From the NCBI GenBank assembly GCA_032622095.1, contig CP136064.1:264874165-264938164 (forward strand): a DNA stretch of 64,000 nt, written 5' to 3'. The translations under genes were made by a program, and so were the position numbers. Every line of letters begins with the position of its first letter. Within the stretch, counting starts at the first letter, position 1. The DNA comes from Siphonodentalium dalli (lineage: Eukaryota; Mollusca; Scaphopoda; Gadilida; Siphonodentaliidae). The notes below the pieces were generated by a model that saw only the letters and a list, made by a program, of their open reading frames with translations, did not search any database and was not told where the DNA came from. Of the stretch, positions 1 to 64,000 are shown piece by piece.

Positions 1-280
1 TCATGCCGCGAGGTAAAACTCGAACCTCCGGTTCTCGTTTTACCATCGCATCCGAACAAACTCGTGCAATTTAACGTTATCATGTTCACACATTTGTGTC
101 GTTCTATCTTTGTTTTAAGGTGCCCATGTTCAGAATGAGCAATGGGTGATGCCACAGTGTCCTGGGCCCACAAACAAGGTACCATGCCTTGCATCTGCCG
201 TCAGAGCAGTTTTAGCCAGTCAAACATAAAAATATTATAAATAAAATTGTAGAGAACCCTGACTCTCATGAATTGCTTAC

Positions 281-995
281 ATCTATGGACAATACGTAAT
301 AACTATGGACAATACGTAATAACTATGGACAATACGTAATAACTATGGACAATACGTAATAACTATGGACAATCCGTAATAACTATGGACAATACGTAAT
401 AACTATGGACAATCCGTAATAACTATGGATAATACGTAATAACTATGGACAATACGTAATAACTATGAACAATACGTAATAACTATGGATAATACGTAAT
501 AACTATGGACAATACGTAATAACTATGGACAATCCGTAATAACTATGGACAATCCGTAATAACTTTGGGCAATACGTAATAACTATGGACAATACGTACT
601 AACTATGGACAATCCGTAATAGCTATGGACAATACGTAATAGCTATGGACAATACGTAATAACTATGGACAATACGTAATAACTATGGATAATCCGTAAT
701 AACTATGGACAATCCGTAATAACTCTGGATAATCCGTAATAACTATGGACAATCCGTAATAACTATGGACAATCCGTAATAACTATGGACAATCCGTAAT
801 AACTATGAACAACACGTAATAACTATGGACAATCCGTAATAACTATGGACAATCCGTAATAACTATGGACAATCCGTAATAACTATGGACAATCCGTAAT
901 AACTATGGACAATCCGTAATAACTATGGACAATCCGTAATAACTATGAACAATACGTAATAACTATGGACAATACGTAATAACTATGGACAATCC
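281..995. repeat. 20-bp satellite array, about 36 units
   Basis: Head-to-tail array of the 20-mer AACTATGGACAATACGTAAT. Units differ mainly at one position, giving TACGTA or TCCGTA versions; the TCCGTA version dominates the right half. The period is strict, with no indels seen, which suggests recent amplification. The left flank is ordinary AT-rich sequence and the array stops abruptly at CCGGCCCG. It has no coding sense. Confidence 0.97.
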
Positions 996-1463
996 GGCCC
1001 GACATCTGACGTTTATGTGGCAAATTTTAAGAAAAATGGATAGTTGGGTGGCTGATTTCCGTTACGTGGCTAGCTACATAACGGAGTTGAGATCAACCCT
1101 TTAAAATGACCTATTTGGCCATATCAGCATATTTTTTTTTTTTGTCACTTAATAGTTGGAAACAAAAAGTCCATAGATTTGGACCTCCATGATCTGTCTA
1201 TAGGAGCCATTAGGAGGTGTTCGGACAGTTATGTGGCTAGCTACCCAATCACGGACATGTCAGTTTCTCCTATTCAACTGTCCTAGTTGCTGTTTACAGG
1301 TTTTTGGGTTTCAATGAGCTACTTCTGCTATAATTCCTAAATGTTCTGACTCCACAATCAGAAATTGTATTACTTTTAACTACTTGATAGCCACATACAA
1401 GTTTGTCCACTACTTGATAGCCACATCAATTTTGGCCACCTATCTCCCCAAATGTTGGTAGTA
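996..1463. other. spacer between satellite blocks
   Basis: Non-satellite sequence with no gene. Short motifs recur: a GTGGCTAGCTAC-containing phrase near 1057 and 1232, and ACTTGATAGCCACAT twice near 1381 and 1411. Either an insertion into the satellite or the sequence that separated two arrays. Confidence 0.6.
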
Positions 1464-1814
1464 CCGTAATAACTATGGACAATACGTAATAACTATGGAC
1501 AATACGTACTAACTATGGACAATCCGTAATAACTATAGTTATTACGGATTGTAATAACTATAGTTATTACGGATTGTAATAACTATAGTTATTACGGATT
1601 GTCCATAGTTAGTACGTATTGTCCATAGTTATTACGTATTTTCCATAGTTATTACGTATTGTCCATAGTTATTACGGATTGTCCATAGTTATTACGTATT
1701 GTCCATAGTTATTACGTATTGTCCATAGTTATTACATATTGTCCATAGTTATTACGTATTGTCCATAGTTTTTACGTATTGTCCATAGTTATTACGTATT
1801 GTCCATAGTTATTA
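1464..1814. repeat. fold-back of the 20-bp satellite with three palindromic centres
   Basis: About 3.5 units run forward to about 1535, then the same unit continues on the opposite strand to 1814. The turn has three successive AACTATAGTT centres at about 1535, 1560 and 1585, 25 bp apart, each a short perfect palindrome. The result is a long hairpin-forming inverted satellite. Confidence 0.93.
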
Positions 1815-1938
1815 TGCCCCCGACTTGAAGTCGGCGGGTATATAGTCGACGTCTCCGTCCGTCCGTACGTACGACAGTACGTCAGTACGTACGTACGTCA
1901 GTCCGTACAAACATTTTGCATTATTGTTCAGCAACCCC
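1815..1938 (+). repeat. short pearl-like element fragment: terminal hairpin plus (CCGT/ACGT)n
   Basis: Starts with a hairpin (TATGCCCCCGACTT pairing with AAGTCGGCGGGTATA), then TATAGTCGACGTCTCCG, then a CCGT/TACG microsatellite, then the start of the ACAAACATTTTGCATTATTG core. The same order recurs at 2095 and 10115. Hairpin, CCGT microsatellite and tandem core resemble the pearl/CvA (Helitron-derived) elements of bivalves. The family assignment is inference. Confidence 0.6.
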
Positions 1939-2094
1939 TGATTGTCCATAGTTATTACGTATTGTCCATAGTTATTACGTATTGCCCATAGTTATTACGT
2001 ATTGTCCACAGTTATTACGTATTGTCCACAGTTATTACGTATTGTCCACAGTTATTACGTATTGTCCATAGTTATTACGTATTGTCCATAGTTA
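1939..2094 (-). repeat. inverted block of the 20-bp satellite
   Basis: About eight units of the satellite on the minus strand (GTCCATAGTTATTACGTATT), several with GTCCACAG. It lies between two pearl-like insertions, and both of those interrupt the satellite right after GTTATTA. Confidence 0.93.
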
Positions 2095-2660
2095 TTATGC
2101 CCCCGACTTGAAGTCGGCGGGTATATAGTCGACGTCTCCGTCCGTACGTATGTACGTATGTCCGTACGTCAGTCCGTCCGTCCGTCCGTACAAACATTTT
2201 GCATTATTGTTCAGCAACCGCTTGGCAGATTTAGCTGTTATTTGGTATGGTGATAGAGCAGCATGGGGGGACAGCTACATGCATAGCGCGGGTTTTGTCC
2301 ACCCATTTTCACCAGAGTTATGGCCCTTTTTTACTTAGAAAATTCAATTTTGTCCGTCCGTACAAACATTTTGCATTATTGTTCAGCAACCGCTGGCCAG
2401 ATTTAGCTGATATTTGGTATGGTGATAGAGCAGCATGGGGGAACAGCTACATGCATAGCGCGGGTTTCGTTCACCCATTTTCACCAGAGTTATGGTCCTT
2501 TTTGGACTTAGAAAATTCAATTTTGTCCGTCCGTACAAACATTTTGCATTATTGTTCAGTAACCGCTGGGCAGATTTAGCTGATATTTGGTATGGTGATA
2601 CCGTCCGTGCTTAATCCGAATTGCTACGTCGGGGGGCAAATGCCACGCGACAGCGTACCT
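2095..2660 (+). repeat. pearl-like element with ~172-bp tandem core
   Basis: Same terminal hairpin and CCGT tract as at 1815, followed by about 2.5 copies of a ~172-bp unit. TACAAACATTTTGC occurs at 2189, 2361 and 2534, each followed by a Helitron-core-like phrase (CAGATTTAGCTGATATTTGG). The small open frames here are by-products of the repeat, and the period is not a multiple of three. Likely a non-autonomous element; ends are not fully defined. Confidence 0.65.
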
Positions 2661-2792
2661 CTTGTTACGTATTGTCCATAGTTATTACGTATTGTCCATA
2701 GTTATTACGTATTGTCCATAGTTATTACGGATTGTCCATAGTTATTACGTATTGTCCATAGTTATTACGTATTGTCCATAGTTATTACGGAT
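2661..2792 (-). repeat. last inverted block of the 20-bp satellite
   Basis: About 6.5 inverted units (GTTACGTATTGTCCATAGTTA phase), ending at 2792 where unique sequence begins. This is the right edge of the satellite domain. Confidence 0.92.
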
Positions 2793-4139
2793 TTGCAAAT
2801 ATGGAGCAGCAGGAACACTGCAATTCTAGGCACAATCGTGTAATAAATACACAGAACGACACGAATATGCATGTTAATGGGTTTGTTGGTATGACACGAG
2901 TGTTAGCGCGGAATGGTAGAACGAGATGCTTAGCCTCGAGTTCTATCCTTCCACGATGACACAAGTGCCGCATCAACAAAAACATACCCGCGTCGTTCTA
3001 CGTATTTATTACACGCGCCGTTCTGTGTTTATTACACTTCACCAGTCCTAAAATCCGTGCATTGAAACATACAGGCTTACAGGATTTATTTAGGAACACA
3101 GGGCTTGTTCACAGGCCCCTGGGGAAAATTACTTTAATACCAATGTAGACCATACCAGTGACAAGGTTCAAATGATCGATTTTAGCTAAAACCACACAAA
3201 CCATCAAAGCCCTAATAAATGCTAGAAATCGATAGTTTCAACCAAAATATCGTCAGATGTAGTCTTATTGGCAATAGACCTACCTTTCATATAACTCGTC
3301 GAAATTGAACAAAGCGAGCAAAGTCGATATATCGTATCGGAAACTAGCGAAATCTACCGAAGAAATCGGGTCGTCAATCTCCCTGTCCACTCAGAGGCAT
3401 TTGACCTAGTTATAAAATCAACATTTTTGAGCAATGATTTGTCGCGAACGTGTACATAAACGCGATGACATAATCTATAAATGCTCATACAAAGACAAAA
3501 TCTATAAATGCTCATACATCTTCCGCAAGTCATACCCAAGACACCCATGGATAACTTTTTTATTTCATCAGATGTCTTTGTGCCCAATTTTCCAACTTTA
3601 TTCATCAAACGAATTCTAAATACAAGACGTGTCTGCGACTGGCAGTAAATTTTGACCGGCTTGTTGATTGACAATAATCGAGAGTAAAGTTCACAAATGT
3701 TGGCATGAACAAATAAATATGCTTAGATATCCGATAGAGTATTGAAGAAACACTTGAATTATTAATTTTCTCTGTACCAAGAAGTCTATCAGTTTAGAAA
3801 CAGAAGTGAACTTGAAAGTATAGCTAAATAATTGGAATTTGCTTTGATACAATATTAAACTTCTGTGAATTCCACGTGACCTTGATCCGTGCATTCTTGT
3901 TTTATTTTCGCTTTCGATATTTAATGCCAGTCGCAGACACGTCTTGTTTATGGAATTCGTTTGATGGATAAAGTTGAAAAATTGGGCACCAACACATCGG
4001 ATGAAATAAAAAAAAGTATGGCTGGTTCGGAATGACTTGCGGAACGGGGGGGGGGGGGTGTTCAATGCTAAAATCGAAGGCAAACCGGAACTGGTTGCAA
4101 ATGATGATGACAAACACATTTTAGTGCTTGATAACTATT
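2793..4139. other. unannotated AT-rich stretch
   Basis: No gene recognised. Two related degenerate segments are visible: around 3520-3640 and 3930-4030 the phrase CGCAAGTCATACCC... / GATGAAATAAAAA... appears in opposite orientations with CCAATTTT and GAATTCGT motifs, pointing to a diverged inverted repeat. A run of about 12 G lies at 4046-4058. Confidence 0.5.
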
Positions 4140-4720
4140 CGCTTGATTCCGTGAAAGAAAGGGCTAGTCTCGATATAGATCATGTCATGAATCTCTACTC
4201 TGGCTAACGCCCGTAGAGATCATATTCCACTAGTACAAAATCTTGGAACTTTTTGAAGTTTTGAGAGGGAACCTTATATATGAAGTCGATAAAATAACGC
4301 GGGGAATATATTTCTTAGTTATTATCTGTTCCTTAATAATGTACTTCCCCGTAGGTGAATGTCCCAATTCAAAATTGAGTGCTTTTCCGTTTTATTTGTG
4401 TACCGATATCGCAATAAACAATGAATTAATTAACCAGGAGAAATTCCTTAATTGTAAGCGACGCAAAGCAAAATCACTCACAAATTTATTTAAATCGTGA
4501 AAGTTCGTGTTGGGACCTTCACCAACAGTGAAGTACTTTATTAAGGAACACATAATAACTAAGAAATATATTCCCCGCGTTTTTTCGACTTTATAAGGTT
4601 CCCTGTCAAAACTTCAAAAAGTTCCAAGGTTTGTACTGAAGGAGTATGATCTCTACGAGTTTTAGCCAGAGTAGAAAATGTCTACTAGAGATTCATGGCA
4701 TGATCTAGTCTCGATAAAGG
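4140..4720. repeat. fold-back repeat with ~200-bp imperfect inverted arms
   Basis: The left arm (about 4165-4375) and right arm (about 4505-4715) are reverse complements with scattered changes. Both contain CTAGTCTCGAT, a GATCATG segment, TACTCTGGCTAA, GGAACTTTTTGAAGTTTTG, GAAATATATTTCTTAGTTATTA and TTCCTTAATAA. A ~130-bp loop holds an 85-residue open frame with no recognisable product. A diverged relative lies at 36640-37095, so this is a dispersed fold-back (MITE-like) family. Confidence 0.85.
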
Positions 4721-5198
4721 CTGCAATGAATTTGGGAATCAGCTCCTCAGTATTTGTAATTCAAGTGGCCTAAAATAGTCAACGGCACAAATTTGTCGAT
4801 TCTCTAGGTATCTTCACCAGCTAGCAATACAATGGAGCCAGTATAGTTGATTGTGTAATACCAAATGAAATGTATTTATACGACGTTACCTACTTTTGTA
4901 TAAAACCCCCCCAACAAAATTTCAGACCCCAGCCAGCTCTCGCTCGGTGCATCTAAACTTCAAAGTGTGTAAATTTTATACTAAAAAAACTTAATTATAA
5001 ATACACCGATCGAAATGTAAAGATGAAATGGTGCGATCATACATGTAGTTCCGATAAAGCAAACTTTTTTTTATACGGGGCACATATTCAAAGAAGTGTG
5101 ATGAATTTCCCGAATGCACTGAAAGTGCACCCCATCACCTAAGCAAAATACTCAGATGCATCAATCAAGCTTCGACAATAGTTGTTAGAACAACACAT

Positions 5199-5795
5199 AT
5201 GAAGCAACAACAACGAAAACGTATCTGGTTTGATCAATATTGTAAAGATTTGAAGAACAAAAAAATGGGAATTGCCGTTAGTCCAATGAAAACTCTACAA
5301 TTAAGGTTTTTCAATGCAAAGAAATTATACAAAAGAGAAATGAAATTAAAGTCTAAATTATTTCGGTTACAAATGTATGAAAAAATAGATAGGCTCGAAT
5401 GGAGCGACCAATCGGTGTACTGGGATATAATAATAAGCGACCAATCGGTGTCCTGGGATATAATAATAAGCGACCAATCGGTGTACTGGGATATAATAAT
5501 AAAAAGCTTGTGCATGAACAAAGTACAATTTGTTGGCCTTCACCCCGATGAAGCTGTCGGTTTTTTTTTTACCAATGACTCTGTCGCGATACCCCTGAAA
5601 CGAATTTTCAATATATCGCTGAAAGTCACCGTGAACTACTGATAGATCTTAATAATAGTGATATAAATGCCAAGGAAGTACTTGAGGCATTAAAGCAATT
5701 GAAGAACAGGAAAGCAACAGGCTTAGCTAATATTCCGAATGAATTACTGAAGACAATAATTCCGTTGGTAATAGATGACGTGACAAGACTTCAAC
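5199..5795 (+). pseudogene. LINE ORF2 relic: endonuclease-RT linker and first RT block
   Basis: The frame at 5199-5642 reads as the basic linker that precedes RT in many LINEs (KNKKMGIAVSPMK..., RFFNAKKLYKREMKLKSKLF). After a stop and frame change, 5643-5790 reads NSDINAKEVLEALKQLKNRK, ATGLANIPNELLKTIIPLVI, matching the RT block 0/1 pattern K.GKA.G.D.IPNELLK. Inside the first frame a 33-bp unit is repeated three times in frame at about 5403-5500 (SDQSVYWDIII), a local expansion. No catalytic block survives. It resembles the relic at 17.1-18.7 kb more than the 12-kb LINE. Clade not determined. Confidence 0.7.
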
Positions 5796-6833
5796 TATGT
5801 ATTGATGTCAGGACAGTATCCATTATGCTGGTGTCATTCATTCATCAAAACATTATATAAGAATATAATTATTTCCGTGTGCAGCATGATCCGGTTATTC
5901 TTCCAAAGGAAGGAAATGGGGAAATGAAAATGATGGGAAAATTATATTTAATTGAGAATCATATGTAGGATAGATAAACGCTAGTTGACTTGTTAGCGTA
6001 TATTATGTATATGTTTAATTTACTTGTACTGTATCTGTATATTTGCAACTGGCTGCATTGGTTTATAGAAATAAACTATCTAAAGTTATCTTGTACCCAC
6101 CTTCAACATAATCTCCGGATTCGTTCGTTTTGCTCTCTTTTTCAGCCGTCACACTCATACATGAGTAAAGAACATCCGTAACTGTTCGATAACAATTCGT
6201 TTATATGAGAATAATCGGAATTCCCGAAAACTAGTAAATCCAAAAGTACTTTATTGTTTATCATGAACTGTTATGCAGTCATGCTTCTGCGTTCGAGCAA
6301 ATTCACTTTAAAAAACAAAAATAATCCCATAATGCGGATAGTAACCCAACATCACAGCTCTATGTTGGTTGAGTGTTTAATCAGACGAAGGTTTATGAGG
6401 GTAGCGTAGACTTTTCATTCTTGTTTATGTTCCGGAAAATGAACATGCACATAGGGTTTAAATTAAAGTTTGAACATAGTCAACATTAATAATGAGTTAA
6501 GTACACACTTACTTAAAAGCAATGATGGGTTATATGGTGTTGTATATGAGTAATGTGAGGCAGCTGGCCTACACTTCGTGGGAAATTAAGTCATTTTGAC
6601 GTAATTAAATGAGTTAAGGGGCAGACGCCCATTTTGAATATATCCAGTCAAAAATTGTAAGAGATATTTTCAACAAATAATTTCTCTGGAGCTATCTGGC
6701 GAAAAATCTTCATTGTATATATAATCTGAGCAATTATGAAGAGACGATAAACACAATGGATTTCAATATATTTGAAAGGTTGAAAATATTACTTTCTTTT
6801 TATTTTGTCCCTTCGGTACCAACACTGCTATAA

Positions 6834-8818
6834 TCTACACAATAAAAGAATAGGATGGATCTGTCTATATGTCTGTTCGTGATTTTGTTCTCAGACCCCT
6901 GGACCGATTTCAACCAAATTTGGTGTGGTGACTCTGGGTACTCTTGTTGATGTTATAGCGGCGTTAGTTTAAAACAAAATTTTTTTAATTTAAAGAAACA
7001 AAAGTGTTACGTTAAATTTAGTATGGAGTTTAGGGTGGATACACACATGCATGTAATTTCTGTATGTAAAATCCATGTATTTTACATGGTCACACCAATC
7101 ATTGATAGCATTAGTCGCCTGCGCGCGATCGGACAATTTCAACAGGTGAGACAAGTGAGCAGTTATAAACCATTATCAAACTAACTGATATCAAGAAATT
7201 TCAGGCCAGTCATAAATTCTTTCATGGATGACGAAATGAATAAATCCTATCTGATATCTGTTGCTGTTTTTCACGAGTTTTAATTAATTTCGAAAAGTGG
7301 ATTTGAGTCCGTCGATTTTATACTTTATTTGTTTCTCGTCATTTCAGGGTCATCCAAAATAAAAATTAAATGTGCCGAATTTGAAGCTCTTTTAGGGTGA
7401 TTGTGATACACGAGTCCCATTAACAATCCGATATGGTGCTCTCGTGCCTTGAATAACAGGCATTGGAAAATTAAGACAGACATTTAAACCGGTTCGTTGA
7501 GATTCCTCGGATAGTTTCAGAGCGAGCTCATGTGATAACATTCAATTGGCATTTCCATGCAAATATCCATTACAGCGCCAAAAAATTAATGCAAGTACGG
7601 CGTTGAAAGTAAAAAGAGTGACCCCCCCCCATTGTTCACCCATAATTTACATAACAGTATATGTTTCTCAACCCAAAGGTTGAACAAGTTCCTAACTGTC
7701 ACAGTTTTAGCTTGTACACTTTTGAATTATAAAATTTTGGACCATAATCCACGATTGGGGAGGGGGCTGGTTCTCGAAAGCTTCGAATAACCAAGGGATT
7801 TAGTTGAATGTGTCAGCCGGGATTATCTGGGCATGAATGTACAAAATTATTAACTTAAATATTCCATAGTTGTAAATTTTGCGTATACATATATAACACG
7901 AGAGAGGAAATGTGACGTAGTTGGGAACTCGAAGAACTAGACAATCCTTTTCCCCGAATGAAGACACACAGCAACACCACCTTCAGTACTCTCAAATTTA
8001 AAGCTGTAATACAATGTTCATAATTATATAAATAGCATAAATTGCTGAATAATAGATTAATCACTCGTAGCAAACAGACACGACAGAAATAACTGTCAAC
8101 TACAATATTTATAAGTCAGGAGTTGCTTCGTGGCTTCATGTTGGGGGGGGGGGGGGTCAGGACTCAGGCTTGTGCATGCCCCAACCCACCCGTCGAGGAA
8201 ATATGCAATGGTTAGTCCGGTAGCTTCCGGGATAATATAGCCCCCAATGTTGGGGATCATAGTCCCTGCGTTGGGGAAATCCTGGGGCCATCACAGGTAT
8301 AAAAATCAAGAGAAGACTGACAATGATTTAAACAGAAAGTCCAACATTTGGGTTATCGCACGAACAATTATTTTAAGCGGCCTGATATATATATTCTTTA
8401 TTGCCTCCTCGTGGGAGAGAGTGTACATGTAGAGCATGACAGTGTGTTTGATATTTACAGGTGCAAATTATATACAATATAATAGGTACATATACAATTA
8501 TTTGTATGGTCGCGCCGGCAATTCGGCAGAAATATTGTGCGTGGGATAAGCACATGCGTTCGGCGGGATTCATGATCTGATGGTCAGGAATAGTCCAACT
8601 TCGATAAAGGTTTCATGCCATGGGTTGAGATGAGATCCTGTATAATAGCGACGTTAATTGTTAGATATGACATGCGGACACTGACATATGTATAAGCTAT
8701 ACTACCCAGATCGATTACCAGAACTTGTTAATAATCGAGATCAAAGTACGACCTCATGTGCATCACATAGTAATTTAATATGCGTGAGATTTGTGTTGGG
8801 GTTACCCAAATAAGCTAG
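6834..8818 (+). mobile_element. candidate non-autonomous Helitron-like element
   Basis: Proposed 5' end: A|TCTACACAATAAAAG at 6834, followed within 100 bp by GTCTGTTCGTG and GGACCGATTTCAACCAAATTTGG, a phrase common near the 5' ends of invertebrate Helitrons. Proposed 3' end: hairpin TTGGG-GTTA-CCCAA at 8796-8809, then ATAAG, then CTAG at 8815-8818 followed by T. A|T insertion, a hairpin 5-12 nt from CTRR and a TC start are Helitron hallmarks. The 5-bp stem is short and no Rep/helicase coding is present, so both ends could be chance. About 7033-7095 is related to the 5' edge of the 12-kb LINE (16780-16860). Confidence 0.3.
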
Positions 8819-9527
8819 TTAAGCAATGAGCAATTTGACGAAATGATCTGACTATGAACGCTCACAATGGTGACATTTAAGAACATAACCATTATCTACA
8901 TTATGTATTTCGGTGGTCACATAATTGCGAAATATTCATTTAGTTATCGATTAACAGGTGTGGTGGTCTTAGTGTACGAATAGATCAATCTCATGACAGT
9001 GGTAGACATCTGGGGTGCTATTCACCAAGCGAGACTATTTTATAAACCAGGTAGTTTATATGGTAGCGGCTGAACGCAAAGGTGTCTTTGCTTTAGCGCA
9101 AACGACACACGCTGTCGATGGTGTGATTGATCCAATCTATCAGATTTGTCACCTGTCAATTGACGCCGTCTTACGACTAATTCATGAACACTCACCGGCC
9201 ACAATCGGCATGTATAGCGGTATAATTTTTGGGTATAATTGTGTGGAGACTCATGCTTGCGTTTATATATCTGCAGAATGAGTTTCAATGATATTAATGA
9301 GGTTTTTTAATTAGCACAGTGTGAAAATGAAGAGCCAAGAAGATAACGTCTCAGAAGAATTTTGTTTGTATTTTGGTTCTGTTTGGATATTTCCCTGCTA
9401 TTTCCAAAGAAATTTCTTTCCATGCATCATTTTTCCGGCGCTGGTGAATGGTGCCGGTTTCTTTGTTCTTTAATATTTTGATTCTTCTCTCCACAATGCC
9501 CAAAAAAGTGTTACGCTCGTCGGCAGT

Positions 9528-9553
9528 GGGGGGGGGGGGGGGGGGGGGGGGGG
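9528..9553 (+). repeat. uninterrupted run of 26 G
   Basis: Homopolymer G tract between CGGCAGT and TCTGGAAAAC, followed by CCCGTGAGGGACCCACCACC and a second ACCCACCCC phrase at about 9650-9665. Similar shorter runs occur across the window (4046, 8142, 22298, 25896, 27718, 57513, 57715). Quadruplex-forming potential is high. Length may be affected by sequencing or assembly. Confidence 0.9.
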
Positions 9554-10114
9554 TCTGGAAAACAATTGCACATATAGGGCCCAAAAAGTTTTTTGCAGAC
9601 CCGTGAGGGACCCACCACCCCATTTATGCAAATTTGTTCCTCCAAATGTTAGGGACCCACCCCCTTTCTCATGTTTTTATAAAAATTTCAGAGTTTTTTA
9701 GCCGTTCTTCAATAACTGTGTTAACTGCCTTTCAATCCCATTCCACTATCATTTTTTGGTGCAAAGTGTGTAAAATTAAGACTCAAGCAATAACATCCTT
9801 AATCGGTAAAGCACAGGTCAGAAAAACGAAAAATAAACTGTATTTCCAGGTGTTTCCTGGTGTTTCCAGTATCTAACAACAATAATAAAGCATTGTGTAG
9901 GTACACTGTATGTCACAAATTGCCCTAGACCGCATTATAGCCTTAATATATCGAGCGTGTTTAGTCTGACAGAGAACACTGGCCAGTGTAAATAGTGGTA
10001 AACAGGTCAGGGGTTCTACACTTATTTGTGCATGATCAAAGAACTCTTTAGTCTTATCCACCGGGGTGGGTGAGGAGGGGAATTGTTTTGGTTAGGTATA
10101 CACATAGATATATG

Positions 10115-10560
10115 GTTATTATACCCCCGATATTAGTTGGCGGGTATATAGTTGACGTCTCGAGCCGTCCGTGCGTCCGTCCGTACACACATTTTGCATC
10201 ATAACTCAAGAGTCGATCGGTTGTCATATTTTGATGTTCTATGACATGTGACGGACCAGAAATGGGGAACGAATATGCATAATATCACGGATTGTGAGTA
10301 CCAATGCCTACCAGAGTTATCCATGGGCCCTGTTTATGAAATTCAATCCGTACAAAGTTTTTGCCATATAAGTTGAAGTGTCGGTTGTCGAATTTTGAAG
10401 TGGTTTGGTATGGTGATAGACCTGAATGATACGGGAAGGATGTATGCAGATATTACTGCATATCACAGGTTTTGCCTGTCGATGCATACCAGAGCTACCA
10501 ACTTGGTTCCATCCGTAAACACATTTTGCATTATTATAACTCAACCATTTGTATGTATAT
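10115..10560 (+). repeat. diverged pearl-like element with ~165-bp tandem core
   Basis: Starts with GTTATTATACCCCCGA and a hairpin closed by GGCGGGTATATAG, then GTTGACGTCTCGAGCCGTCC and a CCGT tract, then about three degenerate core units, each beginning CCGTACA(A/C)A and ending in CCAGAG(T/C)TA. This is the same organisation as 2095-2660, more diverged. No gene content. Confidence 0.6.
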
Positions 10561-11616
10561 TTGTGCACTAGAGTCTACAGTATAGTCTCAGTCAGATTTT
10601 ATTCTTGATTTTAGTTTGAACTTTGAAGACATTGAGGAATGTCATTTCTCAAAGCATCTGAATGCATCACATTATTTCAGTTCATCTATTTGTAAGCGAT
10701 AACAGTATACAATTAGTATTGTAGTTTAGTCTTGTTGAGCAGTATTTAAGCTTCAAGATGAAGTTCGTAAATTCAAGGAGAATAGCGTCACCTTCAGTTG
10801 GGATTGTCTGAACAATAAACAGTAACGGCCATTCGTCATAACCAATTCAGTTTTATTTGGATAAGTGCTGCAAATTAACATTACTTGCAATCATTAAAAA
10901 GATGAGAAATAACCAGAAGGAATGAATTTGATTGCATGCCAGAACAAGACAATATTTCAGACATTAGAAATTTATGAGATACCCTTTTCAATTTCATGTT
11001 ATGCAACAATCGGGTCAATGATATCTAGTCATCATTGAGTATTCACCATGTAGTATTTGTGATACAGTTTTTTTATTTTATAACTATTATTCGGGTAATA
11101 CAACTGGGTAATACATTAATTTTTTTTACTAAATTACGGTTTTCCACTGAGAAGTGGGACGGGATCCTGTGAAATCCAGAATGTTGCTAAATCTGAGGCA
11201 AACTAGTCACTATAGCTGTCTATATAGCCATATGCCAACAAACATGATACTAACATGCTTACAAACAACATTACATGGTCAGTACTTGTAAATTGTTTGA
11301 AAAAAAACCCATTTTGGAAAAAATATTACAAGCACGATTGTTTCGGCGTCTGGATGACCCACCCACCCCGGCCCTATATACGGATTTGTTTTGTAGACCC
11401 CCTCATGTCGTCGGTGGTATATTTTGCCCCACGTCCTTTTCCTCGGTTGCTCATTGTTGAAATGTGTATAATCGTGTACTGTTACACGCAGCATGTTTAT
11501 GTGACCGGTGGTCAATCTATGATTGACGCCAATCACCTTGATTTGATAATCCTATATGGCGCGGCGATGTCTTCCCATCGATATGTCCACCGATAGCTTC
11601 GCATTGAGCGTCGCCT
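10561..11616. other. unannotated stretch
   Basis: No recognisable gene. At 11340-11410 the phrase GGATGACCCACCCACCCCGG...GTAGACCCCC resembles the flanks of the G-run repeats at 9.5 kb on the other strand, so a member of that dispersed repeat lies here. The 113-residue open frame over it has no recognisable product. Confidence 0.5.
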
Positions 11617-11704
11617 CGTAAAACTACCTGGACTATATTATAAACCCAGCCGGTGAATAGCACCCCTGATGTTAGTAAATCGATACACATATTATATTAG
11701 TCAA

Positions 11705-14700
11705 TTAGGTGCTGTTCAATGTCTTCACGATTCTGCTAGAAAATAGCAAAAAATATGCTGTTTCAATGACTACATTGTCAATTGCTGGTGCCAACTCCAC
11801 TGGAATATGCACACAGGAGCCACCGAGGATAATCGCCATCAATTGTTGAAGCGACATGCTGTCCAGGAACATATACATTGGAATACCATATTTGTCAATA
11901 ATAAGGTTCCAATAATTATATCGCATCTGGATAATCGCATCCGAGCTACATGTCCAAATTACGTGCATCAATTCATTGTTGTATCTCGAACCACACTTAA
12001 GACACAGAACATTATTGTCATATGTAGTTTTATTGAGGAGTAAGGCCAGGTGTTTTAGTGCCACGGTGTGCGGACGATTTATACGCATTAATTCCCATAT
12101 GTTCCAGCTGTCCAGTGGATGCGGGTGACACTGTACCAACATAGCCAAGCTAGTCGTGGTACACGTAGAGTTGAACCACTCTGCACAATAGTTTTGTTCA
12201 ACGGCCTGGCGACTGTGTTTTTTCCAGATATCATCAGAAGGGAATATTCCGTTATCTAGGAAATCGGTGAGGAAATGTCTGAGGTTGTATCTGTCCAAGA
12301 TTCGAAAGATGTCAGCGACAAACCCGGAAAATATCCTACCGAATAAAGTATACTGGTATGTTTTGAATAGAAACAACCTGAGTGGAATTTGATGTCCAAT
12401 CGGCAGGTGGATTAGCTTCCCAAGAAAGGAGAGTTTTCTAATGTGAATTTCTCTTTCTATCGGCATCAACCCGAGGAGTCCCAAAGCGAGATGAGTTGGG
12501 GATCTGGTAGGCAGTGATTGGCTGTGCTTGACACATGTCCGATACGATCTCTCCAGTGTGAGTAGTGCGGATGCTTTGTCCATGGGAAACAACTCAGATC
12601 CATACATTGCTCGAGGAATAACTACGTTTTTCAAAAGTTTAGATAGCACAGACGGAGAACATGAATGCAGAATACGTTTGCCAGCTAGTCCGAAGTATGT
12701 GCTCCTCATTTTATGCGACATTTGCTTTGAGCGGATCGAGGTGATATCGAATTTTCCTTGAATTATGCCTAGGTGTGTGCATTCAGTAACCTATTCAATT
12801 GTGTGTTCTCCAAGTTTCCAGGTTCTTGAAATATCGTGTTGTCTTTCAGTTTCGTTAAATATAACGACTTTACTCTTTGTGTTAGAAAAATTGAAGCTCC
12901 ACTTCGTACTATATTCATGACATGTGGAGAGCATTTTGTCAAGACCAGCTTTAGTGAGTGAGATTATAGCGATGTCGTCTGTTGTTGTTGGGGCAGCACA
13001 TGTTATATTGAGAATAGTGAGACCTTCTGGTGAGTTGGCGAGTTGTTGAAGCAGTTCATTCACGTAGACCAGGTAGAAGAACGGGGAGCTTACGGCCCCC
13101 TGGCGGGTTCCTTGTGCGATTCGAATAGAGTTAGAAATATTTCCATTGCACACAACACGGCTACTGCAGTCTGCATGCATATCGCGGAAAATGCGCAACA
13201 GCTTTCCTCGAATTCCTAACTCATGGAGTTTGAATATAAGTCCTGCATGCCAGACGCGATCAAACGCCTTTTGAGAGTCCAAGTAACACACAAAAGCTCG
13301 AGATCCCATTTCCGATGCATAAGACACTGATTCCTGCATTATGAACGACGTCATCAAACAGCTCATATTCTTTTGGAAGCCGCTTTGAAGTTCATTGGGG
13401 AAATGTGATGTCACTGAACTAGAACTGACGCGGTTCATAAGAATTGCTTCAAGTATTTTGTACAAAACCGGAAGTAAAGTGATGGCACGGTAACTGTCAG
13501 GTAAATGCCGAGGTTTCGGGTCGCCCTTGAAGAAAGGTAATATGAGTCCAGTTTTCATATCTCGTGGTATGCTTTCTAGACTAAGAATGCCATTGTAAAA
13601 CGTACACAATAGATCAAGGAATGATTCAGGTGAGTGAAGCAAGTGTTCATTCACTATGTTGTCTATTCCACCAGCTTTGTTTCTGTTGAGGTGGCGAATA
13701 ACAGTGTTGATTTCCAATGCGGAAATAGGCTTGCACAAGAAAGAAGAGGAATAGTCTTGGTGCCCAGGATCTAGAATATCTCTCAACTGGTTATCTACAT
13801 GTTCTTCGAATGACGGCTCCTTGTGTGGAGATTTGGAATATAGATGAGAGAAGTAGTCCCTCCATCCCGAAAGAAGATCAAAGGGATCACGCACCATTTT
13901 ACCGTTGAATTCCATTTCCGACGTAGTTGCTTGTTTGGTGTTATCAGAATTGAGAAGCTTCCAGAAAGCTGTTTGGTCACGGATTGCAAAATTTTCAAGG
14001 TTATCACAAAGCTGTTGCTTCAGCTCACACGTTTCACGGCGTAGTACACGACGAAAGTTTCGCTTCGCATTCTTGTACATCATGTAAGTCGCCGATGCGG
14101 TGGAGTGTGACTTTCCGTCTTGAATCCATTTTTGTCGACAATCCATCGAATGATTACGAAGGAGACTCAGTTCTTCACTCCAGAATGGTTTGGCATATTT
14201 GACGAATTTCTTGCGCCCAACAGCGACATCCGCTGCGTTTAACAAAAGTTTGACAAGATCTTGATATAGGCGAGGCAGGTCTGCGATGCACGAAATTGGG
14301 CTGTTAAGCATCTGACAGTGTGAGTTTATAAATGAGTGATATTTTAAAACAGCGATGCGCTTCCAGTTGTAGAGTATCTTTCTGTGATGTTCGATTTCAG
14401 CCGTGTCGTTGTGGTAGTGTTTTGGTATTGTAAGCGAACATGTTACTGGGACATGACAAGACGTGTTGGTATGAGAGTCACTTAGTATTTGACATCGAAT
14501 GAGGAGGTCCTTGAATGAACATGGGATTACGATATGGTCCATCAGTGTTGGTGAGCCGACAGAACTGCAGGGAAAGAATGAGAATTGTCCACCTTCACAT
14601 TTCTCTGATAATGTTGTTGGTGTAGATTTCAGTCTTTCGAGGAATTCCGAGAACAACCGCCTGCGGACAGAATGGCCAGATGCTGGATTGTCAGATCGAG

Positions 14701-15172
14701 AGTCACCATAATGAACATTGAAATCACCAATGAGAACGACGTGTCCGTCATGTGCGTAGAAGTTTGTTACGTTCTCAAGCGACTCCAGTGTATCTTCGAA
14801 ATACGAGTCACTGTGACTTGTACTAGGTAGATAAACCTGTATAATGGTTAGGCGGAATCCAGCATTAAATGTAATCTGAACACCAATGAAACGTTGATTA
14901 TCGATGCTAATTGAGATACACAGTCTGAGCAACCTACGTTGGACAAGCAGGGCTACGCCATCCCTAGTGAAGCAGCCGCCCGTTTGAGTGCGAATCTCTC
15001 TGCCAGGTTTTGAAAAAGTCATATAATCGCCACATATCGATTCCAGGAAATGAAGATTGTTTTCGTTGAGCCAATGTTCAGAAAGGCCGATTACTCCATA
15101 TTGGCGAGAATTTATTATTTCACACAGATAGTCACTATTGGAGGTGACACCACTGTGTTCCAGGTAAGTATA
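11705..15172 (-). pseudogene. LINE ORF2: endonuclease and reverse transcriptase, one in-frame stop
   Basis: The frame is open from 15172 to 11705 (about 1155 codons) except for one TAG at 12791-12793. The diverged copy at 50-52 kb has a sense codon in this stretch, so the TAG looks like a single nonsense mutation. Order: APE-type endonuclease (about 15130-14400: Glu in GLSEHWL, GDFNVH, LMDHIV, NTSCHVPV); basic linker; RT (about 13710-12860: KAGGIDNIVNEHLL, LPDSYRAITLLPVLYKILEA, QSGFQKNMSC, FVCYLDSQKAFDRVWH, QGTRQGAVSSPF); then a C-terminal region with C-x2-C-x9-H-x4-C (CLKCGSRYNNELMHVIWTC). Two catalytic boxes are unusual: the RT YxDD box reads TTDD (12974-12985) and the endonuclease SDH reads SCH. 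No early ATG is seen; the first Met is at 15022, inside the endonuclease. The product would nick target DNA and copy the element RNA. Clade not assigned. Confidence 0.92.
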
Positions 15173-15203
15173 TTAAGTAACTGCTCCATGATTATGAATT
15201 GCG

Positions 15204-16802
15204 TTACGCTTGTGGTGGAGTCCGTCTCCACGGACGCCATGTGACACCAGCCGGGAGGAATCCATTCGACGTCAGAATTTCAACGTCTTTAGAGTGGATT
15301 ATGACTCTTGCGGATTGAGTTCCCATGATAGAGCTACGAAACAGTTTGACAAAAGTCGGAGTCACGCCTCTCGTTTGTAGATAGGCTCGAACGCTTTCCT
15401 CGGTAGATCTTGGTGAAATTTTCCCAAGATAAAATTTCTTTGTCCGCTTTGCGTTCCGGTTTACGACACCCATGAAACACTCAGAGTAATCGTTATCTAT
15501 TTTATGTTCAGGGAGGTCTTCAATACCATACGATTCATTTGCATCGGATATGTTTCTAACGGACTCATTTCGTCGCTGTTTGGGAAGAGAGTATCCACTA
15601 GTAGGTGACGTAGACTGAATGTTATCTTCATGATGAGAGCATTTCTTTAACGATGTGATGCTCAGATCTACGACTGACTCATCAGGCGAGTTTCGGTGAG
15701 CGTTCACAATGTTCTTGGCATCACCGTATTCGGGTTGGATATCGGTCGTATTATCAATCTGTTCACTCGATGGAATAGAACCCGATACACGGGATTCATA
15801 GGCTGCCGCAACTTGAGAATTTCGCTTCGGTGTTGACGTTAGTAAGGAATGATCATTCAATTGAGTAATGTACTCATCAACAGTAGTCAATGTGCCGTTG
15901 TCTCCTCTCGAGTGGCCCGAGTTGATACGATGTGACGATTTACCTTTTGGATCAGGTTGACGGGATCCAGTGTCGGCGACTAAGTTTTGGAAGAATGCTT
16001 CAAGAGATGCATGTTTGTCTTCGTGATAAGTTGACTGGCTGGCATTGTGCGACTTCCCCGCAGGATCAGCATATAACCATGAATTACTGATGTGTGCCCC
16101 TGACAGCACTTTCACGTGCGAGTTTACATAGCTGCAGAGGTCTTGGTATTTCCCCATCGTATTTGCAGCAAATAGTTCGAATACAGAACACATGTGTTTT
16201 TCCACATTGTCAACGTGGTTTTTAGTCTGATTTGACAAGGAGGCACATTTCTGTGAATTAGCGTTCAATCGTTGGTTGAGGGAATCAGATTTTACACACA
16301 TTTTTGAGAGAGACTTGAGTTTGTTGTCCATGGTCTTTCCAAGAGTGTCACGTTTCTCACTAAAGTCAGATATCTCATCCTTGATTTGCTTTAGTTGGGC
16401 TTTAAGATTGTCTATGCCCATGCATTTGTCACTTTGAATCCTTTCGAAGGCTAGATCCAAGGACGAGTGCTTGGACACTAAGCCATCGATTGCGGATGAA
16501 TTTGATGAAGACTTCTTCGATAGGGCGTCGACTGTTTTTTTCAGAGTGCAAACAGTCTCCGACATTTCCAGTTGCGTGCTTTTGATGGTCGTGAGTCCTG
16601 TATCTATTCCAGATAGCTTCTCGTGTATGATGGAGAACTCTGACCGATTGTTCGCTTTCATCAATGTGAGCTCAGTCAATGCGGAAGCAAGTTTCTCCTG
16701 AATACAAACAGCATTACACGGGCAGGTTGACCCAGGCGACTGGGTACTTTCAGGTGGTGCTGAATGTATACTGACACGTATTACATGGTCTGTATGATCC
16801 AT
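15204..16802 (-). CDS. LINE ORF1, coiled coil with C-terminal RNA-binding-like domain
   Basis: The frame is open to 16901, but its first ~33 residues come from AT-rich sequence and a dispersed repeat shared with 7033-7095, so the Met at 16802 (MDHTDHVIRV) is preferred, giving about 532 residues. A Cys cluster (CPCNAVC) is followed by a long heptad-rich region (ASALTELTLMKANNRSEFSI and onward to about residue 220) expected to form a coiled coil. A Ser/Asn-rich low-complexity middle follows. The last ~85 residues (RTKKFYLGKISPRSTEESVR ... GFLPAGVTWRPWR) match the small fold with a final P.GV..RP.R motif found at the end of many invertebrate LINE ORF1s. The likely role is binding element RNA into a particle. 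No frame damage is visible. Confidence 0.8.
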   Translation of the reverse strand: MDHTDHVIRVSIHSAPPESTQSPGSTCPCNAVCIQEKLASALTELTLMKANNRSEFSIIHEKLSGIDTGLTTIKSTQLEMSETVCTLKKTVDALSKKSSSNSSAIDGLVSKHSSLDLAFERIQSDKCMGIDNLKAQLKQIKDEISDFSEKRDTLGKTMDNKLKSLSKMCVKSDSLNQRLNANSQKCASLSNQTKNHVDNVEKHMCSVFELFAANTMGKYQDLCSYVNSHVKVLSGAHISNSWLYADPAGKSHNASQSTYHEDKHASLEAFFQNLVADTGSRQPDPKGKSSHRINSGHSRGDNGTLTTVDEYITQLNDHSLLTSTPKRNSQVAAAYESRVSGSIPSSEQIDNTTDIQPEYGDAKNIVNAHRNSPDESVVDLSITSLKKCSHHEDNIQSTSPTSGYSLPKQRRNESVRNISDANESYGIEDLPEHKIDNDYSECFMGVVNRNAKRTKKFYLGKISPRSTEESVRAYLQTRGVTPTFVKLFRSSIMGTQSARVIIHSKDVEILTSNGFLPAGVTWRPWRRTPPQA

Positions 16803-17089
16803 GTAAAACGACAAATACACGACATTTACAGAGATTACATGCATGTGTGTATCCACCCTTAATCTAAAAATAAAATAAAATAAAATAGTTAAATTAAACA
16901 ATTTGTTTCAATCAAAATGTTTAAACGATCAAAATTGCGCGATGTGCGCCGCAGGTAGTAGCTAATCCGACACTGAATTAAGGCTCAAAGGGAGCCTGTT
17001 TCAGCTAGTAAAGTATATTTGTGAAAAAGTTGGTATATTAGTCTGTTAATTGCACACACATGTGGCTGACACCAACTAGCTCTTATTTT

Positions 17090-18690
17090 CTTAATATCGT
17101 TGATGAAAATTTTAAAGAGGTTTGGGGATAAAGTGAACACATGTAGTACGCCTACTTTAGAGAGGGGGCCGTAATCCTATGCTTGTTTTTGTAACATAGT
17201 AACTCGAATCATACATTGATCTAATGAGGTCAAAGATTTGTCCAGATATGCCTATTTTTTTCTCCATTTTGAGCATTAAAAGCGACCTATCAACAGAGTC
17301 AAATGCTTTTCTGAAATCTATAAAGGCCACGTACAGAGGTTTTTTTATTTAGCATTGTTGCATTTATCCACGATTGTTTTCAACACAAAAGCGCTATCTG
17401 TTGTGCTCTTTCCTTCTCAAAAACCAAATTGATAATCACTTATTTCGTTTTCAAATAAAAACTTAGTAAGCCGTCTATTGATATTTTGTTAAACAATTTC
17501 CCTACCGCTGAACTTACTGCAATAGCCCTATAATTATTTGGGTCATTTCGATCACCTTTCTTGTAAATTAAACTAAGCACTGATCTACTCCAATCATTCG
17601 GATAGTACCCCGAAAAAAGTATGTGATTAAATAGTTTAAGTATTTCATCTATTAATAGCGGACCTATTGTTTTTATAAGTTCATTTGACACGTTATCCAG
17701 ACCTTTTGCCTTTCCATTTTTCAACTCCCAGATTGCTGTGATAATTTCTTCCACGGTGAACGGGGAATTATTTATGCGATATTTCAGAGCATTGTTGTTT
17801 TGGGGAACAGAATCTTGTATGTTCGTGATTGAATCTGGAGAATAAAGCTTGTTGAAAAAATCTACCGACTTTAAAATATGTTATTTGCTTCTGAATTCCG
17901 GACGTTTAACAGAGGACATGGCCCTTTGTTTGCTTTCTTCTATCCACTTAATTTTGAATCGCTGCTTAGTAAATTCATGTTTTCCTTTCTTTTCGCCATT
18001 TGCTTTTGTGCCATAATTGAAATGTGCAGCCAGTTGACAATGATCAGAACACTCACAGGGCAACTTAACACAAAAATAATTGACATCAGAAATATATCTG
18101 TCTGAGACGAGTATATGATCATCCACGCTAGCTCCATTGTATTGGTAACTGGTAAGATGTCCTAAATTGTCACCAATGATACGACCGATCAAAATTCGGA
18201 TACCGGTTTTAATGCAGAACTTCCGGTTCTGGCATTCAAATCACCGCCTACAATAATAAGATCTCCTCTCTGATATTCAATTTCACCAAATATATTTTCA
18301 TCTATTTCTCTTGATTCCAAGTAACTAGAATGTATTGGAGGTAAGTTGCAAGACACAAACACTATTGATTTACCGTTCAACTTGAATAATTCGCCCTGAA
18401 ACTCCACAATCAATTGAATTGTTTTGACAAAGCGCTTATAATTCTTACGAAAATAGAATGCAATACCCCCACGCCCGCAAGTTTGGCGAGTAAGTTGAAC
18501 AGACTCTTATCCCGGGATATCGATGTCATTCTTATCTTGATGCCATGTATCAATTAGTGTTAAGAAGTCATAATTTGTCAACTTAATTTTGAAATCATCG
18601 TCCAAGGACTTAATCCTTGCACATTCCACACGGAATAGTACACCTCGTTCATTTGGTGCGTATCATTTGATTGTGTCATTTTAAATATAT
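17090..18690 (-). pseudogene. second LINE relic: endonuclease and RT fragments, frame-broken
   Basis: Minus-strand pieces in element order. Endonuclease parts are at 18413-18189 (VFVSCNLPP, IIVGGDLNARTG) and 18192-17881 (ASVDDHILVSD, CECSDHCQLAAHF, so the canonical SDH is present). RT block 1-2 is at 17754-17440 (LKNGKAKGLDNVSNELIKTI, SVLSLIYKKGDRNDPNNYRA). Remnants at 17440-17090 read FIDFRKAFDSVDRSL and PNLFKIFIND with several stops. The GGDLNART and YKKGDRNDPNNYR motifs differ clearly from the 12-kb family, so this is another lineage; the 5.2-kb relic may be related. It has lost the YADD region and 3' end. Confidence 0.85.
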
Positions 18691-18766
18691 TGGTTACTAT
18701 GGCGAAGTTGAAATTGCGACTGAATAAGAGGATGAATAATTTCGGATTATAAATTCGGAAGCTCGA

Positions 18767-19167
18767 TTAACCCTTTACCCAACAAACCGGCCAAAACGGC
18801 CAAATAAAGCTGCAACAGCCTAAATTATCTTGGGTCTGTCTCAATAAAACCATACAAATATGGATATCATTGGAACCGGCTCATTGACCACATTGTGATA
18901 GTTACAGTTATGCCCTGTGCCAATGCATTATCTTATATATGCGAGTCGACCATAGGTCGCCTCGCATATATATAAGAGAATGCATTGGCCTAAAAAAAAT
19001 CTTTTTTTAACACTTTTTACCATTTTTTCTTACATTCTTTAACAATTTTATAATTTTTAATGTGTTAAGCCAATGCATTCTCTTATATATGCAAGGCGAC
19101 CTATGATCGACTCGCATATATAAGAGAATGCATTGGCACAGGGCCGTTCTGTTGGGTAAAGGGTTAA
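18767..19167. mobile_element. TTAA-flanked MITE carrying a double-hairpin core (copy A)
   Basis: Begins TTAACCCTTTACCCAACA and ends with its reverse complement TGTTGGGTAAAGGGTTAA. A TTAA target site and CCC-starting inverted repeats are the signature of piggyBac-type elements. The left end adds ~120 bp (AACCGGCCAAAACGGCCAAA...), then comes a core delimited by CCCTGTGCC / GGCACAGGG. The core holds two ~70-bp hairpins at 18919-18989 and 19069-19137, mutually inverted, each nearly palindromic around GTCGACC-ATA-GGTCGCC, with a T/A-rich 80-bp spacer. Copy B at 39931 is the same element in the opposite orientation. No coding capacity; movement would need a transposase supplied elsewhere. Confidence 0.9.
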
Positions 19168-19198
19168 TATAAAATAATATGTGACATCTGAAAATGAA

Positions 19199-19555
19199 TA
19201 GGAATCTTATGGAATCCTATTAGGGCCACTTGCTAATGGCGCTTTCGGTGCACTTTTTGTCGCTTTCGGCGCGCGCCGAAACATACCCTAATGGCGCACT
19301 TTTTGTCGCTTCCGGCGCGCGCCATTAGGGAGTGGACCGAATAGTATGCCTAATGGCGCTTTCGGCGCGCGCCGAAAGCGACAAAAAGTGCGCCATTAGT
19401 AACGCGCCGAAACATGCGCTAATATCGCACATTTTGTCGCTTTCGGCGCGCGCGCCGAAAGCGACAAAAAGTGCGCCGAAAGCGACAAATAGTGCGCCGT
19501 AACGGCGCATATTTTGTCGCTTTCGGTGCTTTCGGCGCGTTACTAATGGCGCACT
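19199..19555. repeat. GC-rich palindromic repeat (GCGCTTTCGGCGCG family)
   Basis: Tandem and inverted copies of phrases such as CTAATGGCGC, GCGCTTTCGGCGCG and GCGACAAAAAGTGCGCC. A perfect 24-bp palindrome centred on GGCGCGCGCC is at 19357-19380. Flanks contain CCTATTAGGGCCACTTGCTA. The same family with similar flanks occurs at about 53720-53990 and 54815-54915. GC content is far above the surroundings. Short open frames rich in CRAES/ARAES are by-products. Confidence 0.9.
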
Positions 19556-19914
19556 TAGAATCTATCTAACACCACAAAATCACAAACGTGCGATGAACAC
19601 TGTATAAGTATAATTGTGTCATACATTATTTTTCAATTAAAATAATTACTCTGTATATTGGATATAGCACTTGTCTGAACTAATTCATTTATAGCAACTC
19701 CACTGAATACTTTGATTAAAAGTAATTACTCTCAAAGTTAATGCATGCATTAGTTATAAGCAGAACTAACAAAGTCATTTCTGACTGTATAATCACTTCT
19801 ACAATTGACTAGCGTATACCATGCATATATTGACAAATACCTTACTAGTATTTTCGGAAGATAACATGATTTAAATATATATATATTTAAAAAAAAATCT
19901 AATTCATAACATAA

Positions 19915-20148
19915 TCAAATTGCATACCTATGAATACAATGTATAACACAATTCTTTTCATACGACTTATTGATCAATGTGTAAAGGCAAAACATCTCTA
20001 AGAGTTGTACACAAGCTTGATATCTGACGTTACATTTCTGTTTATTCTTTACGCATATCTGGATGTTGAGTGTTAGTCGATCTACCATTCCTTGCAAAGC
20101 TGATACCGTTGGAACGAAACGTATCACTGGCGTATCGTCCTCCGTCAA
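19915..20148 (-). CDS. hypothetical open frame downstream of an esterase-type ORF1 relic
   Basis: A 77-residue frame reading TEDDTPVIRFVPTVSALQGM then VDRLTLNIQICVKNKQK and ending in a hydrophobic/Cys segment. Composition is protein-like for the first ~45 residues, but no family is recognised. It lies just 3' of the SGNH relic on the same strand, so it may be the tail of that element or an unrelated exon. No clear splice sites were found. Confidence 0.25.
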   Translation of the reverse strand: MTEDDTPVIRFVPTVSALQGMVDRLTLNIQICVKNKQKCNVRYQACVQLLEMFCLYTLINKSYEKNCVIHCIHRYAI

Positions 20149-20299
20149 TTTTATTCTGTGACCCGATTCGATTTATTTATTACCTCCATTCCGGAGACAT
20201 AGTATATACAGAAATTACATTTAATATTTGTACATATGTGAATAGTTGATAATTATATACAGTTTATTTGCGCAGTTGCACATTGGTGTTCGGTTAGTG

Positions 20300-21010
20300 C
20301 TATTGGTTAGTGCCAATTATCGTGAAATGACGCCCGAGAAACATATCCGTTACGATCAGCGAATTTTGGAGAATGGTCGATGTATTAATCACATCCAAAA
20401 CTGAACAAAAATCCTTGTAGCACTCATTTGTTTGGAAAATCAGTCGGTTTGCACCAGCTCTGCTGGGCGTCGGTAAAACTGACGAAATGCATACGGTGGC
20501 CGAAGGAAATTTGTCCCTTATTGCAGTGACCACCGACTTAACTTTGACTGGCTCTGTTATAATCCCATGGCGGCATGAATTTATCCCGACGCGAATGGTA
20601 ACTTTATGTACATTTACATTGCTGTTCGATTTCATTATCCAATCCATGCATAAGTCCATCTAGCCTGAGACCGCCTATCGATACTATATTCACATACTCG
20701 TCTCGATTTGCTAATCGTCTCGCATTAAGATACCGCAGGACCGAATCTCCAATTAGCAGATGAACTTTCTTTGGTTGTCGCGAGTTTGAAGATTCCAAAA
20801 ACCTTAGTGTCCTTAATATGTGTAGGCCGTGCATGTGTCTCGCTGCGCCAAGTTTAGATCACTAAACATAGACTCTACTTCCTCGTGCTCATCTCCTGAT
20901 ACAGCAGTTTCCCGTTGATTTCCATCGTCTTCAAATTGACCATCCAAAACATCGAATTCTGCCCAAATTAGTTTGAAATGTTGACATTTATGGTGACTTC
21001 ATCTTCCTTG
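20300..21010 (-). pseudogene. broken LINE ORF1 with zinc-knuckle-like and SGNH-esterase domains
   Basis: Element order on the minus strand: a CGQGR..HHKCQ Cys/His cluster near 21010; an acidic stretch (FDVLDGQFEDDGNQRETAVS, GDEHEEVESMFSDL) at about 20960-20860; then an SGNH-hydrolase-like domain in two frames that join by a frameshift between 20659 and 20604. Block I is HLLIGDSVLRYLNARRL (Ser in GDS), the GxN block is VTIRVGINSCRHG, and the C-terminal His is in GRHFTIIG, but the usual Asp three residues before it is missing. Esterase-type ORF1 proteins are known from CR1-like LINEs. Inactive by frameshift. The coiled-coil part at 21377-21931 is probably its N-terminal half. Confidence 0.7.
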
Positions 21011-21142
21011 ACCACAAGTGCCATTATTCCCGATTAAGTTGACAGTTTTAGAAACATTTCCAATTTGCATTTTGGGAACTTAAGTTTGAATTTGAAGATT
21101 ATTTTCAGTTTGTGTTGATTTGCCTGCACATGTGTTCTTTTA

Positions 21143-21376
21143 TGACAGCCTGGTGTAATGCATCTTATATAGAGCTGGCGTCTTATGACAGCCTGGTGCA
21201 ATGCATCTTATATAGAGCTGGCGTCTCATGACAGCCTGGTGTAATGCATCTTATATAGAGCTGGCGTCTCATGACAGCCTGGTGTAATGCATCTTTTACT
21301 GAGCTGGCGTCTCATGACAGCCTGGTGTAATGCATCTTATATAGAGCTGGCGTCTTATGACAGCCTGGTGTAATGT
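21143..21376. repeat. 43-bp tandem repeat, 5.4 units
   Basis: Unit begins TGACAGCCTGGTGTAATGCA and ends AGAGCTGGCGTCTYA. Copies start at 21143, 21186, 21229, 21272, 21315 and 21358 (partial). Almost all units are identical, implying recent expansion. The unit length is not a multiple of three and it sits between the coiled-coil and esterase halves of the ORF1 relic, splitting that frame. Confidence 0.97.
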
Positions 21377-21931
21377 AATTTCGTTTTGTACTTATTGGCG
21401 TATCGTTTGTCGCTCCTAATGTCTTTAATGATTGTTTCTTCCTCTACTTTAGCTGCCAACTTTGCATTTTGCCCATGTAAAGTTTTAATTTCAGTCTCTA
21501 GCTTATCTATTCTCTCATTGAGTCGCGATTCTACACTCAATAGGTGAAATTTCATTTCCTCGATCAGAGTTGGTAGCTGGGCCCGAGCTACAAACTCTGA
21601 TTGAGGAAATGAATTTTTTTAATCGAAATGATGCTGAAGCATCCGTATACGATATTCGTTTCTGACTTATACGTCTTCTTGGAGTAATGAAACTGACACC
21701 ACCTCGCGATTTCTTTAACGAAAGTTGACCTTTCTGAGATATCGGAGATTCCGTTAAGAGCGCAGATGTAGAGTGAGAATTCATAAGCTCATCCGAAGTA
21801 TACAGGCCGTGTTGGACGGATACGTCAAGTCCTTCTGTGTTCATGACAAATTCCTCAAAGTTAGCACAATGATGAATCACTCCATTATCTAGCCACCAAT
21901 CTACACTTAACTTCGATCCTTGTATCATCAC
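21377..21931 (-). pseudogene. N-terminal half of the ORF1 relic, with coiled coil
   Basis: Frame 21931-21515 gives a 138-residue Ser/Arg-rich segment (KSRGGVSFITPRRRISQKRI). A frame change near 21560 leads to LPTLIEEMKFHLLSVESRLN, ERIDKLETEIKTLHGQNAKL, a clear heptad pattern ending near 21400. A short inverted repeat at 21567-21615 (CCTCAATCAGAGTTTGTAGC against CTACCAACTCTGATCGAGG) lies at the frame change and may have caused it. Domain order with 20300-21010 (coiled coil, Cys/His knuckle, esterase) fits an ORF1 protein. Confidence 0.6.
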
Positions 21932-21939
21932 TATGTTAT

Positions 21940-23390
21940 TCCTTTCATATATGTGTACTGTTACTTTTCTTTTTTGGCTTTTTCTTATTTATTGTTATCA
22001 AGTCACCAACCGTTATATACAATTCGTATCTGTCACAACCTCCCATAAAGCACCATTCTTTTCCATTTTCTTCGAATTATTCCAGTATCTGTCCACAAAA
22101 CCTTGTTTATATTTTGCAAATTAACATTATCCAATGCAATTGTCACCCACTTTCCGCTATCATTTGTTCCGATTCAATTATATTGTCAGAAAATCAAACT
22201 ACAAGAACATTTTCGACCTATTGTTGGTGTGAAATTTCCAACTAATGTTTTGGCAGGTATGAAATGTCCAATTGTTGAAAATTTTGACCAAAGTTGGGGG
22301 GGGGGGGGTAGGGACCCCCGCCCAAACCCCCTGTCGGCACGTCTCTGTATATTAAATACATAGGTATAGAAATAAATTATAATACATTAAGTACTCATCG
22401 CTTTCTTCGCCTATACTAGTATACTAACTCAACCAAAAAACAAAACAAACAAGAAGATAGCACATGAGCTATGTATAACTTTTTGCAAACTCGCTCTGTA
22501 TGCCGCGATTCCCATCACATATAAATATTCGGACACCATTTTTGAAGGTTGTGAAAATTGAATGCCAAAATCTCCTTAAACGAATCTGTTCTATCTCCGG
22601 TTTTTTTAAGTATCTGCGATGGGTTATTCCCAATATATAGATTTCTGATATCTGAAAAATATATAAAGAAAACAATGTTGCAATTTAGAGCATATTATGA
22701 CGTATAGGTACATGCATGGACTGGCACGCGGCTATGCCAACCTTGAGCCACATCATTCAATTCAATTCAATTTAATAGTAACTCTGGTCATCATAAAAGA
22801 CATTACATAGACAATACATATGACACAAATACGTATCATCAATACATGTACATACATACACAACAAATCATTAAACAGAGAATGCATGGTATACTATAAT
22901 ACATCGATGTCGCGGTTAATAGATGTATACTTGTTTACTCATCATAATCAGATAATATATTTACCAATATATGGTCTATGGTGCATGTGTATATCAACGA
23001 ATTTATATTTACTTATATACATGTGTGTACTCGAGCGCCTACAAATGTGAACGCGCACACATGCGCGCGTAAGCCTCGGGAGTTTCTGAAAGTTTCCAAA
23101 AATCTTTTAAAAAAATATCGAAAGGTTTTTTGTTTTGCGCTCGCTATTTTGATTGAATAATTGGTTCAACTTCAAAGTGTTTGGTCTATTGAAATAGTAT
23201 GGTTTGATATATCTTACTCTCAAACCCTTTAATTTTTCACACTTCAAGATAACGTGGAATTCATCTCCTAACTCTGCATTACATAATGTGCACTTTCTTT
23301 CCGAGTAGTCTCGATTTGTTCATGATCCTTCTTCGATTGGTAATTTATGATTTCTTGTCCGGAATCTCACGAGAGCGTGTATCATAGACG
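21940..23390. other. unannotated AT-rich stretch
   Basis: No gene recognised. A repeat-like phrase TTGGTGTGAAATTTCCAACT...AGGTATGAAATGTCCAATTG at 22205-22285 leads into a run of about 11 G at 22298-22308 and then GTAGGGACCCCCGCCC, resembling the G-run repeats at 9.5 and 57.5 kb. Confidence 0.5.
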
Positions 23391-23399
23391 TATCGCTGG

Positions 23400-24480
23400 A
23401 CTCATGGGGATTTACATCTAATTGTTGGTAATAATTGACTTTCTGATGACCTCCTGTCCCCATTACCCGGTCCCTACGCAACTGCATTTAAACCCACACA
23501 ATTAAGTCCTCATATAGATGATGATTATATAAGTCTGGTGAAATTCGGCGACATATTTTTTTCCATGCACTTTTGGAGCCCCTGCCCTCCCCATCACTGA
23601 CTCGAATAGGGCAGCCAATACGCCAAGGATTTGATAGCAAACAATATGTAATCGGGGTTCACGATTGGATGGCTAGTAGCACGTGGTGTTCGATTGAATA
23701 TCAGAATGTAAGGTACCATATAATCCCATATCCCATAATATGTCAAATATAGCGAACTATGAAATACAACGAAAAAGCGAAATAGGAAAATACAGCGAAA
23801 TAGCGGAATAAAAAATGCAGCGAAATGGCGAAATAGAGCGAAATATAGAAATAGATAATTATTTTTATTAACTAAATAACGGAGATATTTGAAGAAGTGT
23901 TTTTGACGAAATAACGGAAATATTTGAAGAAGTGTTTTAAAGAGCGTAACCCAGACCTCCGCCAAGCCCACCCCATTTCACCAGAGTCGATCTATTGTGG
24001 TGTTGCAATTTCTCATACAAATCGCCGTTATTTCGTAAAGGTACATTCTTTATAGAGTTATTACCCTTCAGATGAAATATGATAGTTAATCGAAACCACG
24101 CGTGCCTCCCGTGGTCGCGATTGTTTGCCAATAGCCATCATATCGTGAACCCCGATATGTTATCTTTTGGTAGTCAAGCGTGTGCGTATTAGGTGAATAG
24201 GGCCACGTTGGGTTCTTTAATCTGTGACATTAGAGTCCTCGTATCTTGATCTGAGTTGATGTGGCATTCCGATGTGGCATATTTAAACAAAACGATTAGT
24301 TCCACGTATCATGGGGATGAATATGTAACAATTTGGATAAAATTGGTTTTAAAAATATTTTCCTCTCCCCATCCCTGACTCGAGCGGCGCCACGTTTGAG
24401 ATCTTTAAACCACACAGTTGGAATCGTCATATTATTGAGATGACTATATATAAGTTTTGTGGATAGCAGCGACTAAACAC
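23400..24480. repeat. degenerate repeat region related to the 26.5-28 kb array
   Basis: Phrases such as CCCATCCCTGACTCGAGCGG, CGCCACGTTTGAGATCTTTA and TTGAGATGACTATATATAAG are reverse complements of the array units at 26580-27990. At 23883-23945 a 35-bp unit (GAAGAAGTGTTTTTGACGAA...) is repeated, and the same unit occurs at 26915-27003. A CGAAATAGCGGAAT-type short repeat fills 23750-23860. Together these mark a second, inverted and more decayed member of the same family. Confidence 0.65.
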
Positions 24481-24984
24481 ACAGTTCTCATATTTAGTTC
24501 AGGGTTCACGCTGTCATTGGTCAAATGGCCAAATTAAATTTCATTTGGCCAAAGTTTTTTAATGCTAAAATCTGAAATCTTATTTGTTATGTGAGGCTAA
24601 TTGTCTTGTCTTGACTTGTTCAAACTTTTATTTCCGCGAAAATGATAGTTTGTGGAAACAGTAAACATACTATGGGATTCTCGTTGCATATATAGAAAAT
24701 GTTCAAAATTGCTTGAAACGCAGAAAGAAGATGACCCTAAAATATGAATTAGATAATCTAATGCGGAGCAATAGCAATAAAAGGTCGCCGACCGCGTGTC
24801 CCCCGAAAAGGTGTTTTTTTTTTAGTGAGGATAGATTTTGTTTTAACTCTGTCAAACATCGTCGGAACGAGACCAAATTCAAACTTGGCCTTTGTGTTCT
24901 GAAATTTGAGCCACGTACCAAATATCAAGAGATTCAGTTGAATATTGCTCAAGTTACCATCAGGACAATCAGATAACAAAAACT

Positions 24985-25386
24985 AAAGTAACCATCCGGA
25001 AAATAATATAATCGGCAAATTCTAAGTTGACAAGGAACATAACTCCGGAAAAAATGGGCCAACCGAACCCATGTTCGAAGCTGATCTTTATCTGGAGCTG
25101 ATAATCTCACATACCAACTTTGGTTCAGATCCGATAAAACAACCTAAAGTTATCATCCGGAAACCTCAAAACGACACCAGTCTAAGTCGAAAAGGATCCA
25201 TAACTCCGGCAAAAATGGGCGAACCGAACCCATATTCGATCTTGACGTGTATTTTGAGCTGATAAACTCACAAAACAAAATTGGTTTTGATCCGATAACC
25301 CAAAAAATAAAGTTACATCCGGAAACTTTCCGAACGGATGGACTGACGGAAAGACGGACACCGGTTATTTTAATAGCCCCCCCCCC
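24985..25386 (+). repeat. ~158-bp tandem core followed by (ACGG)n and a C-run
   Basis: About 2.5 units containing ATAACTCCGG(A/C)AAAAATGGG, CCAACCGAACCCAT, TTCGA.CTTGA and CATCCGGAAAC, then CGGATGGACTGACGGAAAGACGGACACCGG and TTATTTTAATAGCCCCCCCC. Core units, then an ACGG microsatellite, then a C/G run is the pearl-like layout in the opposite orientation to 2095. The core sequence differs, so it is a different family of the same type. Confidence 0.65.
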
Positions 25387-25455
25387 ATTTTTTTCGCGGA
25401 GAGAAACCAGGGAGAAACTAGCCACATCATTATGCGGCGTTGACAATCCCACATA

Positions 25456-25921
25456 TGTGACCCGCCATATCAAATCCAGTCGTAAGTCGGGATTTTTTTA
25501 CCCTGTGCCAATGCATTATATTATATATGCGAGTCGACCATAGGTCGCCTCGCATATATAAGAGAATGCATTGGCCTAACAGTTTTTTATCATTTTTTTT
25601 AAATAAATGTTTCTGACAATTTTTAGGACAAAACATAAAAAAACATCCATTACCCTGCAGGGAGCCCCACACATATATAGAAGCATATAGAAGAGTGTCG
25701 TCTGCTCATGTTTGTCTGGGGCTCTGTATGGGTGAAATTATAAAATTGTTAAAGAATACAAGAACAAATTATTAAAATTGTAAAAAATTGTTAGGCCAAT
25801 GCATTCTCTTATATATGCGAGGCGACCTATGGTCGACTCGCATATTTTAGAGAATGCATTGGCACAGGGTAAAACAATCCCGACTGGATTTGATATGGGG
25901 GGGGGGGGGGGGGGGGTCACA
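25456..25921. mobile_element. MITE with TGTGACCCGC termini and double-hairpin core (copy C)
   Basis: Left end TGTGACCCGCCATATCAAAT CCAGTCGTAAGTCGGGATTT; right end is the inverse, but the CCGC/GCGG part has grown into a run of about 21 G (25896-25916) before TCACA. Inside is the core bounded by CCCTGTGCC / GGCACAGGG, with hairpins at 25507-25575 and 25795-25863. The spacer is ~220 bp and includes GAGCCCCACACATATATAGA and CTGGGGCTCTGTATGGGTG. The core is homologous to that of the TTAA MITEs at 18767 and 39931. Non-coding; the 80-residue and 65-residue frames are by-products. Confidence 0.88.
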
Positions 25922-26579
25922 AATGAGAGAACCACAAAAATATGACATTCAAGTCTTTGCTTATTGACGTTTCCGTGGACTTTTGATTATAGAGTTACTT
26001 CGCCTAGACCTATACAGTGACCACCACTTTCTCCTTATACAGGAATTAGCTGAAACAGGCTCCCTTTATCATACTGAGAACGCTACGCGTTTGCGTAGTG
26101 AATGAATCAGGGGTATAAATGTGTTACAGAGTCGGGGAGCGAGTGCACCGTGACAAGAAGGTATACTGAAGAATGGCCTACAATATTTACAGAGTGTGCA
26201 AAAACCAAAATTCTCAACCTTGTCAGTCCTTGTGGCGATTTTCATGGGCGAGTAATTCGAGGTGACACACTTAACACCAATAGCTTGAGTGGTCAGGTTT
26301 ATAGAGCGTTATGCATGGTGTAATCAACATCAACAGGATTCCACTATAATAGTGGTATTCCACCATTACCGTTTTGTGAATTTGATAAAAGAGGGATAAT
26401 CCAAAATTATATTTGACGCAAATTATGGAAAATCAGTGTCGCACGAATTCGGTATCTATATCTATATTTGCGAATGTCTGTCTGTCTGTGTTCTATAGAA
26501 ATTCACAGGGGACCACCTAGATGGCACAAAAGGGGTCTAACAGGGGTAACTTGTACGAGAAAGATAATGGCGAGGGTTA

Positions 26580-27990
26580 GAATTTTCTAAAGTGACGCCG
26601 TTGTTGTCAGGGGCAGAAAAGGGGGAGGGGCAGAAAAACAATTTGTTGCCGATTGCCACCAAAATTATATATAATCATCCCCATAATATGAGGAATCTAA
26701 TGGTGTGGTTTAAATCAGGCGATTCTTCAAGGATTGTCCACTTATAAATGGACAATCGGTACCTAAAATGGTCATTAATAAATGGACAATCCAACCACGC
26801 GTGGCACGCGAGCTTGGGATTGTCCACTAAATGAAGACATGTTTTGTTAATCCTGCATGAAGGGCAATAACTCTATAAATAATGTTAATTTGCTCAATAA
26901 CGGTGATTTGTATGAGAAGAAGTGTTTTTGACGAAATAACGGAGAGATTTGAAGAAGAGTTTTTGACGAAATAACGGAAATATTCGAAGAAGTGTTTTTA
27001 AAGAGCACCAAATTGATACACATTCTTATCCATGATATGAGGAATCTAATCGTGTGATTTTAAAGACGTCATATTGGTGCTGCTTTGGTGAGAGATCGGG
27101 TGGGCACTAAATTGGATAAAAATTTGTTTAGTCGCGGATTAGCGCCAAACTTACAAATAATAATCTCCATGATATCAGGAGTCTAATTGTGTGGTTTAAA
27201 GATGTCAAAAGTGGGGCCATTCGAGTCAGAGGTGCCTAGAGGGTGAGAGGGACACAAACATTGATAAACAATATGTTTAGGGCCGATTTCCACCTGATTG
27301 ATACATATTCTTCTCCGTTATACGAATAATCTAATCGTGTGGTTTAAATGCGCCAAATTGGTGACTTTTTGGGTGAGAGATATGCAATGGTGGCCCTAAA
27401 TTTGATACGAATTTGTATACTCGCCAAATTCATAAATTGTATATATATTCATCTCTATAATGAGTCTAAGTGTGTGGTTCAATGATGTCAAAAGTGGCGC
27501 CACTTGAGTCCGAAATAGGGACGGGAGGGTCACCAGAAACTTATAAAAATATGTTTAGTGCCAATTACCATCAAAAAGTGACGTTGTTGGTGTCAGGGGA
27601 GGGGCTATTTTTAGCGCAGATTTCGACCAAATTGATATATTATTCTTTGCCGTGATACGAGGAATATAAACGTGTGATTTAAAGACGCGAAATCGGTGCC
27701 GTTTGGGTGAGAGATTGGGGGGGGGGGGGGGTTATAACTATGATAAGAATTTGTTTAGTTGCCGATTACCACCAAACTTATATATAATCATCTCAATTAT
27801 ATAATGCATACATGAGTCTAATAGACGTGGTTTAAATATGACAAAAGTGGCGCGGTTCAAGTCATGCATGAGGGAGTTGCACCAAAGTTGATACAAATAT
27901 ATTTAGCACTGATTCCACCAAATTCATGCACGTTCTTCTCTAATGATATGATGAAATAAATCACATTTGGGGTTGTTTGGGTCATGGGTG
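26580..27990 (+). repeat. degenerate ~140-150-bp tandem array, about ten units
   Basis: Recurring order in each unit: GCCGATTACCACCAAA(A/T)T, TATATAATCATCTCCATGAT, ATGAGGAATCTAATCGTGTG, GTTTAAAGATG(T)CAAAAGTGG, CG(C)CGTT.GAGTCAGGG, then a G-rich phrase that has become a G-run at 27718-27730. Units are strongly diverged and vary in length. A 35-bp sub-repeat is inserted at 26915-27003. No coding potential. Confidence 0.8.
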
Positions 27991-28239
27991 GCGAGAGGAG
28001 ATTCACTAGCATTTATAAGATTGTTAAATTCGCCGATATCCAACACAGTTATATCACAGGCCATCTCCATGTCGTTCTAAGGAGTTTTGGCATTCCAATT
28101 TCACAATCTCGACAAATGGTGACCGAATTAAGTCACTTGAACAATTATATCTTCTCAACTGTCATGTTTATATGGGGATGGAAATCAGGGAATTCCTATA
28201 ATGATCTAGCAACACAGATACATAGAAGAAAGCATTAAA

Positions 28240-29110
28240 AGTATATTTATATCAATCTATTTAAGAGATACATATATTCATTCAAACTGAGTGACCTTGA
28301 ATCGTCAGAGGATTGCATACTAGAATTGCTCATGTATATATTATAACACGATTGAGTCTGTCCATTCAATATATTTTCCACAACAAAAATTACAATTGCC
28401 AAGAGGTATGGAAATGTAGAGCAGGCCTGTTCAAAAATAGTGGTCACAGTGTGCAGTCAAATATGGTTACTTCTGAGATAAAGGAAAACGCAGTCCGTAG
28501 CACATGACTTTTCAGGATCCTCCAATAGTGACATCTTACAAAGGGTATATCTGCCCGATACAGAGGATTTCTTTCATTTTTTAGAACAGACTCATCGCCT
28601 AACATAAACAACTCAAAATATCGCTGTATCTGGCACATGTAGCTGCTATACTTGCATAACATCATTTCTTTTAAACTGATAACTATTAGCCAGTACATAG
28701 CACCAGAACAGAGGAGCACCTGGACATATCTTTAAAACATCTGTATCTTCATGAAGATATGATAAACTAGATTGATTGATTGATTGATACATCTCTATGT
28801 AAAACACAATTGTCGTCTTTTATTTTTTCGAACTAATGTGTTTATGATGTTCATGTTTCATGCTATAACGTCTGAAGTATACGCAGTTGTAAATAAATAA
28901 ATACTTCTCTATTGGTGGGACGGATTAAACGCGATAAACAAAATGATAATCACTCCGTCCTGACAAGGTGAGCCACTACTTATATTCCATGTGTAAGATC
29001 ATGTTTTGTGATGCCATTTGGATATACAATTAATGAGAATACGTGCAACACTTTGAGAGCAAGAGTATTCTCTATTCCCACCATATATCCACAGAGGGTT
29101 TCACATCACT
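28240..29110. other. unannotated stretch within the candidate Helitron
   Basis: AT-rich, with no protein recognised in any frame. TTGATTGATTGATTGATACA forms a short tetranucleotide repeat at 28771-28790. TATTCTCTATTCCCACCATA near 29070 partly mirrors CTTCTCTATTGGTGGGACGG near 28902, a possible short inverted repeat. Confidence 0.4.
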
Positions 29111-29733
29111 TTAACCTGGGCAACGCCGGGTAACACTGCTAGTTATACATATATTTTGTCCAGGAGAATGATTAATCATGACGGTACACGATAAACAACT
29201 CAATTAACATTCAATTAGTTTAAATGTTGTTAATGAAGGAGCGATCGAGTTATCCTGTTATTGTCATTTAGAAAGGAATATATTAGTAATATTATTGAAT
29301 AAAAAAGCTGGCGCAAAAGATTGCAACACAAATTTTGTCGGAAGACTGTTCTTTCGCTGCGATATTGTTAAGAGTGAAATTTGGCTGTGCACTGGTGTGC
29401 ACCGTCTTCTATTCCCGACACAAATTCAGGAAACATGAATATGTTATGGTCATATACCACTATAATAGTGGAATTCAGGATGTGCCTGACCTGATCAAGG
29501 TGGTGTTTGTTTGTTTTTATCCAAACCTCACTATATATACGACCATGGATCACAGCGAACCACCATGGCTCACCGGTATAAAAACCGCGAACCTATATAA
29601 TACAGGCAATGGGATTCTCACTGTAAATGTATTGGTCTACAATTTCCACAAGTTGTCATTCGCAGTCATTACAAGAAAACCATAGTCAGAAATGATAACG
29701 CCCTCAAGATCGTATTATTAGGCATATATATTA

Positions 29734-30112
29734 CTAGCCGATGAGCCCGACGTTGTCCGGGCTATTCAAAAACCAAATTTCAAGTCGATAGCTCCACCCG
29801 TTTCCGAAATCTGGTCTGCGCATGCGCGAAGCTGTCGTCGCACGGGCTCGGCGACCCGATACAATTCGTATCCGGGGCAAGATACATTCACATACCAAAT
29901 TTCAAGTCGATAGCTCCACCCGTTTCTGAGATCTCGTCTGCGCATGCGCGAAGCGGGCGCCGCACGGGCTCGCCAATACGACAACGTCCACCGCCTGGTC
30001 AAACTACAAACACGTACCAAGTTTCGTCCCGATCGGTCGAGAATCGTAGATTTGTATAAATGACAGACAAACAAACATACAGACAATAGAGGTCTTCAAA
30101 ATATATTTGAGA
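29734..30112 (-). mobile_element. non-autonomous Helitron, tandem copy 1 (two core repeats)
   Basis: Minus strand, 5' to 3': TCTCAAATATATTTTGAAGA, a TGTC/TTTG microsatellite, a conserved CTACGATTCTCGACCGATCG phrase, two ~122-bp core repeats, a terminal hairpin AGCCCG-GACAACGT-CGGGCT, CATCGG, CTAG. The base after CTAG is T (AATATA on the flank), and the 5' end abuts the CTAG of the next copy. These are Helitron boundary features. Each core repeat contains the palindromic TGCGCATGCGCG. Confidence 0.82.
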
Positions 30113-30683
30113 CTAGCCGATGAGCCCGACGTTGTCCGGGCTATTCAAAAACCAAATTTCAAGTCGATAGCTCCACCGTTTCCGAGATCTGGTCTGCGCA
30201 TGCGCGAAGCTGGCGTCGCACGGGCTCGGCGATCAGATAAAATTCGTATCCGGGGCAAGATACATTCACATAGCAAATTTCAAGTCGATAGCTCCACCCG
30301 TTTCCGAGATCTGGTCTGCGCATGCGCGAAGCTGGCGTCGCACGGGCTCGGCGACCCGATAAAATTCGTATCCGGGGCAAGATACATTCACATAGCAAAT
30401 TTCAAGTCGATAGCTCCACCCGTTTCCGAGATCTCGTCTGCGCATGCGCGAAGCTGGTGTCGCACGGGCTCGGCGACCCGATAAAATTCGTATTCGGGGC
30501 AAGATACATTCACATACCAAATTTCAAGTCGATAGCTCCACCCGTTTCTGAGATCTCGTATGCGCATGCGCTGCACGGGCGTCGCACGGGCTCGCCAATA
30601 CGACAACGACCACCGCCTGGTCAAACTACACACACGTACCAAGTTTCGTCCCGATCGGTCGAGAATCGTAGATTTGTATTAAT

Positions 30684-30717
<34 letters not shown>

Positions 30718-30740
30718 GGTCTTCAAAAATATATATGAGA
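30113..30740 (-). mobile_element. non-autonomous Helitron, tandem copy 2 (four core repeats)
   Basis: Same ends as copy 1. CAAATTTCAAGTCGATAGC starts at 30153, 30274, 30396 and 30518, giving four core units with a 121-122-bp period. It joins copy 1 as GGCTAG|TCTCA on the minus strand, with no base between the 3' CTAG of this copy and the 5' TC of the neighbour. The open frames on both strands arise from the repeat; 122 is not a multiple of three. Confidence 0.85.
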
Positions 30741-31291
30741 CTAGCCGATGAGCCCGACGTTGTCCGGGCTATTCAAAAACCAAATTTCAAGTCGATAGCT
30801 CTACCCAGCCCGACGATTTCAAGTCGATAGCTCTACCCGTTTTCCGAGATCTGGTCTGCGCATGCGCGAAGCTGGCGTCGCACGGGCTCGGCGACCCGAT
30901 AAAATTCGTATCCGGGGCAAGATACATTCACATAGCAAATTTCAAGTCGATAGCTCCACTCGTTTCCGAGATCTCGTCTGCGCATGCGCGAAGCTGGTGT
31001 CGCACGGGCTCGGCGACCCGATAAAATTCGTATCCGGGGCAAGATACATTCACATACCAAATTTCAAGTCGATAGCTCCACCCGTTTCCGAGATCTCGTC
31101 TGCGCATGCGCGAAGCGGGCGCCGCACGGGCTCTCCAATACGACAACGTTCACCGCCTGGTCAAACTACACACACGTACCAAGTTTGGTCCCGATCGGTC
31201 GAGAATCATAGATTTGTATTAATGACAGACAAACAAACAAACAAACAAACATACATACATACAGACAGAGGTCTTCAAAATATATATGAGA
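30741..31291 (-). mobile_element. non-autonomous Helitron, tandem copy 3 (three core repeats plus a partial)
   Basis: CTAG at 30741-30744 abuts copy 2. Core units start near 30781, 30938 and 31059, with a partial duplication (CAGCCCGACGATTTCAAGTC) at about 30808. A GACA/AACA/ATAC microsatellite lies at 31226-31268. The 5' TC on the minus strand is at 31291, and the next base outside (31292) reads A, completing a single A|T host site for the whole three-copy array. Confidence 0.85.
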
Positions 31292-31810
31292 TAATATAAA
31301 ATATACTGGTTTCATGAATGCATCACCTCAGAATTCCGCTACAACAAATAATCATTCGATCGGATTAAATACACACCCGATACTTCGCAATACGACCTTT
31401 AGTCTATATTCAGCTTAAACATACTGCATCAGCAATGATAGCTGTTATATTATGCATTATGTTCCCGCAATAGAATATCCAAGAGTGGCCCAGCGATTAT
31501 TCACACCTAAATATCGAAAGAAATTAACGCGGTCATTAAAATTACATACTGCAACAATGAGACATCCATGAAGATACACTCGCAAATAAATACAGTGTAA
31601 CCGGTGCGCAATATAGCTAGTGCATTTAAAATCATATTTCCAAAACTAACTCGCATCGTGTCAAACCCGAAATGTATTGTTCTGCGGGATATCCACATCG
31701 CCCCATTGACACGACCAGATCAGCGTAGCAGTAAACATCCATAGGTCGTAATAACTTTGAACAAGTCGAGACAAGACAATTATCAATATTTAGTTAAAAA
31801 TGTTAAACGG

Positions 31811-32220
31811 CGCCATATCAATTCCAGTCGTAAGTCGGGATTTTTTTACCCTGTGCCAATGCATTCTCTTATATATGCGAGTCGACCATAGGTCGCCTCG
31901 CATATATAAGAGAATGCATTGGCCTAACAATTTTTTACAATTTTAATAATTTGTTCTTGTATTCTTTAACAATTTTATAATTTCACCCATACAGAGCCCC
32001 AGACAAACATGAGCAGACGATACTCTTCTGTATGCTTCTATATATGTGTGGGGCTCCCTGCAGGGTAATGGATGTTTTTTTATTTTATGTCCTAAAAAAT
32101 GTAAGAAACATTTATTTTAAAAAAATGATAAAAAATTGTTAGGCCAATGCATTCTCTTATATATGCGAGGCGACCTATGGTCGACTCGCATATATAAGAG
32201 AATGCATTGGCACAGGATAA
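31811..32220. mobile_element. MITE of the TGTGACCCGC shell with double-hairpin core (copy D, ends worn)
   Basis: Left part keeps CGCCATATCAATTCCAGTCG and AAGTCGGGATTTTTTTACCC; the outermost TGTGACC is lost and the right shell is reduced to AGGATAAAAA. Hairpins are at 31855-31923 and 32143-32211. The middle (GAGCCCCAGACAAACATGAG ... TGTGTGGGGCTCCCTGCAGG) is inverted relative to copies C and E. Non-coding. Confidence 0.85.
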
Positions 32221-32235
32221 AAACATATCGGCGAT

Positions 32236-32302
32236 TTGCGGCGATTCTCAGTTGTTCGCGGCGATTCTCAGTTGTTCGCGGCGATTCTCAGTTGTTCGCA
32301 GT
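32236..32302. repeat. 20-bp tandem repeat, about three units
   Basis: GTTGTTCGCGGCGATTCTCA repeated three times with a partial start (GCGATTTGCGGCGATTCTCA) and a decayed end. It begins next to the right end of the MITE at 31811. No coding sense. Confidence 0.9.
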
Positions 32303-32665
32303 TATTCTTGGTGAGCCTTGGCCAGTCTCCAGGATTTCTGTTGATTCGTGTTGATCCGTTCCACGCAAACATCACCGTGAATCATGTGTTAAAGCCCACG
32401 CGTTGAGTATTTTGTTTACAGCACACCCTGTTCATTTCTGTATAATATACGACGGGTTTCGCTTAGTTATATAACACATGATATATAACACATACATTTG
32501 TTTATACAGAAATGGGATTGGAGGACAAGTGCTGACTCACTTATGGGTACCCCCTCTCCCATACTGGTTCAGTGCACCCACGAGATATATGAAATATCTT
32601 AAATGTTCGTTTTTAACTAAACTGAAGGGATTGTAGTGATTCGCAATAAAACTTATGCAGCTTCT

Positions 32666-32756
32666 CAGTTATTGTCTTCTGTTTCCGATTGGTTTCCATA
32701 CTTCTGTTTCCGATTGGTTTCCACACTTCTGTTTCCGATTGGTTTCCACACTTCTT
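32666..32756. repeat. 25-bp tandem repeat, about three units
   Basis: Unit CTTCTGTTTCCGATTGGTTT plus CCACA, three copies with one change. The 68-residue minus-strand frame over it (QSETEVWKPIGNRSMETNRK) is a product of the repeat. Confidence 0.9.
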
Positions 32757-33372
32757 TACTCCGCTGATTGTAGGCATACTCACAAACAAACTATATGACA
32801 CTCGTTTGAGACACATCATTGGTTCTACAAATTAGTAGTTGTATCAGAATACGACAGATAATTGTCGGCGTTGGCCTTGCATGCGATTTCTTGTTCTGTT
32901 ATACAGAGTAAAATGATTCCAAATGTCCTATTTGTGTGACTTGAAGTAATCTTTGCACACGGAATTGCAAGAAACCATGTATCCCACCGATTTATAGAGA
33001 ACACCAATGACAATTTAATGTGAAACAACATGCAATACCATGAATTTCCTATTCAATGATAAAGCAGGTTTCTCAATTCCGTGCAGTGGGAGTTTTTGTG
33101 ATATAATTAAATCTACTGTCTTCTTGAAAATTCCCCATCCACCCAACGTAACATCATATCACTACTATTATAACTTATTCTGTACCAGTAAAGGATGAAA
33201 TCGGCACCTATAAACCACAGAGGTCTGGGAACATTTCCCCGTTCATTGCAGTTCTAGTCATATGTTTATTTAGGGTGCATTCTTCAGAGGTTCATATTCT
33301 ATGAACATACGACGGGCACTGAAAATACTTTGAGAATTCATATGTAGGAATTCATGATCAATATTGTATATA

Positions 33373-34614
33373 TGTTACAGTCAATATGTCAAATCAGTCA
33401 TTTGGCCAATGGCCTAAAATTTTAAGTCATTTGGTGAAATGCCTGTGACCGCCAGTCATTTGGCCAATTGACTAAAATTTTCAGTCATTTGACCAGATGA
33501 CTGAAATTGACCACTAGTCATTTGGCCAAATGACTGAAGAGTATTTATGGGGTTTTTTTTAAATAACTGAACGATATTTCATATTTATTTATGTTTATTA
33601 TAACATCAAAACATGCAACACAAAATTTATAACACAACATGCTTATGTGACACATAATATTATCATTTATTAAAAAAATTGACACTGTTGTGACATCTAC
33701 TATTACATAAAACATGGTATTCCGGCGTCCAAGGTGTCGATGTGTCGGTGACGATAACAGGGATATCCGGAATGACGACGGCGTCCCTGCTTCTGGTGGT
33801 GATATCATCGGGGGGGGCAAGTGGGGGGAGCTGGGCGTCTCTCAGCTTGCCCCTGTTTCCACTTGGCCCTCCTGTCCGCGTCTCTTCTTCTGCGGGAGGG
33901 GGTCTTCTTCCTTCTCAGCCTCCTCTTCTTCGCTCCTCCATCCACAGGTAGCTGGTGGTCTCCAGCTACCGGGTTACGGCCGGCAGAGGGTCCTGATAAG
34001 GACCCTGATCAGGACCCTGTCAGTGTTACCCGGTAAGTCAAAAACAAGTCAACCTTGTGGTAAATTCCATGCCAGGTAGAGATCCAGGTTGAATGAGCTC
34101 AGAACGAGCCTAATATGACTTCAGCGGGGATTATAGACGAATCCATTGTCCGCTGAATTTTTTAACAGCTCAATATTAGGTAATGGGCTTATAATAAATC
34201 AATCATTTTTTTTATTCTGGTCATCATATAGTGATAGTACAGATTATAGAATTACAGAATCAGATACAAGTATATAAGTAGTCAATTTGTGTGATCTGTA
34301 CACAGTGACACTTCCTTCATCAACAAAACAAAAAAAGTAATGTTTATACATAATTTGACATATTGACTAAAAATAAAATTCCAAATAAGGCAAACTATCA
34401 AATTCAGGTCAGTGATTTTCAGTCATTCGGCCAATTTGACATATTGACTAAAATAAAATTCAGTCATTTGGCCAATTTGACATATTGACTACAAATAAAA
34501 TTCCCATTTAGGCAAACTGTCAAATTCAGGGCAGTGAATTTCAGTCATCTGGCCAAATGACTGAAACTTTTAGGCATTTGGCCAAATGACTGATTTGACA
34601 TATTGACTGTAACA
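33373..34614. mobile_element. 1.24-kb DNA element with 37-bp perfect TIRs, subterminal palindromes and GC-rich core
   Basis: Both ends read inward TGTTACAGTCAATATGTCAA ATCAGTCATTTGGCCAA without mismatch, then CCTAAA after a short divergence. The flanks are TATA on each side (possible target duplication; TA also fits). Both subterminal zones (33393-33540, 34400-34600) hold at least eight copies of the half-site CAGTCATTTGGCC; two pair to form a near-perfect palindrome, as at 33515-33537. The centre (33715-34060) is GC-rich, unlike the AT-rich ends. No transposase motif is recognised, so the superfamily is open. Confidence 0.85.
33805..34008 (-). CDS. small basic protein fragment in the core of the TIR element
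   Basis: Open for 67 codons: SGSLSGPSAGRNPVAGDHQL, then PVDGGAKKRRLRRKKTPSRR and RRDADRRAKWKQGQAERRPA, ending CPPR. The strongly basic middle with TPSRRRRDADRRAKW resembles the [ST]PSxxRRDxxR pattern of element proteins from marine invertebrates; that comparison is from memory and weak. The frame has no ATG and starts after an upstream stop, so it would be an exon or a captured gene piece. On the plus strand an alternative frame is open across 33714-34079 and a CGGTAAGT donor-like site is at 34031. Direction is therefore not certain. Confidence 0.35.
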   Translation of the reverse strand, partial: SGSLSGPSAGRNPVAGDHQLPVDGGAKKRRLRRKKTPSRRRRDADRRAKWKQGQAERRPAPPTCPPR

Positions 34615-34621
34615 TATATAC

Positions 34622-35660
34622 TTATAGTTAAATATTTCAATATCCTTTATGTAATATGTAATGTATTTACTTGGATGATAGAATAAAGCATTGAATTCTG
34701 CTAAAACATTCAACAAATAGACAGCATCAGAAATCTTGAGGCATTCATGAAGTTCCCCCCTGTCAGATGTGAAGTTAAGCCTTTAACACTTTCTTAATCT
34801 GGAGGGATGTTCAGGAAATATAAGTAGATGACAGATAATACAAGTGAAGAAGGATTTATATTCATTGGTGGGAAATAATACGTTCAGTCTTTTCTAATTT
34901 ACTCTTACCAAGAGTCGAATATATTTCTACATTCTGTCCAAGGTTTAGATTGAAATGGCCATAAATGAATTAAGAAAATTTCCAATAAAAGCAGTTTTAA
35001 GTTCGTGAGACTGGGTAACCTTGATGTATCAGTTGAACTATTCCAAATCAGGGGATGGGTTCAACTATGTATTTACCGGAGTTTCGGGTCTTCATGTGGA
35101 TGGGGTGCAGTTGAAAATTCAAAGTTGGAGAACCACAATAAGGACCATCTGCTTTCTACTAAGAGATATGTATGCACCTGCTCACCTTCCGTGCTGAATC
35201 TGCGTCAGTATATATAGGTATCTACTTCATCTCTAGTTTTTAGTATGATCATCAGAGACATTGCTCAACTATTTCATGAAATAGACAGCATAGATTATCT
35301 ATATTAATAAATACTACTCCGCGTGGCATCAAAGACTCCAGCTGTCACATTAATGTTCAACAACAACATATGAATCTGTGTTTGTTGGAGGGCTGAAAGA
35401 ACACACTCAGTTTGAGCCTGTGTGATCGCATGTATTTATCAATTGGATAAATAACCATATCGTAGGAATGTTCACTGATGCGTTTGAACGCCAGCAGTGT
35501 ACGCAAGCACCAATGTACTTGTTACCCGCAAGACGCGATCGAGTGAAAAACGAACTTCATTGGATTTAAAACCCACCGGCGTGTTATCCCTTTGTCCGGA
35601 CAGGGCTCTTATCTGGCAGAACGCTCAAGCGTTTTGATCGCATGAACATTATTTTAACGC
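34622..35660. other. unannotated stretch
   Basis: AT-rich with no recognised gene; the longest frame (70 residues at 35005) has no family features. No tandem structure was noticed. Confidence 0.5.
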
Positions 35661-35667
35661 CAACAGT

Positions 35668-35735
35668 CATTCTTTTTTAAGAATGCCCGTGGGCATTATT
35701 TTTTAAGAATGCCCGTGGGCATTATTTTTTACGAA
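35668..35735. repeat. two tandem hairpins with T tracts
   Basis: A 26-bp unit is repeated: AAGAATGCCCGTGGGCATTA followed by TTTTTT. Each holds the perfect 16-bp palindrome AATGCCCGTGGGCATT (allowing the central C/G). It looks like a bacterial terminator in shape, but nothing here is bacterial. Confidence 0.75.
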
Positions 35736-35844
35736 TACACGAGGGATTAAATCGACTGAGTGACGTCATAGAGTGGCTCCTCCCCCAATCATGTAAGTTG
35801 AGTCAATATAGCGTGTCGGCAAGCTGCACTAAATATCGGAACAC

Positions 35845-36288
35845 TTAAAGGTACTCAATCAGATCAGGCCCTCATAAATTACTATTTCTTTGGCTTCGGG
35901 GATAAACAATAATTGATTCGAGACGAGTAACCTACCTATCAACGCTCATAGTGATCAGATTGTTTTTTGAAGTTTTGTTATTTCTATTGTTTCTGGCCCA
36001 GAAACACGCCGTCAAAATGATGGTCTCAGTCAAAATTGCGTTTTTAATATACTTGATTTTAGAGTTATCCAGCTTCGCCTGTTTGAATAAGTGTTTCTGT
36101 GAAAATTATACATCTCGAGAAAACTTAGGGGCAATTATTAGTACGCATAATTGCAAACTTCAAAAATGAATATCTAATAACTCTGAGCTTTGATGGGTGG
36201 GTTACTAGACTCGAATCAAATTTTTTTTTACCCCTGAAATCACAGAAATAGTAATTTAGGGGTGCTTAATCGGATTGAGTACCTTTAA
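35845..36288. mobile_element. TTAA-flanked MITE, TIR TTAAAGGTACTCAATC
   Basis: Starts TTAAAGGTACTCAATCAGAT and ends TCGGATTGAGTACCTTTAA. TTAA is at both ends and the ~15-bp inverted repeats are near perfect. The interior is AT-rich; a 72-residue frame (MIRLFFEVLLFLLFLAQKHA...) is not homologous to anything recognised. The right half recurs at 58420-58564 (GGTGGGTTACTAGACTCGAA, AAATAGTAATTT, GATTGAGTACCTTTAA), confirming a dispersed family. Confidence 0.85.
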
Positions 36289-36639
36289 TTTGCTGAGCTA
36301 ATTAAAACTCACATATATTTAGCGATTTTTATTTTATATTGCCAAGCCAAAAAATAAAATAATATTTCTTCAAACTTCAAACACCAACAGCTATTTAGAA
36401 AAGTCCGCAGACAGGCTAAAACACATATAGATAACATCTAAATACGTCCCTATACGTCGGTCAAATAAACACAAAACCGTTTAACACAGATTTTAACTAT
36501 ACGTTACTTATTGAACGAGAAAGTGCTCACATGGTTATTTTTAATACAATGGTGAAGCATAGAAACAATATAACATTTCCAGTATCAAATTGAAACAGAA
36601 TAGCGTATATCCATGTGTATAGACATATCATGCATATAT

Positions 36640-37095
36640 ACTCTGGCTTCGCCAAGATATCATACTCCACTAGTTCAAAACATGATAACTTTCTGTTGCT
36701 CTGACAGGGAAGTTTTATGACATTGAAAAAAAAATGCAGTTAACATATAATGCTCGGTTATAACTGTTCTGTAATAACATTGTATTTTATAGCAGGTAAA
36801 GGTCCTAACTCGAGTTTGCATGGTTTGGGGGACTTGAATTAATCGATTGTACTATGCGTCGCTTGGAATTTCATTGATGTTGGCTCACAAAGCTACACAA
36901 ATCTTGTAACCTCGAGCTGGGAATTTATATTCAAGGAACAAGTATTAACACAGAAATATATTCCCTGCATGGTTTGTTCAATCTTCAACCCCATCAGAAG
37001 ATAATAGAAAAGGTTCCCAGAGTTTGAACATATGGAAAATGATATATACAGGGGTATATAGCCAGAGTAAAGATCATGGCATGATCTAACACGTG
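36640..37095. repeat. diverged fold-back repeat of the 4.1-kb family
   Basis: Left part has TACTCTGGCTTCGCCAAGAT, ATCATACTCCACTAGTTCAA; right part has GAAATATATTCCCTGCATGG, AAAAGGTTCCCAGAGTTTGA, TATAGCCAGAGTAAAGATCA and TGGCATGATCTA. These match both arms of 4140-4720 in order, with a longer loop (GGTAAAGGTCCTAACTCGAG). The arms are less complementary than in the 4.1-kb copy. Confidence 0.75.
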
Positions 37096-37249
37096 TGCCG
37101 AACTTGAACATTTTAGGGAGAACATTATAGGTACGTAAGGCGTTCGCATTGGTCTGTAAAATCATTATCACCAAGAGAAAATGTTGAACAATGGATTGGT
37201 TTTGTTCTTGTGTTGATTGTCGATAAGACATGGATAACGCGATCATGCG

Positions 37250-39650
37250 TTGTTTTTTTTAACTTTTCTTGAAGCACGAGTCGTTTTACATTCGATACAA
37301 TCTCAAGGGGTAAATGTTCAACAGAACCGAGATTCAAGCAATATTTGGCGATAAAATGACTGTCAGTGTTACAGTACTGTTCACATAAGTATGCAAAATG
37401 CATTGAAAGTGTCGTTGTTGAACATCAGCAATCCAGTTAAAACGAGGTTTTGGTGTTTGAAAAAAAAATTGTGTGCACATTTACTCACTGCGAAAACCCC
37501 ATGGTTAATGCTAGCATACCACATTCCATTATTAACTGAATTAAAAAAAAAAATCGAGGCATGAGTTTTCATGGAGTTAGACTTTTTTTTTATAGATGCT
37601 AGGATTTTACAGGTTTCAGGCTCATATTTCAAATTGTTTCATGATTCCTCCCCACAATTGGTACAGTTAGGAAATTCCAAACCACGGGGTGGGAAGCAAA
37701 TGAAATTACACGACATTGCGAGCTCGGTCTTGTTAAAAGGGGCGGGATGCAGCCGGGAAACCACAGGAGCCCTCTAGCCACGTCGCTGATGACTAATCAA
37801 TTATATATTGGAACGATATATATAGTTACTATTTACGCGATTGTATGCCGTTTCGAAGAAAAGATAATACATGTTATACATTTGCGCACTAACCATTTGC
37901 TAACTTCTGTGGGTGACACTTAAAGGTACATGTAAGGTCATCGTGGTGAGTGAATATTTGGAAATCATGCATATACGATGGGAAATTGCTAACAACGGGG
38001 GTGGCCCATGTCATGTAAGAATTGTCCAATAACTGGAAATGTTATGATACCTTTTGAAACATCATGAAGGGGGTGGGTGTGCGAAACTAAATTGTCATGT
38101 TGTTCTGAGTCACGTCAAGCCACGCCCATGTGTATAAACCATAGGATGATACTTAAAATTCAAGCAAGTACATCATGTAGGTTTCCTTCTGATAATAATT
38201 GAAAATTCAAAATACCCCATACGATTGAACACTAAAATACCTCTATTCATGCGTATTCTACACAAGACAACAATGAGAAATAATCAGTAAACCCATTTAT
38301 GCAAGATTCTTGTGTGCTTTCGACTTATTAATAATAAGACAGTTTTACCAGGTATCGTGTTGTTTGGCGCCAGAATATTCGAAAAATCACATTTTATAAA
38401 GAGCGTTTTTACATCATTACCATTATTTTTCATGTTTTATTGCCCGATAAATTATTATGGAATGTTATCGTATTTGATGTCGAATTAGATGGGGCATCTT
38501 TAAATCAAGAAAGAAATATAGTAATATATTGCTCACATACACTGTCCTAATCCATAGCGCAACGACAAACTTCGGAAGAAACGTCCCTCAACTGGCGAGT
38601 CCTAATTCGAATTAAATAATAATTGAAATGTGTTGCTTTTCATCGTGGACAACACGGACATCACAAACTGTCCGTGCTGAACTGTGGGCGTATACTCAGG
38701 TAATCAAGGCAGAGCTGTGGGTCAGACACAATTGATAGTAACTGTGGCTCCAACAACAATTCAATGAGTGGGTTTTAAGTCAGATAATATTCTCAGCGTC
38801 GGGAATTCGGTAAAGAATAGACTCGGGCAAGCCCTCGTCTATTCTTTTACCGAATTCCCTCTGCTTCGAACATTATCCTTTACGTAATCACTACTGGTTA
38901 AGTGGTCCTGTGGAATTTCTATGGTGCTTGCGGGACATAGCGATGCTGTAAAGAAAAAGTACCGTTATTTTCTTTACAATTGGTTTTTACGCAGTCAATT
39001 TTATGGAAATATATGGGTGAAATCTTGACTTTTTTTCACTAATACTGGAATTACATTATAAGAAATAACTCTAGTTGTGGTTAAGGAGGAGGTCAAGTGA
39101 CCAATTTTGAATGGGAAATTCAATGCAATTCTATGCAGCAAAAGTTATAGAGTTGCAAATATTTCTGGGTGTGACTTTGTGCGGTATTGAAAACAATATA
39201 TATTTATCTGGCGGGTCGGCTTCGATTTTTTTTCCATTAGAAAGTTGCGTATTTATATTTGAATTTTATATCGATTTTTCAAAACTAGGTCAAGTGTTGT
39301 AATTCAAGAAAATAATTCTCAAAAATAAATTTATAGTAAAAATTGGTAATTTACCAAGCCCAGCCGCCAGTTAAATGCAATCTATGTTTAATGATATGGC
39401 TGCTTTAATTCCTGACAACTACTTCATATATAACTTTTGCTGCGGAGATTTGCATGTAAATCCCCATTCGAAATGTTTCAACTGACCTCCTCTTTAAAGC
39501 CATATGGCGGTTTGCGCTCCAAAATACGCCTACAAATATTAGCTTTGATTTATATCCGGTATCGATAAATACCTTTCTACGAGCATTATGTGTCCCAGAA
39601 AGGGGCACTGAAGTCATTAAAATACAACTTGAACACGATGTTTGGGTACC
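37250..39650. other. unannotated stretch with one hairpin
   Basis: No gene recognised. A hairpin at 38801-38859 pairs GGGAATTCGGTAAAGAATAG with CTATTCTTTTACCGAATTCC (one extra T) around TCGGGCAAGCCCTC. GATCATGGCATG-type remnants of the fold-back family end near 37090. Confidence 0.5.
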
Positions 39651-39654
39651 TAAC

Positions 39655-39915
39655 AACACATAGCCGAAAAGAGCGTTCCGCGTTAGTCTGTTCCTGATAT
39701 GGCAGAAATGAAGAGCGCTTATTTCACTTTTGTGAAGAAATTTAATACAGCTGGAAAGTGGCTGTGACCATGGCAAGTATTTTTTTCAGAGCACATAAAG
39801 CCGGTTTATCAATAGTTCGTGTGTTTGTAAACCTATCTTATACCTCCTTCCAAATTACGTTAAAATTTGGAAGCTCCATTGAGCCATACCCGTTTAAGGT
39901 TATGAGTTATAGGTG
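39655..39915 (+). repeat. dispersed repeat, copy 1
   Basis: Contains AAAGAGCGTTCCGCGTTAGT, CTGTTCCTGATATGGCAGAA, AGAGCACATAAAGCCGGTTT, ATCAATAGTTCGTGTGTTTG, TTCCAAATTACGTTAAAATT and TTGAGCCATACCCGTTTAA. The same series occurs inverted at 47130-47400 and forward at 62755-62935. Non-coding dispersed element of unknown type; it ends just before the TTAA MITE at 39931. Confidence 0.8.
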
Positions 39916-39930
39916 ACAGTTCAGAGAACA

Positions 39931-40330
39931 TTAACCCTTTACCCAACAGAATGGCCCTGTGCCAATGCATTCTCTTATATATGCGAGTCGACCATAGGTC
40001 GCCTCGCATATATAAGAGAATGCATTGGCTTAACACATTAAAAATTATAAAATTGTTAAAGAATGTAAGAAAAAATGGTAAAAAGTGTTAAAAAAAGATC
40101 TTTTTTAGGCCAATGCATTCTCTTATATATGCGAGGCGACCTATGGTCGACTCGCATATATAAGAGAATGCATTGGCACAGGGCATAACTGTAACTATCA
40201 CAATGTGGTCAAGGAGCCGGTTCCAATGATATCCGTATTTGTATGGTTCTATTGAGACAGACCGAATATATTTTAGGCTGTTGAAGCTTTATTTGGCCGG
40301 TTTTGGCCGGTTTGTTGGGTAAAGTGTTAA
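39931..40330. mobile_element. TTAA-flanked MITE carrying a double-hairpin core (copy B)
   Basis: Same element as 18767-19167 in the opposite orientation: starts TTAACCCTTTACCCAACAGA and ends TTTGTTGGGTAAAGTGTTAA. Hairpins are at 39961-40029 and 40110-40177. The long arm (CATAACTGTAACTATCACAA ... GGCCGGTTTGTTGGG) is on the right here. The inner hairpins are almost identical to those of copies C-E. Confidence 0.9.
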
Positions 40331-41529
40331 TAGAAACGTCTGGCATCCGCAATAACCATGCAGACAACGTCCGCGATACGCCATGATATATATACACCGA
40401 ATCCGGCGTCCGAAAATGTGCGTGGTTAGTCTCCATAAATGTTACAACCAGACCCTCGGAGCATTGATTTTCAACTTCCCAATTTAGCGTGTGCCATCAA
40501 GTATTTCAAAGTTAATTCCGCGAGGCAATCGGATTACAGCTGAGCAGGAACAAATAGGTCGCCCTGGGTATCACGTAAATTTACAACACGGATATTCAGC
40601 TTTTTATTGGCGAACAGGGGCTTCTAAAGGATAGACATATCCAATTCAATTGAGAATACCAGGACATTTCAGAGCATTAATGAGCAATAAACGCTGATGG
40701 ATAGTCGTTTGGATTAATATATATTTGCATAAACTGACGTATGTGTGGCATGTAATTGGGGCTTTGCAAACGACGAATGTAATGGTCCATCATTATAGAT
40801 AATTGGGTCACTCGCTTCGTAGGTTGCTGAGATGACTGATTAAAGGGTCACACTTGCAGTGACAGTTCTAATTGAAATTAGACTACGGGTTACAACATCT
40901 TAAGGAAATAGTCACACCACATCACAAATCCGAGTAGTATGGTTTTACGACATTCCGCAACTCTATCTCACTGCTATAAAATGTCATAGATTTTTGTTAT
41001 GTCACTCGTGTGAAAGAGTTGTCGATATTGCACTGTCACGGGACGGGACTCGGTCTAAAACTGCATCAACTCAACCGATTTCACAGCATGCTGTGGGCCG
41101 AGCATATTTGGTTTAATAATGTGATTTCAGATACGAAGAGAAGAGAAATCATATTAAGTTAAAGAAAATTATTCTATTTAACGACTGAGCTCAATATATT
41201 CTTGAAAACCAATATACACGATGTATGACGTCGCACGATCAATCCGAATAGTCGTTCAACCAGATGGTACAAGCGCTACCAATCCGACAGACACATTATG
41301 AGGTGTGTATAGTCCATAAGCTAGTAGGACCCCTCGTGCACCTCCACTAAACTTCTTTAGTATTTTCATGTACCCTAATATGTACTGGTCAGAAAAAATT
41401 ATGTTAACAGCAAATATTTTGGGTCCTAGTTTACATACTGTGTCAAAGTTTAGCCTTACGCGGTTACCATTTTTTGTGGGGAAACTGATATATGACGGCA
41501 TATACCTAAATACCAACCAATGACATACA

Positions 41530-42130
41530 TCCACGACATATATACATGCACAGCCCACCCATTACCACAATGACACTCTTCATATACACACGCCCACCAA
41601 TGACCATCCAGCTATACTCCAGGTATGCATATACCCTTTAACCATGACCGTACAATCATTCCATATACACCACGTTACCCTTAACTGTAACATCGCTCCC
41701 TATGTATTCATGGACCACACCCATGATCATACAGACAACACATATATACATATACACCCACCTGTGACAACGCAGCCACCCAATTACACACATCACACAC
41801 GTGACCAAAGGGTCACTCCATATAAACATACACAACACACATACATTGTATGACCATGCAGCGACTCTTGTTACACCCATACACCGAAACAATGACCATA
41901 CAGCCACATCGGATAAACCCGTACACCCACACATAACCATGCACACACTCCCTATATACATATTCACCTTGCATATGACAATTCAATGGAACTCCTTGAA
42001 TACCTACATGTAGATACACCTTACCATGGACACCCCGCCCATGACCATATAGTCACTCCGTGTACACCTATTCACATCAATCATTATGATTAATAACTCT
42101 GTGTACCTCTTGATCACACAGTCACTCCCT
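41530..42130 (+). repeat. degenerate C/A-rich minisatellite, ~45-60-bp units
   Basis: Units vary around CCATGACCATACAGCCACTC, CCTATATACACACACACC. ATGACCAT or its variants recur at roughly 50-60-bp steps (41601, 41644, 41718, 41850, 41892, 41935, 42042). The plus strand is poor in G. Opposing 60-100-residue frames rich in His/Thr or Val/Met/Cys are by-products. Confidence 0.8.
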
Positions 42131-42798
42131 GGCTGCCAACTTGACATATACCATGTGTTAAGTTGACCAATTTAGATGCTAATGGGACAGAGTAGTCACA
42201 TATTATGGTCTCTCTCAGTTCCGATTGAAAGTTCTGCTCATTTCCTTTAAAAAACATGGCCAGAATCACAAAAGAAGTTTTCGGCGAAATTCCATACTGC
42301 GTCATTTAAAATTAAGTTGTCATGCCTCATAAGGTACTGGTACAACCAGAATAGATCATGTAGTCACAGCAGAAAATAACGTTCGGGATGTATGTGAAAA
42401 CTAAACGTTATACCAAATTTGGTTGGCATTTTGGAAGCCATCTTAAGTAATTTGGTCAAAGAACACACCAATGTGACATATTTAAGACAGATAAAACAAA
42501 AAGCACATGTTCTACCAAAGATAGCTCCATTTTACTTGAAAAAAAAAATGATCAAAACAGAAAGCAAACTTTTCGTGAATTTGATGTCAAGTTTGTGAGA
42601 GAAAAATCCAATATTTCTGATAATGTCAGTGGTTACAATAGTAACTAGAATGCACTCAGAGAGATGCCAACGTGCGCAAAAATGTAATAACAAATAATTA
42701 AAAAAATAATTTCACTGTATTTTACTTAATTTATTTAATTTAATTTAATTTAATGTTAGCAAAAAAAGACAATTACAATCTTCAATAATTTTATTTAG

Positions 42799-42929
42799 GG
42801 GATAACAGTGTGGTGTTTTGTGATTTCGGAAAGGTACATGGCGAATATACTGTGACAAATTTAGTTTATTTGCCACAGTATATTCGCCATGTACCTTTCC
42901 GAAATCACAAAACACCACACTGTTATCCC
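42799..42929. repeat. perfect 56-bp inverted repeat with 19-bp loop
   Basis: Left arm 42799-42854 (GGGATAACAGTGTGGTGTTT ... ATATACTGTG) and right arm 42874-42929 are exact reverse complements, with loop ACAAATTTAGTTTATTTGC. A diverged single arm (GTGGTGTTTTGTATTTTCTG, AAAGTACATG, GGCGAATGTACTG) lies at about 43360-43415, so the arm sequence existed as a repeat before this fold-back formed. Confidence 0.95.
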
Positions 42930-44707
42930 ATTCTAATGCTCTTCGAACTCAAAAATGTTATTTAGACAAACAAATGGCTCGTAATTATCACCGAAATGTG
43001 CGGCCATAGAAAACACTCAGCCAATTCACGACTTTTTATTTTAAATTTAATGCGCTAGATAAAATATAGTCCCCCAATTACCATCGCTCTTATCGTTAAA
43101 AATACTGATAAACATGAAAAATTGCCACCACAAATAGAAATAAATATGCACAACAATTAGTTTCTGCATGTACCTGATGTCTTTTTCAGATGTTTACCAC
43201 TTACAAATTGCGGTTTTGATTTTACCGCGATCTTGAAGTTGAATTGAAACAATGGGAAATTGTTTACTCAATGCGATGTATTTCACACCGTGTCTGTCGC
43301 GGTTTCATGTCAAGAAATTTGGTCAAATGATATCGAGACACTGACATTGGTGGGGTATAACGTTGTGGTGTTTTGTATTTTCTGAAAGTACATGTAGACA
43401 GGGCGAATGTACTGACTGTCAATTTTCGACAAAAGCCACATCGCTGGTTTGTTTATATAGCAACTAGCTAGTAACGGAAGTCAGTGTCAAGGGCGTCAAC
43501 TCTATAATCTCCGTAACGTCGCCGGCATGTACTGCGTAAAGGTGACGTCATGGAGTGAAATCGGTAGGGTGACACCAACGTACGTACCTACGAATCTGAC
43601 TGATCGCCACACTGTTGCGCGAGAGCGCACGTAACAATTAAACAAGTTGTATCATCAATGTTTGTATTCAATGTATAGAAGGCACATTAGTCGATTTTAT
43701 TCACCATCCACAACTTGTAACCTATTGCAAGACACACTGGGGACACATCAACCATTTCCATAATGTGGCTGCTATTTTGGCAATCATTTTGAGCTAAAGT
43801 GACAATTTTCGATCCATTTTGAGTTGGAATATAAGTAATGGCATGCCTCGCTTATATTGCACAGTTCTGCTAATTTCTTGTTGAAATATGACTAGATTCC
43901 CAATGGTGATTTTTGGTGAAATTTATACCGCGTTCTGCATAATAAAATTGTTGAGGGGTCGCGATCGGAAGGGACTGGATCCACATAATGGTATATGCAT
44001 TGAGCAATGATCCGTTAACGTGAAAAATACAAAAACGGCGAAATTCTCAACCAGTTCCAAACAGCAGGAACTATTTTAGAAGATATTAGTGAAAAATAGT
44101 TATATTTTCCACTTCCGGCGGCTATTTTGGTTGCCATCTTTGACACGGAGTTCCAATTTTGTCCTACAAAGTTAGCAATATAATATATACATTTGTATAC
44201 ATTTAACAAATTTTTCTCTATATAATTTGTATCAAACTGACTCATTGTGCCTCGTCTTAAAAAAATTTGTGTACACGGCCACTTAAAAGTTGAGGGACAT
44301 AACAAGGAAGAAAATGTGTTGGTGAAGTTAAGTCATGTGGTCAGGGTGCAGGGGTACCTTATCAGATCCCAGACTAATATATTTGCGTTTTTATCGCCAT
44401 TGCGTGATCTTTTGACCTCTGATGACGTCATCAATGAAGGACATATACCAGTGGATAGAGTATTCAAATACCCATCACATGTTAAAATTCAATCACAATG
44501 GCATCACTTGTATGGGATAGCAGTTCCCCCACCCCATCATAATTGAAAAACAAATGGTAACCGAGTAAGGCTAAACTTTGACCCAGTAGGTACAATAGGA
44601 CCCAAAATATTTGCTGTTAACATCGTTTTTCCTGACCAGTACATCGGGGTGCTTGAGGGGTCCTACCAGCTAATTGACTAATACATATATTATAGAAATC
44701 GAATATA

Positions 44708-45165
44708 TGTGACCCGCCATATCAAATCCAGTCGGAAGTCGGGATTTTTTTACCCTGTGCCAAAGCATTCTCTTATATATGCGAGTCGACCATAGGTCGC
44801 CTCGCATATATAAGAGAATGCATTGGCCTAACAATTTTTTATCATTTTTAAAAAATAAATGTTTCTGACAATTTTTAGGACATAAAATAAAAAACATCCA
44901 TTACCCTGCAGTGAGCCCCACACATATATAGAAGTATATAGAAGAGTGTCGTCTGCTCATGTTTGTCTGGGGCTCTGTATGGGTGAAATTATAAAATTGT
45001 TAAAGAATACAAGAAAAAATTATTAAAATTGTAAAAAATTATTAGGCCAATGCATTCTCTTATATATGCGAGGCGACCTATGGTCGACTCGCATATATAA
45101 GAGAATGCATTGGCACAGGGTAAAAAAATCCCGACTTCAGACTGGATTTGATATTGCGGGTCACA
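44708..45165. mobile_element. MITE with TGTGACCCGC termini and double-hairpin core (copy E, best preserved)
   Basis: Left TGTGACCCGCCATATCAAAT, right ATTTGATATTGCGGGTCACA; the TIR runs ~45 bp through GGGATTTTTTTA into CCCTGTGCC. Flanks ATATA / TATAT suggest a TA or TATA target. Hairpins are at 44759-44827 and 45046-45114. The spacer is in the same orientation as in copy C. Confidence 0.9.
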
Positions 45166-45376
45166 TATATGTTGAAAGCCCAAAATCGATACCCATTCCA
45201 ACGATGTGTGATTACATAACAACGGTTTCAACCCGCAACATTTCGTTATTGGATAACTATCAATAATGAATATAAGAACAAAGTTTATCTATTTCTCCAT
45301 TTCTTCTTATAGTGGTATGCTTTACAGACTTTCTTATTGTTTGCGCATACGAATGCCTTGGGTCCCTTTGAATTCT

Positions 45377-46770
45377 GATCATATATGTGATTCAAAAGTC
45401 AATTGACTCCAGGACAGTTGGAATTGGGTTTGTTAAAGCTACTGACATATGGCGATTGAGAAAAGCTTGTACTAACAAACAAATAATAAAACTATTAGCG
45501 TAAACCATGTGCTTGGAGATAAATGCCGATGTTAATGGCGAGAATTGGTTGTGTTTCTTGTATATATGTAATTTGCTTGATCACTTGTAAATATTAATTT
45601 CACATGTAAACTTATTCTGATATTTTATCTCAAATACTGTATGCATATGTACGGTTTTTATTGAGATTAAACAAATTCAATTCAAGAGAGACACGGATCT
45701 TTTTTACCATCATTTATATTGCAAACATACAACAGAGCCGATTGTTTATAACATATTTATTGTGTCCCCTATAATATATACAGTATTGACAATTAATTTG
45801 CCTTGTGTCACGTTGTATTCTGGTCATATATGTGATTCAATAGTCAACTGACTCCAGGACAATTGGAACTGTGTTTCCATGCTTTTGTTAAAGATATTGA
45901 TATATGGAGATTGGGAGAAGCTTGTACTAAGCAATTGATGTTGCAAACGATTTAAAGGTACGGTTGGCCTTGGCGGTGGGTATCCTGTGAAAATATTTCC
46001 ACCCGTCAAAAACCGCCACAAACAGAAAGAACATCAACATGTAGACAGACTTTGTCCGTATACAAATAAGAAATATCACATAAACAGTATGTTATTGTCA
46101 TATGTTTGACCATTGTTATGTAAACAAAAGCATTAAAAGTAACTTTTCTGGTGTTTGTTTATATTATGGTAAACATAAAGAGCGTTCTTTGTTGGTGAAT
46201 TCCTGGTATGGGACTAATAAAGAGCGTTTATGCCATTTGTGTGTGATTAGCCAGTAGCATTGTGCTGTCTTCTGTAACACAACCAGGCTCTTGCTTAGGT
46301 AAAATATAGTAAATCTTTATGATAACATGCTGTTTACGCGATGGTCATGGTATATATGAACGAAACTGTATGCGTTTTAATGTTGTTCTGTTTACGGTGA
46401 TTGGAACAAATATGAATATTTTCGACAACTAAGGCCTCACGTGCCTTTAAAGAGGAAATATGCACTATGCAGCACCCCGCAACTGACAATGATAACTGTT
46501 GTCTGTATTATAAAGTTACTTCATTGCGGAAAACGTAAACATGACTGACTGTTACAGTGCGTGTTTATTAACAATACATATATCACTGAAGGAATATTTA
46601 TAATTAAAAGAAGAAAGTTTGGATGATTTTTCAGCTGTAGCCATGCATCGGGAACGCATCGGGACACTTTAACTTTAATGACGATGGTTACAATGCGTAT
46701 ACCATGAGCTGAGATAGACACGGAGTTTTTACCATCATTTATATATTGCAAACATATACAAAAGAGTCGA
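45377..46770 (+). repeat. interspersed direct duplications
   Basis: ATATATGTGATTCAA(A/T)AGTCAA through GACTCCAGGACA(G/A)TTGGAA and AAGCTTGTACTAA appears at about 45380-45475 and 45824-45925. GACACGGA...TTTTTACCATCATTT, TATATTGCAAACATA, AGAG(C)CGAT appears at about 45690-45745 and 46714-46768. The pattern points to old local duplication or two insertions of one repeat. No gene seen. Confidence 0.65.
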
Positions 46771-47129
46771 TATCCCGAGATGGCGTGGATGATGAATCCC
46801 CAGGCTATTCAACAAGCTGTAACATCAAGGCGATCCTAGTAAATTTAGTTATGTATTCAAGTTAACGCAAATGAACCCTGTTGTGTGCGGTCGCGGTTAT
46901 ATGTCTACTCTGGTCACGCTCTCCACCGTACACAGCGAATACGGCAGAATCGACTAAGCAGCGGAACATTTGTCAATAGGAGAGCTTTGAGATCGATCAT
47001 TCATAAAATTCATGGCTTCAAAGACGTCGGCATTAACATTCAACAAACGATACTATTTAAGCTGCGTAGTATCATTTCTTGATTATTGTTTGGGGCCATT
47101 GGGACTTCGCATCACACACTATAAATGTA

Positions 47130-47400
47130 GTCCAGAATAAAGTTAAACGGACGTGGCTCATTCGAGCTTCCGAATTATGTCCTTCGTAATTTGGAAGGAG
47201 GTACCTTATAAGATATGTACCCAAATACACAACATATTAATATACCGGCTTCATAATAGTATGCTCTGAAAAATACATGCCATGATCACATGCCATTTAC
47301 AATTTTTCGCACATAAATGAATCAAACGCGCTTTATTGGAACCATATCAGGAATAGACTAACACGGAACTCTATTTTTCTGTTCCAGTGCAAATTCCACT
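47130..47400 (-). repeat. dispersed repeat, copy 2 (inverted)
   Basis: Reverse complement of the series at 39655-39915: TTAAACGGACGTGGCTCATT, CGAGCTTCCGAATTATGTCC, AATTTGGAAGGAGGTACCTT, CGGCTTCATAATAGTATGCT, CATATCAGGAATAGACTAAC, ACGGAACTCT. It confirms a family with at least three members in 64 kb. Confidence 0.75.
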
Positions 47401-47906
47401 ATTTCCCTTTTTTATTTTTGGTGAAAACTTTATGATCACGCATCCCAGTGCACAGACAAAGTGCACTCTGCACTCTTAACAATATTGCAGTCTCCAGATA
47501 AAATTAGTTTAGCAACCTTTTGCGTCAGTTTTTTTAAAATAATGCAACAAGTATTATGCCTTTCTAAATTACATTAACATGGCGACTCAGTCGCTTCTAA
47601 CAGTATTTAAACTGTTTGAATGTTAATTGAGTTCCGTGCGCCGTCGTGATTGCTGGATCTAAATATATCATTATGTCACAACAACAAAGATATGAATGAT
47701 ACCGAATTAATATGTCATTACATTACAACAACAAAGATCTAAATGATACCGAATTATGTCATTACGTCACAACAAATATATGAATGAATTAGTGCGACAT
47801 TTATTTTGAATCATATTGTGCAATATGATTTTAAATTACCCCTCTTATCGAATTCACAAAACTCAAATCCACATCCAACTACTGTAGTTAAACATAACTA
47901 TAATAC

Positions 47907-49772
47907 TAAATAATACCAATTCTTATATAGCGCTTATTCCCGTATTGGGCCCTAAGCGCTTTACGCGAGAAATAGACATTTAAAACAAGAATAAACAACT
48001 TATGAAATACATTTGATAAATGAGGCACCGTTTATCCTTTGCTTGATTCCTCGGATAGTTGCGTTTAAATAGGTGATTTTATAATGATGACTTGAAATCG
48101 GGCAATGAACTAGAGTCCAGAACGAATAGCCTTTCGCAACGAAATCCAGATGTTAGGACAAGCAGCATGAAAGCCCGGTCACCGAGCGTAACACGGTTAG
48201 TGTCTGGATGTGTATATTAGAAGGGCTGCTTCCTTAGAACGCACATTACGACTGGGAACTTATGGGTAAATGAAATAAGCTCAGTCATGTATGGTGTACT
48301 GGTGTCCGAGCTCTTCCTCCTTCTGTATGCGAATGTGGTGCCTTTTAATGGAATCCTAACTACAATTAAACAGGCAGCCAGTGTAACTCTGATATGGGAC
48401 ACTACACTGTATCCTGCCTAACATAATTCTGTCCGCAAAGTTTGGAGGTGTTGTTACCGCGCAAGTTGATAATCGGGAACACGAAGCAGAAGAGAGTTGC
48501 ATTATAGTTCAATTTAGTGATGACGACGGAGACGGCCATTCTTTTTGCAGCTTCAATTGTGAGGTAACGACGAATCCGACCAATCCACCGAAGCTCGAAG
48601 ATGAATTTGCAGAGATGGTCAATTTGTTTTGTCATAGAAGTGTCCGATCGAGGTTTACACCGAGATTCTTAATACATTTGGCAAGATGATGGAATGACCA
48701 TTTAATTCAATCTTAGTAATGTTCAAGGCGTGGATGATTAATGGTTTAGCATATCATATTACTTCCGTGTTTTCGTCATTGAGTCTAAGTCAGTTTGAAG
48801 TAATCCAATCCTTAACAGCTATAATACAACGTTTGATAGCCGCTGCAATAATTGTGTCGTCATCAGGTTGGCCAGAAAAGTACAGTTGTGTCACAAACGT
48901 ATGAGCGAACCGAGAGTATGGGTCCAAGGACTCACCCTGGGGGCACACCGAATTCAATGGTATTACACTTGGATAGTTGGCTTCCAATGAGAGCCCTCTG
49001 TCGGCGGTCGGTGGGGTAGGAAGAAAACCACATGACTGTTCCAGATATGCCATACAACAGTTCAAGCCGCCGCAGTAGAATTGTATGATCAAGCATATCA
49101 AACGCCGCACTCAGGTCCAGTAGATAAAGAATATATGCAAGTCCATCGTCGCACACACGTAGAAGATCGGAGGTGATATTGATCAGGGCAGTGTCTCTGT
49201 GTTTTGTCCCGTGCGATAGGCTGACTGACAAGGTCCCACATAGTGTTGATGTTCGTGTGACTTTTCGGTTGGAACAAAACTACTTTCTCCAAAAGTTTGG
49301 ACATAAAATGTAGGTTGGAAACAGGACGAATGTGCTTAAGTATACTGGGATCCAAAGACTTCTTTTTTGATAAGGGTAATGACGATTTCTTTAAAAGAGG
49401 TACAGGCACACCATCTTCGTCGAGTGAAGAGTTGATAAATTCGATCACCACATCAATATGCTTAACGATGAGATCGGTGGGAATAGGATCCATAAGACAT
49501 GTTTTTGGAGACGAAGAAAGAATGGTTTTCTACATCTGATCACACCTTACTGGCTCGAACGTACACAACTTGTTTCCATCAAATGAATCCTGCGGAAGGT
49601 TGGAAGCGTCAAGCTCGGAACGAAGGTCTTCGATTTTGTTTACAGAAACAATCACCAAAAGGAATCACGAAACTCGCGCTGTGAAGAGGCAGTGGCTTAG
49701 ATTTCTTGTCACTCAAATCTTTGCTGATGGCATAGAGTCTTAGATGATTTGCATTATTGTATTGGGCCGTGT
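47907..49772 (-). pseudogene. CR1-like LINE relic, 3' half, multiply frameshifted
   Basis: Element order: 49772-49500 gives AQYNNANHLRLYAISKDLSD and RPSFRA (region before RT); 49493-49098 gives PIPTDLIVKHIDVVIEFINS, LDPSILKHIRPVSNLHFMSK, LLEKVVLFQ; 49231-48932 gives ITSDLLRVCDDGLAYILYLL, DLSAAFDMLDHTILLRRLEL, then FGVPPG; 48900-48790 has TQLYFSGQPDDDTI (the FADD box just before it is destroyed). 48635-48402 and 48402-48217 give the C-terminal region (ITKLNYNATL, KLCG). The PVSNL..LSKLLEK and LDLSAAFD..DH motifs are typical of the CR1/L2-type group. The 3' tail at 47907-48000 has TATATAGCGCTTATTCCCGT. At least four frame changes are present. Confidence 0.85.
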
Positions 49773-49785
49773 TAATAGTAATTTC

Positions 49786-49842
49786 TGGCGTCAGACGTCA
49801 TCTTATCAACTGTATTGCCTTTGTTTTGTTAAGTATAATATA
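49786..49842. repeat. 57-bp block shared with 62609-62666
   Basis: TTTCTGGCGTCAGACGTCAT, CTTATCAACTGTATTGCCTT, TGTTTTGTTAAGTATAATA occurs nearly identically here and at 62609-62666. Here it lies 3' of LINE copy 2; at 62.6 kb it lies directly 5' of the truncated LINE copy 3, in the same orientation. The preceding GTGTTAATAGTAA / GTGTTGATAGTCA also matches. Confidence 0.85.
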
Positions 49843-49949
49843 TATTACTTTATTCCTCCATGATGAAGAGCAGATCTATTTACATAATATTAAATACAAG
49901 TATACGTTATGAGATATGATATATACACAAAGCAAAGAGCTGAGATTGT

Positions 49950-52222
49950 TCAGGTGAGTGTGAGTGATCCATTTTTGAAAAGGGAGCACACATTCAGCAG
50001 ATAAGTAGCAGTATCGATTATCAGGTAATGTACATTATATACACAGCTGTGGTATATTGCGTTTGTGACACTTCCAAGAAAGAAAGACACGAGATCTGCA
50101 ATCGGGAGCGAATAAAGGAAGATGAATGTATTCACGCCATGGCGGTCGAATATCACATCCCAGAGGTGGTTACGCATGTTGGTCACAACCAAGGAAGAGC
50201 ACTCGAATGTGTGTATAATCTCGTTGTTGTATGTGTTCATACACATTTGGCACAGACTGTTGTTGTTGGGGTACGTAGTTTTGTTTAGTAGGCGGGCCAT
50301 GTTTTTGAGCTCAACAGATCTATGGCGATTAGCACCAAGCAGATACCAGACGTTCCAGCTTTCAAGTGGATCAGAGTGACATTTTGCGACGAAATGAAAG
50401 CACTGTTCGTTGTTGATAGAAAGAGACCAGTCTTTCCTATAAACTTTCCGAATTCTATCGTTCACGATTCGTTTCCATTCCTTTTTTCCAGAGAATATGC
50501 CAGTGTCCAAGAAGTTTGTTAGAAAGTGTAATATATTGTACCTTCCAAGAATCGCGAACACATCATTCACAAATCCCGTAACTGCACGACCATAAAGTAT
50601 ATGTCGATATACTTTACCCAAAAACAATTTCAATGCAACCTGATGGGTGGGTGGAAGATGGATGAGATTTCCAAGAAATTTCAGCTTTTTTATATGGATT
50701 TCCCTCTCAATATGCAGAACACCGACGAGGCCCAAGGCTACATTTGTCCGTGTGCGAGATGGGAGTTCTTGAATGCATGTGCTTCACACACGTTCTGAGT
50801 GATTTATCTCTCCATTGGATGGCACACGCATTATCGAGCGGCATGAGTTCTGAGCCAAACAGAGCTTTCGGAAGTGCGACTGTCTTGAGCAATTTGGATA
50901 CAACACAAGGAGAACTGTTCTTTGTGATCGTCTTTCCAGCAAAACCAAAGTATGTCTTGCGCAGTTTATCAGCCATTTGCGTTCCGCGTAGAGTGGATAT
51001 CGAGAATTTCCCTTGGAGAATCCCAAGATGGACGCATTCAGTGTCTTCTGTTAAGGTGTTAGAACCAAGCTTACACACTCTGTTAGATGAAGTGTACTGA
51101 CTGCGAGACTCGTTAAAAACAACAACCGACTCTTGCTACACGAGAACGTGAAACGCCATGTTACACTGTAGCGATAGCAGGACTGGTGTCTAGCATAATG
51201 TCCAGTTCTCGTTTGCTGAGTGAAATAACGGATATATCGTCGGCTGTTGTAAGGGCTGCACACGATACTCCATGAAGTACGAGACCCTCGTTTAGCGCAG
51301 ATAGTTCTTTCAGCAAGTCGTTTATGTAGGCGAGATATAGAAACGGCGAAGTTACAGGTCCTTGGCGGGTTCCTTGTGATATAGGAAAGCATCAGACACG
51401 CAGTTGTTGTGCAGTACACGCTTGCCGTGGATCACCAGTTTGCTAAGCTTAAGCAGAAGACCAGCGTGGCAAACTTTGTCGAAGGCCTTCTGGGAGTCAA
51501 GAAAACACACATAGGCATTCGATCCCATGTCAGATGCGTCAAATAGTGCTTCTTGTAGAATAAAGGAGGTAATTGTGCCGCCCACCCCTCTCTGAAATCC
51601 ATTCTGTTGTCCGCAAGGAAATTTATTTGTCAGAGAACTGCTGAGCAAACGGTTCAGGAGAACCCCCTCGAAGACTTTATATATAATCGAAAGGAGCGTT
51701 ATGGCCCTATAGCTATCTGGACTATCTGCAGGTTTAGGTTCTCCTTTGAATAGAGGGATGATTAAGTCCACTTTCATTGCCGGTGGAATGTGCTCCAGAG
51801 ACTGAATTCCATTGAAAAGAACACGAAGAGCACCCATTGTCGAATCTGGAGCTAACATCAAATGTTCGTTCACAATAATATTGTCGAGTCCTCCTGACTT
51901 GTTGCGCTTGAGTGATCGTATTACACCGTATATTTCGCTCATTGTTACTGGATGAGAAAGGTTGGACTCATTGTAGTGTTCGTGTGAAGTAAACAGTAAT
52001 GAATCAAGCTCTGACTGAACTTGATTTGCAAATATCGCAGACTCGTGTTGGTCCTCTGAGAACAGATCGGCGAAATATTTCATCCAACCCGACAAAATGT
52101 TTGAAGGATCCCGTTGAACACCAGCGCCGAAATTGATTGCCGTGGACGGTACTGATACATGAGTTTTGTTGGCATTGATAGCTTTCAGGAAGGAATTATT
52201 ATCGTGTTCTACGAATATCTTT
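49950..52222 (-). pseudogene. LINE copy 2, 5'-truncated and frameshifted (same family as 12-kb LINE)
   Basis: Starts within the linker (IFVEHDNNSFLKAINANKT at about 52222), next to a TTTAAAGGGGCAC motif. 52095-51352 is RT (LKRNKSGGLDNIIVNEHLML, SPDSYRAITLLSIIYKVFEG, NGFQRGVGG, YVCFLDSQKAFDKVCHAG). The catalytic box at about 51236-51247 reads TADD, again without the aromatic residue. 51078-50707 and 50735-49950 are the C-terminal region with CQMCMNTYNNEIIHTFEC (C-x2-C-x9-H-x3-C). At least two frameshifts, near 51400 and 50720. Protein similarity to copy 1 is clear but moderate, so these are separate old insertions or subfamilies. Confidence 0.9.
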
Positions 52223-52378
52223 AAAGGGGCACTTTGATTATTGCGATATAACCAAGATGCGGGCCCCGTTGGTTCAGAGTGCCCGGATGAAGATAATTAA
52301 TCGAGTGTGCTTCTCACAGTACGAGCTAACTGCATGGCCTCCTAATAGCTATAGCCTGATACCGGAGTACGATGCGTA

Positions 52379-52454
52379 TGTCTCTTTGGAAAGCAGACGA
52401 AATTCCTAAACGATGTACATCTGTTAGGAATTTCGTCGGCTTTTCAAAGAGACA
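52379..52454. repeat. hairpin, ~31-bp imperfect arms
   Basis: TGTCTCTTTGGAAAGCAGAC, GAAATTCCTAA pairs with TTAGGAATTTC, GTCGGCTTTTCAAAGAGACA around ACGATGTACATCTG. Isolated, no coding. Confidence 0.85.
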
Positions 52455-52935
52455 GGCTATTTGGCCATGCGTTTGTCACAACAGACCTGTTTCTTGCGTG
52501 CATGCATAATTCGTGTTTTATTGATAGTAATGATGAAAAGAGTAATGGCTTGTATTAATCGAATAATATAAATGAAGTTAGTTTGCCGCATCGTAATCAG
52601 GATGGACTTTATTTTACCTGCAGCTACGGACTGTTCATTCTTGAAAGTGCAGCCTATACTCGTATAGTAAAACTCGAAATTATGCTTTCAAGATTCATAT
52701 CAAGGCGACGTCCAGACGCGGGATGTTGGTCAGTTTCTGTGCCGAGGCTAGGGACGTACATTAGCGATGGCGGGGTTGTTGACGGGGTGTCACGCGTGCA
52801 AATATATACATGTAGTGACATTAGCACCAACCTTTACTAATAAAAATAAATTGAGTTCGTGTGTCTGTCCGGAAAAAGGCGACAAAACGACTTAACCCCT
52901 CTGAAAATGTGGACATAGGGTGATATCATACACGT

Positions 52936-54935
52936 AACCCGGGGATTAAGGGCGCTAATAATGTTTATGACTTTGGCTATATATAGGCGATCAAACGGAG
53001 TGGCAGATCGGCAGATTAAAAAAAAATCGAAATGTTTTTGAATTTGGGAATAGATTTTTACAATTTGTTTTGCTTCATCCTATTTTATGGATGTTAGTGT
53101 TGAAGACTATTATAATATTTAAGGAAGGGGCAGTCCTGTCAACAAATTTGGTATTTTGAAAATAAATTGATTTTGAAGCCATTTTCACCAAGCTTGGTGT
53201 TATTTCTTTAACATGGGGAATTTGACCCTAAAAATAATATAATAAAAAAAATTCCCGGACCCCTGTGTCTTATATATATGTACTTTTAGTATTATGACCA
53301 ATTTGTGCCAGGGGCCAGTGGTAGTACTATTCATGTGTGTTTCCGAATACGTTGTTCGAATAATAGGATTATCTTTATTTGTGGCTGAGACATGAGAAGC
53401 TGCATAATTTGATAAATAAAACGCTATTTCAGAATGAATTTTAGCTCAAGCTGCTGAACATGAAAATTCAAGTTGAGATATTGCCAATTTTCCATGGGTT
53501 GGTATCCATCGCCAGTGGTTTCCGAACATAAGTACGTCCGTCGACAATTTCCATTGGCATAGGCTACAGGTTGTAACTTTGGTCGGATCATTATGAAATT
53601 AGGCATGACTGTTGGAATTGGTATATAACATATAGATTGGGAACGAGTCATTTTGTGGGCCAGTCGGCAAAAACATGCATCATATATCTCAAATTTCAAT
53701 CTATATAGTATACGGGCTAGATTCCGCCATGCACCGAAAGCGTCAAAATGTGCGATATTAGCGCATGTTTCGGCGCGACAAAACGTGCGCCGTAACGACG
53801 CACATTTTGTCGCTTTCGGCGCGTTACTAATGGCGCACTTTTTGTCGCTTTCTGCGCGTCGAAACATGCGTTAATATCGCACATTTTGTCGTTTTCGGTG
53901 GCGGCATCTAGCCCGTATACTATATATAGATTGAAATTTGAGATATATGTTTCCTAATGGCGCCGAAAGCGCCATTAGGAAATGGTCCTAATAGTATTCC
54001 ATACCAATGATATTCCAACCCGGGGATTAAGGGCGCTGATAATGTTTATAACTGTTGCTATATATAGGCGATCAAACGGACGGGCAGATCGGCAGATTTT
54101 TTTTTGGAATTTGGGAATGGATTTTTAAAACTTGTTTTGCTTTATCCCATTTTATGGATGTTAGTTTTAAAGACTATTATACTATTTAAGGAAGGGGCAG
54201 TCCTGTCAACACATTTGGTATTTTGAAAAAATTGTGATTTTGAAGCCATTTTCACCAAGCTTGGTGTTATTTCTTTAAAGTGGGGAATGTGACCCTAAAA
54301 ATAATATAATAACAAAAAATTCCGGACCCCAGGGACCCCTGTGTCTGATATATATGTACTTTTAGTATTATGACCATTTTGTGCCAGGGACCGGTGGTTG
54401 TACTATTCATTTGTGTTTCCGAATACGTTGTTCGAATAAATAGGATTATCATTATTTATGACTGAGACATGGGAAGCTGCATAATTTGATATGTAAGACT
54501 CTATTTCAGCATCCATTTTAGCTCAAGCTGCTGAATATGAAAATTCAAGTTGAGATATTGCCAATTTGCCATGGTTTGGTATACCCATCGCCAATCACTG
54601 TGGTTTGCGAACATAAGTACGTCCGTCGACAATTTCCATTGGCATAGGCTACAGGTTGTAACTTTGGTCGGATCATTGTGAAATTTGCCATGACTGTTGA
54701 CATTGGTAACATGTAGATTGGGAACGAGTCATTTTGTGGGCCAGTCGGCAAAAACATGTATCATATATCTCAAATTTCAATCTATATAGTATACGGTCTA
54801 GATTCCGCCATGCACCGTAACGACGCACATTTGTCGCTTTCGGCGCGTTACTAATGGCACACTTTTTGTCGCTTTCGGCGCGCACCGAAAGCGCCATTAG
54901 GAAGTGGCCATAATAGTATTCCATACAATTGATAT
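52936..54935 (+). repeat. ~1.08-kb tandem duplication including a GC-rich palindromic repeat
   Basis: Unit 1 is 52936-54016 and unit 2 is 54017-54935. Both begin AACCCGGGGATTAAGGGCGC and share ATATATAGGCGATCAAACGG, TTGCCATTTTCACCAAGCTT-type text, GGCAGTCCTGTCAAC, CCGAATACGTTGTTCGAATA, GTACGTCCGTCGACAATTTC and GAACGAGTCATTTTGTGGGC. Each ends in the GCGCTTTCGGCGCG palindromic repeat (53720-53990; 54815-54915, shorter in unit 2) followed by TAGTATTCCATAC. The minus frame ILYRLKFEIYD.CFCRLAHK is open in both copies but resembles no known protein. Confidence 0.9.
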
Positions 54936-55112
54936 TCTAATGCAATTATTATGCTGATCGCCTCATCATTCTTTGTGTCTGGCGAATTACAATTCATGCT
55001 AATGGCAGACATTTGTATATGGCGCTATCACAACGATCATGACATTTGGAACTTATTCCCTTCCCTATATATATATTCCTTATTTTCAAAAATGTCGCTT
55101 TCGGCTGACTTG

Positions 55113-55310
55113 ACGGCATGGGTGTGTGGCCCGCCCCAAATACCACATAGAAACACCCCGACCTCCACCCATCACCCCCCGCGGGTGGTACCACCCCGAG
55201 GGGTGAAAATTGGGTATGGACCATTTTCGAGAATGGTAAGGATTTCGATCGATTTAACGGAATGTGTGGGTGGCCCGCCCTAAATACCACCTAAAAACAC
55301 TCCCAACCCA
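55113..55310 (+). repeat. ~144-bp tandem duplication with GC-rich middle
   Basis: ACGGCATGGGTGTGTGGCCC, GCCCCAAATACCAC at about 55113 and ACGGAATGTGTGGGTGGCCC, GCCCTAAATACCAC at about 55257. Between them lies CCCCGCGGGTGGTACCACCCCGAGGGG with short nested palindromes. Ends just before the TIR element at 55326. Confidence 0.85.
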
Positions 55311-55370
55311 AAACATATAATATATGGGAGGCCAAATTCACATTTAATAATGAATTGCCACATATTGTGC

Positions 55371-56022
55371 TTAAAGGGGTACTGTACACAAAGATAGGCG
55401 ATTTTTTTATTTACTCCCATTGAAATAACTTTCAAGTTAGATTGTGTTCGTGTTATATGAGTTTCGTATAAACCTAATTTAGCTAAGAAAATATTGATCT
55501 TGGAAACAAAAATATTACGATTTCAAACTACGCGCCATGTGTTTGACCTTCACCGGAGAAGACGCAGCTCGCAGGAAGAACCGGAAGTTCATTGCTCACA
55601 GCTTCGATTGATGCATTCAATCTCTTCCATCGAACAATCTCACTCCCTATAAAATACTTGACTCTTTATGACTCTTGTTTCTTTCTCCCTGTTTTCCGAA
55701 TCGGTTATAACGGGCCTTCTTTTGCAGGTAACATGTTTTGTTTGCAACTCAATAATGTTCGCGAACGGCCGTCGATAAAAGACACGCAGCAGATGCGATT
55801 TCAAGAACGGTAACTCGTAATGGCATAATTCTCCATTTTATGAATCCAGCCATAAATGAATTTATATTAAATAATTCAATTTTACTTTTACGATAGCCTA
55901 TTACCCGGAACGTTTTCAGTAGACATCGTCGACTCAAATTAGTTATTTTATAATATAATATTCATATTAGATCGCTATTGTCACCGGGAATTTATTGAAA
56001 TTGGGGTACAGTACCCCTTTAA
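55371..56022. mobile_element. TTAA-flanked MITE nested in the TIR element
   Basis: Starts TTAAAGGGGTACTGTAC and ends GTACAGTACCCCTTTAA, a perfect 17-bp inverted repeat including TTAA. The interior carries no recognised gene. It is inserted into the GTGC|TTAAGCGC motif of the host element, and restoring a single TTAA rebuilds the palindromic GCTTAAGCGC phrase there, supporting true insertion at TTAA. Confidence 0.85.
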
Positions 56023-56433
56023 GCGCAAATAGGGCATTTACGCTTAAGCGTAATTAATTACGCTTAATTGCGCTTAAGCGCAATCAATTGCGCTTAAGCG
56101 CAATCAATTGCGCTTAAGCGTAATTGTGACTACTATCTAACCTACCCATAAACTATTAGCATGACCTGGTGTATCACCTAGCAACACAAGATGAGCATTG
56201 GGCTAATTTTGACCTGTACTCAACAGTCAAACTGTGAGTATGTGTTCAACAAGGAGAATCCCCTAATTACATATTATCAGCATCCCTCTATCCAAAGAAT
56301 TGATGTCGCCTTCCCGGAACTCTAGGAATGTTTTGTATGATGTTTTTAATGTATTTTTGCACAGATTTTAGCCTTTACTATGGTAATATCCTATACATGC
56401 ATGCTGTGTCACTGCATGAGGGCTTTCTTTCCT

Positions 56434-56584
56434 CATACAGTGATGCTCTATTTAATCGACTTCTTAACCACAGCAGAATTATGGGTAACTTTTCAGGATT
56501 TAGTCGGAAATATGGCTTGTTGCCATTCATCGAAAAGCTCTCTGCTGTGGTTAAGGAGTCGATTAATTAGAGCATTACTGTATG
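56434..56584. repeat. hairpin with ~46-bp imperfect arms
   Basis: CATACAGTGATGCTCTATTT, AATCGACTTCTTAACCACAG, CAGA pairs with TCTGCTGTGGTTAAGGAGTC, GATTAATTAGAGCATTACTG, TATG. The loop is ~60 bp. It lies inside the TIR element; the two opposite-frame ORFs over it are by-products. Confidence 0.85.
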
Positions 56585-57512
56585 GTTTACTTATTGACTT
56601 AAATCAGGGGGAAAAAAACCCTATTTTCATATTATCAGCATCCCTGCAGCTGATCCCTGTCCAAAAAATGGTGTGTAATTACTGGAGCTTTGGTGTCTCA
56701 GTCCTGAAGCTCTAGTTTTTCTTATTAAATCAGCAGCTCTTGCACAAATCTATAGTATTTCCATGATCATATAGTGTGAATGTGGTGTCACCGAGGCTTG
56801 CTTCCCTCATATGGTGTGCCTGTATACTCGAAAATTTAAGAAAATCAATGTCGCCCCGACTAATACAGAAAGTAATGCTATTGCAAGTAGCCCCAACTAA
56901 TATATACCGAAGATAATATAATGCTATCACGAATCGCTCCAACTAAAACAGAAGGTGAGACTATTGCGAGTCAGCCATTTTGATAAAGAAGTTGGGCTAG
57001 CTCCCTACCCATCCAAACCAATGAAACCAAGAAGTGACATGTCAATAGGAGTTAATGCTAAGTTATGGAGAAATCTATTTATTCACCAGGGGTGTTTTGT
57101 TACATATAACCATGAATTGCGCTTAAGCGCAATTAATTACGCTTAAGCGCAATGATTGCGCTTAAGCGCAATTGATTATTAAATGTGAATTTGGCCTCCC
57201 ATAATAATAGCTTACTAGAGACTGGGACTCATATAATATATAATAATATATTAGTCCCAGCTACATGTAGGTAGAAATGTGAACAGTAGATATCCTGAGA
57301 TACAAACAATATATATTATTGATTGTTTGATTTTCCAACCAGTATTTAGTGGGGGGAATGTGTTGTTTTTAGACCAACAGCAGTATATTCTTCTACTTTT
57401 GGTCCAAAGTTTGGTCGGAATGGCTATCGGTTGAACAATTTAGGTTTAGAGGGTGTCAGGTTGGACATTTCAGTTGGAAATGTTTGAGGTACCATTTGGA
57501 AAATTCAACTGG

Positions 57513-57527
57513 GGGGGGGGGGGGGTG
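57513..57527 (+). repeat. G run of about 15 with a second run at 57715
   Basis: AATTCAACTG followed by ~15 G and TGCAAAGTAG; a run of ~10 G is at 57715-57724. The flanks (GTTGGACATTTCAGTTGGAA, AAATTCAACT) resemble those at 22205-22298 (AAATTTCCAACT, ATGTCCAATTG), so these G runs sit in members of one dispersed repeat. Confidence 0.75.
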
Positions 57528-58200
57528 CAAAGTAGTATTTCGAGAACATTTGACTTTGGTCTGGTTCAAGGTACGTACATTTGAAAATGTCAAGGTGGAC
57601 AAACCCAAGTTTCCCAACCACCCACCAATGGGGACCATCTACATGTAGCCACCTCCCCGGTTATAAGGTATAAGACACATTGGCTACATGTATGCGACTA
57701 GAGATCTCCATTGTGGGGGGGGGGGTCTCCAACGATAACTTACTATTATTATCACAGCTCCCAGTTAGTGGCCAAGACATAAATGCTATTCTCTCCAGTC
57801 AATTATTTACCAGATCGACATACTTCTAAGTTAGGAATGAAATAGACAAGACAAGAGAAAAATGTAATCCTGTCCATTTTGGTCAATACATGTAGGCGAT
57901 CACTACCATAAATATGGTAATATAATTTTTTGCCTCAAGGCGACATATCATATTTCTGAATGCCATGCTACATGTAACTAAATATGAAATGTTCCAGATA
58001 CCATAAAATCTCTTACAGGTACCGGTACTTAATCCGATCAGAGGGTCCCCATATAATCACATTCCAACAACAACATTTTTTGAAATGACGCTTCAGTTTT
58101 CAGAATCTAATAATTGCCCAAAAATAATGAAAAGCACCATCAACTATAGTATAAAATTGCACAAAACCTGTTATTTATCAACATTTTGTTCAACGAAATT

Positions 58201-58415
58201 TTACCGGTTTGTCAAATATCTGACACAAAAAGCCACTTGATTTTAGGGTTATCCATCTTTGCCCGCAATTTGGTCAATGAAATTCTTCTCGATGACTTTC
58301 TATTTTGCCGGTTTGTCAAATATCTGACACAAAAAGCCACTTGATTTTAGAGTTATCCATCTTTTCCCGCAATTTGGTCAATGAAATTCTTCTCGTTGAC
58401 TGTCTATTGGGCCAC
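58201..58415 (+). repeat. 104-bp tandem duplication
   Basis: Two units starting at 58204 and 58308: CCGGTTTGTCAAATATCTGA, CACAAAAAGCCACTTGATTT, TCCCGCAATTTGGTCAATGA, AATTCTTCTCG. Only a few differences, no coding. Confidence 0.95.
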
Positions 58416-58419
58416 TCTA

Positions 58420-58564
58420 ATTAAAATAATAGATTTATAAAATCGATATCTGATCACTCTGAGCTGTGGTGGGTGGGTTCCTCGACTCGAATCAAATATT
58501 TTTTTACCCCCGAAGTCAAGGAAATAGTAATTTGCGACCGTTAATTCGGATTGAGTACCTTTAA
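58420..58564. repeat. right half of the TTAAAGGTACTCAATC MITE
   Basis: Shares ACTCTGAGCT, GGTGGGTT.CT.GACTCGAA, TTTTTTTACCCC, GAAATAGTAATTT and the terminus CGGATTGAGTACCTTTAA with 36180-36288. The left half is missing, so it is a truncated copy. Confidence 0.85.
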
Positions 58565-58599
58565 GATCTAACAGCAACCATATCTCAACCCCACTACAA

Positions 58600-60550
58600 T
58601 CTGGGACTAATATATGTTATACATGTATTAGTCCCAGCTACAATCAGTGAACCTGATGAATAATTTTAACAGCATCTGAAAATGAAAGAAACATCCCACA
58701 CCTTGTCTACGATATAATGAAAGCCATAATTGTAAATCAATCAGCTCTGCGTGTACCGGTATACATGTATATGTACACATATTGGACCCACATGAATTGC
58801 TATATTCTCCATGTTAATTTAAAACGAGCGCACCACTTTAACAAACTCATTATTGAGTATTATATCAATAGCGATGTGTTTGTTAAAGTGGCAAGGTCAT
58901 TTTAAATTTATACTCCTTTTAACATCAGTAGGCCTACACAATCATTCGTTGCATAACTTTCATTAAATTTTCCTAGTACTGAATATAAACAGTACTGGTA
59001 CAATAACACTAGCAGTACTGGAACCGACCATACTGTAGGTGTCTGGCCTGTTTATTACCTTTTTAATTTGTTCTGATACATCAGGTACTTATAATAAATG
59101 ATAGTTCATTCAGACAACATCCTCTAAGTTGCCTAATAATAGAGACAAACTAATAATAGTGATGGTGGGATTTTTTAGCTAAAATTAATAATAGTTTAAA
59201 CCACAGCAATTTCACTCTATGTCTCTTAGTGATCTGATCATGGGAAGTGTTCTCCAAATATAATAACAGTGTTGACACTATCATATTATTGACACTATTA
59301 TTGCACATGAGAGTACCGTTACTAGTACATGTAGATGCTAATATGAGTAAGTCATTATCAAGTCTGGCTCTTCTTGAATTCAACTATCATAGTGATATTC
59401 AACTACATGTATTATATCTTAATTGTACTACCATACACAATGTATACTGGTACGGTATATACGTAAACTCCAGGTTTTCTCTATTTTTACTAAAACTTCA
59501 TGGAATCATCCCACTTCGTAATGCACAACCACTTAAAATGTACATGTATATAACACTATAATTTTAACAGAGCAAATGAGAAGGCATCATATTCCAATAT
59601 AAAAAGAATTCTACAGCTTATTACAGGAGACCTGTTTATTTCATAATGGCAGAAGTACATGTGCATGTACCGGTATGCCATTTGAAATTTTGAATGACAT
59701 TATAAATAACTTCTCACCAAGATGATTTCAAAATTCTAACTACTAGTACAAGTAAATCAGTTAAATAATCAAAAATGCCAGCACCGATATATATACTGTA
59801 CTTAGTACATGTAGTAGGTACCGTACTTGAGATATTTTCACCACTTCATAATAGTTGAATATATACGGTACATGTACCGGTACAATGGAATTCAAGTTGT
59901 GTCAGACCTGTTGTTTGGCATAAACAATGTACCAGTAAGTGACTTTGGTGATCACTGTTAGTCATTGATTTTAATAACATAAGTTCATGATTTTTACAAA
60001 ATAATTTTAATGAATCAAAACCATGTGCAGCCGCATGTGTAACATGTAACTGTCTTTGTCCATTAGTCATTATCCAAGTCTGGTTTAGTCTTGATCTAAT
60101 GATCAAAGGCGGAATGTTACTAGTATGTACCGGTAACTTATGATCATGATCCGGGAGTCTGATGAATTATAATCCATTTCACAGCATTGTCCATGTCTGC
60201 ATGTTTCATGACATGTTTGGTAAACATCCTCACTCGATTCACTGACACTGGTGAGTGGTGCCATTGCCATTCTGATTCTCCAATCTCCATATCATGTTCT
60301 ACCCTTCACAAGTTCACACACATGTAGCTACTGTACTTCTAATCAGTCTAATGTACTATGCAGAATGATAGAATCTGAATGAACATTCAATGACCTTTTA
60401 CGGCATCAGCGATGACTGCATTTCAGCGTTGACTGCATTTCAGCATTGAAGGGCTGAGGAGTCCAGAATAGAACTATAATCATCATATTTTGCAATAATC
60501 ATTACATTCACATTGTTTGCATTCGTCCATTGCCTTGGCTTGGGTCAATC
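58600..60550. other. unannotated stretch rich in TACATGTA and TACCGGTA palindromes
   Basis: No gene recognised. TACATGTA or ACATGTA occurs many times (58623, 58762, 59330, 59400, 59538, 59658, 59806, 59867) and (T)ACCGGTA occurs at 58754, 59667, 59872, 60128, sometimes fused as GTACATGTACCGGTAC. The same motifs at 57640-58030 extend the zone to the left. Confidence 0.7.
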
Positions 60551-60556
60551 ATAGTT

Positions 60557-60691
60557 CAACAAATTAGACTATTCGGATTAATACATATTTTAATATTTGG
60601 ACATTTACGATTGTATTAATCCTGAAGGATTAAAAGGTCCATAAATGTCCAAATATTAAAATTCCTATTAATCCGAAAGTCTAATTTGTTG
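60557..60691. repeat. hairpin with ~50-bp imperfect arms
   Basis: CAACAAATTAGACTATTCGG, ATTAATACATATTTTAATAT, TTGGACATTTA pairs with TAAATGTCCAAATATTAAAA, TTCCTATTAATCCGAAAGTC, TAATTTGTTG. The loop region CGATTGTATTAATCC/TGAA/GGATTAAAAGG is itself partly paired. Confidence 0.9.
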
Positions 60692-61429
60692 GACTAGGTC
60701 TAGGTCAATCAGTGCTATTCACTTATTCGAGTCAATGTCCATGATAATGATAACAGTTGAATACGGCAAAGCCTGACCTGCCACACTCAGTGACTCACAC
60801 ACAGTGTCTGTGACCAGTCCAGTGTTAGTTCAGTCATGAACGTAGTGCGTATCCTTCTACGCTGGAAGCAGCAATCTGCGAAAGCGGTCATGTTGACCAA
60901 CTTCACCAAGTCCAGTGTGCGATATTCGGATTGGTCCCGTCACTTCACATGATATTTTCTGATAATTAAGCGATATTTCTAACACCCAAACGGGTTAAAA
61001 CAGTCTATATCTAATCCGTTGTGTACACGAAAGAATGAGATACACATTTTCTGCGAATAATGAACGAAACAAGCAGATATGACAGATGAAAAAACTATTT
61101 ATTTTTAACACATAAAAATTCGGAAATTCCACACCGGAAGTTCGGCTGCGCATTGCGAATGTGCAGGGTGTCGAATACGGACTGTGAAATAACGTACTCT
61201 AACTCTGGGAACAATTTATCCCCAATTTCATGCACAAGAATGTTTAAACATTATCATAACATATTCGACTTGTTTTTAATTTGTTTTCATGAAAAGGAAT
61301 GATAAAAGGCACAATAAACATATCTAGAACGACAAATAAATCCAAATTAGCCATTTCCCCGTCATATTTCGGTCAGGCAAGCGAGGTACAAAAATGTATG
61401 AATCTGAGTACGAAAGTCGGAGTGTTCCT

Positions 61430-62597
61430 CTATCGTATTGCAATAATCGCCAACCTATTATAATATAAAAAAGCTATGCAGGGGGATAACTCGGAAAAAA
61501 AAATTATTGTTGCGGAAAAAGTCTCATTGTGAGACTTTAAGTCTGATAGCCGTTTCTGGTTATATGCTTCAACAGCATGCCGTGTTGCGCGACGAAAAAT
61601 TCGTTTCGCACTCTTATAGCGAATATACGCGCACAATGAACAGAATGCTGTCATCCACCCTGAAACCACAACAGTCGATAATTCTTCATTTATTTATGGA
61701 GATGGAGGTTGCGAAGTTCTTCATTCCAGTAGGGACGGAGATGTGTGCGGTGTGTCGAGAAGCCACTGGTGTTAGCAGAGGCATCCAGTAAGAGTAGAAC
61801 AATGTTGTCGTACAATGCGTTTATGTCGTCGGTGGAATGTACAGGCATAGTCACAAATTCACGGAGATGTAAGTCAATGTAGGATATGTAGGACTGAACA
61901 TCCACTCGCTTCCAGTTGCATTTCCTCCTGTTAAAGAGAGTCTTTGGAGTCGTTAACGGAAGTACCATCGACCATAGCACTGGATCATGACACGAACCAT
62001 TCAGGTCTTTATCGTCAAGTATAGAACAGATCACTAAGAGATCAGCTAGCGAGCATGGCACAGTGATATGATCGAGAAGAGTCGGGGCATAGAAGGAGAA
62101 ATTCCTATCAGAGCACATGTCAGATGCTGTCGTGGAAAATGAATTTATCCTCCTCAGGAACGTTGAGAATGTGACGGTTCGATGCTGATGGCCTGGTGGC
62201 GGGTTGTTCAGACGAGAATTTCCAATATTGGAATTGAAATTCCCCATAATGAAGACATAGCTGTGAGATGCGAAACTATTGTAGTTATCCATTAGGTTCT
62301 CCAGACACTCATTCAAGTAATGATCACCGTGGCTGGTACTAGGTAGGTACACTTGAATAATCGTGATAAACATATCGTGTGAAAGTTTTATTTGAACTGC
62401 CAATGTCCTGTCGTCTGTGGTTTCGAGTAATGTAGAATGTGGGATGAAACTACGTCGAACTAACAAGGCCACGCCATCTCGAACAAAGGAGCCACCATTA
62501 GGCAGAGTGATCGTTCTACCTGGTTTTGCCATAGTCGAGTATTCAGTGGAAAGTGATTCGAGAAACGTAAGATTGTCTTGATCAAGCGAATGTTCAA
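61430..62597 (-). pseudogene. LINE copy 3: endonuclease and linker only
   Basis: From EHSLDQDNLTFLESLSTEYS (about 62597) through 62532-61690 (KPGRTITLPNGGSFVRDGVA, IIQVYLPSTSHGDHYLNECL, FIMGNFNSNIGNS, LLDHITVPCSLADLLVICSI, LNGSCHDPVLWS), then after a frame break a linker piece at about 61640-61560 (IRYKSAKRIFRRATRHAVEA). It parallels copy 1 closely (YLPSTSH; LDHI/MDHI.VPCS). The GDFN box reads GNFN, so the Asp is lost in this copy; SDH is again SCH. RT is absent and it is truncated at both ends. Confidence 0.9.
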
Positions 62598-62604
62598 GCC
62601 GTGT

Positions 62605-62960
62605 TGATAGTCATTTCTGGCGTCAGACGTCATCTTATCAACTGTATTGCCTTTGTTTTGTTAAGTATAATAGTGGAATACAAGATGTGCCTCATCGAAG
62701 TAATGAAAAATAACTGTGCCAAAACAAAAAACAACCATTTGCAGGATATGATGGGACAGAAAAGAGCATCCCGTTGTAGTCTATTCCTGCTATGTTAAGT
62801 GTTTTTCGGAGCATATGAAGCCGGTATATCAATAGCTCGTGTATTTATCGACCTATCGTATTCGCCGCTCCAAATTACGTAGAAAAAATATGGAGGTTCG
62901 AATGAGCCATGTCCGTTTAACATGAAACTATTTAAAAACTTCACGCACTGCTTTCTCGTC
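62605..62960 (+). repeat. composite of dispersed repeats (copy 3 of the 39.6-kb family plus the 57-bp block)
   Basis: 62609-62666 matches 49786-49842. 62664-62690 (TATAATAGTGGAATACAAGA, TGTGCCT) matches 29460-29490. 62755-62935 matches 39655-39915 (AAAGAGCATCCCGTTGTAGT, TCATATGAAGCC-type text, ATCAATAGCTCGTGTATTTA, CAAATTACGTAGAAAAA, AATGAGCCATGTCCGTTTAA). Non-coding. Confidence 0.75.
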
Positions 62961-64000
62961 GTTTTAATCATCAAAAGTATGTACATGTAGTGCATTTATT
63001 TTTATAAAGTTTCATATAATGAAGAAAACCTTCGATTTTCTTCCCATGGTCTACAATGCAATTTTTATGCGACAGCGGACTAAAAATAAATAACCTGCAG
63101 AAACCTGCTGATCTCAAATTTATCGAAAAATATAAGAAACGAAACCCGTATTTTCAGCGCTATATCAAGGAATTTGTTCAGAAATCGTCCGCGTATATAT
63201 GTATGTTTTGAGATACTCTTACCAATATACAATATATGTATACATAATTGTGGGGTTCGAACGAGCCACTTGTACGTCCGTTTAATTTTCAACCAGAGTC
63301 GCGCTGGTTCTGTGCTATATACTGTTTGTAGATATCTGTATACTGTGCCGGTTACACAGATTGAAATTTCATGGATTGACCTCGGGTGAATCGAAGTTAC
63401 ATGTAAATGGCGTATTATAAGTTATAACTCACCATATTTATGTTACATGTAGTGGACGATAGTTTATTTGAAGGCCCTGGTGCCAGTATCGGCCTTTATA
63501 GCAACCACCAGCGCGCCGCAGGCGCGCGTGCACTGTTAGAAATTACTTTGCGTGATTCAAAGTCATGCCGTCAAAATTCAATAGTATATTACATGTACAT
63601 AAATTGAGTTTTAACTGTGAAACATGTAGCTTTGTTCTTTTTATGGCTTAAAAGGGCATGCCGATCATGTTTTAGAATGGTCGAAATTAGTATTACTCAT
63701 AACTGAATAGTGATGGGTTGGCTTATCAGCTATTACTAGTATTGCCTTTTATTTACAGCCATATTTATAGAGTAGATAGTGAAAGGCGAACACATTACGC
63801 ATGCACAGCCTTTTCCGGATTAAATTCTACGAGGCAGATAACAAGCTTGATCCTCTGCAAACTGCAAAGTTTCATAAGTATTGTCTATCACTTTATGCAT
63901 TGAGGATTTACATTTCATCAAAACTATGATCGTAACATAGAACTAAGATGTATTTTTCAGTTACGAATAATACTAGTTTCGACCATTAAAAACCATATGA
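62961..64000. other. unannotated right edge
   Basis: No gene recognised. A relative of the dispersed repeat end (GGGGTTCGAACGAGCCACTT, GTACGTCCGTTTAA) is at 63253-63282. GCGCGCCGCAGGCGCGCGTG at 63510-63530 is a short GC palindrome. Confidence 0.5.

Follow-up and report, generated by a model that had tools for sequence, protein, structure and literature searches.

Head-to-tail Helitron arrays in a scaphopod genome as probable stacks of separate insertions at resident left tips

The window, i.e. the whole 64-kb stretch of DNA analysed here, contains an array of three Helitron copies, designated units 1 to 3 from the 5′ end, which abut one another head to tail within a single A|T site. The element family of the window is termed family A; LTS and RTS denote its left and right ends, respectively. 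The array and its parts are located as follows:

29734..31291, minus strand: array of three abutting Helitron copies in one A|T site (motif and letter inspection)
30741..31291, minus strand: unit 1, 5′-most, 551 bp, diagnostic haplotype AGAAGCTTCG
30113..30740, minus strand: unit 2, 628 bp, diagnostic haplotype AGGTATGCAG
29734..30112, minus strand: unit 3, 3′-most, 379 bp, diagnostic haplotype TGGAGCTTCG
31266..31291, minus strand: left end of unit 1, TCTCATATATATTTTGAAGACCTCTG, adjoining host A
30740..30741, minus strand: exact junction CTAG|TC between units 1 and 2
30112..30113, minus strand: exact junction CTAG|TC between units 2 and 3
30751..30770, minus strand: 3′ hairpin of unit 1, 6-bp stem and 8-nt loop (DNA fold)
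30123..30142, minus strand: 3′ hairpin of unit 2
29744..29763, minus strand: 3′ hairpin of unit 3
29764..30594, minus strand: 122-bp core repeats of units 3 and 2 (a single Tandem Repeats Finder row spanning the junction)
30816..31133, minus strand: 122-bp core repeats of unit 1 (Tandem Repeats Finder)
29714..29733, minus strand: host target side, TAATATATATGCC..., a T followed by TA alternation, like other host targets

Each unit is composed, in this order, of TCTCA, a GTCT/GTTT/GTAT microsatellite, a unique stretch, the 122-bp core repeats, the hairpin with its 6-bp stem, CATCGG and CTAG, and the 3′ terminus reads AGCCCGGACAACGTCGGGCT-CATCGG-CTAG in every window unit. The original prediction for this DNA, three Helitron-like elements joined exactly at CTAG|TC, was confirmed to the base: the copies abut without an extra base at 30740/30741 and 30112/30113, the proposed TCTCA start and the end made up of hairpin, CATCGG and CTAG recur in all three units, and a single A|T target serves the whole array, the minus-strand flanks being TATATTA|array|TAATATATATGCC with host A before and T after. 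The core-repeat numbers given there (3+, 4 and 2) agree with the counts of the core motifs GAGCTATCGACTTGAAAT (4, 4 and 2 in units 1, 2 and 3) and GCGCATGCGCA (3, 4 and 2). A motif scan of the whole window revealed no further copies of family A, its sole other match being an unrelated right-end look-alike at 14968 on the plus strand, and a tRNA scan returned no tRNA. Elsewhere in the window, reverse transcriptase open frames (RVT_1) of LINE-type retrotransposons are located at 12791-15172 and 51352-52296 on the minus strand, the former with an additional endonuclease domain, and a 20-bp repeat, CTATGGACAATACGTAATAA, forms together with its complement long arrays in both orientations at 283-2793.

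The window units are non-autonomous Helitrons of the canonical type with 122-bp core repeats. The 5′ TC and 3′ CTRR that define the class are present as TCTC...CTAG in three of three units, and the 3′ hairpin is located 6 nt upstream of CTAG; that of unit 1 folds as DNA with -6.4 kcal/mol (z -1.8), a value equalled in 13 of 200 shuffles. Judging from the flanking letters, insertion appears to occur between A and T without target duplication, as is typical of canonical Helitrons: the last base is A in 47 of 55 collected upstream flanks, with the remaining eight belonging mostly to decayed right ends, and the first base is T in 15 of 16 collected downstream targets. Membership in the Helentrons or HINEs, which would be marked by TT targets, was rejected, the targets here being A|T. 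RepHel genes are present in the host genome, as 151 matches to the Helitron_like_N domain were found among the scored candidates, many of them in open frames of 1,500-1,700 aa, compared to none in any of 14 control genomes. An A-like right end is situated near C1:13743912. Some Helitron_like_N matches are spaced along the same strand, at C2:141795020 and 141803591 (8.6 kb apart), at C6:36914596, 36925960 and 36934407 (about 8-11 kb) and at C9:50089810, 50115928 and 50140932 (25-26 kb), and these are perhaps autonomous Helitrons in tandem.

Ends and junctions were counted as exact patterns in the host genome (2,226,750,531 bases in 9 contigs), each with its reversed pattern as a control, which gave 0 for every pattern named here. 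The 24-mer of the A LTS occurs 15,966 times, the 16-mer of the A RTS 18,336 times (intact right ends), and the 23-mer of the left end of a second family, B, 9,371 times. The 23-base A-A junction CGGGCTCATCGGCTAG|TCTCATA was found 7,193 times (3529+3664), a number which is inflated by local duplication; since its reversed control is absent, the window junction is not a product of chance. Thus, 39% of the intact A right ends (7,193/18,336) lie exactly on an A tip, another 16% (2,901) exactly on a B tip, and more than half exactly on a Helitron left tip. Extrapolation from the window gives an estimate of 456 million A|T sites for the two strands together, from which it can be calculated that random choice would place about 0.6 of 18,336 insertions on the 15,966 A tips.

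Of the first 100 A RTS listed on C1, 22 are followed by an A tip, 30 by a B tip and 21 by a host-like T plus non-C, while 27 fall outside all exact classes; these 27 include variant tips in the fetched loci L030, L032, L041 and L066 and host targets in the fetched loci L051, L052, L057 and L059. Without the dense cluster at C1:13.75-13.79 Mb, the corresponding numbers are 21, 21, 17 and 19 of 78 (A tip, B tip, host-like, other). Among the first 100 listed A LTS, 21 have an exact junction, distributed over 13 of 60 clusters. Loci were sampled within the first 26 Mb of C1, the junction loci being the first 20 of the junction listing and the solo copies the first 20 singly listed left ends outside that sample. 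Nine of these 20 singly listed A copies end at host T, nine exactly on a B-type tip, and two were unplaced; at L063, L065 and L066, a different right end, GGGCTAACCTGCTAG, directly precedes the copy's own left tip. Solo copies with the same ends thus exist, so that the first condition named in the original prediction as refuting it, solo copies ending at other positions, does not apply. Dense clusters of same-strand Helitron ends, spaced by a few hundred to a few thousand bases, are present at C1:13.75-13.79 Mb and at C1:31.736-31.758 Mb.

The joining is confined to the tip itself. In the 11 bp that follow, the A LTS offers four further A|T steps, and a gap pattern, which requires intact words on both sides, detected no joins at these internal steps in the entire genome compared to 8,038 when set to the tip; on the fetched letters and the window the ratio is 0 to 114. 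Insertions slightly inside other ends do occur: at L023 a few bases inside a C-type end (TCTA|TACTATATA), at L075 as an A copy 11 bp inside another end, and some of the listed targets resemble ends of other families joined a few bases inside the tip. The target motif was derived from 76 of 100 listed texts, repeated and left-end-like ones being left out. Downstream of the A RTS, host targets consist of a T followed by TA/AT steps, which peak at +6 to +8 (91, 95 and 99%) and fall to 14% at +14; the first two positions are uninformative because the listing excluded C at +2. The 15 targets of the fetched loci agree with this TA-alternation motif, and upstream of the insertion the constraint lies mainly on the last three bases. 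The tips of A, B and C, TCTCATATATATTTT, TCTATTATATATTTT and TCTACTATATATTTT, contain the same TA run in the same register as the host targets, and only 0.6%, 0.08% and 1%, respectively, of the 13,104 A|T sites of the window score as well as these tips. An estimated 2.8 million or so genome sites score as well as the A tip, so that the motif alone predicts by arithmetic about 105 insertions on A tips compared to the 7,193 found (inflated as noted above), and further recognition beyond the motif must therefore be assumed.

For the composition of the arrays, the 20 stretches which best match a three-unit query, a sample biased to arrays, were divided into units by ungapped matching. Together with the window they contain 88 unit-to-unit junctions, 78 of the A-A type and 10 with B-type ends, and in a looser scan of 127 right ends, 84 proved to be followed by an A tip, 16 by a B tip and 7 by a C tip, while the remaining 20 include two altered A tips. 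Beyond the tip, B is unlike A in sequence. A before B was counted 2,901 times for 9,371 B LTS, and B before A 123 times for 15,966 A LTS; the latter is a lower bound that also includes local amplification, as B right ends vary and only the exact end CCACCTGCTAG was counted, so that the excess of A before B is only indicative of an order. At C1:188.850-188.869 Mb, the rare junction of B followed by A recurs on one strand at intervals of about 1.06-1.2 kb, which probably reflects a higher-order tandem array. Entry of new copies at the 5′ tip should make the units on the 3′ side the older ones. Leaving out the arrays of L009 and L025-L028, the last unit is more diverged than the first in 11 of 17 arrays (p 0.33), the mean tau within arrays is 0.12 (Wilcoxon p 0.51), and pairs stand at 66 to 39 in the expected direction (permutation p 0.028). 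The age gradient within arrays is thus weak, and the arrival order with older 3′ units is likely.

Whether neighbouring units are copies of one donor was assessed first by divergence. In the 20 stretches and the window (97 of 122 units kept after length and end filters), the mean difference is 4.8% between adjacent A units and 5.7% between A units of different loci, only 4 of 68 adjacent pairs being less than 1% apart; the nearest relative lies in another array for 66 of the 97 units, and many of the other 31 belong to locally duplicated arrays. The corresponding values for 31 adjacent pairs of the C1 sample and the window (29 from chromosome listings, 2 from the window) are 5.6% and 6.1%, with a single pair, the nearly identical one at L032, below 1%. 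The window units differ by 3.4-4.7% from one another and have their nearest relatives in the 97-unit sample at other loci. As an old burst would equalise all pair distances, divergence alone is no proof, and diagnostic haplotypes, comprising 10 sites with common family variants, were therefore compared as well. The three window units represent three such haplotypes, which are present in 3, 9 and 10 of 174 other units. With the loci L009 and L025-L028 left out, 7 of 79 adjacent pairs share their haplotype compared to 4.45% of random pairs, and the diagnostic mismatch is 0.373 for neighbours and 0.436 for shuffled partners, 0.55% of the shuffles being as low; the core-repeat count is equal in 25 of 65 adjacent pairs compared to 26% of random pairs. 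Neighbours are thus slightly, not strongly, related, and since their likeness exceeds that of shuffled partners, some of them share an origin.

These data bear on the explanation of such arrays as a rolling-circle concatemer, a head-to-tail multimer that is inserted after a donor has been copied repeatedly, either round a circle or by reading past the terminator. It would account for the exact CTAG|TC junctions within one A|T site, the same junction is carried by Helraiser circles (PMC4778049), rolling-circle transposition has been backed in the literature by reference to tandem arrays (PMC5876387), and the L032 pair as well as the slight excess of likeness between neighbours fit it. Descent from a single donor is nevertheless contradicted by the different haplotypes and core-repeat numbers of the three window units, by the low proportions of near-identical pairs (1 of 31) and of pairs sharing a haplotype (7 of 79), and by the at least 2,901 junctions between different families, for which a concatemer is refuted. 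On the haplotypes and the mixed families we reject it as the general origin of the arrays, and it is very unlikely for the one in the window. The suggestion in the original prediction that a single element was concatenated by rolling-circle replication is accordingly not supported for most sampled arrays, in which neighbours differ from each other almost as much as copies of separate loci do; its alternative, copies from different parents, was borne out by three haplotypes that are each found elsewhere in the genome.

Unequal crossing-over or another local duplication starting from one first copy or junction has clearly operated at some loci: near-identical sets of three units repeat with a 1,778-bp period in L009, and near-identical unit sets also repeat within L027, L028 and L025/L026. 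In L025 and L026, which lie about 1 Mb apart on C8 and comprise near-identical duplicated stretches, there are left ends in which the usual tip is preceded by one to three additional TCTTCTA units. We accept duplication as an addition at these loci and reject it as the sole cause of the window array, for which it is very improbable: it still requires a first junction, the window units are too far apart (3.4-4.7%), with differing haplotypes and closer relatives elsewhere, and many arrays of the C1 sample consist of just two unlike units. About equally improbable is the movement of a ready-made stack as a whole, by replication from the left end of unit 1 past two terminators to the last one, as has been proposed for maize Helitrons with several termini (PMC3288121). 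In its favour, L014 (C9:175814500-175823500) contains two facing stacks in opposite orientation about 204 bp apart, each composed of A copies followed by a B-type copy, which are 96.6% alike over 1,521 bp from the left tip and have unlike flanks; the same stretch holds a third, similar stack. Because the similarity of the B-type parts is no more than 86.5% over 690 bp, a joint move could have involved the A part at most, perhaps as a unit onto another B tip, and local duplication or conversion might also account for the likeness. Moreover, all junction-spanning matches of at least 700 bp to the window in the 20 fetched stretches reach at most 95.9%, and a stack must pre-exist in order to be moved. 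Least probable of all appears the integration of an excised circle, with CTAG|TC as its own junction, into a resident copy by homologous recombination, a process that would yield exact junctions and unlike, chimeric units. Such recombination of A into B predicts a unit with B-left and A-right ends followed by one with A-left and B-right ends, whereas the usual order is a whole A followed by B (mixed junction classes Aa-Bb 4, Aa-Ba 2, Ba-Aa 1, Ba-Bb 1, Bb-Aa 1), and the sequences of A and B differ beyond the tip.

Most probably, the window array is instead a stack of separate Helitron insertions, each placed exactly at the left tip of a resident copy, and most likely the arrays of this genome are mostly stacks of separate arrivals and not products of one element copied serially. 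Insertion at A|T would leave the host A beside the 5′ T of the element itself and thereby re-form an A|T target, and a second copy inserted there would produce CTAG|TC without an extra base. With its T, a few bases and the TATATAT run, the left tip seems to mimic a preferred host target in the same register, and a RepHel transposase may recognise and nick it like a target, causing the arrays to grow in the 5′ direction. Specifically, the enzyme of the newcomer, whose donor form may be circular, might nick the resident tip at A^TC, i.e. set its usual transposition-start nick, and then join the newcomer there, and local duplication of array segments would add to some arrays. The transposase of Helraiser, a relative, cuts the top strand between the flank and 5′-TC, inserts at A|T and forms circles in which CTAG is joined to TC (PMC4778049); by analogy, we count its cut site and its insertion at A|T as support for insertion at the tip. 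There is an even chance that the left end of a Helitron also acts as a homing site, with target and left end being read alike by the transposase and recognition comprising A^T, the downstream TATATA run and further left-end sequence. If so, resident Helitrons of several families would be among the strongest targets of the genome, and the ordered stacks, growing 5′-ward, would document the order in which the invasions took place.

Helitrons in tandem or next to one another have been described before, and stacking belongs to a known kind of event. Helraiser/Helibat, Xuan-Feng of wheat and Mothra of rice share the 5′ TC, the 3′ CTAG, the hairpin near the 3′ end and the A-T insertion with family A (PMC4778049, PMC13286980, PMC4683698), and Mothra is likewise non-autonomous with blocks of internal tandem repeats (PMC4683698). 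The distance from hairpin to CTAG is 6 nt in family A and 11 nt in Xuan-Feng (PMC13286980), and family A differs from these canonical Helitrons in that over half of its intact right ends abut the left tip of a Helitron exactly. The HINEs of oysters, which are of the Helentron type, have a GTCY-like microsatellite near the left end and central satellite-like tandem repeats as here, but prefer TT targets, whereas family A uses A|T and ends in CTAG (PMC7492417, PMC11136912).

Head-to-tail junctions and tandem arrays of plants and bats have been cited for rolling-circle transposition (PMC5876387), those of bat and silkworm have been ascribed to bypassed termination (PMC4067079), and for three tandem Helitrons of a fungus the choice between repeated insertion and rolling-circle replication was left undecided (PMC5148889). 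The plant, bat and silkworm arrays are head-to-tail as here and are ascribed to bypassed termination or to rolling-circle amplification of truncated copies (PMC5876387, PMC4067079, PMC12628747); in the arrays of family A, by contrast, both ends are kept, neighbours are unlike and families are often mixed. Distantly related Helitrons are directly adjacent in bat and maize (PMC4067079), and maize Helitrons favour insertion near or inside others, a nesting that can yield elements with several termini (PMC3288121). This neighbourhood preference, with families side by side, is shared by the genome studied here, in which the copies join exactly at the left tip, were counted genome-wide and have a target motif that matches the tip. 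For Drosophila, McGurk and Barbash (as told in PMC12628747) explained transposon dimers by a preference for certain insertion sites, a double insertion at a preferred site as here, although the example does not concern Helitrons and here the target would be re-formed at the tip after each insertion. In the accessible parts of the open-licence literature, a scope beyond which Yang and Bennetzen 2009, Xiong 2016 and McGurk and Barbash 2018 lie, no description of exact tip-targeting as the main source of arrays was found, nor any account of stacking with such exactness, of the proportion of copies it involves or of a resemblance between tip and target. Head-to-tail arrays are usually cited as a footprint of rolling-circle replication; in this genome, the same junction seems to result mostly from repeated insertion at a re-formed target, and CTAG|TC alone is therefore no proof of a concatemer. 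The common motif of tip and target suggests a single mode of recognition for donor end and target, which is testable in existing assays, and the ordered stacks might be used to date transposon invasions relative to one another and represent a route from transposon to satellite-like array.

Some junctions deviate from the usual form on the side of the right end. At L020 (3165), L036 (1209) and L053 (200), the right end lacks its final G and the junction reads CTA|TC, the next left tip being exact. At L020 (4134) and L027 (6931), copies without the hairpin end are joined exactly to a left tip all the same, one of the two ending at a new CTAG inside the core repeat.
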